IMG/VR virus record: IMGVR_UViG_3300047300_000226
Coordinates: 1-38,431 of that record
Origin: a virus
Reading direction: 5' to 3' (one strand)
DNA: 38,431 nt
In this document: positions 1 through 38,431 of the stretch, piece after piece
How positions within the stretch are numbered: the stretch's first letter is position 1
Layout of the letters: each line of letters opens with the position of its first letter
Program-made: the position numbers and the translations under genes
Notes under the pieces: model-generated
What the model saw: only the letters and a program-made list of their open reading frames with translations
The model's database searches: none
Told to the model about the DNA's origin: nothing

Positions 1-127
1 TGCTTCGATGCTGATGAGCCGGGTAAGAAGGCCTCTAAAGAGGTTGCTGAACTGTTCGGACAGAAGGCTAAGATCGTTAAGCATTTGAGTGGCTACAAAG
101 ATGCTTGTGATTACCTCATTGCAGGGG
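1..127. repeat. Terminal direct repeat, left copy
   Basis: Bases 1-127 are identical to 38305-38431. The repeat lies inside the primase-helicase coding sequence and is in frame across the join. A length of 127 equals a common maximum assembler k-mer, so this is most simply an assembly overlap that marks a circular contig, not a biological terminal redundancy. Confidence 0.95.
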
Positions 128-1029
128 CTAATAAAGAGTTCGTTAATGAGTGGTGGAGAGCTGAGACTTACATACCTGACGGGATCATCAATGCTGCATC
201 TCTGTGGGAGGAAGTGATTAAACCTGAGGCTAAGGCTGAGGCTATGTATCCTTGGAAGGGCTTGAACAAGCTCCTCTATGGTATGCGTCCATCTGAGTTA
301 ATCACAGTCACAGCAGGTTCAGGATTGGGTAAGAGTCAGTTCTTGCGAGAGATCTTGTTTAACATCTTGAACACTACGAAGTGGAATATTGGAGGTTTAT
401 TCCTTGAAGAGTCCACTCGAAAGACAGCTAGAAGTATCATGAGTTTACACGCTAACAAGTTGTTACACTTGCCTGACACACCAACCACTGAACAGGAGCT
501 TAAAGATGCTTTCGATGCAACTCTTGGTAGTAATCGTATCTATCTTTTTGATCACTTCGGTAGCAGTGATGTGGACAACATTGCTAACAGAATCAGATAT
601 ATGGCTAAGGCTTGCGATTGTAGGGTTATATTCCTTGATCACATCAGTATTGTGGTATCTGGTCAAGACCTTGGAGATGAACGTAAAGCTATTGATAACA
701 TGATGACCAAGCTTCGTACACTGGTACAGGAGTTAGAGATTACCCTGATCTGTGTCAGCCACCTTCGTAGGCCAACTGGTAATCAAGGCCACGAAGATGG
801 GCAAGCTGTATCACTGTCTCAACTGCGAGGATCAGGTGCAATTGCTCAGTTGTCAGACGCTGTAATCACATTGGAGCGTAACAGTATGGCTGAGAATGAC
901 AATGAAAGGCATCAGACTAAAGTAGCTGTAGCTAAGAATCGTTACAATGGCTATACAGGCCCAGCTTGTGTGCTTAAATATGACATGGAGACTGGACGTA
1001 TGATTGAACTTGAAGAGGAAACATTATGA
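1..1029 (+). CDS. DNA primase-helicase (T7 gp4-like), C-terminal part
   Basis: This is the 3' part of the gene that begins at 37705; joined across the window ends it encodes 542 residues, close to T7 gp4 (566). It starts within the TOPRIM acidic motif (D203 and D205 of the joined protein) and continues into a hexameric DnaB-type helicase: Walker A GSGLGKS at about 306-312, Walker B aspartate at about 413 (FLDH), and the late motif QLRGSGAIAQLSD that contacts DNA in this family. It unwinds the fork and primes the lagging strand for the family A polymerase at 2469. The apparent start at 85 (TTG) is internal. The stop overlaps the next gene by ATGA. Confidence 0.96.
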   Translation, partial: CFDADEPGKKASKEVAELFGQKAKIVKHLSGYKDACDYLIAGANKEFVNEWWRAETYIPDGIINAASLWEEVIKPEAKAEAMYPWKGLNKLLYGMRPSELITVTAGSGLGKSQFLREILFNILNTTKWNIGGLFLEESTRKTARSIMSLHANKLLHLPDTPTTEQELKDAFDATLGSNRIYLFDHFGSSDVDNIANRIRYMAKACDCRVIFLDHISIVVSGQDLGDERKAIDNMMTKLRTLVQELEITLICVSHLRRPTGNQGHEDGQAVSLSQLRGSGAIAQLSDAVITLERNSMAENDNERHQTKVAVAKNRYNGYTGPACVLKYDMETGRMIELEEETL

Positions 1030-1247
1030 GTAACAGAGAAGACGGTAAAGGTTCAACACCTCGTCCCTTCAGCGTAGCTCAGGCTGAATATGAAGCTCGA
1101 TGGGATGCTATCTTTGGTCGTGAGAGTAACGATAAAGTACGTGACTTTCAGTTCGATAAATCTGAGGAATATTCTTCTGAGTTAACGTCAGAAATGAACA
1201 ACTCAGATAATTTCAAACAACAACCTAAGGAAACTAAAGATGAGTAG
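1026..1247 (+). CDS. Hypothetical protein, 73 aa
   Basis: Small hydrophilic, charged protein without cysteines or a membrane segment; I do not recognise a family. The ATG overlaps the helicase stop (ATGA), so it is probably translated by coupling to the helicase. Its stop is overlapped by the start of the membrane protein at 1240. Position between helicase and polymerase suggests it is expressed with the replication genes, but no function can be read from the sequence. Confidence 0.75.
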   Translation: MSNREDGKGSTPRPFSVAQAEYEARWDAIFGRESNDKVRDFQFDKSEEYSSELTSEMNNSDNFKQQPKETKDE

Positions 1248-1386
1248 TACTTTAATTGCAATTGTAGGTGTTGTCTATGCTGTAGTGGCTGTAGACTTGA
1301 TCATCAAAGGGAATACAGGTCTTGGTATAGCCTTTGTAGGTTATGCTTTGGGTAATGTTGGATTGTACATGGAGGCTGCAAAATGA
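1240..1386 (+). CDS. Small two-helix membrane protein, 48 aa
   Basis: A 48-residue reading frame starting MSSTLIAIVGVVYAVV, overlapping the upstream gene by 8 nt and the downstream gene by ATGA. It contains two hydrophobic stretches (about residues 3-21 and 27-43) separated by DLIIKGN, so it looks like a helical hairpin in the inner membrane. Gap-free packing and ATGA coupling support it as real despite its size. Function is unknown. Confidence 0.7.
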   Translation: MSSTLIAIVGVVYAVVAVDLIIKGNTGLGIAFVGYALGNVGLYMEAAK

Positions 1387-1622
1387 ACAGAGAACAAATA
1401 ATTCGCATGGCACGAGAGGCGGGGTTGGTTGATAACGATTTTGAACCCTCTGAGTGGTGTGTCCATGAATACATGGCATTTGCCGCCCTTGTCGCTTCTG
1501 CCGCACAAGCGAAAGAGCGTGAGGCGTGTGCACAGATTGTTGAATCTGAAGCAATGCAGTATGCCGAACCTGTATGGGCTTTTGAAATTGTCAACGACAT
1601 AAAAGCAAGGGGTGACGCATGA
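1383..1622 (+). CDS. AAQAKEREAC-motif protein, copy 1, 79 aa
   Basis: Small phage protein with the motif SAAQAKEREACAQI at about residues 39-52, which I recognise as recurrent in Burkholderiales and freshwater phages; no function is known to me. It ends IKARGDA, a variant of the AIRARGQ tail in the genes at 1897 and 2148. A 39-bp stretch (1494-1532) is identical to 2014-2052 in the gene at 1897, so the two are paralogues or products of recent conversion. Codons in the shared block (gcg, cgc, cgt) look richer in GC than the surrounding genes. Start and stop use ATGA overlaps. Confidence 0.8.
   Translation: MNREQIIRMAREAGLVDNDFEPSEWCVHEYMAFAALVASAAQAKEREACAQIVESEAMQYAEPVWAFEIVNDIKARGDA
1494..1532. 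repeat. 39-bp perfect repeat, copy 1
   Basis: Identical to 2014-2052. Encodes ASAAQAKEREACA in the 79-aa gene and in the 84-aa gene. Exact identity with diverged flanks points to recent duplication or gene conversion. Confidence 0.9.
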
Positions 1623-1900
1623 CTAAAGCTGTACCTAAGTGGATGCAACGAATGATTGACATGGGTGTTCATCCTGATGTAATTGCACAGAGAGCTGAAC
1701 AGCGTAGGATTAGAGATCGTGAATGGGCTTTGAAGAACAAGGACAAGAAAGCTATGCACAAGAGAACTTATAGGGCTAAGAAGAATAGTGCACAGGCTAC
1801 AGAGGCTGCTGGAGTAGCTATAAAGTATACATATCGTCCTAACTGGAAAGAAGCTCCTGTGTATTATTGCCCTGAATTGACGTATAGAGGTATGCGATGA
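1619..1900 (+). CDS. Hypothetical basic protein, 93 aa
   Basis: Lysine- and arginine-rich protein (central segment RRIRDREWALKNKDKKAMHK). It begins KAVPKWMQRMIDMGVHPDVIAQRA, which looks like a short helix-turn-helix-type segment, so nucleic acid binding is conceivable but unproven. It sits between the two AAQAKEREAC-motif genes and is coupled to both by ATGA overlaps. Confidence 0.75.
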   Translation: MTKAVPKWMQRMIDMGVHPDVIAQRAEQRRIRDREWALKNKDKKAMHKRTYRAKKNSAQATEAAGVAIKYTYRPNWKEAPVYYCPELTYRGMR

Positions 1901-2151
1901 CAACAGAAGACATTATTCGCATTGCGCAGGAGGCAAAGCAATATGCTGAATATGTAACCCCACAAGGGATGGAGTGGTTTGACATCTACAACGAGCGCTT
2001 CGCAGTATTGATTGCTTCTGCCGCACAAGCGAAAGAGCGTGAGGCGTGTGCAAAGGTGTGTGAAGAAATTTATACGGGTGAAGAAGCGTGTGGGGATTGG
2101 CCTACACCTGAGATGTGCGCTGATGCCATCCGAGCAAGAGGACAAGAATGA
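1897..2151 (+). CDS. AAQAKEREAC-motif protein, copy 2, 84 aa
   Basis: Second member of the motif family: SAAQAKEREACAKVCEEI at about residues 41-58, then a cysteine-containing segment and the tail ADAIRARGQE. The N-terminus (TTEDIIRIAQEA) parallels copy 1 (NREQIIRMAREA). The 39-bp identity with copy 1 at 2014-2052 and the 29-bp near-identity of its 3' end with the 3' end of the next gene show this stretch has been rearranged. Function unknown. ATGA overlaps at both ends. Confidence 0.8.
   Translation: MTTEDIIRIAQEAKQYAEYVTPQGMEWFDIYNERFAVLIASAAQAKEREACAKVCEEIYTGEEACGDWPTPEMCADAIRARGQE
2014..2052. repeat. 39-bp perfect repeat, copy 2
   Basis: Partner of 1494-1532, 520 bp downstream, in the 84-aa gene. 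A deletion between the copies would fuse the two genes and remove the 93-aa gene between them. Confidence 0.9.
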
Positions 2152-2357
2152 AACGCATAGATTATTTTTGGCCTAGAGCCACAACCAAAATCACAGGCAT
2201 TGTTTTTATTTCTCAAATATTGACTGACGTTCTTAGTTTTAGAAAGCCTGAGTTTCATTGGGTTTTACCAATGTGCGGTTTGCTTTTTATGGCGGCTATT
2301 GTGTGGACTTTGTACGCCGTGGTTATCAATGCCATCCGAGCAAGGGGACAAGCATGA
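2148..2357 (+). CDS. Small membrane protein with AIRARGQA tail, 69 aa
   Basis: Body with two hydrophobic segments (about residues 14-31 and 39-62), so probably an inner-membrane protein. The last residues, INAIRARGQA, match the C-terminus of the preceding gene both as protein and as DNA (27 of 29 bases, 2123-2151 against 2329-2357). This looks like a membrane segment fused onto the tail of an AAQAKEREAC-type gene. Unknown function; ATGA overlaps upstream and downstream. Confidence 0.7.
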   Translation: MKRIDYFWPRATTKITGIVFISQILTDVLSFRKPEFHWVLPMCGLLFMAAIVWTLYAVVINAIRARGQA

Positions 2358-2536
2358 TGGACTTAGACAAGATAGCTGGTAGAATGCTTGACTTGGAGAG
2401 TAAGTACTATGAGTTGCAAGACAAGTATCAATTACTTATCCATCACTATGAAGACTTGAAAGCTGAGTATGAAACGTATCGTTCTAGACATCGAGACAAC
2501 ATTAGATCACAACACGATCTGGATGGTAGTCACTAA
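2354..2536 (+). CDS. Hypothetical coiled-coil protein, 60 aa
   Basis: Starts at the ATG that overlaps the previous stop (ATGA). It is almost wholly helical with a heptad-like pattern (LESKYYELQDKYQLLIHHYEDL), suggesting a short coiled coil. Its last 68 nt overlap the start of the DNA polymerase gene in another frame, an unusually long overlap for this arm. No family recognised. Confidence 0.65.
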   Translation: MMDLDKIAGRMLDLESKYYELQDKYQLLIHHYEDLKAEYETYRSRHRDNIRSQHDLDGSH

Positions 2537-4187
2537 GGACATCGACACTGGAGAAGTTAATGTATGGAAAGCAGCAGACAACCTCGTGGGGTATTTAAAG
2601 GACGTTACGTTGATAGTCGCTCACAACGGGATCGGCTTCGATTTTCCGATACTCAATCGGCTCTGGACTACGAAGATTCGCTTGAGCCAAGTGTACGATA
2701 CGTTGATAGCGTCAAGACTGCTAGATCCATCAATAGAGAACGGTCACAGCTTAGACGCATGGGGAGAGAGACTCCAGAGGAAAAAGATTGACTATACAGG
2801 AGTGTGGACATGGTTAATGAACAGACGAGAGGAGTACAAAGGTGAGTGCTTTAACATTCCTCACATGGCTCTTCTGGAGCATTATTGCATTAGGGACGTT
2901 GAGGTCACTTGTGATCTTTATAAGCACCTTACTTCTGAATTCACTAAGAAAGACTTTTCACAAGAAAGCCTTGCTTTGGAACATAAAGTAGCATCTATCA
3001 TTGCTGAACAAGAACGTAATGGATTCAAACTGGACTTACCCTATGCAACTTGTTTACTTGCTGACATCAAAGGAAAGATGGCTGGAATATATGAGCAGAT
3101 GCAACAGAGGTGGCCTCCAGTCATCACTCCAAGGTTCCACAAGACCTCAGGAAAGCCCATCAAAGATGCCGTTGATACTTTCAACCCCGGAAGTAGACAG
3201 CAAATTGGACAGAAGCTGATGGAGTTAGGATGGAAACCTAAGGACTTTACAGAGAAGGGTCAGGCTATTGTTGATGAATCTGTACTGTCCAAGGTTACTA
3301 ACATTCCTGAGGCTCAGATGATCGCTGAATACCTGATGCTACAGAAACGTGTAGCTCAGATTGAAAGTTGGCTAGAAGCTGTTGGTAAGGATGGTAGAGT
3401 TCACGGTAAAGTGATAACCAATGGAGCTGTTACAGGTAGGATGACTCACAGTAGTCCTAACATGGCACAGATTCCCAATGCAGGTAGCATCTATGGCCCA
3501 GAGTGTAGGGAGTGTTGGACAGTTGAAACAGGTAACGTATTGGTTGGTTGTGACGCTAGTGGCCTTGAGCTTCGTATGCTTGCACATTACATGAAAGATG
3601 AGAATTATGTTAAAACGGTCATTGAAGGATCATCAAAGGATGGAACTGATGTACACACGCAAAACCAGAAAGCTGCAGGTTTGCAGACAAGGGATCAAGC
3701 GAAGACGTTTATTTACGCATTCCTATACGGTGCAGGGCCAGCTAAGATTGGTTCCATTGTCGGTGGTAATGCTAAAGCGGGACAGAAACTTATCGACTCC
3801 TTTCTTGCGAACACACCCGCCCTTCAACGTCTTAGAAATACGGTTAGCAAGTATGCAGGTAAGGGCTTTGTACCGGGGCTTGATGGCCGTAAAATATGGG
3901 TGCGCTCAGAACACGCAGCTCTCAATTCGCTCCTTCAAGGGGCTGGGGCGATTGTAATGAAGAAAGCTTTAGTACTATTTTATGATAAGACTAAGGCTAA
4001 TAAGTGGCCTGTGAAGCTGGTGGCAAATGTCCATGATGAATTTCAGTTGGAAGTTTCTAAGGAATATGCTACAATAGTAGGTGAGGCTGCAAAGGCAAGT
4101 ATCGTTGAAGCTGGGGAGTACTTTAAGCTTCGTTGTCCATTAGACGGGGAGTATAAAATTGGTGCAAACTGGCGTGAAACACATTGA
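2469..4187 (+). CDS. DNA polymerase A (T7 gp5-like) with 3'-5' exonuclease
   Basis: Replicative family A polymerase, 572 residues, shorter than T7 gp5 (704). The N-terminal proofreading exonuclease shows D7 and E9 (LDIETT), which fixes the start at 2469. Polymerase motif A is GCDASGLELRM (D362), motif B is RDQAKTFIYAFLYG (R408, K412, Y416, G421), and motif C is VHDEF (H522, D523). Y416 occupies the position of E. coli Pol I F762, as in T7. It should work with the primase-helicase, the SSB-like protein at 4572 and the exonuclease at 4990. T7 gp5 needs host thioredoxin; whether this shorter enzyme does cannot be told. The start lies inside the 60-aa gene upstream. Confidence 0.97.
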   Translation: MKRIVLDIETTLDHNTIWMVVTKDIDTGEVNVWKAADNLVGYLKDVTLIVAHNGIGFDFPILNRLWTTKIRLSQVYDTLIASRLLDPSIENGHSLDAWGERLQRKKIDYTGVWTWLMNRREEYKGECFNIPHMALLEHYCIRDVEVTCDLYKHLTSEFTKKDFSQESLALEHKVASIIAEQERNGFKLDLPYATCLLADIKGKMAGIYEQMQQRWPPVITPRFHKTSGKPIKDAVDTFNPGSRQQIGQKLMELGWKPKDFTEKGQAIVDESVLSKVTNIPEAQMIAEYLMLQKRVAQIESWLEAVGKDGRVHGKVITNGAVTGRMTHSSPNMAQIPNAGSIYGPECRECWTVETGNVLVGCDASGLELRMLAHYMKDENYVKTVIEGSSKDGTDVHTQNQKAAGLQTRDQAKTFIYAFLYGAGPAKIGSIVGGNAKAGQKLIDSFLANTPALQRLRNTVSKYAGKGFVPGLDGRKIWVRSEHAALNSLLQGAGAIVMKKALVLFYDKTKANKWPVKLVANVHDEFQLEVSKEYATIVGEAAKASIVEAGEYFKLRCPLDGEYKIGANWRETH

Positions 4188-4353
4188 TAAGAATCAGATT
4201 ATCTTTGACGTTGAAGGAAATACTTTCAAGGTCAGGATAGGACAGGATCTAGATCTTGAAGAGGTATACACAGTCTTAGTATCGGCTGTGGTACATTTAG
4301 AAGAACTAGCATTGGGTATGGTAGCTCACCCAGAATCTCAAGAGCTACATTGA
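4159..4353 (+). CDS. Hypothetical protein, 64 aa
   Basis: Small acidic protein (NQIIFDVEGNTFKVRIGQDL, then a helix). A TTG start at 4159 is preferred because GGGGAG lies 7 nt upstream (4146-4151); the alternative GTG at 4174 has no Shine-Dalgarno match. It overlaps the polymerase 3' end by 29 nt. No family recognised. Confidence 0.65.
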   Translation: MVQTGVKHIDKNQIIFDVEGNTFKVRIGQDLDLEEVYTVLVSAVVHLEELALGMVAHPESQELH

Positions 4354-4391
4354 CGTTTACTTTGTAAACATAAACTGATAGAGGAACTTAA

Positions 4392-4544
4392 ATGGTATTT
4401 AACATTGAACCTAATGAAGCTGCTTTCATTGTTCGAGTGATTGGTCAATTGCCTACTGAGTCAGGTGCATTCCCACTGCATCAGAAGTTGGTAGCACAAT
4501 TTCAAGAGCAAGAGAAACAGACTGAAACTGTAGTAACTGAGTAA
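4392..4544 (+). CDS. Hypothetical protein, 50 aa
   Basis: Begins MVFNIEPNEAAFIVRVIGQLP, with GAGGAAC about 5-10 nt upstream. The fold looks like a short strand-helix-helix unit with a glutamine- and glutamate-rich end. It fits exactly between the 64-aa gene and the SSB-like gene. Similar one-domain proteins are common beside phage SSB genes, but I cannot name this one. Confidence 0.65.
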   Translation: MVFNIEPNEAAFIVRVIGQLPTESGAFPLHQKLVAQFQEQEKQTETVVTE

Positions 4545-4571
4545 ATTAACTTTAAATTGAAGGAAAATGAA

Positions 4572-5003
4572 ATGAGTATTGATAGCATGAAACCCGTAAA
4601 AGTCGCTGGTGAACTGTACTGGTCTAACTGGATGAAAGAGTACAACAAGAAGTTCAACGAGGCTAACGATAAGTATGAGTGCACATTAGGACAGTTGAGT
4701 GATGCAGCTTGTGCTAAGTTGGAAGAGCTTGGTATTAAGTTAAAAGACAAAGACACAATGGGTAAGTACATTGTTGGTAAGTCTAAGTTCTTGTTTGAGC
4801 CTGTGGACGAAGAAGGTAATCCTGTTGACATTAGTAAGATTGGTAACGGTACTAAGTGTTACGCCTTGGTGTCCTCATATCGTCACAAGATGTCAGCTAA
4901 GTTCGGTGCAGCTCCTTCCATTAAGAAGATTGTGATTACAGAACTTAAAGTTTATAGTCCAGAGGGTGCTGAGGAAGAAGAGACAGCGGATGACATCCTC
5001 TAA
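4572..5003 (+). CDS. Single-stranded DNA-binding protein, putative (gp2.5 position)
   Basis: 143 residues from the ATG at 4572, chosen because AAGGA lies just upstream; a TTG at 4557 is in frame but poorer. The body contains strand-rich segments such as GNGTKCYALVSSYRH and KKIVITELKVYSP. It ends in a strongly acidic tail, EGAEEEETADDIL, the hallmark of phage and bacterial SSBs that recruit polymerase and helicase partners. Location directly after the polymerase and before the 5'-3' exonuclease matches T7 gp2.5-type genes. It is shorter than T7 gp2.5 (232), so identity rests on the tail and context. Confidence 0.75.
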   Translation: MSIDSMKPVKVAGELYWSNWMKEYNKKFNEANDKYECTLGQLSDAACAKLEELGIKLKDKDTMGKYIVGKSKFLFEPVDEEGNPVDISKIGNGTKCYALVSSYRHKMSAKFGAAPSIKKIVITELKVYSPEGAEEEETADDIL

Positions 5004-5706
5004 GGATAGACCTATAGAAGCCATCGTTGATGCGGACTTTCTCGTATACAAGGTTGGCTTCTCTAATGAGGATGAAGAGGAACGATGGGCACTAAATCGA
5101 CTCACTGAATGGTTTACCGACATTATCTATATGCGCTTGAAGTGTGATGACTACAGAGCTTGGATTACAGGTAAAACTAACTTTAGATTCGAGGTAGCTA
5201 CCACCGTTCCTTATAAGGGGAATCGCAAAGATGCTCCTAAGCCTAAGCACTATGATGCCCTTCGCAAGCACTTGATGAAGTTAGGAGCTATCATGACTGA
5301 AGGCGAAGAAGCTGATGACGCTGTAGCTATTGCATCCACTGAAGGTAACTACTGGATTGTTCATGTCGATAAGGATCTAGACCAGTTACCGGGGTGGCAT
5401 TACAATCCTGTTAAAGATGAGGAATACTTTGTTACTGAGTTTGAAGGTCTGTACAGTTTCTACAAACAGATCTTAACTGGTGATAGAGTTGATAACATTG
5501 AAGGACTCAGAGGTATTGGCCCTGTAAAGGCTGATAAGATCTTGAAAGACTGTACAACTGAAAGGGAACTATATGATGCTTGCCTCAAGGCTTATTCTGG
5601 AAACTCTCAAAGGGTACTGGAGAACGGGCAATTACTGTGGTTAAGAAGAAAGACAAACCAGATGTGGCAACCTCCTTCTACCTTGCAGGATCTAAGTGGC
5701 ACGTAA
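4990..5706 (+). CDS. 5'-3' exonuclease (T7 gp6-like)
   Basis: 238 residues from ATG 4990, overlapping the SSB-like gene by 14 nt. It carries the metal-binding acidic motifs of the FEN/gp6 family: VDADFLVY (D14, D16), EGEEADDAV (E106, D109, D110), HVDKDLDQ (D127, D129) and GDRVDNI (D165, D168). The helix-3-turn-helix GLRGIGPVKADKIL follows at about 172-185. It degrades duplex DNA from 5' ends; in T7 this removes primers and breaks down host DNA. The end (QLLWLRRK) is typical of the family. Its last 70 nt overlap the putative metallopeptidase gene. Confidence 0.93.
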   Translation: MTSSKDRPIEAIVDADFLVYKVGFSNEDEEERWALNRLTEWFTDIIYMRLKCDDYRAWITGKTNFRFEVATTVPYKGNRKDAPKPKHYDALRKHLMKLGAIMTEGEEADDAVAIASTEGNYWIVHVDKDLDQLPGWHYNPVKDEEYFVTEFEGLYSFYKQILTGDRVDNIEGLRGIGPVKADKILKDCTTERELYDACLKAYSGNSQRVLENGQLLWLRRKTNQMWQPPSTLQDLSGT

Positions 5707-5933
5707 ACTATTTATGTCATATGGAAGAGATGGGTAAGTGTGATCCTGAAAGGCAGACTATCCACCTACGAATGGACATGAATAAACAAACTACTGAGCA
5801 AACCTTTTATCATGAGTTAGTTCACGCCATCATGTTCACAATGGGTAAGTTAAACCACGATGAGGAGTTTGTTGATACCTTTGGAGCTTTCCTCCATCAG
5901 TATCAGATTACGAAGGAATCACATGAAAGCTAA
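5637..5933 (+). CDS. Small HExxH metallopeptidase-like protein, about 98 aa
   Basis: Contains HELVHAI at about residues 59-65, the zinc-binding signature of metallopeptidases, followed by NHDEEFV, which may supply a third ligand. Ahead of it is a strand segment (KWHVNYL) and CDPERQTIHL. Small one-domain proteins of this design are common in phage replication arms; their substrates are not known to me. The start is uncertain: GTG 5637 keeps the N-terminal strand but has only a distant GGAG, and ATG 5721 would cut into the fold. The 3' end overlaps endonuclease I by 11 nt. Confidence 0.7.
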   Translation: MVKKKDKPDVATSFYLAGSKWHVNYLCHMEEMGKCDPERQTIHLRMDMNKQTTEQTFYHELVHAIMFTMGKLNHDEEFVDTFGAFLHQYQITKESHES

Positions 5934-6360
5934 ACCATTAACAGCTAAACAAGTGGCTCTGAAGCATGGGTTCAGGTCTGGGTTAGAAGACAGGATAGCT
6001 GAGAGTTTAACCGTTGCGGGCATTCCCTTTGAGTATGAGAAGCTAGTGATTGGTTACACTCAACCAGCTAAGGAACGTAAGTACACTCCTGACTTCGTAC
6101 TCCTGAACAATAGTATCATCATTGAGAGTAAGGGAAGATTTATCACAGCTGACAGACAGAAGCATCTAATGATCAAGGAGCAGTACCCTGACTTAGATAT
6201 TAGGTTTGTCTTCAGTAACTCTAAAGCTAAGCTTTCAAAGCTAAGTCAGACAACATATGGTATGTGGTGCGACAAGCATGGGTTTCTGTACGCTGATAAA
6301 GAGATCCCTAAAGAGTGGTTAACCGAGAAAGGTAAAGGAAAGAAGATATATGTTAAATAA
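5923..6360 (+). CDS. Endonuclease I, Holliday-junction resolvase (T7 gp3-like)
   Basis: 145 residues; ATG 5923 is chosen because AAGGA sits 5 nt upstream. It aligns by eye along its length with T7 gp3: FRSGLED (E22), TPDF (D57), IESKG (E68, K70), then KEQYPDLDIRFVF and the C-terminal KEWL. These are the catalytic acidic residues and lysine of the T7 endonuclease I fold. It resolves branched replication intermediates before packaging and, in T7, helps fragment host DNA together with the gp6 exonuclease, encoded here two genes upstream. Confidence 0.95.
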   Translation: MKAKPLTAKQVALKHGFRSGLEDRIAESLTVAGIPFEYEKLVIGYTQPAKERKYTPDFVLLNNSIIIESKGRFITADRQKHLMIKEQYPDLDIRFVFSNSKAKLSKLSQTTYGMWCDKHGFLYADKEIPKEWLTEKGKGKKIYVK

Positions 6361-6613
6361 TCTGATTAAAGCTATGGAGAATTCTCAGGAACTTCGTTAT
6401 GCTTGGGAAGACTTCACAGATGCTGTAGTAGTTGAATCGCTTAAAGAGACTTATCTGCGAACAATCAATGGAGGATTCAGCAGCCATCCTGAAGACATTG
6501 CTGAGAACTTAAAAGTTAATGAAGCTCTAAAGGTTGTCTTAAGTTACTTCATGTACATTGGTGATGCTCAAGAGTTCTTTAAGGAGGCTGAAAATGAACG
6601 TACAGCTGATTAA
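6350..6613 (+). CDS. Hypothetical protein, 87 aa
   Basis: Predicted mostly helical, acidic protein (MENSQELRYAWEDFTDAVVV, then LKVNEALKVVLSYFM). It overlaps the endonuclease I gene by 11 nt and the next gene by 20 nt. The arrangement after endonuclease I recalls small accessory genes in T7-like phages, but no family is recognised. Confidence 0.75.
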   Translation: MLNNLIKAMENSQELRYAWEDFTDAVVVESLKETYLRTINGGFSSHPEDIAENLKVNEALKVVLSYFMYIGDAQEFFKEAENERTAD

Positions 6614-6788
6614 AGAACATGAGAACGGTGATGCTACCTTTATGTTTGACCTTACTAAGGATGAAGCTAATGCACTACTAAGCTTCGGTATCTTAGAAGC
6701 TATCAAAGCTGGGTTACATGAGGGTGAACGACTAACAGTTGAAGGAGAAGATATTGAAGATACTTGTCATACCGGACTGTCAGATTAA
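6594..6788 (+). CDS. Hypothetical protein, 64 aa
   Basis: ATG 6594 has a full AAGGAGG 6 nt upstream (6581-6587), the strongest ribosome-binding site in this arm. The protein has an N-terminal strand (MNVQLIKEHENGDATFMFDL), a helix (DEANALLSFGILEAIKAGL) and an acidic end. The strong site suggests it is made in quantity. Unknown function; overlaps the phosphoesterase gene by 35 nt. Confidence 0.75.
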   Translation: MNVQLIKEHENGDATFMFDLTKDEANALLSFGILEAIKAGLHEGERLTVEGEDIEDTCHTGLSD

Positions 6789-7518
6789 AGAAGGTGTACC
6801 TTTAGAGCATCTAACATGGGCTGGTAAAGCCATTGTCGATTACAAGCCTGATGTAGTTGTTAATCTAGGTGACTTTGCAGATATGCCAAGCCTTAGTAGC
6901 CACGACATCAAGGGAAGTAAGTACTTTGAAGGTCTACGCTACAAGAAGGACATTGAAGCTGCTAAGGAAGCTATGAAGCTTCTACTAGCACCTTTAAGGG
7001 AAGCTCAGAAGGCTCAGAAGGAATCCAAACACAAGGTCTACAAACCTCGTATGGTTCTAACTCTAGGCAACCATGAGAATAGAATTGACAGGGCTGTGAA
7101 TAATAATCCTACCTTAGATGGACTTATATCTACGAAAGACTTAGAATATGAGAAAGACTGGGAAGTACATGGTTTTCTACATCCTGTGTTCATTAATGGT
7201 GTTGGCTTTAATCATTATTGGCCTGTGGGAGCGATGGGTAGACCCGCTGGAGCTGCTAGTGCTATCATCAATAAGCTTCATATGTCTTGTGTTGCAGGAC
7301 ATCAGCAAGGAAAGCAGATCGCCTATGGTAAGCGTGCTGATGGCAAGCCTATTTGTGCTATCATCGTTGGCTCTTATTATCTACACGATGAGTCGTATAT
7401 GGATCAACTTAGCAACCGTCATTGGCGTGGCTTACTGATGATGAATGAAGTTAACGATGGACACTTTGACGAGATGTTCCTTAGCATTGAATACTTGGAG
7501 AAACGATATGGTGGATGA
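6754..7518 (+). CDS. Calcineurin-like metallophosphoesterase
   Basis: 254 residues from TTG 6754, preferred because AAGGAG (6742-6747) is 6 nt upstream; a TTG at 6739 has no such site. Motifs of the metallophosphoesterase fold: D8 in VIPDCQ (the usual D-x-H is D-x-Q, as in the related phage proteins I recall), NLGDFADMPS (D40), TLGNHENR (N106, H107) and CVAGHQQGK (H183). Such phage enzymes occur among nucleotide-metabolism genes; the substrate is unknown, with cyclic nucleotides, nucleic acid ends or phosphoproteins all possible. The next gene starts inside its 3' end. Confidence 0.9.
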   Translation: MKILVIPDCQIKEGVPLEHLTWAGKAIVDYKPDVVVNLGDFADMPSLSSHDIKGSKYFEGLRYKKDIEAAKEAMKLLLAPLREAQKAQKESKHKVYKPRMVLTLGNHENRIDRAVNNNPTLDGLISTKDLEYEKDWEVHGFLHPVFINGVGFNHYWPVGAMGRPAGAASAIINKLHMSCVAGHQQGKQIAYGKRADGKPICAIIVGSYYLHDESYMDQLSNRHWRGLLMMNEVNDGHFDEMFLSIEYLEKRYGG

Positions 7519-7906
7519 ACTTGATAGGAAATGTAAATCATGCTTCTATGGTAATTTAGACAAAGGTATACATCCTTGTAACCATTGCTTTCAGTTTGAT
7601 CGTTGGGTTCCTCGTGATATGTACATTCGTGATGCCTCACAGCCTTTAAGTGAAGCTGTTAAAGAGTGGGTAGACTCAGATCACAGTGAATGGGCTAATG
7701 ACAGTGTACATAAGCCTAAACACTACACTGAACATCCATCAGGTATTGAATGTATCCAAGTAACTGAACACATGGGCTTTAATCTAGGTAATGCAATCAA
7801 ATATATCTGGCGTTGTGATCTTAAGAAGGATGCCATTGAGGACTTGAAGAAAGCTAAGTGGTACATTGAACGGGAGATCAATCGTCGTGAACAACATAAC
7901 ATTTGA
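7508..7906 (+). CDS. DUF3310 protein with N-terminal zinc ribbon
   Basis: 132 residues; ATG 7508 has GGAG 7 nt upstream, whereas an upstream in-frame start would lie within the phosphoesterase. The N-terminus has two CxxC pairs (C9, C12 and C24, C27), a likely zinc site. Residues about 68-124 (VHKPKHYTEHPSGIECIQV, FNLGNAIKYIWRC, DLKKAKWYIERE) are the DUF3310 domain common in T7-like and marine phages and often loosely labelled nucleotide kinase, without a P-loop here. Biochemical role unknown. Overlaps the next gene by 20 nt. Confidence 0.92.
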   Translation: MVDELDRKCKSCFYGNLDKGIHPCNHCFQFDRWVPRDMYIRDASQPLSEAVKEWVDSDHSEWANDSVHKPKHYTEHPSGIECIQVTEHMGFNLGNAIKYIWRCDLKKDAIEDLKKAKWYIEREINRREQHNI

Positions 7907-8045
7907 AGAACTGAAAGAGGCTCTCAAGCGTTTAGATGAGGTCACACTCTTGGAACTGTTAGGAATACAGAGTGATGATATTGTCGATAGATTTGATGAT
8001 GTAATTGAGAAGAAACAAGAATATTTAATAAAGGAACTAGACTAA
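7887..8045 (+). CDS. Hypothetical protein, 52 aa
   Basis: GTG start at 7887 with GGGAG about 10 nt upstream. The sequence FEELKEALKRLDEVTLLELL followed by VDRFDDVIEKKQ is a pattern I recognise from small genes that accompany DUF3310 in other podoviruses. Highly acidic and helical. It ends 1 nt before the ribonucleotide reductase start. Function unknown, perhaps a partner of the DUF3310 protein. Confidence 0.75.
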   Translation: MNNITFEELKEALKRLDEVTLLELLGIQSDDIVDRFDDVIEKKQEYLIKELD

Positions 8046-8046
8046 T

Positions 8047-9951
8047 ATGCGTAAAATTATGACACCATACCAAGAATACATTGGCAAGAGCCGCTACTCT
8101 CGCTACTTGGATGATAAAGGCCGGAGAGAGCACTGGCCTGAGACTGTAAACCGTTACTTTGACTTCATGACCAAGCACTTGAAAGAAAAGCATAACTATG
8201 ACATCCCAGCTGACCTCCGTACTGAGTTGCAAACAGCTGTAACTCAATTAGAAGTTATGCCATCAATGCGTAGTATCATGACAGCTGGTGAAGCTTTGGA
8301 GCGTCAAAACATTGCAGGTTATAACTGTTCATACTTGCCTATTGACGATCCTAAAGCCTTTGATGAGGCTATGTACATTCTGTTGTGTGGTACAGGTGTA
8401 GGCTTTAGTGTGGAGCAGAAGTATGTTAACAAGTTACCTGAGATCCCAACTGAGTTGTTTAATAGTGGTACTACAATTACAGTTAAGGACTCCAAAGAAG
8501 GATGGGCTAAAGCGTTACGACAAGTCATTGCCTTACTGTATGCTGGCGAGATTCCGAAGTGGGACGTATCGGCTGTACGGCCTGCGGGTACTAGACTCAA
8601 AACCTTCGGTGGACGTGCCAGTGGCCCTGAGCCTCTTGTCGAGTTGTTCAAGTATGTTGTTAATAAATTCAAACTTGCTGCGGGACGAAAACTTACAAGC
8701 TTGGAAGCTCATGATATCCTCTGCAAGGTTGGCGAGGTTGTGGTGGTCGGTGGAGTGCGTCGATCCGCTATGATCTCTCTATCAGACTTGAGTGATGATC
8801 GTATGGCTCACGCTAAAGCTGGTAACTGGTGGGATGGTAATGGTCAACGTGCCTTGGCTAACAACAGTGCTATCTACGAAGTCAAACCTGATGTTGGTAA
8901 GTTCATGCGTGAGTGGTCAAGCATCTATGAATCACACTCAGGTGAACGTGGTATCTTTAATCGTTATGCAAGTGAACTTCAAGCAGCTAAGAGTGGACGT
9001 AGGGAATTGGGTAAAGAGTGGGGTACAAACCCTTGCAGTGAGATTATCCTTAGACCTTATCAATTTTGTAATCTGTCTTCTGTTATTGTTCGGAGCGATG
9101 ATTGTGTGGATACTTTACGGTCTAAAGTGCGTATGGCTACTATTCTGGGGACTTTTCAATCGACGATGACTCACTTCCCGTACCTACGTAAAGTGTGGCA
9201 GACTAACACTGAAGAGGAACGCTTGTTGGGTGTTTCAATGACAGGTATCTTAGATAATCCTTTGTTGAATGACCCTGATAACGCTGAGTTACCAGCTATT
9301 TTGGAAGGTTTGAAGAATGTTGCTATTGATACTAATGCTGCTATGGCTGACGCAATCGGGATTAACCGCAGTGCTGCTATTACTGCCATTAAGCCAGAAG
9401 GTACTGTTTCGCAGCTTACAGGTACTGCAAGTGGTATCCATCCTCAGCACAGTCAGTATTTCATTCGTCGTGTACGTTCTGATAACAAAGACCCTCTCAC
9501 TGACTTCTTGAAATCTCAAGGATTCCCAGCTGAGCCTTGTGTTATGAAGCCTGAAAGCACTACAGTGTTCAGCTTCCCAATGCGAGTTCAGAAGGGTGCT
9601 GTACTTCGTGAGGACTTGAATGCTATTAAGCACTTACGTCTGTGGTTGTTGTTCCAGCGTCACTACTGTGAGCATAAGCCATCAGTAACTATCTCAGTGA
9701 ATGAACATGAATGGCCTGAAGTTGGGGCTTGGGTATGGAATAACTTTGATGAGATTACAGGTGTGAGCTTCTTGCCTATGGATGGAGGAACATACCGTCA
9801 AGCTCCTTATGAGTCCATGACTGAGTTTGAGTATTACGACATGGTATCCAATATGCCTTTAGATATTGATTGGGATAAGTTCATTGAACGTACTGACAAT
9901 GTTGAAGGTTCTCAGACACTAGCCTGTACAGCAGGTGGATGTGAGATCTAA
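8047..9951 (+). CDS. Ribonucleotide reductase, class II (adenosylcobalamin-dependent)
   Basis: 634 residues, monomeric RTPR-like class II enzyme (Lactobacillus leichmannii RTPR has 739). It reduces ribonucleotides to deoxyribonucleotides using a radical made from adenosylcobalamin. Visible key residues: C94 (GYNCSYL), C330 and E332 (NPCSEI) and C341 (QFCNLSS); C330 and C341 are 11 apart, as are C408 and C419 in RTPR. The C-terminal C627-x4-C632 pair (ACTAGGCEI) matches the mobile redox pair C731/C736. No class I subunit or class III activase gene is present, so oxygen-independent dNTP supply depends on host B12. The glutaredoxin-like gene next door probably re-reduces it. Confidence 0.95.
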   Translation: MRKIMTPYQEYIGKSRYSRYLDDKGRREHWPETVNRYFDFMTKHLKEKHNYDIPADLRTELQTAVTQLEVMPSMRSIMTAGEALERQNIAGYNCSYLPIDDPKAFDEAMYILLCGTGVGFSVEQKYVNKLPEIPTELFNSGTTITVKDSKEGWAKALRQVIALLYAGEIPKWDVSAVRPAGTRLKTFGGRASGPEPLVELFKYVVNKFKLAAGRKLTSLEAHDILCKVGEVVVVGGVRRSAMISLSDLSDDRMAHAKAGNWWDGNGQRALANNSAIYEVKPDVGKFMREWSSIYESHSGERGIFNRYASELQAAKSGRRELGKEWGTNPCSEIILRPYQFCNLSSVIVRSDDCVDTLRSKVRMATILGTFQSTMTHFPYLRKVWQTNTEEERLLGVSMTGILDNPLLNDPDNAELPAILEGLKNVAIDTNAAMADAIGINRSAAITAIKPEGTVSQLTGTASGIHPQHSQYFIRRVRSDNKDPLTDFLKSQGFPAEPCVMKPESTTVFSFPMRVQKGAVLREDLNAIKHLRLWLLFQRHYCEHKPSVTISVNEHEWPEVGAWVWNNFDEITGVSFLPMDGGTYRQAPYESMTEFEYYDMVSNMPLDIDWDKFIERTDNVEGSQTLACTAGGCEI

Positions 9952-9952
9952 A

Positions 9953-10138
9953 ATGATTACAGTTTACACAAAGGATAACTGTCCAGCTTGTGTATCTTTG
10001 AAGGCTACTCTCAAACAAGAGGGTAAGCCTTTTAAAGAGATTAACATCGGTAGAGACATCACAAGGGAAGACTTCATGAGTAAGTTTCCAACGGTTAGGG
10101 CTGTACCTTATACAGTCATTGAAGGAGATACTGTATGA
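9953..10138 (+). CDS. Glutaredoxin/NrdH-like redoxin
   Basis: 61 residues, MITVYTKDNCPACVSLKATL, with a C10-P-A-C13 active site and the conserved VPYT cis-proline segment (TVRAVPYTVIEG). This is a minimal thioredoxin fold. It starts 1 nt after the ribonucleotide reductase stop, so it most likely serves as its electron donor. Overlaps the next gene by ATGA. Confidence 0.92.
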   Translation: MITVYTKDNCPACVSLKATLKQEGKPFKEINIGRDITREDFMSKFPTVRAVPYTVIEGDTV

Positions 10139-10290
10139 CTCTAGAGTTTGAAACTAAAGCTGGTCTAGTGTTTGGCTTAGAAGCTGATCAACTGTACATC
10201 ATGGATGAAGAGGAGAACATGGGAGACGATCCTGTGCCTGTTATCTATCTGCACATTGGATTCATCACTTTAGCATTTATCATGGACTAG
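10135..10290 (+). CDS. Hypothetical protein, 51 aa, last gene of the plus arm
   Basis: ATG overlaps the glutaredoxin stop (ATGA) and GAAGGAG is 7 nt upstream. It has a strand-rich acidic N-terminus (MTLEFETKAGLVFGLEADQ) and a hydrophobic C-terminus (VPVIYLHIGFITLAFIMD) that may be a membrane segment or buried strand. Directly followed by the terminator hairpin. Function unknown. Confidence 0.7.
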   Translation: MTLEFETKAGLVFGLEADQLYIMDEEENMGDDPVPVIYLHIGFITLAFIMD

Positions 10291-10297
10291 ACAACAT

Positions 10298-10331
10298 AAA
10301 AGCCACTACGTAGCAATACATAGTGGCTTTT
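10298..10331. terminator. Bidirectional rho-independent terminator between converging arms
   Basis: A perfect 11-bp stem (AAAAGCCACTA, 10298-10308, with TAGTGGCTTTT, 10321-10331) around a 12-nt loop. A/T runs at both feet give a U-tract in either direction, so one hairpin can end both the plus arm (stop at 10290) and the minus arm (endolysin stop at 10370). Flanking ACAAC/GTTGT lengthens the stem with mismatches. A second inverted repeat, GTTGTAA/TTACAAC (10334-10340, 10355-10361), lies on the minus-arm side. Confidence 0.9.
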
Positions 10332-10369
10332 CTGTTGTAATTGTATACTTAAAACTTACAACTGTATAC

Positions 10370-10981
10370 TTAACTCAGTACGTGTAGAGCATGGTTGATA
10401 TGCTTAATTCGATCCTCAAGACCAATTGTACCTCCATTGATACGCTTAGTCATTGTCACGAAGTCACCTTTATCAGCATACTGGTTTAGCTTATGTGTCT
10501 GCCAGAACCATCCAGCTGTTTGAGCTGCATACATAGGTGTACGAACTAGCTCAGGTTGCATCACAAAGTCAACTCCTAAGGCTTGACCTGCGTGGTAGAA
10601 GTTGCTATGACCAGTCAGCTGAAGAAATCCGGATCCACGAAAACGCCAGCCATCCCCAGAAGCTTCATCCCTGTTGCCCATACGATTACTATAAATCCTA
10701 TTGGCAATACGCTGAGGTTGCTTCTCATAAGCTGCAGCCTCTTCAGGAGTAAATCCCCACTGACGCTTAGGTGTCTTAGGGAATAGTTTAAGCAGTGTAG
10801 GTGCACGATAGTTAAGGTTCTCTTCCAAGATCCTGAAGTTACCACACTCATGACCACACTGACCAATCCATGAAGCTTGCTGAGCTGGTGTTAGGATACC
10901 AAACCTCTGGAAAGTCTCATTGAAAGGATCTACAAGGTTAGGATCAATCTTAAGTGCTCGTAATTGATCAGCGTTTACCAT
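10370..10981 (-). CDS. Endolysin, GH19 chitinase-like muramidase
   Basis: 203 residues. Glycoside hydrolase family 19 domain: FNETFQRFGILTPAQQASWI, then GHECGNFRILEENLNY with likely catalytic glutamates E45 and E53/E54, and the conserved RFRGSGFLQLTGHSNF. The C-terminal part covers AAQTAGWFW and TKRINGG. Cleaves peptidoglycan glycan strands at lysis. There is no signal peptide, so release needs a holin. It overlaps the spanin gene start-to-stop by 14 nt and is the last gene of the late arm. Confidence 0.94.
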   Translation of the reverse strand: MVNADQLRALKIDPNLVDPFNETFQRFGILTPAQQASWIGQCGHECGNFRILEENLNYRAPTLLKLFPKTPKRQWGFTPEEAAAYEKQPQRIANRIYSNRMGNRDEASGDGWRFRGSGFLQLTGHSNFYHAGQALGVDFVMQPELVRTPMYAAQTAGWFWQTHKLNQYADKGDFVTMTKRINGGTIGLEDRIKHINHALHVLS

Positions 10982-11441
10982 TATTAACTAACTCCCTTAC
11001 TTCGTTGTAGGCTGCGACACAGGCTGCGTGCTTGGTGATGGCTTTGTCTCCTTCTGCGACGAGGTCGATAAGAGTGTTAATAGTCTGTCGCTCAAGTTCG
11101 CTTGGCTCGTCTCTGCTATCTCCTGTGGCAGGGGTGGCACTTGTGCTTGTTTGTACACAACTGGGGGTGGGGAGGCGCAACCTGCCAGTATTAGCAAGCT
11201 CACGCATAGCAGACTGTTTCTTAGATATTTCATTCTGGGCCTTTCTCAATGCAGTTTCTTTATCAGCTAACTTAGAAGCCATGTTCTTCTCAAGTTCACG
11301 AGCTTCATCATTCTTCTTAGCAATCTCAATCTGCATATCCTGATCTCGTTCAAGCCATCCATAACGATGACCCACTTGATAGGTTGTGAACAGAGAGACT
11401 ATTGCACCTATAATGATCCAAGGAAGTGGTATTGGTAACAT
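10968..11441 (-). CDS. Rz-like i-spanin
   Basis: 157 residues with an N-terminal membrane anchor (LPWIIIGAIVSLFTTYQVG) and a long periplasmic coiled coil (IAKKNDEARELEKNMASKLA and following), the layout of lambda Rz. It spans the periplasm and, with the embedded Rz1 lipoprotein, fuses inner and outer membranes in the last step of lysis. Placed between the putative holin gene and the endolysin. The C-terminal end overlaps the endolysin start. Confidence 0.88.
   Translation of the reverse strand: MLPIPLPWIIIGAIVSLFTTYQVGHRYGWLERDQDMQIEIAKKNDEARELEKNMASKLADKETALRKAQNEISKKQSAMRELANTGRLRLPTPSCVQTSTSATPATGDSRDEPSELERQTINTLIDLVAEGDKAITKHAACVAAYNEVRELVNNGKR
10997..11233 (-). CDS. Rz1-like o-spanin lipoprotein, nested in Rz
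   Basis: 78 residues wholly inside the Rz gene in another frame. Signal peptide MKYLRNSLLCVSLLILAGC with lipobox LAGC (C19), followed by a proline-rich stretch (SPPPVVY, VPPLPQ) typical of Rz1. Outer-membrane partner of the Rz i-spanin. The nested arrangement is itself diagnostic of the Rz/Rz1 pair and points to a Gram-negative host. Confidence 0.88.
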   Translation of the reverse strand: MKYLRNSLLCVSLLILAGCASPPPVVYKQAQVPPLPQEIAETSQANLSDRLLTLLSTSSQKETKPSPSTQPVSQPTTK

Positions 11442-11965
11442 TATTCAGCTTCCTTCCTAGCTTGAGCTATCTCTTCTCGTTCCTCATCATCTTCCAAGTG
11501 CTCAGGTGGAGTTGTAGGTGGAGGGCCGGGTGTCCAAGATTCATCTAGCTCAGGATTCTTCCACACTGGCATAGCACCGAAGGGTTGACTTGGTAGGCCG
11601 TAAGCTGATTGAGGGGGAGCATAACTAGAGGTGTTATAACCACCTCCACAGGGTTGACCCATCATCATAGGTGGCTGTGGAGGCTTAAAGGCATTAGTAG
11701 CTGAGTTAACAGCTCTCTTACCGACAATACCTCCGATACCACCTACAATAAGTAGTACTATATCATTAAGCATCTTGGTGTATGCTTGATCTATAGGAGC
11801 CATTGACTTGATAGGCTGAGTCACAAAGGTGACTGAATACAGGAGTGCAAAGACAATACCGAAGAGAATCACAGTTATAGCAACTACAACGAATCCCCAG
11901 ATACGTACCTCAATCTCTTCAGGGGTTAGTTTTGGTTTGTTGTTGTTGCTGTTTAGACTGATCAA
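11441..11965 (-). CDS. Membrane protein with two helices, candidate holin
   Basis: 174 residues from a TTG start at 11965 with GGAG 7 nt upstream. Two hydrophobic segments: about 23-48 (IWGFVVVAITVILFGIVFAL) and about 68-82 (DIVLLIVGGIGGIVG), then a proline- and glycine-rich region and an acidic C-terminus. Position next to the spanins and endolysin makes it the leading holin candidate, but the long cytoplasmic tail is unusual for a holin. It abuts Rz (1-nt overlap). Confidence 0.7.
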   Translation of the reverse strand: MISLNSNNNKPKLTPEEIEVRIWGFVVVAITVILFGIVFALLYSVTFVTQPIKSMAPIDQAYTKMLNDIVLLIVGGIGGIVGKRAVNSATNAFKPPQPPMMMGQPCGGGYNTSSYAPPQSAYGLPSQPFGAMPVWKNPELDESWTPGPPPTTPPEHLEDDEEREEIAQARKEAE

Positions 11966-12134
11966 TTTGTTTCTCCAATATAGGTGCTACTAAGTATTCA
12001 GGACAGGTCTGAGTGAACTGACATCTAGGCTTCTGACATACTTCAGCATGGAAGTTATCAGGGTTCTGACAGTAGTATCTGTATCTGTCTTCACAGCCTG
12101 TTAGAAGTAATAGCAGTAATAAGTACTTATACAT
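11919..12134 (-). CDS. Small conserved lipoprotein in the lysis cassette, 71 aa
   Basis: Signal peptide MYKYLLLLLLLTGC with lipobox LTGC (C14), then a cysteine-rich part (YYCQNPDNF, VCQKPRCQFTQTCPEYLVAP) and a glutamine-rich end. I recognise the QNP...CQKP...CP pattern from other phage lysis regions, where it is unnamed. Probably anchored in the outer membrane. It overlaps the downstream membrane-protein gene by 47 nt. Confidence 0.8.
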   Translation of the reverse strand: MYKYLLLLLLLTGCEDRYRYYCQNPDNFHAEVCQKPRCQFTQTCPEYLVAPILEKQIDQSKQQQQQTKTNP

Positions 12135-12288
12135 AAATATCTACAGAGCCTGTCTTAACCCACTGAGCTTTAAACTTCTCCTCAGTTTGTCGGTTTAGTC
12201 TCTCCAGCTCCTTTAGGTGTTGTTGATTGATAACCTTGTGATACTCTTTCAACAGGTTTGCATTGTGTTGGTAAGGTGTTACTTTCAT
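12127..12288 (-). CDS. Hypothetical protein, 53 aa
   Basis: Begins MKVTPYQHNANLLKEYHKVI and forms one long charged helix (QQHLKELERLNRQTEEKFK), a likely short coiled coil. It is coupled upstream by ATGA to the 49-aa membrane protein and overlaps the lipoprotein start by 8 nt. The unbroken overlap chain supports it as real. Function unknown; perhaps part of the lysis or internal-virion set. Confidence 0.65.
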   Translation of the reverse strand: MKVTPYQHNANLLKEYHKVINQQHLKELERLNRQTEEKFKAQWVKTGSVDIYV

Positions 12289-12434
12289 AGCCCAATCTTT
12301 CCCAATAAAAGTGCCACAATCTTGTTTGATAAATCATCTGGTAAAAATTTAAGAAAGCCTAAGAACCACCAAGCAACACAACCATAAATAAACACCTTTA
12401 AAAACAAATCAAATTGTTTTTGGTATTCATTCAT
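12285..12434 (-). CDS. Small membrane protein, 49 aa, alternative holin candidate
   Basis: MNEYQKQFDLFLKVFIYGCV, then AWWFLGFLKF: one or two hydrophobic segments (about residues 11-31 and 37-48). It lies 2 nt after the stop of the 165-aa gene and couples to the next gene by ATGA. Size and hydrophobicity suit a small holin, pinholin or antiholin, but I cannot choose between this and the 174-aa protein. Confidence 0.6.
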   Translation of the reverse strand: MNEYQKQFDLFLKVFIYGCVAWWFLGFLKFLPDDLSNKIVALLLGKIGL

Positions 12435-12436
12435 AG

Positions 12437-12934
12437 TTATCTCCCACATCTACGAGTTGTTGCACAGAAGTCCATCAATTCGTTAACGCCAATACCTACC
12501 AGTAGTAGAACAAAAGCTATACCGCCAATCAGCATAGCCATCTCGAGTTGCTCTTGTTCTTGTTGTTTAGCTTTCTTCTCAGCAGCCTTCAGAGCACTCA
12601 TCTCCTTGGCATCATCTCTGTCCATCTCAGCTTGTCTAGCCTTGATCTTGTTCCAGACATCAATCTTACCTGTCTGCATGAAGAGCATCTTAAGCTCCTC
12701 TTCAAAGGCTCTAGCTTGCTCCAGAGCCATCTCGATCTGGAGAGCAGCTCCCATATTGGAACCTTTTTTCTCCCTTTTAGCTTCAAGCATAGCCTTAGTA
12801 GCTTGGCTCTTAGCATCAAACATCTTACCGATCATAGGAGCAAGACCACCGATGTCGTTGGCTACCTTGCTTGCCTTCTTGACCATCCCTATCGCTTTTT
12901 GTAGCCCATCAAGAGCTGATATGGGGTCAATCAT
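12437..12934 (-). CDS. Conserved phage protein, coiled coil plus C-terminal membrane segment
   Basis: 165 residues starting MIDPISALDGLQKAIGMVKK, a start I recognise from many podovirus proteins placed next to internal virion genes (MIDPI-type, unnamed). The middle is a long charged helix (KAREFEEEL-like, KIDVWNKIKARQAEMDRDDA) and the end has a strong membrane helix, MAMLIGGIAFVLLLVGIGV (about 132-150). AAAGGA lies 6 nt upstream of the start. Probably virion-associated or involved in DNA entry; unproven. Confidence 0.75.
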   Translation of the reverse strand: MIDPISALDGLQKAIGMVKKASKVANDIGGLAPMIGKMFDAKSQATKAMLEAKREKKGSNMGAALQIEMALEQARAFEEELKMLFMQTGKIDVWNKIKARQAEMDRDDAKEMSALKAAEKKAKQQEQEQLEMAMLIGGIAFVLLLVGIGVNELMDFCATTRRCGR

Positions 12935-12951
12935 TTATAGTCCTTTATAGT

Positions 12952-15063
12952 TTATTCATTCCACAAACCACGTTTCTTAAGCTCTTCAATAGCAGCTTGC
13001 TGATCAACTGTCGTTGGTTGAACTTGACCTGCCATTGAAGGTACTTGCTGAGTTGTATCCTCAGGTTGAGTTGTATCAGCCATAGGGCCAACACGAGGAG
13101 CAAATTTAGCGGCACTGACTCCCAGCATAGTTGCTAGGTCAGCTGCCTTGGAAAGCTTACCTTTACGTTGTGCTTCAGCCATCTTCTTAACAGTGTCAGG
13201 GTTAAAGACAACATCAGCCATAGCACGAGGATCTTTTGTGATCAGGTCTGCTAAGGAAGCCAACTCACGAGCAATCAAGCCTTGCTGTGAAGTTCCTCCT
13301 AAGCTTCGTGTAGCTCCATAAGCATCTGCCTGTAAGCTCTTGCCAGATTCAGCTGCTGTCTTAGCAGTCTTCTGAAGCCATTGAATAGCTAAAGTTACAT
13401 CTGCTTTATCAGCTGCCTGTGGGAACAAATAATTAAAATCACCTTTCTTGTTATTTAACTCAGTTAACAGAGTCTTCATATCAATAGTTGGTGCTCCTTC
13501 AGCGGCTCCTGCAGCAGCTTTCTGAGCCTTAGCAATAACTGCTTCAAGCTGTGATCTACGTACAGTATCTAATACCATGCTTCCATCAGGGCTGTTGGAA
13601 AGAACCTGACTTAGAAAGATACGCTCAGAAGGTTTAGCTTTAGACAGCTTATCAATAACAAGCTCAGGTGTTAAGGCAGTAGATGTCTCAACATCAAAAT
13701 ACTTTGTTAATGGATAGTTTGAGTAGTCTTCAATTTTCTGTAGATTAGTTTTAAACTTATCACGTGCTCGTGCAAGATCCTCAGCTCCTGCAACACCTGA
13801 ATCAACAGCGTTGTCAAGAGCTTCTCTAAAGCCACGTAGAACTTTGATAGCTATGCCTTTAGCTTGTCCGGGAGCTACTCCTTCAAAGATGTTGCCATTA
13901 CCAAAATCAGCTTTACCTGAGTAAGCAGCTTCACCCCAAGCTGATAGATTTTTTTGAAGACGGTCAATACTGATCTTAGATAACTGCTGAGGCTCAGCTT
14001 TAGTGATATTAACAAAGGCTGGCTCACCAGTTGGGCCAAGAACCTTTGAAGGTTCAATAACAGCTTCTTTAGCAGGTGTGACATATTCATCAATAATCCT
14101 TTGTAAAGATGATCGAATTGGTTGTAAAGCTTGTACTTCAGGAGGAATTGAAGCCAGTTCCTTTTGAATAGTACTAACTACAGGATCTGTAGAGACTAGA
14201 CCACCAGCCTTTTTAGCTGCATTAAAGTCAGCATTTGCATCGCTTCTCAAACGACTGGACAAAGCTTTACCATAGTTGTTAAATGCTTGAATAGCTGCAT
14301 TAGAGGCTATTGTAGGATCTGCAGCTTCAGTAGTAGCTCGTTTAAATACGTTGTCTAAGAAACCACTGACATCTTGTACCTGTGCTTGTCTGAACAAACT
14401 ACCAGTACTTTCAATCTTAGGAGAAACTTCAGCAGCTGCCTCTTTAGCTAACTGTACACGGCTACCTGTAGCTTCACCGGGAGTCATACGACCAACACGT
14501 AGAAGCTCGTCAAGATTAGAAGGTACTTGACCTGTAGGTGCAGTTACAGCTCCTCTAGCTGCTGTCAATCCACCTTTAACAACATAAGGAGAGGCTTGAA
14601 TAGCTAACTGAGCTAGTGGGCTATCAGGAGCAATAGCTTGAGCAGTCAAGCCCGTTCCAGCTGCAACAGCTCCTTCACCTGTAAGACCTAAAGCAGTACG
14701 TGGAAACAGTCCGGGGAGACCCGCAGCAGATAAAGCTACAGCAGGAGCTGCAGATTGACCTGTTTCATAAGCTCCTCTATATCCTGCAATCTGTTGGAGA
14801 TCTGGGCCACCAAGTTTCTTAATGCCTTGCATGATGCCTGTAGATGAGAAAGCATTAGGATCTTTGCTCTCCTTTAGATAATCATAAAGATTACCCCAAC
14901 CACCTACAATGTCTACAATACCTTTAGCAGATCCTTTTAAGAAACTTTGAGCACCTTTCTTAAACTCATCAAAAGTAGTTCCCTTCTCTTCCAAGACTGA
15001 CTCAGAAGAAACTGTTATGCCTCGCTTCTTAAGTTCTGCAATTGCCTCTTCTGCTGTTGTCAT
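12952..15063 (-). CDS. Internal virion protein, large (T7 gp16 position)
   Basis: 703 residues. The order tail tubular A, tail tubular B, small protein, 333 aa, 420 aa, 703 aa parallels T7 gp11-gp12-gp13-gp14-gp15-gp16, so this is the likely third ejection protein. Alanine- and glycine-rich hydrophobic segments lie at about 100-170 (AAPAVALSAAGLPGLF, AIAPDSPLAQLAIQ) and helical regions follow. I see no transglycosylase motif as found in T7 gp16. The N-terminal AIAELKKRGI recurs at the C-terminus as AIEELKKRGL. AAAGGAC precedes the start. Confidence 0.75.
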   Translation of the reverse strand: MTTAEEAIAELKKRGITVSSESVLEEKGTTFDEFKKGAQSFLKGSAKGIVDIVGGWGNLYDYLKESKDPNAFSSTGIMQGIKKLGGPDLQQIAGYRGAYETGQSAAPAVALSAAGLPGLFPRTALGLTGEGAVAAGTGLTAQAIAPDSPLAQLAIQASPYVVKGGLTAARGAVTAPTGQVPSNLDELLRVGRMTPGEATGSRVQLAKEAAAEVSPKIESTGSLFRQAQVQDVSGFLDNVFKRATTEAADPTIASNAAIQAFNNYGKALSSRLRSDANADFNAAKKAGGLVSTDPVVSTIQKELASIPPEVQALQPIRSSLQRIIDEYVTPAKEAVIEPSKVLGPTGEPAFVNITKAEPQQLSKISIDRLQKNLSAWGEAAYSGKADFGNGNIFEGVAPGQAKGIAIKVLRGFREALDNAVDSGVAGAEDLARARDKFKTNLQKIEDYSNYPLTKYFDVETSTALTPELVIDKLSKAKPSERIFLSQVLSNSPDGSMVLDTVRRSQLEAVIAKAQKAAAGAAEGAPTIDMKTLLTELNNKKGDFNYLFPQAADKADVTLAIQWLQKTAKTAAESGKSLQADAYGATRSLGGTSQQGLIARELASLADLITKDPRAMADVVFNPDTVKKMAEAQRKGKLSKAADLATMLGVSAAKFAPRVGPMADTTQPEDTTQQVPSMAGQVQPTTVDQQAAIEELKKRGLWNE

Positions 15064-16325
15064 TATTTCTGTCCTTTAGCAATTTTCAACAATTCTTCTG
15101 TGCTCATTGAAGATACATTAGGTGTTTGTCCTACAAGAGGAACTTCAGGAACAAAACCTTTCAATCCTTTATTCTCTCTAGCATATGTATCTAAACGGGT
15201 TGTCTCAGATACAACTTTATTAGCTTTCTTTACAAGGTAGTTAATAAGTTCTTGACGGGCTGCGGGACTATTCTCAAGCTGAGGAACAATCTTAGCAATA
15301 AACTCTCGATCTGTGTTTGAAGGATTAGTACCAAGTTTCTTAATCTTATCCAACAACAAGTCGCCAGTAACTTTAGTATATTGCTCTGAATTAGCAAGCT
15401 TAGTTGCATCCTGACCACTTGTCATTCCCAATGTGTTCAATAGATTCAAAGCACCTACACGACCTGTAGCAAAAGAACCTGACATGAGTTGTTGTTGATT
15501 AAGTTCTTGCATCTTCTGCAAAGAACCAAGTTCTCCAATAGCTGCTTCACGCAAATTACGTGCATTTGAAACTTCTTTAGCATCCAACTTACCAAGTTCA
15601 ACTGAGAAACTTTCTTCACCTTTAGCACTAGCTGTCGCAGTTACTTTAGCAGTTGTACGATCCACACCGCCTGTGTATGGTACCATTTTCTGCTCACCAT
15701 TAACATTCTTAAATATTACTTGACGAACAGTGTTACCTTCTTGATATGTATAAACAGGTTCACGAGTTCCGTCAGCTACACCCACTTCTTTGATAATAGG
15801 TTTAGAACCTTCTTTAGCAGTCAAACGATTAAGTTCACGCTTATAAGCTGATTGCCACTCAGGTGTTCCACGATCAGCTTCTTGATCTGCAATACCTGCA
15901 GCATTCTTTTGCTCAGGTGTAAGCTTCTCAGCTAACTTAGAAGCTGTTGTAGCTTGTTCTGTTACAAGTTTCTGTCGTGACAATTCCAAAGCATCTGCAC
16001 GCTGCATCACTTGAAAGCCTAACTCAGGGTCTGTAGCTTGTAAAGCCTGAGCCATTTGACGCAAGCCTTCAGGTGTATTGGTATCGTACTGAGAAGCCAT
16101 CTGACGAAGCATAGTAGCTCTCTTGATAGCTGGATCTTGTACATCCACACCAAAAGCACCAGCTAAGCCACGACCTAAGTTACCTGTATTCTTGTAGATG
16201 TTGTAGGACATCTGCTGCTGAGGTGACATGGTTGCAAACTGCAAAGCCTTCTGCTCAGTTAATTGTCTTTGCATTTCCTCAGGAGTACCCATGCCTCCAA
16301 ACAAACCTTGTGGTAGTGTTGCCAT
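15063..16325 (-). CDS. Internal virion protein, 420 aa (T7 gp15 position)
   Basis: Begins MATLPQGLFGGMGTPEEMQRQL, a start style typical of podovirus ejection proteins, and is helical throughout (MSPQQQMSYNIYKNTGNLGR, QMASQYDTNTPEGLRQMAQA). AAGGAA precedes the start; the stop overlaps the 703-aa gene by 1 nt. By position it is the second internal (core) protein, released into the cell envelope during DNA entry. Assignment is by order and composition. Confidence 0.75.
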   Translation of the reverse strand: MATLPQGLFGGMGTPEEMQRQLTEQKALQFATMSPQQQMSYNIYKNTGNLGRGLAGAFGVDVQDPAIKRATMLRQMASQYDTNTPEGLRQMAQALQATDPELGFQVMQRADALELSRQKLVTEQATTASKLAEKLTPEQKNAAGIADQEADRGTPEWQSAYKRELNRLTAKEGSKPIIKEVGVADGTREPVYTYQEGNTVRQVIFKNVNGEQKMVPYTGGVDRTTAKVTATASAKGEESFSVELGKLDAKEVSNARNLREAAIGELGSLQKMQELNQQQLMSGSFATGRVGALNLLNTLGMTSGQDATKLANSEQYTKVTGDLLLDKIKKLGTNPSNTDREFIAKIVPQLENSPAARQELINYLVKKANKVVSETTRLDTYARENKGLKGFVPEVPLVGQTPNVSSMSTEELLKIAKGQK

Positions 16326-16334
16326 TATTGTTCC

Positions 16335-17336
16335 TTAATAACCAATTGTCTGGAAGTATGGATTAACTACAGCGTTATAGTTAGCATTCTTAGCTGCTGT
16401 AGAGCCTGTAAGACCACCAATCAACTGACTGATAGGATCTGTTAGACCGCCCACTACAGCATTGTTACGTTGCATCTGCAAAGCTGCTGCCTGTTGTGCT
16501 GCAGCATTCTGAATGTTAGCAGCTGCTGTTGAACCTGCTGTAATAGATGAACCTAATCCCATACCTTGAGTTAGAGCATTCAAGCCTTGATTCTCCAAGT
16601 TAATAGCCTGTTGAGCATATTGACTGTAAGGAGCCAAAGCCTGTGTCTGCAATCCAAAGCCTTGACCTGACAAGTTCAGACCACCTGTCATCAAACCTTG
16701 ACCAAACTGCACTTGTTGCTGAGCAGCTTGTTGTGCCTGTGCAGCCAACTGAGCATCCTGCTGAGCACGAGCATTGTACAGAGCTGCCATTTGAGGATTA
16801 GTTGCTTGCAAGCCGGGGGCACCTGCTGTGTAACCCTGAGTAGTTGCACCTGTAGCTAGACCTAAACGACCTTGCTGTTGCTGTTGATTAGTCAACTGTG
16901 CAAGTTGCTGTTCACGACCGGGAGCTAACAGTTGTTGTTGCTGAGCCATGTACTGCTGAGCTTGTTCCTGAGGTGTCTTAGCAATGTAGCCTTGACCCAA
17001 GTTAAATAGACCTTGAGCTGCTTGATTAACTTGAGGCTGGAATGCTTGTACTTGTTGAGCTTGACCTAAGCCAGTACCAGCTAAGCCCATTAGACCTTCA
17101 CGAGCTGCTGCAACATCTGGAGCTACTTGGTAGCCAGCACCTGTTAGTTGTCCAGTTGTAGGATCATATTGAAAGCCTGACTTACCGAACCTTGTAGTGA
17201 TACCTACAGGACGGAACTGTGCAGCTCTAGCAGCTGCGTTAGCGGCATCGGTAGTGGTATTAGCAGCTGTGTTAGCTGAATAGATACTACCTGCAGTGCC
17301 CAACAAAGGGCCAATTAAGTCTGTCCAATCAGCCAT
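16335..17336 (-). CDS. Internal virion protein, glutamine/alanine-rich (T7 gp14 position)
   Basis: 333 residues, MADWTDLIGPLLGTAGSIYS, with an extremely Q- and A-rich middle (residues about 95-250; runs of QAQQAAQQQ type) and a glycine-rich hydrophobic C-terminus (VVGGLTDPISQLIGGLTG). Such proteins form part of the ejection apparatus of podoviruses. GGAGGAA is a strong ribosome-binding site; the start overlaps the upstream stop by 1 nt. Confidence 0.75.
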   Translation of the reverse strand: MADWTDLIGPLLGTAGSIYSANTAANTTTDAANAAARAAQFRPVGITTRFGKSGFQYDPTTGQLTGAGYQVAPDVAAAREGLMGLAGTGLGQAQQVQAFQPQVNQAAQGLFNLGQGYIAKTPQEQAQQYMAQQQQLLAPGREQQLAQLTNQQQQQGRLGLATGATTQGYTAGAPGLQATNPQMAALYNARAQQDAQLAAQAQQAAQQQVQFGQGLMTGGLNLSGQGFGLQTQALAPYSQYAQQAINLENQGLNALTQGMGLGSSITAGSTAAANIQNAAAQQAAALQMQRNNAVVGGLTDPISQLIGGLTGSTAAKNANYNAVVNPYFQTIGY

Positions 17337-17566
17337 CAGTAGGTTCCTCCATCCACGGTTGCTGTAAATGTTCCTGAAACTGTTAAGTTAGCAGCTGTTA
17401 GTGTCCCTGTAAATGTTGGGTTAGCTTTATCAGCTTTAGAGTTAACAGCTGAGGCAATAGCGTTAAACTCAGTGTCAATCTCAGTACCTTTCACTAACTT
17501 GCTGGGATTACCTGAAGCTAGTGAGTCCTTAATTGCAAAGTCTGTACTCTTAGTATACGAAGACAT
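17336..17566 (-). CDS. Small tail-associated protein, 76 aa
   Basis: MSSYTKSTDFAIKDSLASGN, then VKGTEIDTEFNAIASAVNSK and a short serine/threonine-rich strand repeat (FTGTLTAANLTVSGTFTATV). The FA.KD.L.SGN...KGTEIDTEFNAI pattern is seen at the N-termini of podovirus tail fibres and other tail appendage proteins, so this is probably an attachment or fibre-base piece on the nozzle. It is coupled by 1-nt overlaps to tail tubular B and the 333-aa gene. Confidence 0.75.
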   Translation of the reverse strand: MSSYTKSTDFAIKDSLASGNPSKLVKGTEIDTEFNAIASAVNSKADKANPTFTGTLTAANLTVSGTFTATVDGGTY

Positions 17567-19107
17567 TATCTAATCCTTCCTGCTTTGACATAACAGTCAA
17601 GCTTTTGTAGTGAAATCTCAAAACTATTAACATTCAGTTCCATGCCAATTTGTAAGACATTACCTGAACCACTTGCTTGAATCTTCTGATTATCAAACAC
17701 AATACCAGCTGTATATTCACCTATGTTATATTCAGCGATACCGTATTCAGCTACCGAAGTACTACCTAACTCAATTGTTCTAGATTGATATGCAGCACTG
17801 AAATCAAAACCATACTTAACAAACACTGTAGCTGTATTACCTCCAATGAATGTTAAGTTAATCTTCTTTAACATCTTCAGTGATGTTGGACTACCAAAGT
17901 CAAAATAGTTAGTGTAGTATTGTAACCTATAAGTTTCAGTATTATCAAGATTAGTGTTATATTTTCCAATATAACTTTCTTGTCCTAACAGCAAGTCTTT
18001 ATTACGAGTGTATAAGAAAGCTGTAGGTGTGATGTTATTCCATGTTGTAGTCTTAGCTGCACCATTCTGAAGTTGTCCTCGCATATCGAAGCAATAAACA
18101 GTATTTACAGTTGGTAAAGACAATAAGTAGAAAGCATCTTTATCTGAATACACAGCTTTGATATTAGATGCAGTTTCAGAACTTAAATCCTCAACCAAAG
18201 CATCCTTAACATTCAAGCTAAGCTCTCGCATTGGAGCTGACTTCTCTTGAATAGTACGCATTAAAGATCTAACACCCGTATCTGACAAGAAGACAATATC
18301 ACTACCTGTCTTAACTACGGAGTCCCTAGCAAAGCATCCAATACCTGTGATTGTATCAGATAGTGTAAGGTTATTAGGATCTGTAGCGTTAGAATAGATA
18401 AGAATCTGTCTACGTCCAAAGATAATCAAGAAACCATTATGAGAGGCTAAGGCTATGATCTCATCTGAACCTGCAGGCCATACCTGAGATACATCTAAAG
18501 TACCCGCTGTACCTGTGCTCAATACATGACCTGATAACAAGTCTGAAAACTGTACAGTACTCTTGTCTGTACTGTTATTAGCTGACCATGTACGACCATA
18601 TGCACTGATTACACAGCTATTGCTAGACACTGTAGCTACATACCCTGACTTCTCAGAGATACGTTTGTAAGTAGTTGAACTGGTCGCAGGATCGAACACT
18701 AGAGGATCATGTCCAGCCTGATACAGATACAAACATCCATTCAACGGAGCCATCTGCCAATGATCCGCTGTAATCGTAGGAGCTGTACCACCACCTCCGT
18801 AGGTCAACTCAGTCAGTGTTGAACCTGATAGCTTAAATAGCTTGTTGTTACCTGTAGCTACAATGTATGAGTTACCTGAGTTATCAATCAACTCACCAAT
18901 AGCCTTAACTTTGTAACCTGTTAAAGCAGCTAAGGAAGAGTGAGCTGCTGACCAACCCTTCCTAGCTCCAATACGTCCGAACCTGTCAATGACACAGTTC
19001 TGAGCTACAGTTGCAAAACCATTGTCTAGATTGACAGATGAGTCTTGCAAGTTCAAACCCATGAAGCCCGGAGCTTGTACAGTTGTAGTAAGTAGTTGTT
19101 CAGCCAT
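17566..19107 (-). CDS. Tail tubular protein B (nozzle, T7 gp12-like)
   Basis: 513 residues from the ATG at 19107, which overlaps the upstream stop by 1 nt (TAATG); the in-frame extension upstream lies in the neighbour gene. The N-terminus APGFMGLNLQDSSVNLDNGF then AQNCVIDRFGRIGARKGW is characteristic of podovirus nozzle proteins. Strand-rich throughout. It forms the tail tip through which DNA leaves, bound to tail tubular A. Confidence 0.88.
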   Translation of the reverse strand: MAEQLLTTTVQAPGFMGLNLQDSSVNLDNGFATVAQNCVIDRFGRIGARKGWSAAHSSLAALTGYKVKAIGELIDNSGNSYIVATGNNKLFKLSGSTLTELTYGGGGTAPTITADHWQMAPLNGCLYLYQAGHDPLVFDPATSSTTYKRISEKSGYVATVSSNSCVISAYGRTWSANNSTDKSTVQFSDLLSGHVLSTGTAGTLDVSQVWPAGSDEIIALASHNGFLIIFGRRQILIYSNATDPNNLTLSDTITGIGCFARDSVVKTGSDIVFLSDTGVRSLMRTIQEKSAPMRELSLNVKDALVEDLSSETASNIKAVYSDKDAFYLLSLPTVNTVYCFDMRGQLQNGAAKTTTWNNITPTAFLYTRNKDLLLGQESYIGKYNTNLDNTETYRLQYYTNYFDFGSPTSLKMLKKINLTFIGGNTATVFVKYGFDFSAAYQSRTIELGSTSVAEYGIAEYNIGEYTAGIVFDNQKIQASGSGNVLQIGMELNVNSFEISLQKLDCYVKAGRIR

Positions 19108-19757
19108 TATACAGCATTCCAAACTGTAGTATCTTCATAACGATTCTTCTCAAGAGCAATAGCATCTGCAAGAGCTAATCGGTACATCAGATAAGCCTCT
19201 GAAGATGTCACACCTGAATCTTCACCTCGCTCAGCAATGGCTTTAGAGTAAGCCAACAGTGAAGGTAAGTGTGAGGGGATCTTCAGAGTATCTGAATCAT
19301 TGGTCAAGTCAGTTGTAGGGATTGTTAACTCAAACCTTAGTGAATATACTCCATCAGGCTTAGGGTATAAATCTACCTTAGTATCACCATTTGAGTCAAC
19401 ACCGTTATAAGCATAATATGATGGAGAAGCTGATTGTACATTACCTAAGTAATACATACGGTTGATCCAGTCACGGTTAGCAGATTGCATAACAAAGTCA
19501 TCTGTATCATTCAATACATCACTTGTGGTGAACCTCTGACCTGAACCTGTAAGAGTATAGTTACGAGTACCAGCTACAGTTGTAACTACAATGGTATTGC
19601 TTAAAGCATTCCAATCGTGAGCATCCTCAATCTCTCGCTTAGCGTCATTAACCCATACACCTACAAGGTTAGAGTAATCAGTATCAGTTACAGATGTAAC
19701 AGTTGGCTCACGCAAGCGTCTGAGCACATTGTTCACAACGTCTAAATACGTAGCCAT
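19107..19757 (-). CDS. Tail tubular protein A (adaptor, T7 gp11-like)
   Basis: 216 residues, MATYLDVVNNVLRRLREPTV, then VNDAKREIEDAHDWNALSNT: the classic opening of gp11-type adaptor proteins, which join portal to nozzle and carry the fibres. The mid region with strands and DLYPKPDGVYSLRFEL fits the family. Immediately upstream of tail tubular B in the same operon. Confidence 0.9.
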   Translation of the reverse strand: MATYLDVVNNVLRRLREPTVTSVTDTDYSNLVGVWVNDAKREIEDAHDWNALSNTIVVTTVAGTRNYTLTGSGQRFTTSDVLNDTDDFVMQSANRDWINRMYYLGNVQSASPSYYAYNGVDSNGDTKVDLYPKPDGVYSLRFELTIPTTDLTNDSDTLKIPSHLPSLLAYSKAIAERGEDSGVTSSEAYLMYRLALADAIALEKNRYEDTTVWNAV

Positions 19758-19768
19758 TTATATATCCT

Positions 19769-19948
19769 TTACTTACGTGTTTTCTTCTTAGCTTTGTTAG
19801 CCTCGCTCAAAGCAATTGCAATGGCTTGCTTACGAGATTTCACCACAGGGCCACCCTTACCACTGTGGAGAGTACCTTCTTTGTACTCACCCATGACTTT
19901 CTTCATCTTATTCTTAGCTGTTCTCTGACCTCGTGTGGGCATATTCAT
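19769..19948 (-). CDS. Small basic protein, 59 aa
   Basis: ATG at 19948 is chosen over 19960 because GGAGG (complement of 19954-19958) sits 5 nt upstream. Lysine- and arginine-rich, with KSRKQAIAIALSEANKAKKK, a motif I recall from a family of small phage and bacterial proteins (DUF6496-like). It may bind nucleic acid; its role in the virion arm is unknown. Confidence 0.7.
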   Translation of the reverse strand: MNMPTRGQRTAKNKMKKVMGEYKEGTLHSGKGGPVVKSRKQAIAIALSEANKAKKKTRK

Positions 19949-19949
19949 A

Positions 19950-20183
19950 TTAGCCTCCATGTAGTTTATTGTCGATAGCTAACCAAATAGCTCCGAAGAA
20001 TGCACCTATAACAAGTATAGGTTTAACAGCTTTAGCAATCCACTCAAGTACTTGGAAGGCTCCAGATGCTGCATTGAAGGCTTTAACAACCTCTTGAGTA
20101 TTCTTGTCTAACTGATCTACCTTAGCTTCAACAGCACATAAGCGATCATATATCTGAGCATGGCTAATCTCTTCATTAGCCAT
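19950..20183 (-). CDS. Small membrane protein with coiled coil, 77 aa
   Basis: MANEEISHAQIYDRLCAVEA, a helix with a heptad pattern, followed by one membrane helix (KPILVIGAFFGAIWLAI, about 53-69). This coil-then-helix design occurs in some phage holin-like and hemolysin XhlA-like proteins; here it is far from the lysis genes and next to tail genes, so a structural role is also possible. Confidence 0.65.
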   Translation of the reverse strand: MANEEISHAQIYDRLCAVEAKVDQLDKNTQEVVKAFNAASGAFQVLEWIAKAVKPILVIGAFFGAIWLAIDNKLHGG

Positions 20184-20185
20184 TG

Positions 20186-20488
20186 TTATTCACTCCAAGG
20201 TGTACCAGAAGCCTGTGTAGGATTCTTCAGCGCATCAATCTTAGCCGCCAAAGCAGCCTCAGTAGCTGTCTTATCTACACCATTAGCCCAAATCCAATTA
20301 AGCACTTCAGCCTCTGTAACAGAAGCATAGGGGATTGTTGGTGTGCCTTCACCGAAACTGCAAGTTGAATAGATTGAGGCTGTATGTTCTCCATCAACTG
20401 CTGTGGCAGTCCAATGGGCTGTGGTGATATAGCCATCAGATGTGTTGCGGTCTAGGGTTGAGATTGTCCAAGTAATTTTGGTTGTCAT
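20186..20488 (-). CDS. Tail-fibre-linked small protein, 100 aa
   Basis: MTTKITWTISTLDRNTSDGY, then ITTAHWTATAVDGEHTASIY and EAEVLNWIWANGVDKTATEA. I recognise this as a small domain (DUF7936-like) commonly encoded next to phage tail fibres. Codon choice resembles the fibre tip rather than the rest of the arm. It could be a fibre assembly or tip protein. It starts 10 nt downstream of the fibre stop. Confidence 0.75.
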   Translation of the reverse strand: MTTKITWTISTLDRNTSDGYITTAHWTATAVDGEHTASIYSTCSFGEGTPTIPYASVTEAEVLNWIWANGVDKTATEAALAAKIDALKNPTQASGTPWSE

Positions 20489-20498
20489 AATTTACCTT

Positions 20499-22958
20499 TC
20501 AAAGATTAGCGGCATCAAGTCGTGCCTTGAGTGATTCAATGATTGCTTGTTGTTCTTGGATGGCCTTGATGAGCATTGGAACAAACACGCTGTATTTCAC
20601 AGACTTAGTTGTTGTACCAATATTATTGCCTTCTGCATCTTGGTCAGGTGTTTCATCAATCATTGCAGGGAAAACAGTTTCCAACTCTTGAGCAACAACA
20701 CCTAATTGTTTTGTTGTGTCGCCAATCAGGTTGTAGTTACGCACCTTTACTTGCATAAGGTCAGCAAGTTTTGGTGATGCGTCAACAATGTTTTCTTTTA
20801 GTTTTACATCAGAAATAGCACCATAACTGTTGTTGGTATTTGTAACATTTCCGTTATACAAAACATTAAAAGTAACTGTGCCACCGCTATCTAAAGCACG
20901 AATGTTGTAATTACTACTGCCACCATCTTGCAAGCATAAAGTATTGGTGCTTGTCGTTCCAAGAATAGAAACTTTTCCAGCACTAATTGCACTCGTAGTC
21001 CCCACCAGCAAATTGCCACTTGCATCTAATGTCATTGCTTGGCTGAAGGAGATGGCGTTTCCTGCTGTGCCTGATGCGGCTGTGTTCCAATTATGTGCGC
21101 CGTTTGCTTGGTTGTAAAACGTGGCGTAGCCGTTATTGATATATCGATATGTTCCAGCGCTATCTAAATAAGAGTTAGCTGTATAGCGAACATCAGAATT
21201 TGTCAGGCCAGCAAAAATACCAGCGTTTCCAATTTGCATCGCTCTCCAAGTGGAAGGGCTATACCACGCACTCGGAGTCACCCCGAGGCCGAGGTTGCCA
21301 GAGGAGTCGAGTTTTATCCTTTCTGCGCTGCCATCAACAATGACAAAGTTGTCTTCTCCGTATGTACCAACGCGCCAAGTTTTTGTTGAACTTTGGCTGT
21401 TGATGAAGTTCATGTAAGCGTACTTTGAAGACGTTGTTCCGTTGCCTGCGGTAAGGGTCAACGAAGCGCCAGAGCCAGTCGAAGTAGTGCCAACCGTCAA
21501 CTGGTCTTGAGTGTTCGAAAGAAAACGCCCTTGACCGCTTACATCCAACTTATAAGAAGGCGAACTCGTCCCAATGCCAAGACCTGTCGAGGTTAGGCGC
21601 ATTTGTTCGGAGGAGTTGACCCAGAAGCGCATGAAGTCACTAGCATGGCTATAAGAAATAGCCCCTGCATAAGTAGCAGAACCAGTAGTTGAATCGCCCC
21701 ATTGGATGTAATGCTCTTGTGCAGAACTTGCCCACAATTGCAGGCCACCCGCAGTTGTTCCCGCAACACCAATAGACGCTGTAATAGAACCTGCATCACC
21801 ATAAGACGATGAACCAATGCCAAGTGAAGTGCCGTTAAAAGTAAGCGCAGAGCCACTTGTCAGAACCTTAGAGCCGTTCAGGTAAGTAACTCCGTTGGCT
21901 GTGCCTCCAGAGAGGGTTACATCACTTGAAGCCGCTACAGTCGTAAAAGCACCTGTAGTAGGTGTTGTAGCACCCACAGTACCATTAATATTGATAGAGG
22001 CTGTACCTGTAAGATTAGTTACAGTACCGCTAGATGGTGTACCCAAAGCACCACCATTGATCACAGGCGCACCAGCAGAGCCTACATTGACCGCTAGAGC
22101 CGTTGCAACGCCAGTTCCTAGACCTGATACACCAGTAGAGATAGGAAGCCCTGTAGCGTTGGTGAGAGTACCACTAGAGGGAGTGCCAAGTACTCCACCG
22201 TTAACCACTGGAGCACCAGCTGAGCCAACATTAACAGCCAATGCTGTAGCCACTCCAGTGCCCAAACCTGAGACACCTGTGCTAATGGGAAGACCTGTAG
22301 CGTTAGTTAATGTTGCACTTGCTGGAGTACCCAAAGCTGGTGTTACCAGTGTTGGGCTGTTAGCGAATACCAGAGCACCTGTACCTGTCTCATCTGTGAC
22401 AGCTGCAAGCAAGTTAGCACTGGATGGAGTACCTAAGAAAGTAGCTACACCTGTGCCTAAACCTGAGATACCTGTAGACAAAGGTAAGCCTGTAGCATTT
22501 GTAAGTACAGCAGCTGATGGAGTTCCCAGTGCTGGAGTTACCAATGTAGGTGAATTTGACAAGACTACAGAGCCTGTACCTGTAGAGGTTGTTACACCTG
22601 TACCACCTTGCGCTACAGATAGAGCTGTTGTAAGACCTGACAGAGAGGTAATATCACTGTTAGCTCCACTGGCTGCAGCACCTAAGTTACTACGAGCACC
22701 TGCAGCTGTGGAGGAGCCTGTACCACCATCGGCAACTGCCAAGTCTGTGATACCAGCAATGGAGCCACCTGTGATAGCTACAGCTGAAGCTTCTTGATTA
22801 CCTAAGGAGCCTACCAACTTAACAATAGCTGCACTGCTATCTTTAGTGTAGACCTTCTTATCGGTAACGTTAACAGCTAACTCACCTTGTTGTAAGTCAC
22901 CTACAGCTGGAGTTGCTGAAGCTGTGCTGCTATTCTTGGTAATGATTGTGCTTGCCAT
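20499..22958 (-). CDS. Tail fibre with C-terminal S74 autoprocessing chaperone
   Basis: 819 residues. The N-terminal shaft (about 1-330) has repeats built on LTNATGLP(I/L)STGVSGLGTGVA and SPTLVTPALGTP, a trimeric fibre pattern. The middle contains LGIGTSSPSYKLDVSG- and SGNLGLGVTPS-type segments common in phage fibres. The C-terminus (SDVKLKENIVDASPKLADLM, then QLGVVAQELETVFP) is the peptidase S74 intramolecular chaperone, with the likely cleaving serine at S716; it folds the trimer and is then released. The host-binding protein of the virion; the tip codons differ from the shaft, suggesting exchange. Confidence 0.9.
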   Translation of the reverse strand: MASTIITKNSSTASATPAVGDLQQGELAVNVTDKKVYTKDSSAAIVKLVGSLGNQEASAVAITGGSIAGITDLAVADGGTGSSTAAGARSNLGAAASGANSDITSLSGLTTALSVAQGGTGVTTSTGTGSVVLSNSPTLVTPALGTPSAAVLTNATGLPLSTGISGLGTGVATFLGTPSSANLLAAVTDETGTGALVFANSPTLVTPALGTPASATLTNATGLPISTGVSGLGTGVATALAVNVGSAGAPVVNGGVLGTPSSGTLTNATGLPISTGVSGLGTGVATALAVNVGSAGAPVINGGALGTPSSGTVTNLTGTASININGTVGATTPTTGAFTTVAASSDVTLSGGTANGVTYLNGSKVLTSGSALTFNGTSLGIGSSSYGDAGSITASIGVAGTTAGGLQLWASSAQEHYIQWGDSTTGSATYAGAISYSHASDFMRFWVNSSEQMRLTSTGLGIGTSSPSYKLDVSGQGRFLSNTQDQLTVGTTSTGSGASLTLTAGNGTTSSKYAYMNFINSQSSTKTWRVGTYGEDNFVIVDGSAERIKLDSSGNLGLGVTPSAWYSPSTWRAMQIGNAGIFAGLTNSDVRYTANSYLDSAGTYRYINNGYATFYNQANGAHNWNTAASGTAGNAISFSQAMTLDASGNLLVGTTSAISAGKVSILGTTSTNTLCLQDGGSSNYNIRALDSGGTVTFNVLYNGNVTNTNNSYGAISDVKLKENIVDASPKLADLMQVKVRNYNLIGDTTKQLGVVAQELETVFPAMIDETPDQDAEGNNIGTTTKSVKYSVFVPMLIKAIQEQQAIIESLKARLDAANL
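22071..22259 (-). repeat. Tandem protein repeats in the tail-fibre shaft
   Basis: Two adjacent units of about 48 residues repeat the fibre shaft motif. The 15-residue block TGVATALAVNVGSAG is encoded at 22215-22259 and again at 22071-22115; 10 of the 15 codons differ, all synonymously. The units are thus old or have diverged at silent sites. Confidence 0.8.
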
Positions 22959-22961
22959 TAA

Positions 22962-24986
22962 TTAAGCTCCGTATTGTGAAGTGTACCAGTCACGTAATGG
23001 CGATGCGACATCACGAGGGACTGCTGGAAGAAGTCTGTTATAGTTCTGCTGTACCTTAGTGAAATAATCATCTGTGTACATTGGAGGTAACTGCGTAGGT
23101 AATGTCCCTACTGGAACTGTAGTTCCCATATTTGACAATGCTGAAGTAGCTCCCAAAGTGCCAAACAAACCTAAACCAGCTTTAATCAAATTAGCCATCT
23201 GCTCATCAGTTAAACCTAATTCATTAGTTTTCTTATTATCAGTTGTGGTTGTAGTCGTGTTTGTTACAGAAGGTGGCAACAGAGTTGAAGGAAGTGTTGC
23301 TAAAGTCTCTCCAACTGTTGTCAGCTTAGGAGCTGTAATAGTCTGTGTTGGTATTGAAGTATTTGTTAATGGAAGTGAAGATGTAATAGCACTTACGACA
23401 TCCTGTGTTGTAGCAGGTCTAGTACCTGTAACTTCCACATTAGCCAAATTAGCTGGTGTACCTGTATTAGCTGCCAGCTGACTATTAACTAAATTAATTA
23501 CAGCTTGATCAACTTGTTCAGTAGTTTTAGGAGTTGTTACATTAACTGTTGGAGTTGTTACATTGCTTAACAAACCACCAGCATTAATTACTGGAGCTGT
23601 AGCACCTGTAATGTTTACTGAGCCGCCATCCGTAACTGGAGTACTTACAGCTACTGGAGTTGTAGAAACAGTACCATTGATATAGTCTGCCAATGCTTTT
23701 TGAGCTTCCTCTGAACCCAATAAATCAGCCATTGCTGCATCATACTTAGTTCCATACAAAGGATTAGAACCACCGTATCTTGGATCTAAACCTGCAGCTA
23801 AGTCAGCAGCTGAGGTAGAATCATACATCAGGTTATTTAACTCACTACCTAAGAAGCCGCCACCACCACCAACTAAAGCAGCTCTTAGGATGTCCTCTGT
23901 AGAACCTCCGGTTACAGCTTGAGTACCAGCACCAATCGTAGCACCTGTAGCACCTGCCAAAGCAGAGCCTGTAAGACTTGGGAAAGCAGATGTTAATGCC
24001 TGAGTGATAAATGGAAGACCAACTGTAGAAGCTGCTAAACCAATCACAGGAGCTGCAGCAGCTAACAAGCCACGATCACCGCCACCTGCAAATGTACCTG
24101 ATGCAATAACTTCGCCAGTCTTAGGGTTTACAGTTTGCCAGTTAGCTGGGTTATTAGGATCTACTTTTGTTTCGTAAACGACTTGAGGAATTCCAGCAAT
24201 CTGTTGGTCAATATTGTCGCCTTCAATGACAGTTCCACGAGCTGTAGGTATAGCTCCTGTCTTTTGTGTCTGAACAATTGCTTGAGGTGTGCTAGGTGGT
24301 ACTTCATTCTTAAATTGAGATAGAGCGTCAATAACTGACTGATTATAAATAGATGTGCCTTCAGCATTGGTGTGCAGAGCATCAACCAACAAAGATTTAT
24401 TCTTAAGAATCTCACCTTGAGTGTTAACCAAAGCTACATTCTTATTTTCATTAGCAATCTCTTTAAATAGAGGATCTACATCAGGATTGAAGTTATTATT
24501 CTGTACATCTTGAATTGAAGCTGCATAAGGTGAGCCAGTCAAGACAACATTAACACCTTGATCACCTAAAGTCTTAACAATCTGATTGATGTTATCTTTA
24601 ACAGTTTCCTTATCTACGCCTTGCAAAAAGTCAACACCACCAGTCTGTAGAAACACTGTAGCATTAGGATCAAAAGCACCGCCACCAGCTAAGAATGTAT
24701 TGAGCTGGTTTAAAGTATCAGCAGTTGTAGCACCGCCAACAGCATAGTTAGATGTTTGTTGACCTGTTGCCGCTGTTAACTCATTTGCAAGTGTTGGGTT
24801 TAAACTGTTCCAGCTTGCACCTGCTAAGATGTTGCCACTTAACATACCACTTGTTGTAGGAGCTGCTTGTGACCAGTTATATTCATTTAAAGCTCTATTT
24901 TGTTCATCACGTAAAGCAGCAGCAGCTTCCCAACTACCTGTAAGTTGGTATAGCTGTTCATCACTCATTACCTGTGGTGCTGCCAT
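22962..24986 (-). CDS. SGNH-hydrolase-like virion protein, 674 aa
   Basis: Start at ATG 24986, 1 nt after the upstream stop and preceded by AAGGCGAG. The N-terminal domain (about 50-225) looks like an SGNH/GDSL esterase: block I GAS (S58, usual GDS), block II YAVGGATT (G84), block III QTGGVDF (GxND becomes GGVD, so the oxyanion Asn is missing) and block V VDALHTN (D202, H205). The rest is glycine- and threonine-rich repetitive sequence of structural type. May deacetylate or de-esterify surface glycans or may be a non-catalytic relic. It lies between capsid and fibre genes. Confidence 0.7.
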   Translation of the reverse strand: MAAPQVMSDEQLYQLTGSWEAAAALRDEQNRALNEYNWSQAAPTTSGMLSGNILAGASWNSLNPTLANELTAATGQQTSNYAVGGATTADTLNQLNTFLAGGGAFDPNATVFLQTGGVDFLQGVDKETVKDNINQIVKTLGDQGVNVVLTGSPYAASIQDVQNNNFNPDVDPLFKEIANENKNVALVNTQGEILKNKSLLVDALHTNAEGTSIYNQSVIDALSQFKNEVPPSTPQAIVQTQKTGAIPTARGTVIEGDNIDQQIAGIPQVVYETKVDPNNPANWQTVNPKTGEVIASGTFAGGGDRGLLAAAAPVIGLAASTVGLPFITQALTSAFPSLTGSALAGATGATIGAGTQAVTGGSTEDILRAALVGGGGGFLGSELNNLMYDSTSAADLAAGLDPRYGGSNPLYGTKYDAAMADLLGSEEAQKALADYINGTVSTTPVAVSTPVTDGGSVNITGATAPVINAGGLLSNVTTPTVNVTTPKTTEQVDQAVINLVNSQLAANTGTPANLANVEVTGTRPATTQDVVSAITSSLPLTNTSIPTQTITAPKLTTVGETLATLPSTLLPPSVTNTTTTTTDNKKTNELGLTDEQMANLIKAGLGLFGTLGATSALSNMGTTVPVGTLPTQLPPMYTDDYFTKVQQNYNRLLPAVPRDVASPLRDWYTSQYGA

Positions 24987-24987
24987 G

Positions 24988-25320
24988 TTACTCGCCTTTT
25001 CTATATAGTTCAAATGTGTTGACTGTGTTCATTGTCGAGCCAGCTTCAGACTCCATACGAACCTGATCACCCTCTTCCAAGACAACATAAGCACCATCAT
25101 TAAACTTAATGAACTGTGTTGGACTTAAGACATAGCCATCTAGAATATGAATCTCAGTAGTTGTACTAGCATCGTACCAAATTGCATCAATAGCTTTGTT
25201 GTTACCAGTTGTGTTAACCACGTAACAAAGATTCCACTTAGCATAGTAACCAGTTGGAACCGTATAAACTGTTGTCTTAGTTGCTGCTGTCAGCACTGTC
25301 CCCACTGATACTGATCTCAT
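24988..25320 (-). CDS. Small structural protein, 110 aa
   Basis: Strand-rich protein: MRSVSVGTVLTAATKTTVYT, VPTGYYAKWNLCYVVNTTGN, then ILDGYVLSPTQFIKFNDGAY. This beta-sandwich pattern resembles small phage head or fibre accessory proteins, often a decoration or connector protein next to the capsid gene; not identified further. AAAGG lies 9 nt upstream of the start. The start overlaps the preceding gene by 44 nt. Confidence 0.75.
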   Translation of the reverse strand: MRSVSVGTVLTAATKTTVYTVPTGYYAKWNLCYVVNTTGNNKAIDAIWYDASTTTEIHILDGYVLSPTQFIKFNDGAYVVLEEGDQVRMESEAGSTMNTVNTFELYRKGE

Positions 25321-25468
25321 CTTTAGCTACCTTTTTAGTTGACTTTACAGCTGGTGTTACTACCTCTTGTACCTCAGTGTAGCCGCTGTGCTTACGCATT
25401 TCAGCAATCTCATGCTCTTGAAAGAACTCCACTGTGTTACCAGATTGAATGCACTTAAATTTAGCCAT
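25277..25468 (-). CDS. Hypothetical protein, 63 aa
   Basis: Begins MAKFKCIQSGNTVEFFQEHE at ATG 25468, with AAAGG about 11 nt upstream. The first 45 residues form a compact KFKCIQSGN...HEIAEMRKHSGYTEV domain that I recall from small phage proteins next to capsid genes; the end is lysine-, serine- and aspartate-rich. First gene after the capsid terminator. Function unknown. Confidence 0.75.
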   Translation of the reverse strand: MAKFKCIQSGNTVEFFQEHEIAEMRKHSGYTEVQEVVTPAVKSTKKVAKDEISISGDSADSSN

Positions 25469-25507
25469 AATATTGTTACCTTTCTGATGTACCACCTTTG
25501 ATACATT

Positions 25508-25538
25508 AAAAAGGCTCCCTCCTTGTGAGAGGGAACCT
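25508..25538 (-). terminator. Intrinsic terminator after the major capsid gene
   Basis: On the minus strand, 10 nt after the capsid stop, AGGTTCCCTC pairs with GAGGGAGCCT (one G-U) around a 7-nt loop, followed by TTTTT. It should stop part of the transcription just after the capsid gene, giving more capsid mRNA than tail mRNA. Confidence 0.85.
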
Positions 25539-25547
25539 AGTTAGCTA

Positions 25548-26507
25548 TTAAGCTGGAACGACGAGGGCAACGCCACCGTAGTTACGCAACTCAGCGCAGC
25601 CGTACAGAGTATCAGCTGTGAACAATGTACCGAGGTACTCTTGTTTGTACTGAGTCTGTGAACGTACACCAACTTGCTCCACCAACACCATTGAGTCTTT
25701 GTGAGCCATCAAGCACACACGACCGATGTTAGTACCGGAACCGTCAGCGGCACTGTTAGCGTAGCCAGCATTAGATGTAACATAAACTGGAACACCGTAG
25801 ATGTCACCAATCATACCGTTACGGATGCTGTTAGCTGTACCTGCCTCACCAACGCTGTTGAAGGTTGTGAACTCAGACAAGCCCAAGATGGTATTACGTA
25901 CAGAAGGAGGAATCAAGAAAAAACGATTGTCCATAGGAACATCGCTGTCATCAAGACGCTGAATTGTACGACGAATACCAGCAGCTGTCAAAGCTGAGGC
26001 ATTACCAGCACCAGAGGAAGCTGAGTAGTCAAACGCTGTAGAACCGTCACCACCGATGAAAGCACCAGCGTAGCGGAAGTTACCAGCACCAGCTGTGGAA
26101 ACGTTGAACTGTTGACCCAAAGTCACCAAGTCAGTATCAACTTGCTTACCCAAAGCGTAGCCAGCATCATCTGTGTAGAATGAACGCAAGCTAGACAATG
26201 CTTGAGCTTCAACGATGTCCTCGATCAAACGTGAGTACTCGTAGTGCTTGTTGATAGACACTTGAACTTCAGACTCAGTAGCTGCGATCAATGTCACTTG
26301 TGTAGAAGCTGCCTTAGCTGAAGCTGTGCCACGTGCAGGGACTGGAATGTGAACTGTGTCACCTTTCTTGCCCTTGAAAGACATCTTCTTAACCAAGTTA
26401 GCTGCAACCAAGCTCTTCTTATAAGCTGCAACAATCTCGTCACTCCATACTTCTGGAATAAACGTTGCTGCAGTCGTTGTGGTTACGTGATTTGTACCTA
26501 AAGCCAT
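25548..26507 (-). CDS. Major capsid protein
   Basis: 319 residues, HK97-fold type by pattern: MALGTNHVTTTTAATFIPEV, WSDEIVAAYKKSLVAANLVK, GDTVHIPVPARG, then SINKHYEYSRLIEDIVEAQA and IRRTIQRLDDSDVPMDNRFF with DIYGVPVYVTSN near the C-terminus. These are the usual E-loop, spine-helix and P-domain segments of podovirus and siphovirus coats. It follows scaffold and precedes a strong terminator, consistent with high expression. Confidence 0.93.
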   Translation of the reverse strand: MALGTNHVTTTTAATFIPEVWSDEIVAAYKKSLVAANLVKKMSFKGKKGDTVHIPVPARGTASAKAASTQVTLIAATESEVQVSINKHYEYSRLIEDIVEAQALSSLRSFYTDDAGYALGKQVDTDLVTLGQQFNVSTAGAGNFRYAGAFIGGDGSTAFDYSASSGAGNASALTAAGIRRTIQRLDDSDVPMDNRFFLIPPSVRNTILGLSEFTTFNSVGEAGTANSIRNGMIGDIYGVPVYVTSNAGYANSAADGSGTNIGRVCLMAHKDSMVLVEQVGVRSQTQYKQEYLGTLFTADTLYGCAELRNYGGVALVVPA

Positions 26508-26561
26508 TTTATAAATCTCCTGATGATTAAATTAATGTGTTATTTAACCCGTTAGTGTGAG

Positions 26562-27356
26562 TTACTTCACACGTCCCTCTGCGTAAGCTGCCATAATCTC
26601 AGGCTGTAGTGCTTCGTAGCGGTCTGGGTCTTGCATTCGTAGCCGGATAAGGTCGGTACGACGATATACTTTCTTAGATGATTCTCCAGTTCCTCCCACA
26701 TCAACACTAGCTGCTTTCAGATTCTGTTGTCTAACAGCTTTACCTGCGTCAGTAGTTTGTTGTGTCTTAGATGTTCGGATCTGTTTGAAAGTTGTAATCA
26801 ACTCATCAGCAGCATTAAAATCGTAGTTGGCATCAGCCATAGCATAGATGTTTAAGCGCATTGGGGAGGATTTAACCCACTCAATAAACTCACCATCACG
26901 TACAATATCTGCAAAGTCAGGATGCTTCTTGTTGAGCATTGCTTGTGTCTGAATCTGCTTCAGCTGTAACGCTGCTTGCTTAGCTGCTAACACATCTGGA
27001 TGATTAGCTACTGCATTGTTGAGATGTTTCTGAGGATCTTCAAAGAAATCTATCTCTGGTGTCTCTTCTTTTGGTTGTACTTGTTGTTGCTTTTGAGCTA
27101 AACTCTGTTTAAGTAGTTCATCTGCAAGCCTACGTACTTCACCCACTTCCTGAGCTTGACGACCGATAAGCTTTTCAGCCTCTTGGTGCATCTTAACAAT
27201 GTCTTCAAGATTCTTCCCTTTGTACTTCTCAGGGATCTCTACTTCATTGTTTGCTTGTGTCTGTTGAGTTTGTTCAGCTTGTTCAGCCTTGAAGTCTTCA
27301 GCCTCGATCTCACTACCTTGATTAGAACTTAGTTCCTCATTATCAATTAAAGCCAT
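26562..27356 (-). CDS. Scaffolding protein
   Basis: 264 residues from ATG 27356 (AAAGG 6 nt upstream; an in-frame start at 27377 lacks a site). Acidic and glutamine-rich, with PEKYKGKNLEDIVKMHQEAE, a segment highly typical of podovirus scaffolds, then coiled-coil stretches and a basic C-terminus (RRTDLIRLRMQDPDRYEA) suited to coat binding. Guides procapsid assembly and is absent from the mature virion. Directly upstream of the capsid gene. Confidence 0.9.
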   Translation of the reverse strand: MALIDNEELSSNQGSEIEAEDFKAEQAEQTQQTQANNEVEIPEKYKGKNLEDIVKMHQEAEKLIGRQAQEVGEVRRLADELLKQSLAQKQQQVQPKEETPEIDFFEDPQKHLNNAVANHPDVLAAKQAALQLKQIQTQAMLNKKHPDFADIVRDGEFIEWVKSSPMRLNIYAMADANYDFNAADELITTFKQIRTSKTQQTTDAGKAVRQQNLKAASVDVGGTGESSKKVYRRTDLIRLRMQDPDRYEALQPEIMAAYAEGRVK

Positions 27357-27423
27357 ACCTAACCTTTCCCTGTCCATGAATGGATTACAGGATATTTATA
27401 GAATAGAATTGGGTTGCCTGAGC

Positions 27424-27657
27424 TTACTCAGATCCTCTCTTTTGTTCCTGCTTGAGCCTGTCAGCTCTCACAGCAGCCCACTTAGCCGTAGCACCGGGAA
27501 AGTCGCCAGATATGGCATCTAACCCAATGGTAGGAGCTGAAATGAGCCTGATAGCGTCCTTACTACATACTTTGCACTTAGCAGTTGTATGATCACTATC
27601 AACTAGCGATTCAGTTATGTGATTGTTGGGGCACTTAAAGTCGTACAGTCTTTTCAT
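27424..27657 (-). CDS. Zinc-ribbon protein, 77 aa
   Basis: MKRLYDFKCPNNHITESLVD with C9 and H13 or nearby residues and a C28-x2-C31 pair: an FmdB-like zinc ribbon common in phage head gene clusters. The C-terminus (FPGATAKWAAVRADRLKQEQ) resembles these proteins. It is coupled to the upstream 76-aa gene by ATGA. Role unknown; often encoded between portal and scaffold. Confidence 0.8.
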   Translation of the reverse strand: MKRLYDFKCPNNHITESLVDSDHTTAKCKVCSKDAIRLISAPTIGLDAISGDFPGATAKWAAVRADRLKQEQKRGSE

Positions 27658-27884
27658 CCCTGTAACTCCTCGTACACCTTCTCACACACAGCCTTACGCC
27701 CTAAAACTAATTCAAGAATATCTAGCTGTCCTTTACGGAAATAAAGTGTTTGTGTGTCCGTGACAGTTGATATGTCGTTTAAACTAGCCTTAATCTCTTC
27801 AAAGTCCTCTATGAGGTACTTCCAACCTTCAGTACTCATCGTATTAAAGGTTTCTTCGTAATAACGTTGTAAATCAGGGGCCAT
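27654..27884 (-). CDS. Hypothetical protein, 76 aa
   Basis: Helical acidic protein (LQRYYEETFNTMSTEGWKYL, IEDFEEIKASLNDISTV). A protein of this type is often found between portal and scaffold in podoviruses. AAGGAGGG precedes the start. It is the first gene after the putative minus-strand promoter at 27905-27933 and so may open a separate capsid transcript. Confidence 0.75.
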   Translation of the reverse strand: MAPDLQRYYEETFNTMSTEGWKYLIEDFEEIKASLNDISTVTDTQTLYFRKGQLDILELVLGRKAVCEKVYEELQG

Positions 27885-27904
27885 TTGGCTTATCCCTCCT
27901 TTAA

Positions 27905-27933
27905 ATCTTAACTATTAAGTATAATTGTATCAA
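27905..27933 (-). promoter_or_regulatory. Putative sigma70 promoter for the scaffold-capsid genes
   Basis: On the minus strand TTGATA (27928-27933), a 17-nt spacer and TAAGAT (27905-27910) lie just upstream of the 76-aa gene. Four or more matches per hexamer and ideal spacing. It faces away from the HNH promoter at 27942 and could keep capsid genes expressed despite antisense transcription through the portal 3' end. Confidence 0.6.
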
Positions 27934-27941
27934 AATAATGC

Positions 27942-27970
27942 TTGACACACAATGGTTTATATGATAAAAT
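27942..27970 (+). promoter_or_regulatory. Putative sigma70 promoter for the antisense HNH gene
   Basis: TTGACA (27942-27947), 17-nt spacer, TAAAAT (27965-27970), with TG one base before the -10 (extended -10). It lies 30 nt before the HNH ATG at 28000. One of the best consensus matches in the window. Confidence 0.7.
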
Positions 27971-27999
27971 TCTACTTATTTTTCAATAAAAGGAACTTT

Positions 28000-28560
28000 A
28001 TGATTAAAACCAAGCTAACAGCCCAAGATAAATCTAATATTCTTCAATGGGCACAAGAAGGTCTCCGATATACTGAAATCTCTAAACGTTTAGATGGCAA
28101 AGTATCTCGTCAACGTATAAAACAGATAGCTGAAAAAAACAAGATTGATTCTGTTAGTATCCGTAAAGCTAAAAAAGAAAAAGAATACATCGATAAGATG
28201 TTTGCTAAACACGGATCTCGTTGGAACGACAAGGAATACACTAAATCTTTAATCTTCCAATCTATGTTGCTTAAATTTAGCAATAAAAAACACAATAACT
28301 ATAAATGGGAGTGGAACATCGAGTTTGGAGACATTGAATTTCCTACACACTGCCCAGTATTAGGTATTGAACTTGACTACCTAACTGAAGAAGGTGTACG
28401 TAATGAACATTCAGTATCCTTTGATCGTGTAAACCCCTCTAAAGGTTACGTTAAAGGCAACGTCATAGTGATGTCTTGGAGAGCTAATCGCATTAAAAAC
28501 GATGGAACTTCCCAAGAACATCAACTAATTGCTGACTTTATGCGTTCTTACGAGTCTTAG
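28000..28560 (+). CDS. HNH-type homing endonuclease, antisense within the late arm
   Basis: 186 residues from ATG 28000 with AAAGGAA just upstream. The N-terminal helix-turn-helix (about 11-46: ILQWAQEGLRYTEISKRLDG, VSRQRIKQI) should bind the target site. The C-terminal half has the degenerate HNH pattern HCPVLGIELDYL, then H137, D142-R143, KGNVIVMSWRANRIKN (N154, N163), well known from free-standing phage endonucleases. It is oriented against all surrounding genes, has its own promoter, and converges on the portal gene with a 23-nt overlap at the 3' ends. Base composition is more AT-rich. Selfish element inserted between portal and head genes. Confidence 0.9.
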   Translation: MIKTKLTAQDKSNILQWAQEGLRYTEISKRLDGKVSRQRIKQIAEKNKIDSVSIRKAKKEKEYIDKMFAKHGSRWNDKEYTKSLIFQSMLLKFSNKKHNNYKWEWNIEFGDIEFPTHCPVLGIELDYLTEEGVRNEHSVSFDRVNPSKGYVKGNVIVMSWRANRIKNDGTSQEHQLIADFMRSYES

Positions 28561-30541
28561 TCATCATCTGAAGGCTTGCAATACGCTCGTTTGAGGCAAT
28601 ATCGGCAGCTTTCAGGTTAACTTGCTTCTCTTTTAGCATCATGTCAGCCAGTTTCAAGCGTTTATCGAAGTCACTGCTCTGATCAATGTTCGTTGCAGCA
28701 GCTTGAATGACCTTAACTCGATGCTCTTCAGGGATCATCTGAGCTTCAATCATGGTTTTCTGAGCCTCAGCAGCTTGTTTCTGAGCTTTAGACTGTAGAT
28801 CTGCCACCTGAGCCTGTGCAAGTTGCATCTGAGCCATCTGCTGAGCCTGTTGAGCTTGTGCAGCTTCAGGGTTAGGTTGAGACATCTGATCCAAAGCTTG
28901 CATCAAAGCACCACGGTTAGACAAGGAACTGTTTTGCAAGATGCCTTTCAAGATTAATGGCAGCACTGGCGTATTAGGGCCAAGAGTCTGCAAGAGTCCA
29001 ATCATCTGTTGTTGTTCAAACTCTCGTGCCAAGATACCCAAAGTAGCTGTAGGTACGAATGTCATGTCAACTGATGGATAACGCTCACTGTCAAACTGCA
29101 TATAACGGAAGGCAGCCTTGTTAATGAACGGGATCATAAAGTCTTCTTGGAAGTTACTCAAGGTACGCTTGTACTTCTTGATGATACCTGCCATAGCCAT
29201 AGACATACCACCAGCACCTGCATCACGAGGTACGTTAGAGGGCATACCTGCGCTGTCAACTGTGCCTGTAGCTTGCAAGAGCATACGCTCAAAGTTCTGC
29301 GCTGCTGCAGCTGCATTGCCGTCAGTCTGACCGAACTTGAAGGGATACAAAATCTCAGAAGGTGAGCCGTTAGTCAAGATAGCCTTACCGGGTTTAATCT
29401 CGAACTTAGCACCACGAGGAAGCCTTGTAGCATCCATTGCAATCATAGGTGCTGTAGTCAGTGCCAGTGAGTCCATGTGAGCACGTAGCTGACCATCAAT
29501 AGCTTTCTGCATATTGTAGGCCTTCTCAGCTGTACCACGACCCCAAAAGCGACCGGGAACTGTATCGTCTTGGTAGGCTACAACTGGACGATCCTTCATC
29601 ATGTAAGGATTAGCCTCAGCCTTCAACAGTAGATCACCGTTGGCAATTACAACAATAGCCTCTACAAGGTTACAGTATTCATCACCTACTGAACCCTCAG
29701 GGAACAACTCAGCATACTCTTCAGATTCTTCCTCATCTAAGTACTCACGGGGAACTAAACCGTAGTATGTAACCAGACGTACCTTATCATCTTGATAGGT
29801 CTTCAAGTCTTGGGTTACTTCCAAGTCTTCATCCTCCGCTGTAAGGGTGATGTCGACCTTCTTATAAATCCCTCGCTCAATGCCCTCCACAATCTTGTGA
29901 ACGGATACGTACTTCTCAATAGCAACGCCCAAAGCATCGTCAATGGAATCAGCATTAGGATCAATAAGGAAATTCTTAGGGTTAACTGGTTTAATCTTGA
30001 CCGCAACTCTATCCTTCTCTTCAACTCCAATAGCGGCTGCATTAGCAATACCGGGGATCGCTTGAGTTGCTGGGATGTACTCCTTTTCAGTCTTGACAAT
30101 GATCTCGCCAATACCTGTACCATAAATCTCAGCCATCAACTCAATCTGGTCAATAGCTTTCTTAATCTTGTCTCGCTTAAAATCCTCATGGAGTTGAACC
30201 TTGATCTGTTCAACATCCAAAGGATTACCATCTACATCCTTCACATCGTCTGTGATGTCAAAGAATTCACCTTGACCGAAGATAGCTTCCATGATCTCAG
30301 CGTGACGAGTCTCAATGGCTTGCTGAGTGGCTGGGGAGATGATACGGCTACGCTCACTCTCACGCCCCTTATCCTCAGCAGCCCAGATACCACGGAAGAT
30401 ACGCTCATACTCCAACCACAAATCCATGTAGTTAGCATCACGGTGATCACGCCAACGAGTGATGTGTTGATTAACCCATGAGGTGAGTTCCTTCTCATTC
30501 TCAGTAGGTTCTTCAAACTTATCCATATGGTTCTCTTCCAT
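28538..30541 (-). CDS. Portal protein
   Basis: 667 residues from ATG 30541, preferred because AAAGG lies 6 nt upstream; ATG 30565 is in frame but has no such site. Features of podovirus portals: WRDHRDANYMDLWLEYERIF, ERSRIISPATQQAIETRHAE, PVVAYQDDTVPGRFWGRGTA, then a Q/A-rich helical C-terminus (about 560-640) like the portal barrel. Forms the dodecameric ring to which terminase and tail tubular A attach. HNH genes lie on both sides of it; its 3' end overlaps one of them. Confidence 0.93.
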   Translation of the reverse strand: MEENHMDKFEEPTENEKELTSWVNQHITRWRDHRDANYMDLWLEYERIFRGIWAAEDKGRESERSRIISPATQQAIETRHAEIMEAIFGQGEFFDITDDVKDVDGNPLDVEQIKVQLHEDFKRDKIKKAIDQIELMAEIYGTGIGEIIVKTEKEYIPATQAIPGIANAAAIGVEEKDRVAVKIKPVNPKNFLIDPNADSIDDALGVAIEKYVSVHKIVEGIERGIYKKVDITLTAEDEDLEVTQDLKTYQDDKVRLVTYYGLVPREYLDEEESEEYAELFPEGSVGDEYCNLVEAIVVIANGDLLLKAEANPYMMKDRPVVAYQDDTVPGRFWGRGTAEKAYNMQKAIDGQLRAHMDSLALTTAPMIAMDATRLPRGAKFEIKPGKAILTNGSPSEILYPFKFGQTDGNAAAAAQNFERMLLQATGTVDSAGMPSNVPRDAGAGGMSMAMAGIIKKYKRTLSNFQEDFMIPFINKAAFRYMQFDSERYPSVDMTFVPTATLGILAREFEQQQMIGLLQTLGPNTPVLPLILKGILQNSSLSNRGALMQALDQMSQPNPEAAQAQQAQQMAQMQLAQAQVADLQSKAQKQAAEAQKTMIEAQMIPEEHRVKVIQAAATNIDQSSDFDKRLKLADMMLKEKQVNLKAADIASNERIASLQMMTKTRKNA

Positions 30542-30558
30542 ATTTGTACCTTTATTTG

Positions 30559-31044
30559 TTACCATTTGACTTTATTGGCTACTGCTTCACACATCTCAAT
30601 AAAATATTCTTGAGAGTATTGTTGCTTAGCCATGTTTACATCTTTATGGACAAGTTGCACATTTCCAACAACATATCCTTTATCGGAATCAATACGATCA
30701 ATAGATGCTGTATGGTTTGCTCCAACTTCAGCCCAACCTATAGGCCAACCTGTTAAAGAACATCTGTAATCTTGTTCTTCAAATAACAACCATAAATATT
30801 CAGGTGTTAATGTAAAAGATAAGTTTCTCAGTTCTGCACTAATTTGAAATTTATTAAACCAAGATAACCGAATATCTTTGTAAAAACCTCGACTACAGTT
30901 TTCAGTTCTTTTATTTGAGCAAGACTTACATTCTTTTTGAAGACGTTCTGATTCAACAGCGTAGTTTTTACGTAAGTAACTTTGTAGCTCGCCACAAGTA
31001 GAACAAGGTTTGTACCAACGACCATCAATACCTTTAGTCACCAT
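30559..31044 (-). CDS. HNH homing endonuclease with zinc finger
   Basis: 161 residues: TKGIDGRWYKPCSTCGEL with C14, C17 and C39, C42 forming a zinc site, then an HNH domain C95SLTGWPIG, H111, D116RIDSDKGYVVGNVQ (N128) and N137. Free-standing homing endonuclease in the sense orientation between the 85-aa gene and the portal. Start and stop contexts copy each other (AAATGG followed by TGAC or TAAC, then TAAAGGTA), so the gene is spliced into an overlap between its neighbours. Confidence 0.9.
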   Translation of the reverse strand: MVTKGIDGRWYKPCSTCGELQSYLRKNYAVESERLQKECKSCSNKRTENCSRGFYKDIRLSWFNKFQISAELRNLSFTLTPEYLWLLFEEQDYRCSLTGWPIGWAEVGANHTASIDRIDSDKGYVVGNVQLVHKDVNMAKQQYSQEYFIEMCEAVANKVKW

Positions 31045-31295
31045 TTTATTTTGTTACTCCACCAAGCCGCTGACATCTTACCTTTGGCAATATTCTTAGC
31101 ATGACGAGCTTTAAAGGAATCGTTACGAGCTGAACCTTCAGGAGAGCCTGAGACACCCTGCTGTCCAAACCTGATAGTCTTAACTTGATCACCCTCTTTA
31201 GCCACTACTACGTGACTCTTAGTTGGATGATTAGGTGTACGTTTAGGCTTGTTATAACCACTGACACCAGCTCTTTCAAGTCTAGAATCTTTCAT
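31038..31295 (-). CDS. Small basic protein, 85 aa (DUF5872-like)
   Basis: ATG 31295 begins KDSRLERAGVSGYNKPKRTP, followed by THPTKSHVVV-type and KTIRFGQQGVSGSP segments and SFKARHAKNI, ending WSNKIKW. I recognise this as a small basic phage protein family encoded near terminase genes; it may bind DNA or take part in packaging. The stop overlaps the HNH start by 7 nt. An upstream in-frame extension (to 31346) is unlikely because it would overlap the 54-aa gene. Confidence 0.8.
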   Translation of the reverse strand: MKDSRLERAGVSGYNKPKRTPNHPTKSHVVVAKEGDQVKTIRFGQQGVSGSPEGSARNDSFKARHAKNIAKGKMSAAWWSNKIKW

Positions 31296-31299
31296 AGTG

Positions 31300-31464
31300 T
31301 TACTTACCCTTTGTAGGTTTCTTTTTGGCTGTCTTAGCAGCCTCAATGAAGTCCATCTTAGAAGGAGCAGCTTTAGAGCCTACCTTGTTCATCTTTTCGC
31401 CTGAACCTGCAGCTATACGCTTACGTTTAGCTTGGATGTTCGCATAGAGTCCATTCTTAGCCAT
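31300..31464 (-). CDS. Small basic protein, 54 aa
   Basis: MAKNGLYANIQAKRKRIAAG, continuing SGEKMNKVGSKAAP and ending in a lysine-rich tail. This short, strongly basic protein pattern (KNGLYANI.AKRKRIAAGSGE.M) is widespread next to terminase genes in tailed phages. It fits between TerL and the 85-aa gene with a 4-nt gap to the next start. Probable DNA-associated or packaging accessory; function not established. Confidence 0.8.
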   Translation of the reverse strand: MAKNGLYANIQAKRKRIAAGSGEKMNKVGSKAAPSKMDFIEAAKTAKKKPTKGK

Positions 31465-31482
31465 ACTGTTAATCCTTATTGT

Positions 31483-32742
31483 TTAGTAACCTGAGATAGG
31501 GTCTAAGACCTCATACTCATCTTCTTCGTAGTCTTGGTTGTAGTTAGCTATAGCAAGTTGATCAATGTAACTTAGAGCATCTACCAAGTCATCGTGTACA
31601 CCTGCTGTAGGGAACATAATCAATTGATCTCTGAACTCACTCCAGTCCTCTTGGTCATTGAAGGTAATCCTTCCATGCTCCATCCTACCTTGTAAGCTCC
31701 AGACAACCCTGTCAGTCTTCTTCTTGTTACCGTGAGTTAAATCCTGTATGTGAGCGTAGATGTTATTCTTTCTCATCAAGTCATTCAGGTATGGTAGTAC
31801 AGCATTCTTCAATGCTCCCCTCTCAATACCTATGCTTGTAGGTTGATAGTCTCTAATCACCTTCAAGATATTAACAGCTGTCTCTCTGATGTCCCACCTA
31901 CCGTGCTGTATCTTATGTACCCACCAGTTACCGTTATCTTCTAACTTAACAACTGCTATAGCTGTCTCATCTAGTCTCTTCTTAGATGCACCAGCATTCT
32001 TACCTACCTCTTCAAAACCTGCTAAGTCAATCGCTACAATGTAACTACCGTACTGAGGTTCTTCAGCTAACTTAAACCATTCCTCTTTGAAGACATCAGC
32101 TCCTGCTGTATCGAAGCTAGACAAGTACTCCTGCTTAAATGCAAAGGAACTCAATGTACGCTTTGCAGCCTCAATCTCCTTAGGATCTATCGTCTCATTG
32201 TCTTGAGTGGTGAAGTGCCAACTCTTCCATTCCTCGTCAGTGTCATCCTGTCCTAAGTTAAACGTATCGTAGAACCAGTTACGTCCTGAAGGAGTGCTAA
32301 TGAATAAAGCTCTACCCTTCTTATCTGACAGTGAAGCTCGAATGATCTTCTGCCATACATCTTCCTTAATAAAGGCACATTCGTCCATTACTACGTAGAC
32401 TAACGACACACCTCGAAGACTATCTGGGTTATCAGCTCCCCTTACAAGGATCTTCTTACCATTGATAAGAGTAATCTCTAAGTTATTCACATGGCTAGAC
32501 TTGATCACAGGTCTACCTAGCTCATGCAGTAAGTCCCACATAATCGTTCTAGCTTGTCCCAAGGTGGGAGCTATGTACATCACAGCTGAACCATCTGGAC
32601 AATTCAAAGCCTCAATCAACAGCGATACGGCTGATAGACGAGACTTACCACACCTTCGACCTGCAGCTACAACTTTAAAGCGTGTAGTATCTTTAAAGAC
32701 ACTCTGCTGCCACTTAAGCAGTTGGAAGTTCAGTTGTGTCAT
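31483..32742 (-). CDS. Terminase large subunit
   Basis: 419 residues. ATPase: Walker A AGRRCGKS (27-34), Walker B VVMDE (D120, E121), coupling motif FISTPSGRNW. RNase H-like nuclease: D239 (AIDLAG) and HDDLVDALSY (D384, D385, D388). Pumps DNA into the procapsid through the portal and cuts concatemers. It overlaps the small subunit gene by ATGA. Assigning a packaging strategy would need a family tree. Confidence 0.95.
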   Translation of the reverse strand: MTQLNFQLLKWQQSVFKDTTRFKVVAAGRRCGKSRLSAVSLLIEALNCPDGSAVMYIAPTLGQARTIMWDLLHELGRPVIKSSHVNNLEITLINGKKILVRGADNPDSLRGVSLVYVVMDECAFIKEDVWQKIIRASLSDKKGRALFISTPSGRNWFYDTFNLGQDDTDEEWKSWHFTTQDNETIDPKEIEAAKRTLSSFAFKQEYLSSFDTAGADVFKEEWFKLAEEPQYGSYIVAIDLAGFEEVGKNAGASKKRLDETAIAVVKLEDNGNWWVHKIQHGRWDIRETAVNILKVIRDYQPTSIGIERGALKNAVLPYLNDLMRKNNIYAHIQDLTHGNKKKTDRVVWSLQGRMEHGRITFNDQEDWSEFRDQLIMFPTAGVHDDLVDALSYIDQLAIANYNQDYEEDEYEVLDPISGY

Positions 32743-33128
32743 ACGTCTATTACCTCGTCTGAAGTAGACACAACAGGGCTATTAAGACCGGATATGTTAA
32801 TACTGATCTGGGGCATATTACCACCACTCTTAGCTGTATCAAAGACTGAGGCTGGTAAGATTCTGTCCATAGCTAACTTGATAGCTGCCATCTGTCCCGG
32901 GTGTTCATCATCTAAGGCAATCTGGATCATCTTATCTAAGATTCTAGTACCGCCTGTAGCTAACAGTCTTTCCTTGAACTCTTGAAGCCTACCTGCATCC
33001 CCTATAGGCCTACCAACCTTATTCTTAGTTCTATTCTTAACAGCTTGAAGATCACTCTTAGGTGGTCTACCTTTTCCACGTAGTTTAGGAGACACAACAC
33101 CAACACTGGTTTTATCTTTTACTTCCAT
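32739..33128 (-). CDS. Terminase small subunit, putative
   Basis: 129 residues, first gene of the late arm and coupled to TerL by ATGA. The N-terminus is basic with two AT-hook-like GRP turns (GRPPKS 19-24, GRPIGD 39-44), suggesting minor-groove DNA contact. It is followed by a helical region FKERLLATGGTRILDKMIQI, ALDDEHPGQMAAIKLAMDRI like small-terminase oligomer domains. It should recognise the packaging site. Confidence 0.82.
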   Translation of the reverse strand: MEVKDKTSVGVVSPKLRGKGRPPKSDLQAVKNRTKNKVGRPIGDAGRLQEFKERLLATGGTRILDKMIQIALDDEHPGQMAAIKLAMDRILPASVFDTAKSGGNMPQISINISGLNSPVVSTSDEVIDV

Positions 33129-33186
33129 CGTCTTTATCCTCTATAGGGGAGACTTTTATATATAGTACTATAGAGTACTAAGACAT

Positions 33187-33217
33187 ATAACATAAATGTT
33201 ATTATAGACATAACATT
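33187..33217. repeat. Triple alternating inverted repeat ATAACAT/ATGTTAT
   Basis: ATAACAT (33187-33193), ATGTTAT (33196-33202) and ATAACAT (33210-33216) alternate in orientation in the terminase leader, so two overlapping dyads are formed. It may be an operator or an mRNA hairpin 60-90 nt before the terminase start. Confidence 0.55.
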
Positions 33218-33248
33218 ATAAGTAACTTATTTAAGTAATATATTAATA

Positions 33249-33291
33249 TACTTATAATATTACTTTTAATAGTGTATTTAACTTCTATGTT
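33249..33291 (-). promoter_or_regulatory. Conserved leader element, copy A (late arm)
   Basis: Read on the minus strand, 43 bp matching copy B at 37129-37170 at 40 of 43 aligned columns (one indel, two changes). Shared core AATACACTATTAAA, then AATATTATAAGTA. It faces the terminase gene. It could be a phage-specific promoter, an activator site or an antitermination/leader signal. Confidence 0.7.
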
Positions 33292-33383
33292 CCCTTTCCA
33301 AGGTGTACAGATCAGCCTTTGAAGTCTTAACTTAGTAGTGGGGTCAGGCTACTTAGTATACACAATTATTTCCTTTGATGAAT

Positions 33384-33412
33384 ATTGTATCACACTTTTA
33401 CTTTACTTACAA
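33384..33412 (-). promoter_or_regulatory. Putative late-arm promoter
   Basis: Minus strand: TTGTAA (33407-33412), 17-nt spacer, TACAAT (33384-33389) with TG just before the -10 (extended). A transcript from about 33377 would have a leader of about 250 nt containing element A and the ATAACAT repeats before the small terminase gene. Confidence 0.55.
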
Positions 33413-33447
33413 TGGTATGTCTAATTATTTATCTAATTTCTTTCACT

Positions 33448-33465
33448 TTAGAGTCTAAACTCTAA
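33448..33465. repeat. Perfect 7-bp inverted repeat upstream of the late promoter
   Basis: TTAGAGT (33448-33454) and ACTCTAA (33459-33465) flank CTAA. It lies about 35 bp upstream of the putative -35, a suitable place for an activator or repressor. No T-run follows, so it is not a terminator. Confidence 0.45.
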
Positions 33466-33529
33466 CTTATTGTCTGTACTTATCCTAGATTGTATACACT
33501 TCTGTATGCACATTTTAGGTACTTTGTAG

Positions 33530-33612
33530 TTCTTGTAAGTTTTACTTTGTAGATCAAGGACTTATAGTTACTTCATCTGTCCCTAATTATTCCTTTTTTG
33601 TGTACTTTGTAG
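33530..33612. repeat. TACTTTGTAG direct repeat, three copies
   Basis: Identical 10-mers at 33530-33539, 33543-33552 and 33603-33612, same orientation. They resemble iterons or sites for a regulator in the control region, upstream of the DnaA boxes. Confidence 0.5.
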
Positions 33613-33701
33613 GCTCCCACAAAAGTAATCACCAAAGCCATGACCCTCCCCCCAGTGTCTTTGAAGTTAGTACTTACTCACAAGGCACTCGAAAGCTAAA
33701 C

Positions 33702-33720
33702 GTTAATGAGAATCATTCGC
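33702..33720. promoter_or_regulatory. Fur-box-like sequence
   Basis: GTTAATGAGAATCATTCGC matches 15 of 19 positions of the E. coli Fur consensus, including the central AATGA.AATCATT. The position between the repeats and the DnaA boxes is suggestive but chance matching at this level is possible in an AT-rich region. Confidence 0.35.
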
Positions 33721-33727
33721 ATTTAGA

Positions 33728-33763
33728 GTGACTGAGTAGTCTACATTGTGACTGAGTAGTCAC
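33728..33763. repeat. Tandem GTGACTGAGTAGTC operator-like repeat
   Basis: GTGACTGAGTAGTC occurs at 33728-33741 and 33748-33761, a 20-bp period (about two helix turns). The second copy extends to a dyad GTGACT-gagt-AGTCAC (33748-33763). Looks like a pair of protein-binding sites on the same face of the helix. A related GGTCA-g-TGACC dyad is at 34022-34032. Confidence 0.5.
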
Positions 33764-33889
33764 TTTATAGGTTGGTTGGTCTGGAAAGTGACGCATGAGG
33801 GACGATGTAGCACCCTCTGAAGCATACCTATACTGGTAGGGGTATATACTCTGGAGGGTATACAGTGTAGCATAAAAGCAACACTAGAG

Positions 33890-33987
33890 TTATCCACAGG
33901 TTACTCACAGGCTGTGGATAAGATACTCCATGGGGTATACAGTTATACACAGGTTAAGTCTTATATAAGAGTTGAAACTGTGGATAA
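33890..33987. promoter_or_regulatory. DnaA-box cluster, putative replication origin
   Basis: Three perfect TTATCCACA 9-mers (33890-33898 plus strand; 33913-33921 and 33979-33987 minus strand) and one TTATACACA (33943-33951 plus) lie within 98 bp; TTACTCACA at 33901-33909 is a weak fifth. AT-rich TTATATAAG (33961-33969) is between them. This matches bacterial origin architecture and suggests the host initiator DnaA acts here. Confidence 0.75.
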
Positions 33988-34215
33988 GTAGCAGTTGTGG
34001 TGTTGATAACATTTGCCAAGGGGTCAGTGACCAAAACATGAATAATCGCTCTAAGGCCGTTCTAAGGGCTTCTAGCCACTATGAAGAAATCTCACGCAGT
34101 CTATGAGAATAAGTATAGATAAACTGTAGATTGTAAGGTTTGTGTAAGGTAGGTCTGGACAATAGAGGTCATGGAAGGCAAGGAGCTGACCAGTTAACCA
34201 ATAGGAGATCATCAC

Positions 34216-34395
34216 ATGACAGAGACACTCAAGAGCATCTTGAAAGACCTATCACAGACAGGTCAGGCAACGATCCTCAACCACAGTATCAGAGAGCTAA
34301 ATGCCGCTCAGGAGCTGATCGACGCAGGCATCTGCTACCGTTCCAATACACTGACAGGCTATTTTATCATCAAGTTTGGCAGGGAGGCCGTATGA
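34216..34395 (+). CDS. Hypothetical protein, 59 aa, first gene of the plus arm
   Basis: MTETLKSILKDLSQTGQATI, then LNHSIRELNAAQELIDAGIC. AGGAGA lies 7 nt upstream. Two short helices and a C-terminal strand (YFIIKFG); the order helix-turn-helix-strand resembles small winged-helix proteins, but this is weak. As first gene of the early arm it is a candidate early regulator or host-takeover protein. Coupled to the next gene by ATGA. Confidence 0.65.
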   Translation: MTETLKSILKDLSQTGQATILNHSIRELNAAQELIDAGICYRSNTLTGYFIIKFGREAV

Positions 34396-34490
34396 GCAAA
34401 GAAACACTCTATGATGTACTGACAGCGGTAGCCATTGGGTTACTGTTAACGGTAGGTTTATTGTCTTATTTTGATGTCCTCATTAAGTAA
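34392..34490 (+). CDS. Single-helix membrane microprotein, 32 aa
   Basis: MSKETLYDVLTAVAIGLLLT, then VGLLSYFDVLIK: one hydrophobic helix covering residues about 8-28. It starts at the ATGA overlap with GGGAGG just upstream. Membrane-embedded early products in other phages act on host envelope proteins or on superinfecting phage; that role is only a possibility here. Confidence 0.6.
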   Translation: MSKETLYDVLTAVAIGLLLTVGLLSYFDVLIK

Positions 34491-34502
34491 AGGGTTATTA
34501 TC

Positions 34503-34784
34503 ATGTCAACTATCGAGCAAACTGCACAAGCTTTCATCAATCACAAGTCAGCACGTTGCCACAATGCACACACTGACGGTCAACGGTACACCTTACACCG
34601 TACAGTCATCGTTTACTGGAATGAGAAAGGCCAACTGGTGACAGATTGGGGCGGCTATTACACACGAACCACAGCCTCGCACATTAACGCAGTCTTAAAA
34701 GCCTATGGAAGCGTTAGACGTGTCTCATACGCTAAAGCACGGGATACCAATGAAGGCAAAGTGACTCACCTGCTTGTCGCATAA
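34503..34784 (+). CDS. Hypothetical protein, 93 aa
   Basis: MSTIEQTAQAFINHKSARCH, then strands (YTLHRTVIVYWNEKGQLVTD) and a helix (TTASHINAVLKAYG), a basic small alpha/beta protein. AAAGGG precedes the start. The higher-GC codon use (ggcggctat) resembles the neighbouring 104-aa gene. No family recognised. Confidence 0.75.
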   Translation: MSTIEQTAQAFINHKSARCHNAHTDGQRYTLHRTVIVYWNEKGQLVTDWGGYYTRTTASHINAVLKAYGSVRRVSYAKARDTNEGKVTHLLVA

Positions 34785-34880
34785 GTGACATTCTAGACTG
34801 TAGCGTCCTGCTAGGATGCTAGGGCCTGTAATGTCTACAGGGTAACACAGGCCACGGCCTAACTTTTAAAGAGGTTAAAC

Positions 34881-35195
34881 ATGAGCACTTATAACGGATG
34901 GACAAACTACGAAACTTGGCTTGCTAATCTGTGGCTAGGCGAAGACTCTTACGCCACAGAGGAGATCTCTAACGTCTGCCTAGGTCTGATGGGATCTTGG
35001 GAGGATAAGTCAGACGTTGACTATCGCTTAGCTGAACACATCAAAGATATGATGCAAGAATGGATTGACAATGCTCAAGATGCTCAAAATGGCTTTGTAA
35101 CTGACCTGATCTCAGCGGCATTTCAGCAGATCAACTTCAGAGAGATTGCAGGGCACTTCTACGATGAATTGAAAGAACTTGAGGAGAATGAATAA
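34881..35195 (+). CDS. DUF7249-like protein, 104 aa
   Basis: MSTYNGWTNYETWLANLWLG is a signature I recognise from a family of small phage and mobile-element proteins (DUF7249-like, NGW.NYETW). The rest is helical and acidic (RLAEHIKDMMQEWIDNAQDA). The family often sits with anti-restriction or early accessory genes, but its activity is not known to me. AAAGAGG precedes the start; coupled to the next gene by TAATG. Confidence 0.8.
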   Translation: MSTYNGWTNYETWLANLWLGEDSYATEEISNVCLGLMGSWEDKSDVDYRLAEHIKDMMQEWIDNAQDAQNGFVTDLISAAFQQINFREIAGHFYDELKELEENE

Positions 35196-35428
35196 TGACT
35201 TATGACTTTACACACAAAGAAAAAGCTTTTATGAAGGCATACAGACTTTGTATGGGCACTGCACCTACTCATGAGCTTGAGTACTTCCTAGAATACAGGG
35301 AAAAGGCTCAAAAGGGTGACTTTAGAGAACAACAGCTTGTCAGGGAAGGGGCTGAGTATTGGAACAATATTGAGGACGCTTGGGAGCTTTGGTTACAGGC
35401 TATTGATTACGCTAGGAGTGCAAAATAA
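35195..35428 (+). CDS. Hypothetical protein, 77 aa
   Basis: MTYDFTHKEKAFMKAYRLCM, mostly helical and acidic, with several aromatic residues (YFLEYREKAQ, EDAWELWLQAIDYA). ATG overlaps the previous stop. Early-arm gene with no recognised relatives. Confidence 0.7.
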   Translation: MTYDFTHKEKAFMKAYRLCMGTAPTHELEYFLEYREKAQKGDFREQQLVREGAEYWNNIEDAWELWLQAIDYARSAK

Positions 35429-35608
35429 ATGAATACTAAACTACTAAAACACTCCCGTGAATTATTCCAGTCATATGATGTCCCTGAACACGTAAGGCGT
35501 GACTATAGACGCAAGTGGATACGTTCTGTACGTCTATTGGGTGACAAATGGCTTTTAAGTCAACCTGTACAGCGTCTGACACCTGTGAAGGGGACTCTAG
35601 ATGTATAA
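35429..35608 (+). CDS. Hypothetical basic protein, 59 aa
   Basis: MNTKLLKHSRELFQSYDVPE, then HVRRDYRRKWIRSVRLLGDK: arginine-rich, ending TPVKGTLDV. The pattern of charged residues and WIRSVRLLG.KWLL could suit nucleic-acid or protein binding. It starts directly after the previous stop and overlaps the next start by 8 nt. Unknown. Confidence 0.7.
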   Translation: MNTKLLKHSRELFQSYDVPEHVRRDYRRKWIRSVRLLGDKWLLSQPVQRLTPVKGTLDV

Positions 35609-35756
35609 GATCGTCAGTATATCCTCAGGCATTGTTGTTGCAACCTTTAATAAGCTATCATTCGCTCAGGAGTGGCTTCAAGATAACAACAACTTGGAAG
35701 GTCAACCTGCAAACCTTTATAAACTTGTCATACAAAGGAAGGAATCTAAGAAATGA
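35601..35756 (+). CDS. Hypothetical protein, 51 aa
   Basis: MYKIVSISSGIVVATFNKLS, then FAQEWLQDNNN and a final strand (YKLVIQRKE). A small beta-hairpin, helix, strand unit of the sort found in many tiny early phage proteins. Starts with ATGTATAA over the previous stop and couples to the next gene by ATGA. Confidence 0.65.
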   Translation: MYKIVSISSGIVVATFNKLSFAQEWLQDNNNLEGQPANLYKLVIQRKESKK

Positions 35757-35989
35757 GCTTACAGTCATTCATTAAGAGCAAAGAATTGGGATTGTATGAC
35801 TTTGGATGTGTCTCAGTGGTGTATCCTACTGGAAGATTTATTGAGGTATATTCTGATCCTTTGCCTGATTATTACGAGAAAAGGCATCGATACATGATAG
35901 AGGTTAGATTAAGCAAGATACTAGGATCTAAGAAATGGGTATCATTAAACAACTTAAAAGAGATAAGGAATGCACACCATGAACACTAG
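35753..35989 (+). CDS. Hypothetical protein, 78 aa
   Basis: MSLQSFIKSKELGLYDFGCV, strand-rich middle (VSVVYPTGRFIEVYSD) and a basic end. Reads as one small beta-rich domain. Coupled by ATGA to the gene before and overlapping the next by 11 nt. Unknown. Confidence 0.7.
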   Translation: MSLQSFIKSKELGLYDFGCVSVVYPTGRFIEVYSDPLPDYYEKRHRYMIEVRLSKILGSKKWVSLNNLKEIRNAHHEH

Positions 35990-36221
35990 AACATTTGAAT
36001 TCAGGACGCTATTGGCTGATTCTTTGGCAGTAGTGGAGGTGTCTTGTGAGATAGATGAAGACGGAGATTGTGTCGAGTTTAATCACGTTAAGTTTAATAA
36101 CTTTGACATCTTTGAAGTTATCTCTCAGAACCAATGGGATGACTTAGAACACGATGCTAGAGTACTTTATAAGGATGAACAGGAGACTCAAGCTGAGATA
36201 GATGCTGAGAATAGCCTTTAA
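35979..36221 (+). CDS. Hypothetical acidic protein, 80 aa
   Basis: ATG 35979 is preferred over 35970 because AAGGA (35965-35969) sits 9 nt upstream, too close to 35970. Begins MNTRTFEFRTLLADSLAVVE, strands followed by an acidic helix (ALYKDEQETQAEIDAE-like C-terminus). The strong negative charge could mimic DNA, but no specific evidence supports that. Confidence 0.7.
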   Translation: MNTRTFEFRTLLADSLAVVEVSCEIDEDGDCVEFNHVKFNNFDIFEVISQNQWDDLEHDARVLYKDEQETQAEIDAENSL

Positions 36222-36277
36222 AGCCATTTAAAGGCCTATTTAAGCCGACTTTTAACCAACTTAATAGCGAGGTAGCC

Positions 36278-36472
36278 ATGTATTACACAAAAGGCTGTAT
36301 TGTGGGGTATTCAGGTGAAGGTGAAACTAGGAGTAAAGCTGTAACCATTAAGTTTGATTGCTTAATGTCTAACTATGACTTAGAAAGGTTATTAGAACCT
36401 ATCAGACACCAGTTTAATGAGATGGGTGACAGGATGGACTTTAAAATGACCTTAGAAAGTGAGGATATTTAA
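36278..36472 (+). CDS. Hypothetical protein, 64 aa
   Basis: MYYTKGCIVGYSGEGETRSK, with a strand (AVTIKFD) then a helix (LERLLEPIRHQFNEMG) and a final strand (DFKMTLESED). Looks like a compact alpha/beta fold. GCGAGG precedes the start. The 56-nt gap upstream holds TTTAAAGCC-like repeats. Unknown. Confidence 0.7.
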   Translation: MYYTKGCIVGYSGEGETRSKAVTIKFDCLMSNYDLERLLEPIRHQFNEMGDRMDFKMTLESEDI

Positions 36473-36473
36473 G

Positions 36474-36683
36474 ATGTTATCTGAGATTGACATAAAAGAT
36501 TGGATTGAGCAACCCTCAGTCCCACTGTATGACGTACCCAAAGAGACACCGATTAAGACAATCAATGGATTGTTATGGTTTAAACACATTGACGGGATGT
36601 ACAGCCTCTGTTACGATGCTAATGGTAAACCTGTGCACTTAGCGGCTTGGGCAACAGTTAACCCTTTTAAAAGGAAACCATGA
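36474..36683 (+). CDS. Hypothetical protein, 69 aa
   Basis: ATG 36474 begins MLSEIDIKDWIEQPSVPLYD, then VPKETPIKTINGLLWFKHID and SLCYDANGKPVHLAAWATVN. The pattern of a short N-terminal helix, PLY(D/E)V and a strand pair recalls small proteins in other T7-like phages, unnamed. GAGG lies 9 nt upstream. The stop overlaps the next start by 4 nt. Confidence 0.7.
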   Translation: MLSEIDIKDWIEQPSVPLYDVPKETPIKTINGLLWFKHIDGMYSLCYDANGKPVHLAAWATVNPFKRKP

Positions 36684-36835
36684 TGATCATGAATGAATAT
36701 TGCTATCAGGTAAGCCCAACACGTACAGTTTGGGTGTATGCTGCCAATGAGGATGAAGCTGAGTCTAAGGTTTATGAAGAGTTAGGATATGACCCTGATG
36801 ACATGAATTTAATTGAAGTGGTGGAGGACGTATGA
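36680..36835 (+). CDS. Hypothetical protein, 51 aa
   Basis: MMIMNEYCYQVSPTRTVWVY, then AANEDEAESKVYEELGYDPD. A strand, an acidic helix and a strand (LIEVVEDV), a tiny ferredoxin-like half-fold. AAGGA is 5 nt upstream, and ATGA overlaps join it to both neighbours. Unknown. Confidence 0.68.
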   Translation: MMIMNEYCYQVSPTRTVWVYAANEDEAESKVYEELGYDPDDMNLIEVVEDV

Positions 36836-37056
36836 AGTGTCTATGTTGCGATAAGATATTGACAGACTTTGAAAGTACCCGTAAGCACGCTGTAACTGGT
36901 ATGTTCATTGATCTATGTCAACAATGCTTTAAAACTGTACAGAGTGACTCTCACCTGCCTACAAAGGACAGACAAGACCTCATATCAGCTGATGATATGG
37001 ATGACACTGTAGAGGATGAGGACAATATTGACACTACTGAAAGTAGGGACTATTAA
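36832..37056 (+). CDS. Zinc-binding protein, 74 aa
   Basis: MKCLCCDKILTDFESTRKHA with C3, C5/C6 and a second pair in DLCQQCF (C29, C32): a treble-clef or zinc-ribbon-like site. The remainder is strongly acidic (DDMDDTVEDEDNID). Small Zn proteins of this kind are common in phage early arms. Last gene before the internal control region at 37057. Confidence 0.8.
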   Translation: MKCLCCDKILTDFESTRKHAVTGMFIDLCQQCFKTVQSDSHLPTKDRQDLISADDMDDTVEDEDNIDTTESRDY

Positions 37057-37064
37057 GGTAGGGC

Positions 37065-37093
37065 TTGACAGAATCTTTAAAGTATGCTACCCT
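37065..37093 (+). promoter_or_regulatory. Putative promoter for the replication genes
   Basis: TTGACA (37065-37070), 17-nt spacer, TACCCT (37088-37093) with TG before the -10 (extended). It opens the 185-nt gap before the gene at 37242 and the primase-helicase. The -10 sits in the loop of a 10-bp inverted repeat. Confidence 0.55.
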
Positions 37094-37103
37094 TACTTTA
37101 AAG
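37075..37103. promoter_or_regulatory. Operator-like inverted repeat enclosing the -10
   Basis: CTTTAAAGTA (37075-37084) and TACTTTAAAG (37094-37103) form a perfect 10-bp inverted repeat around TGCTACCCT. Each arm contains the palindrome CTTTAAAG, 21 bp apart; a third copy lies at 37186-37193. A protein bound here would block or shape this promoter. Confidence 0.6.
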
Positions 37104-37128
37104 GTATCTACAGAGTACCTATGACATT

Positions 37129-37170
37129 AACATAGAAGTAAATACACTATTAAAGATAATATTATAAGTA
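37129..37170 (+). promoter_or_regulatory. Conserved leader element, copy B (replication genes)
   Basis: 42 bp matching copy A of the late arm (33249-33291, opposite strand) at 40 of 43 aligned columns. It faces the replication genes, 36 nt after the putative -10. The pair suggests shared control of two operons by a phage-specific signal. Confidence 0.7.
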
Positions 37171-37241
37171 ATACTTATAAAGTTACTTTAAAGTGTAAGA
37201 TTTCACATAGTGATATAGACTAACCCATTGAAAGGATAATT

Positions 37242-37436
37242 ATGTCTATTGAATTGATTGATGACAATGAACTTGATGTTGTCGAATATGAGTGTTGGTA
37301 TTGGTCTGTCATTGACAGCATGGCTGACTTAATCATTAACAGTGGTCGTGATAAGGTTATGTCTCATGTAGCTGAGGCTGTCTTGACTAAGATCAGTAAT
37401 GGTCATGTCTCACCTTTAGATGATCCCTTGCCATGA
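37242..37436 (+). CDS. Hypothetical acidic protein, 64 aa
   Basis: MSIELIDDNELDVVEYECWY, then WSVIDSMADLIINSGRDKVM and a helical end. AAAGGA precedes the start. First gene after the internal promoter, so the opening gene of the replication transcript. Predicted helical; no family recognised. Confidence 0.7.
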   Translation: MSIELIDDNELDVVEYECWYWSVIDSMADLIINSGRDKVMSHVAEAVLTKISNGHVSPLDDPLP

Positions 37437-37492
37437 TGATGGCTATATTTGTCTTCATCGTAACTTTAATTAAACTGGTGCTTTCAAAGTGA
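37433..37492 (+). CDS. Possible 19-aa membrane microprotein
   Basis: MMMAIFVFIVTLIKLVLSK starts at the ATGA overlap with the previous stop. It is one hydrophobic helix. Its length is below what coding statistics can support, so it may be a chance frame; the ATGA coupling typical of this arm is the only positive sign. Confidence 0.3.
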   Translation: MMMAIFVFIVTLIKLVLSK

Positions 37493-37508
37493 ACAAAGTG
37501 AGCGTAAA

Positions 37509-37715
37509 ATGAACATTGATGAATCTAAACCTTGGCCTTTCCCTCATGTCTCCCTTGCAGGTGACTCAAGCTTGAAAGCTTTAGCTGATACTTTGGCAAT
37601 GCTAGAGGATTTCACAGCTTTTCAGCTCAGAGGGGACATCTACTATGGCTATCCTGATAAAAAGGCTCTAAAGACCATTGAAGGGCTACGTGAGGCATTA
37701 AAGAATGAAACTTAA
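37509..37715 (+). CDS. Hypothetical protein, 68 aa
   Basis: MNIDESKPWPFPHVSLAGDS, then a helix (LKALADTLAMLEDFTAFQL) and a second helix (DKKALKTIEGLREALKNE). Acidic; possibly a small helical adaptor. Overlaps the primase-helicase start by 11 nt, so co-translated with it. No strong Shine-Dalgarno match. Unknown. Confidence 0.7.
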   Translation: MNIDESKPWPFPHVSLAGDSSLKALADTLAMLEDFTAFQLRGDIYYGYPDKKALKTIEGLREALKNET

Positions 37716-38431
37716 CCTAGTACGTAAACCTCAACCTGAATCTAAGTTTCTCCGCCATGTAGCTTGTGAGCACTGCGGAAGCTCAGATGCAGGGGCTGAA
37801 TATGACGATGGACACTTCTACTGCTTCAATTGTCATCACCACGAACATGAGGCTGATGCTTGTGATCTATCAGTTAAACAACAGGCTGTAATGCCTAGAA
37901 AGACACCGATGCTAGACATCAAAGGAACTGTTAAAGCAATACCTGACAGAGGTATTACCCTTCAAACCTGTGAAAAGTATGGAGTTACACAAGACAATGC
38001 ACAACACTTTTACCCTTACACTGACGATTCCGGAGGGGTTGTCGCAGCAAAAGTTAGACGAGTGGCAGACAAAACTTTCAGCATTCTTGGCTCATTCAAG
38101 GATGCTAGGTTGTTCGGACAGCAGCTCTTTCACGCAGGGGGTAAGTACATCACCATCTACGAAGGAGAACTTGATGCCCTCGCAGGCTATCAACTCACAG
38201 GAAGCCAGTGGCCTAGTGTCTCTATACGGAATGGCGCACAGGCGGCTCTGAAGGACTGTAAAGCTCAGTATGAATGGCTGAACACCTTTGAGAACATTGT
38301 TATTTGCTTCGATGCTGATGAGCCGGGTAAGAAGGCCTCTAAAGAGGTTGCTGAACTGTTCGGACAGAAGGCTAAGATCGTTAAGCATTTGAGTGGCTAC
38401 AAAGATGCTTGTGATTACCTCATTGCAGGGG
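37705..38431 (+). CDS. DNA primase-helicase (T7 gp4-like), N-terminal part
   Basis: 5' part of the gene continued at position 1; the unique part ends at 38304 (200 codons) and the rest is the terminal repeat. Zinc-binding domain C21, C24, C40, C43 (CEHCGSS and FYCFNCH), which in T7 gp4 recognises priming sites, then the RNA polymerase/TOPRIM domain with EGELDALAG (E153) and CFDADEPG (D203, D205). ATG at 37705 overlaps the preceding stop. The full protein combines primase and helicase, as in T7. Confidence 0.96.
   Translation, partial: MKLNLVRKPQPESKFLRHVACEHCGSSDAGAEYDDGHFYCFNCHHHEHEADACDLSVKQQAVMPRKTPMLDIKGTVKAIPDRGITLQTCEKYGVTQDNAQHFYPYTDDSGGVVAAKVRRVADKTFSILGSFKDARLFGQQLFHAGGKYITIYEGELDALAGYQLTGSQWPSVSIRNGAQAALKDCKAQYEWLNTFENIVICFDADEPGKKASKEVAELFGQKAKIVKHLSGYKDACDYLIAG
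38305..38431. repeat. Terminal direct repeat, right copy
   Basis: Identical to bases 1-127; see the left copy. Joining the ends at this repeat gives a 38,304-bp unit with an intact primase-helicase gene. Confidence 0.95.

Follow-up and report, generated by a model that had tools for sequence, protein, structure and literature searches.

The window analyzed here is the whole of the IMG/VR record IMGVR_UViG_3300047300_000226 (38,431 bases). As its first 127 bases recur as its last 127, the window is essentially a complete genome. Its gene set is T7-supergroup-like, with genes for a primase-helicase, a family A DNA polymerase, an exonuclease and an endonuclease I-like nuclease, and it also codes for ribonucleotide reductase, terminase, portal and capsid proteins. 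Megablast of the window identified no close isolate, and blastn matches among phage isolates were none better than chance. Phages of the T7 supergroup that lack an RNA polymerase, of the Cobavirus/SIO1 type, have been described previously (PMC6775973). The window resembles them in its traits (i.e., a two-arm genome, T7-like replication genes, a bidirectional inter-arm terminator and no RNA polymerase), which is not a family assignment, and differs from them in that its TerL shares <35% identity with the best of the long matches from isolates. The word "promoter" is absent from the main text of that paper; therefore, no element such as the one reported below is described there.

The leader of the terminase, or late, operon and the leader of the replication operon share an element, the two copies of which (hereafter S and R, respectively) are located on opposite strands and face away from each other (Table 1). 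In an earlier reading of the sequence alone, the copies were claimed to agree in 40 of 43 aligned columns. This count was exact upon re-reading, the other columns being one gap and two substitutions, and the Smith-Waterman score of the S leader against the R leader was 78; the highest score reached by 100 first-order Markov randomizations was 32. The leader-to-leader scores were also far above those of Markov randomizations in most close relatives. In a generic repeat search, the S/R pair was the top-ranked inverted repeat of the genome, and a mismatch scan found no third copy in it. A nearby sequence said to be common to both leaders was likewise found in both (AAGTTACTT). Further intergenic repeats occur in the same region.

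Table 1. Positions in the window of the two copies of the shared element, of the leader features around them and of other features discussed in the text.
Feature	Positions	Strand	Remarks
93-aa basic protein, pI 10.2	1619..1900	plus	Candidate trans factor
Strong intrinsic terminator	25512..25538	minus	Inside late operon, just after major capsid gene
S (terminase-leader) copy	33249..33291	minus	Reads AACATAGAAGTTAAATACACTATTAAAAGTAATATTATAAGTA from 33291 to 33249; core AAATACACTATT at 33268-33279; same place in relatives
Putative hairpin B (ACACCTTGGAAAGGGAAC)	33289..33306	minus	Directly 5' of shared element; from sequence
Hairpin A, near-invariant loop CCTGACCCCA	33330..33357	minus	From stem covariation
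S promoter, TTGTAA-N17-TACAAT with TG	33384..33412	minus	From sequence and relatives
74-aa CxxC...CxxC (zinc-ribbon-like) protein	36832..37056	plus	Directly upstream of R leader
R promoter, TTGACA-N17-TACCCT, extended -10 (TGC)	37065..37093	plus	From sequence and relatives
Predicted R hairpin region 1, tandem ~11-nt units	37095..37138	plus	5' of core; from folding
R (replication-leader) copy	37129..37170	plus	Reads AACATAGAAG-TAAATACACTATTAAAGATAATATTATAAGTA; core AAATACACTATT at 37140-37151; core in 58/67 full-length R leaders
Predicted R hairpin 2	37150..37192	plus	3' of core; TTAAAG...CTTTAA outer, TTATAAGT/ACTTATAA inner

A search of 2.9 million viral contigs for the exact 20-mer ATAGAAGTTAAATACACTAT recovered 86 sites in 84 stretches. 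All 86 are in the sense orientation, and all 86 are in a replication or terminase leader: translated searches of the downstream DNA placed 53 ahead of the replication operon and 28 ahead of terS, and the remaining five, which are cut by contig ends, were assigned by their upstream flanks to replication (2) and terminase (3) leaders. The near-complete close relatives have the 20-mer one time per leader. It had no match in ~85,000 bacterial and archaeal genomes, and exact matching to bacterial genomes pointed to no host. Near the primase genes of HTVC115P and CRP-125 the core is missing, and Rfam 15 yielded only sub-threshold chance matches, none of them inside the leaders. The shared element is a real, position-specific and conserved cis element, and no description of it was found in the libraries that were searched. 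Because its exact form in relatives is confined to the two leaders, it is probably a hitherto undescribed switch that steers the host polymerase.

That a phage polymerase reads the element, i.e., that it is a T7-type promoter used by an unrecognized or virion-borne RNA polymerase, is extremely improbable. T7 and SP6 promoters have a CACTA core, which CACTATTAAAG resembles locally and in nothing more, and the element occurs in two copies per genome only, not in many along the genome. Consistent with the claim of the sequence-only reading that the phage encodes no RNA polymerase, searches of the window and 29 relatives with PHROGs, Pfam and tblastn detected no gene for one, all 30 genomes being near-complete or large partial. 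CRP-125 served as the positive control: that Pfam library recognized its RNA polymerase, and its DNA polymerase matched 29 of the 30 genomes. A 702-aa virion protein was considered as a hidden RNA polymerase and rejected, as its model was all-helical, of low confidence and without an RNAP-like match.

Among the full-length replication leaders collected with a primase search, 58 of 67 contain the core AAATACACT. Those without it come from seven diverged phages and from two close relatives, L088 and L092, in which the core is substituted (AATATAACT, TTAATATAACTATTAAAG) and the leader is otherwise very similar. Absence from close relatives of the same gene order had been named beforehand as evidence against the element; this check spoke mostly for the element, with these two as the close exceptions. 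Of 61 phages at ~70% primase identity, 27 still have the core just 3' of the small zinc-ribbon-like gene; several of the others have close variants of it, and others have GTAAATACTACTTTATTG. The part conserved at depth is AAATACACT(ATT); the latter half of the motif (AATATTATAAGTA) is not. A simple division into clades with and without the core was abandoned, as the R core was found in far more distant phages. The S copy, exact or variant, is present in 15 of 55 full-length terminase leaders, which belong to the close clade. The element is again found in both leaders of a separate distant lineage (L059/G041), and G038 may hold a degenerate S copy. That the element always precedes the terminase or primase operon, which had been set as a check, holds for the close relatives and for the 86 exact sites, and outside the close clade the R copy is usually the sole one present. 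Given that the R core is kept to ~70% primase identity and the S copy is restricted, the replication site is the older one or, at a minimum, the better preserved, and gain or loss is more frequent at the terminase site.

The close-clade S copies carry indels (TACCACT and AACACACT), and the R copies show none such. It is conceivable that the element has no regulatory function and is a repeat that recombination copied from one leader to the other and that gene conversion has kept similar, as there are other intergenic repeats in the region and the S copy, which seems secondary, could derive from R. This is very improbable, for the R core is conserved alone in genomes without an S copy, the two copies of one genome differ (TACCACT vs. 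TACACT) with the box kept in both, and all 86 positions are in the same two leaders.

The promoter-like sequence said to stand ahead of each copy was found to be a host-type promoter that is conserved in relatives. An alignment of 47 distinct R leaders shows the R promoter conserved, apart from rare variants of the -10. In most relatives the S promoter reads TTGACA-N17-TATAAT or TACAAT, and in 54 of 65 distinct leaders its distance to hairpin A is exactly the same. A near-consensus host promoter ahead of the late operon should fire at once, which makes it likely that the late genes are controlled after initiation. With host-type promoters, a conserved position and no phage RNA polymerase, the suggestion of a phage-controlled signal that acts with the host polymerase is plausible; the choice among an activator site, an atypical promoter, antitermination and a leader RNA, all of which had been listed, is not decided by sequence.

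At the level of DNA, the element could be an activator site or a middle or late promoter under phage control, at which a phage factor bound to AAGT(T)AAATACACT would guide the host RNA polymerase to an AT-rich, -10-like sequence further downstream, which in the close clade is TATAAK. T4 middle promoters, which carry a MotA box, offer a precedent. A near-invariant 12-nt sequence is typical for a DNA recognition site, and in the close clade, as in T4 middle promoters, a conserved short box is located upstream of a -10-like sequence: TATAA[GT] is clustered 12-16 nt past ACACT, with 18 occurrences among 40 distinct segments, compared to ~0.3 expected per position. However, the commonest R class (ACACTATATAAGTATTATTTAAG) has no TATAAK at this spacing, and distant relatives retain the core and not the spacing. 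A -10 at fixed spacing fails outside the close clade, and a reading of the element as an atypical promoter with TATAAK as its -10 applies to part of that clade only. Unlike in T4, a complete host promoter already lies upstream of the box; the S copies tolerate indels within the box, and no candidate activator was identified. We regard a DNA-level signal as rather unlikely, although it is, along with RNA processing or stability, the chief rival of the leader RNA proposed below.

The alternative that we favor is a leader RNA. In the terminase leader, the stem of hairpin A, whose loop CCUGACCCCA is near-invariant, clearly covaries, with two-sided changes in 5 of 9 pairs and a covariation score that was reached by 0 of 500 shuffles. 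The putative hairpin B occurs in relatives in CCC/GGG and CCTT/AAGG forms, and the indels of the S copies are located in a putative unpaired stretch. A separate hairpin covers the ribosome-binding site of terS, indicating RNA-level control within the same leader.

In the replication leader, folding was stronger than in dinucleotide shuffles, with mean z values of -2.2 for region 1, -2.3 for hairpin 2 and -2.8 for the whole leader; control AT-rich windows of the same genomes gave -0.2 to -0.7. In 28 of 29 distinct R leaders, the native flanks left the core more unpaired than shuffled ones did, and in distant relatives this test failed (17 of 28). Covariation was limited to one compensatory pair in hairpin 1 and, in distant relatives, one compensatory change in hairpin 2 (ACTACTTA/TAAGTAGT to ACTACATA/TATGTAGT), and an arm-swap test was marginal (242 of 5000). 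RNAalifold found no structure on the raw MAFFT alignment of R leaders, probably because the arms shift register. The antisense of the R leader folds as well as the sense; with no strand asymmetry, the hairpins could also be DNA dyads, as a DNA-level signal would allow. A closing stem between two ACTTTAAAGT repeats was rejected by eye, as the 5' repeat changes to CTATATAG without a matching 3' change, and so was a leader peptide, as the R leaders have no conserved reading frame. Taken together, the hairpin-box-hairpin architecture of the leader is supported but not proven.

The same anatomy of hairpin, AU-rich linker and hairpin, in the 5' UTRs of both operons, would also suit an element for mRNA processing, stability or translation, in which a single-stranded stretch between stem-loops is cut by a host (E-like) RNase or protects the two long messages. 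The hairpin over the terS ribosome-binding site could be cited for such a role. RNase E sites usually need less strict sequence conservation, however, than that of AAATACACT, which is kept to ~70% primase identity, and we consider this explanation unlikely.

Within the late operon, the strong intrinsic terminator that follows the capsid gene was found in 13 of 13 readable close-clade genomes and in 2 of 6 diverged genomes of the first set, which fits a need for read-through, although it is confounded by clade. The association between the S copy and the capsid terminator is strong, is confounded by one clade and has counter-examples (G041, G007, and G009). No strong terminator was seen inside the replication operon. 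With regard to proteins, homologues of the 74-aa zinc-ribbon-like protein occur in all relatives compared. The 93-aa basic protein, present in 12 of 12 close-clade genomes compared and in 0 of 6 diverged ones, is conspicuous for its strong basicity among the proteins restricted to the close clade; it is only a lead as a trans factor and is confounded by phylogeny.

We therefore propose tentatively, with a chance somewhat short of even, that the element belongs to a leader RNA of the replication and late operons that acts on the host polymerase after initiation. The host RNA polymerase would start at the near-consensus sigma-70-type promoters of both leaders and produce a transcript that is predicted to carry hairpins, a near-invariant, probably single-stranded box (U)AAAUACACUAUU and then a second hairpin. 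Either by itself or together with an early phage protein, this nascent RNA may modify the elongating polymerase and so let it read past terminators or pause sites of the long operons, in the manner of HK022 put RNA and lambda nut. That the element acts as RNA and that its effect is antitermination or anti-pausing are inferred. The pairing of the copies, their position, sense orientation and conservation, the promoter sequences and the lack of a recognizable phage polymerase are observations. In favor of the proposed leader RNA are the sense-only position 3' of conserved sigma-70-type promoters, the folding of the R leader and its unpaired core, the covariation of hairpin A, the compensation in hairpin 2, the S indels in the putative unpaired stretch, the late-operon terminator in every readable close-clade genome and the put-like outward arrangement. 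Against it are the equal antisense folding, the marginal arm-swap result, the single compensatory pair in R hairpin 1, the failure of the unpaired-core test in distant relatives, which usually have no S copy, and the lack of a strong replication-operon terminator, of put similarity and of a boxA.

The closest parallel is HK022, in which two put RNAs of ~70 nt, with two stem-loops each, are located downstream of PL and PR (PMC9378689). As with putL and putR, two similar, outward-facing elements on opposite strands, with two predicted stem-loops each, lie past promoters and head long operons of the host RNA polymerase. Applied to HK022, whose record carries no put annotation, the same kind of pairwise computation also yielded two similar elements on opposite strands within the early region. 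In contrast to put, the leaders reported here are AU-rich, weakly folded and ~100 nt long, and the element lies ahead of replication and late operons in a lytic phage that lacks an RNA polymerase. Alignment scores against put were 8-14, not above those of shuffles. The element also resembles lambda nutL/nutR and the bacterial rrn boxB-boxA leaders, which are paired signals with a hairpin beside a short linear box, in that paired leader signals have a hairpin adjoining a short invariant linear box; it differs from them in that no boxA-like sequence is present in the leaders, where the best matches to GCTCTTTAACA have 2-4 mismatches, and no N homologue was identified. Because it has neither put similarity nor a boxA, the element was not filed as a member of put or nut. 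It may instead represent, which we suggest with some doubt, a new class of leader RNA, marked by the box AAAUACACUAUU and being a non-homologous counterpart of put and nut, through which lytic T7-like phages that lack a polymerase reprogram that of the host to transcribe their replication and late operons processively.

Little is known about how T7-like phages that lack an RNA polymerase schedule their late genes. Replication genes and virus-particle genes make up the two longest gene batteries, and the element is located just inside the start of each. It provides a concrete, testable handle on that timing: a single short box is shared by two operons that already have host-type promoters, and natural variants of it exist (e.g., L088 and L092). 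If the element is indeed an antitermination RNA, control of the put/nut type would reach beyond the temperate lambdoid phages, to lytic ones that are uncultured and occur in many metagenomes.

Two hairpins were located in the leader of the late operon, which begins with the terminase gene terS (see table). Hairpin A, the stem of which covaries, was conserved more widely among the relatives compared than was the element shared by this leader and that of the replication operon. The motif of the second hairpin recurs in many relatives, distant ones included, ahead of terS and of other genes, with stem variants CATCTCC/GGATAAAGATG, CATGTCC/GGGTAAACATG and GTTCTCC/GGATAAAGAAC; this hairpin possibly exerts translational control at the terS ribosome-binding site. 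Upstream of the host-type promoter of the terminase leader, many relatives (e.g., contigs L017, L024 and L028) also share a GGGGGGAGGGT stretch that is conserved, along with several copies of a hairpin of the form ACACCC-loop-GGGGAAC.

Features of the leaders, genes and inter-arm region
Feature	Position	Strand	Remarks
Direct repeat pair	1494-1544 and 2014-2064		90% identical; neighbouring small genes, replication operon
Direct repeat pair	2123-2151 and 2329-2357		93% identical; neighbouring small genes, replication operon
682-aa protein	22962-25013	-	Structural region; GDSL lipase/acylhydrolase domain (PF00657, 3e-7)
Endonuclease VII/HNH-like gene	27952-28560	+	Inserted within late operon, opposite strand
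Hairpin GTCTCC-loop-GGATAAAGAC	33130-33153	-	Covers terS ribosome-binding site
Hairpin A, loop CCUGACCCCA	33330-33357	-	Late leader; covarying stem
GGGGGGAGGGT stretch and ACACCC-loop-GGGGAAC hairpins	33570-33660	-	5' of terminase-leader promoter
Four clustered DnaA-box-like sequences (TTATCCACA/TTATACACA)	33890-33987		1-kb non-coding region separating divergent arms

In replication-operon leaders of relatives (L132, L133, L117, L118 and others), short palindromes, GTGCCGTAGGCAC and AGTGTCGTAAGACACG among them, lie between the shared element and the start codon. They are insertions in some contigs, absent from their close relatives, and look like mobile palindromic repeats. Within the replication operon itself, the near-identical direct repeats in neighbouring small genes point to recent tandem gene duplication. 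The Endonuclease VII/HNH-like gene has a promoter-like sequence of its own and is present in only one of the 18 relatives compared, and the GDSL-domain protein is possibly a tail-associated esterase.

DnaA-box-like clusters of 3–8, similar to that between the replication and late arms here, were found in a majority of relatives. These clusters suggest that the inter-arm region holds an origin at which host DnaA is employed.
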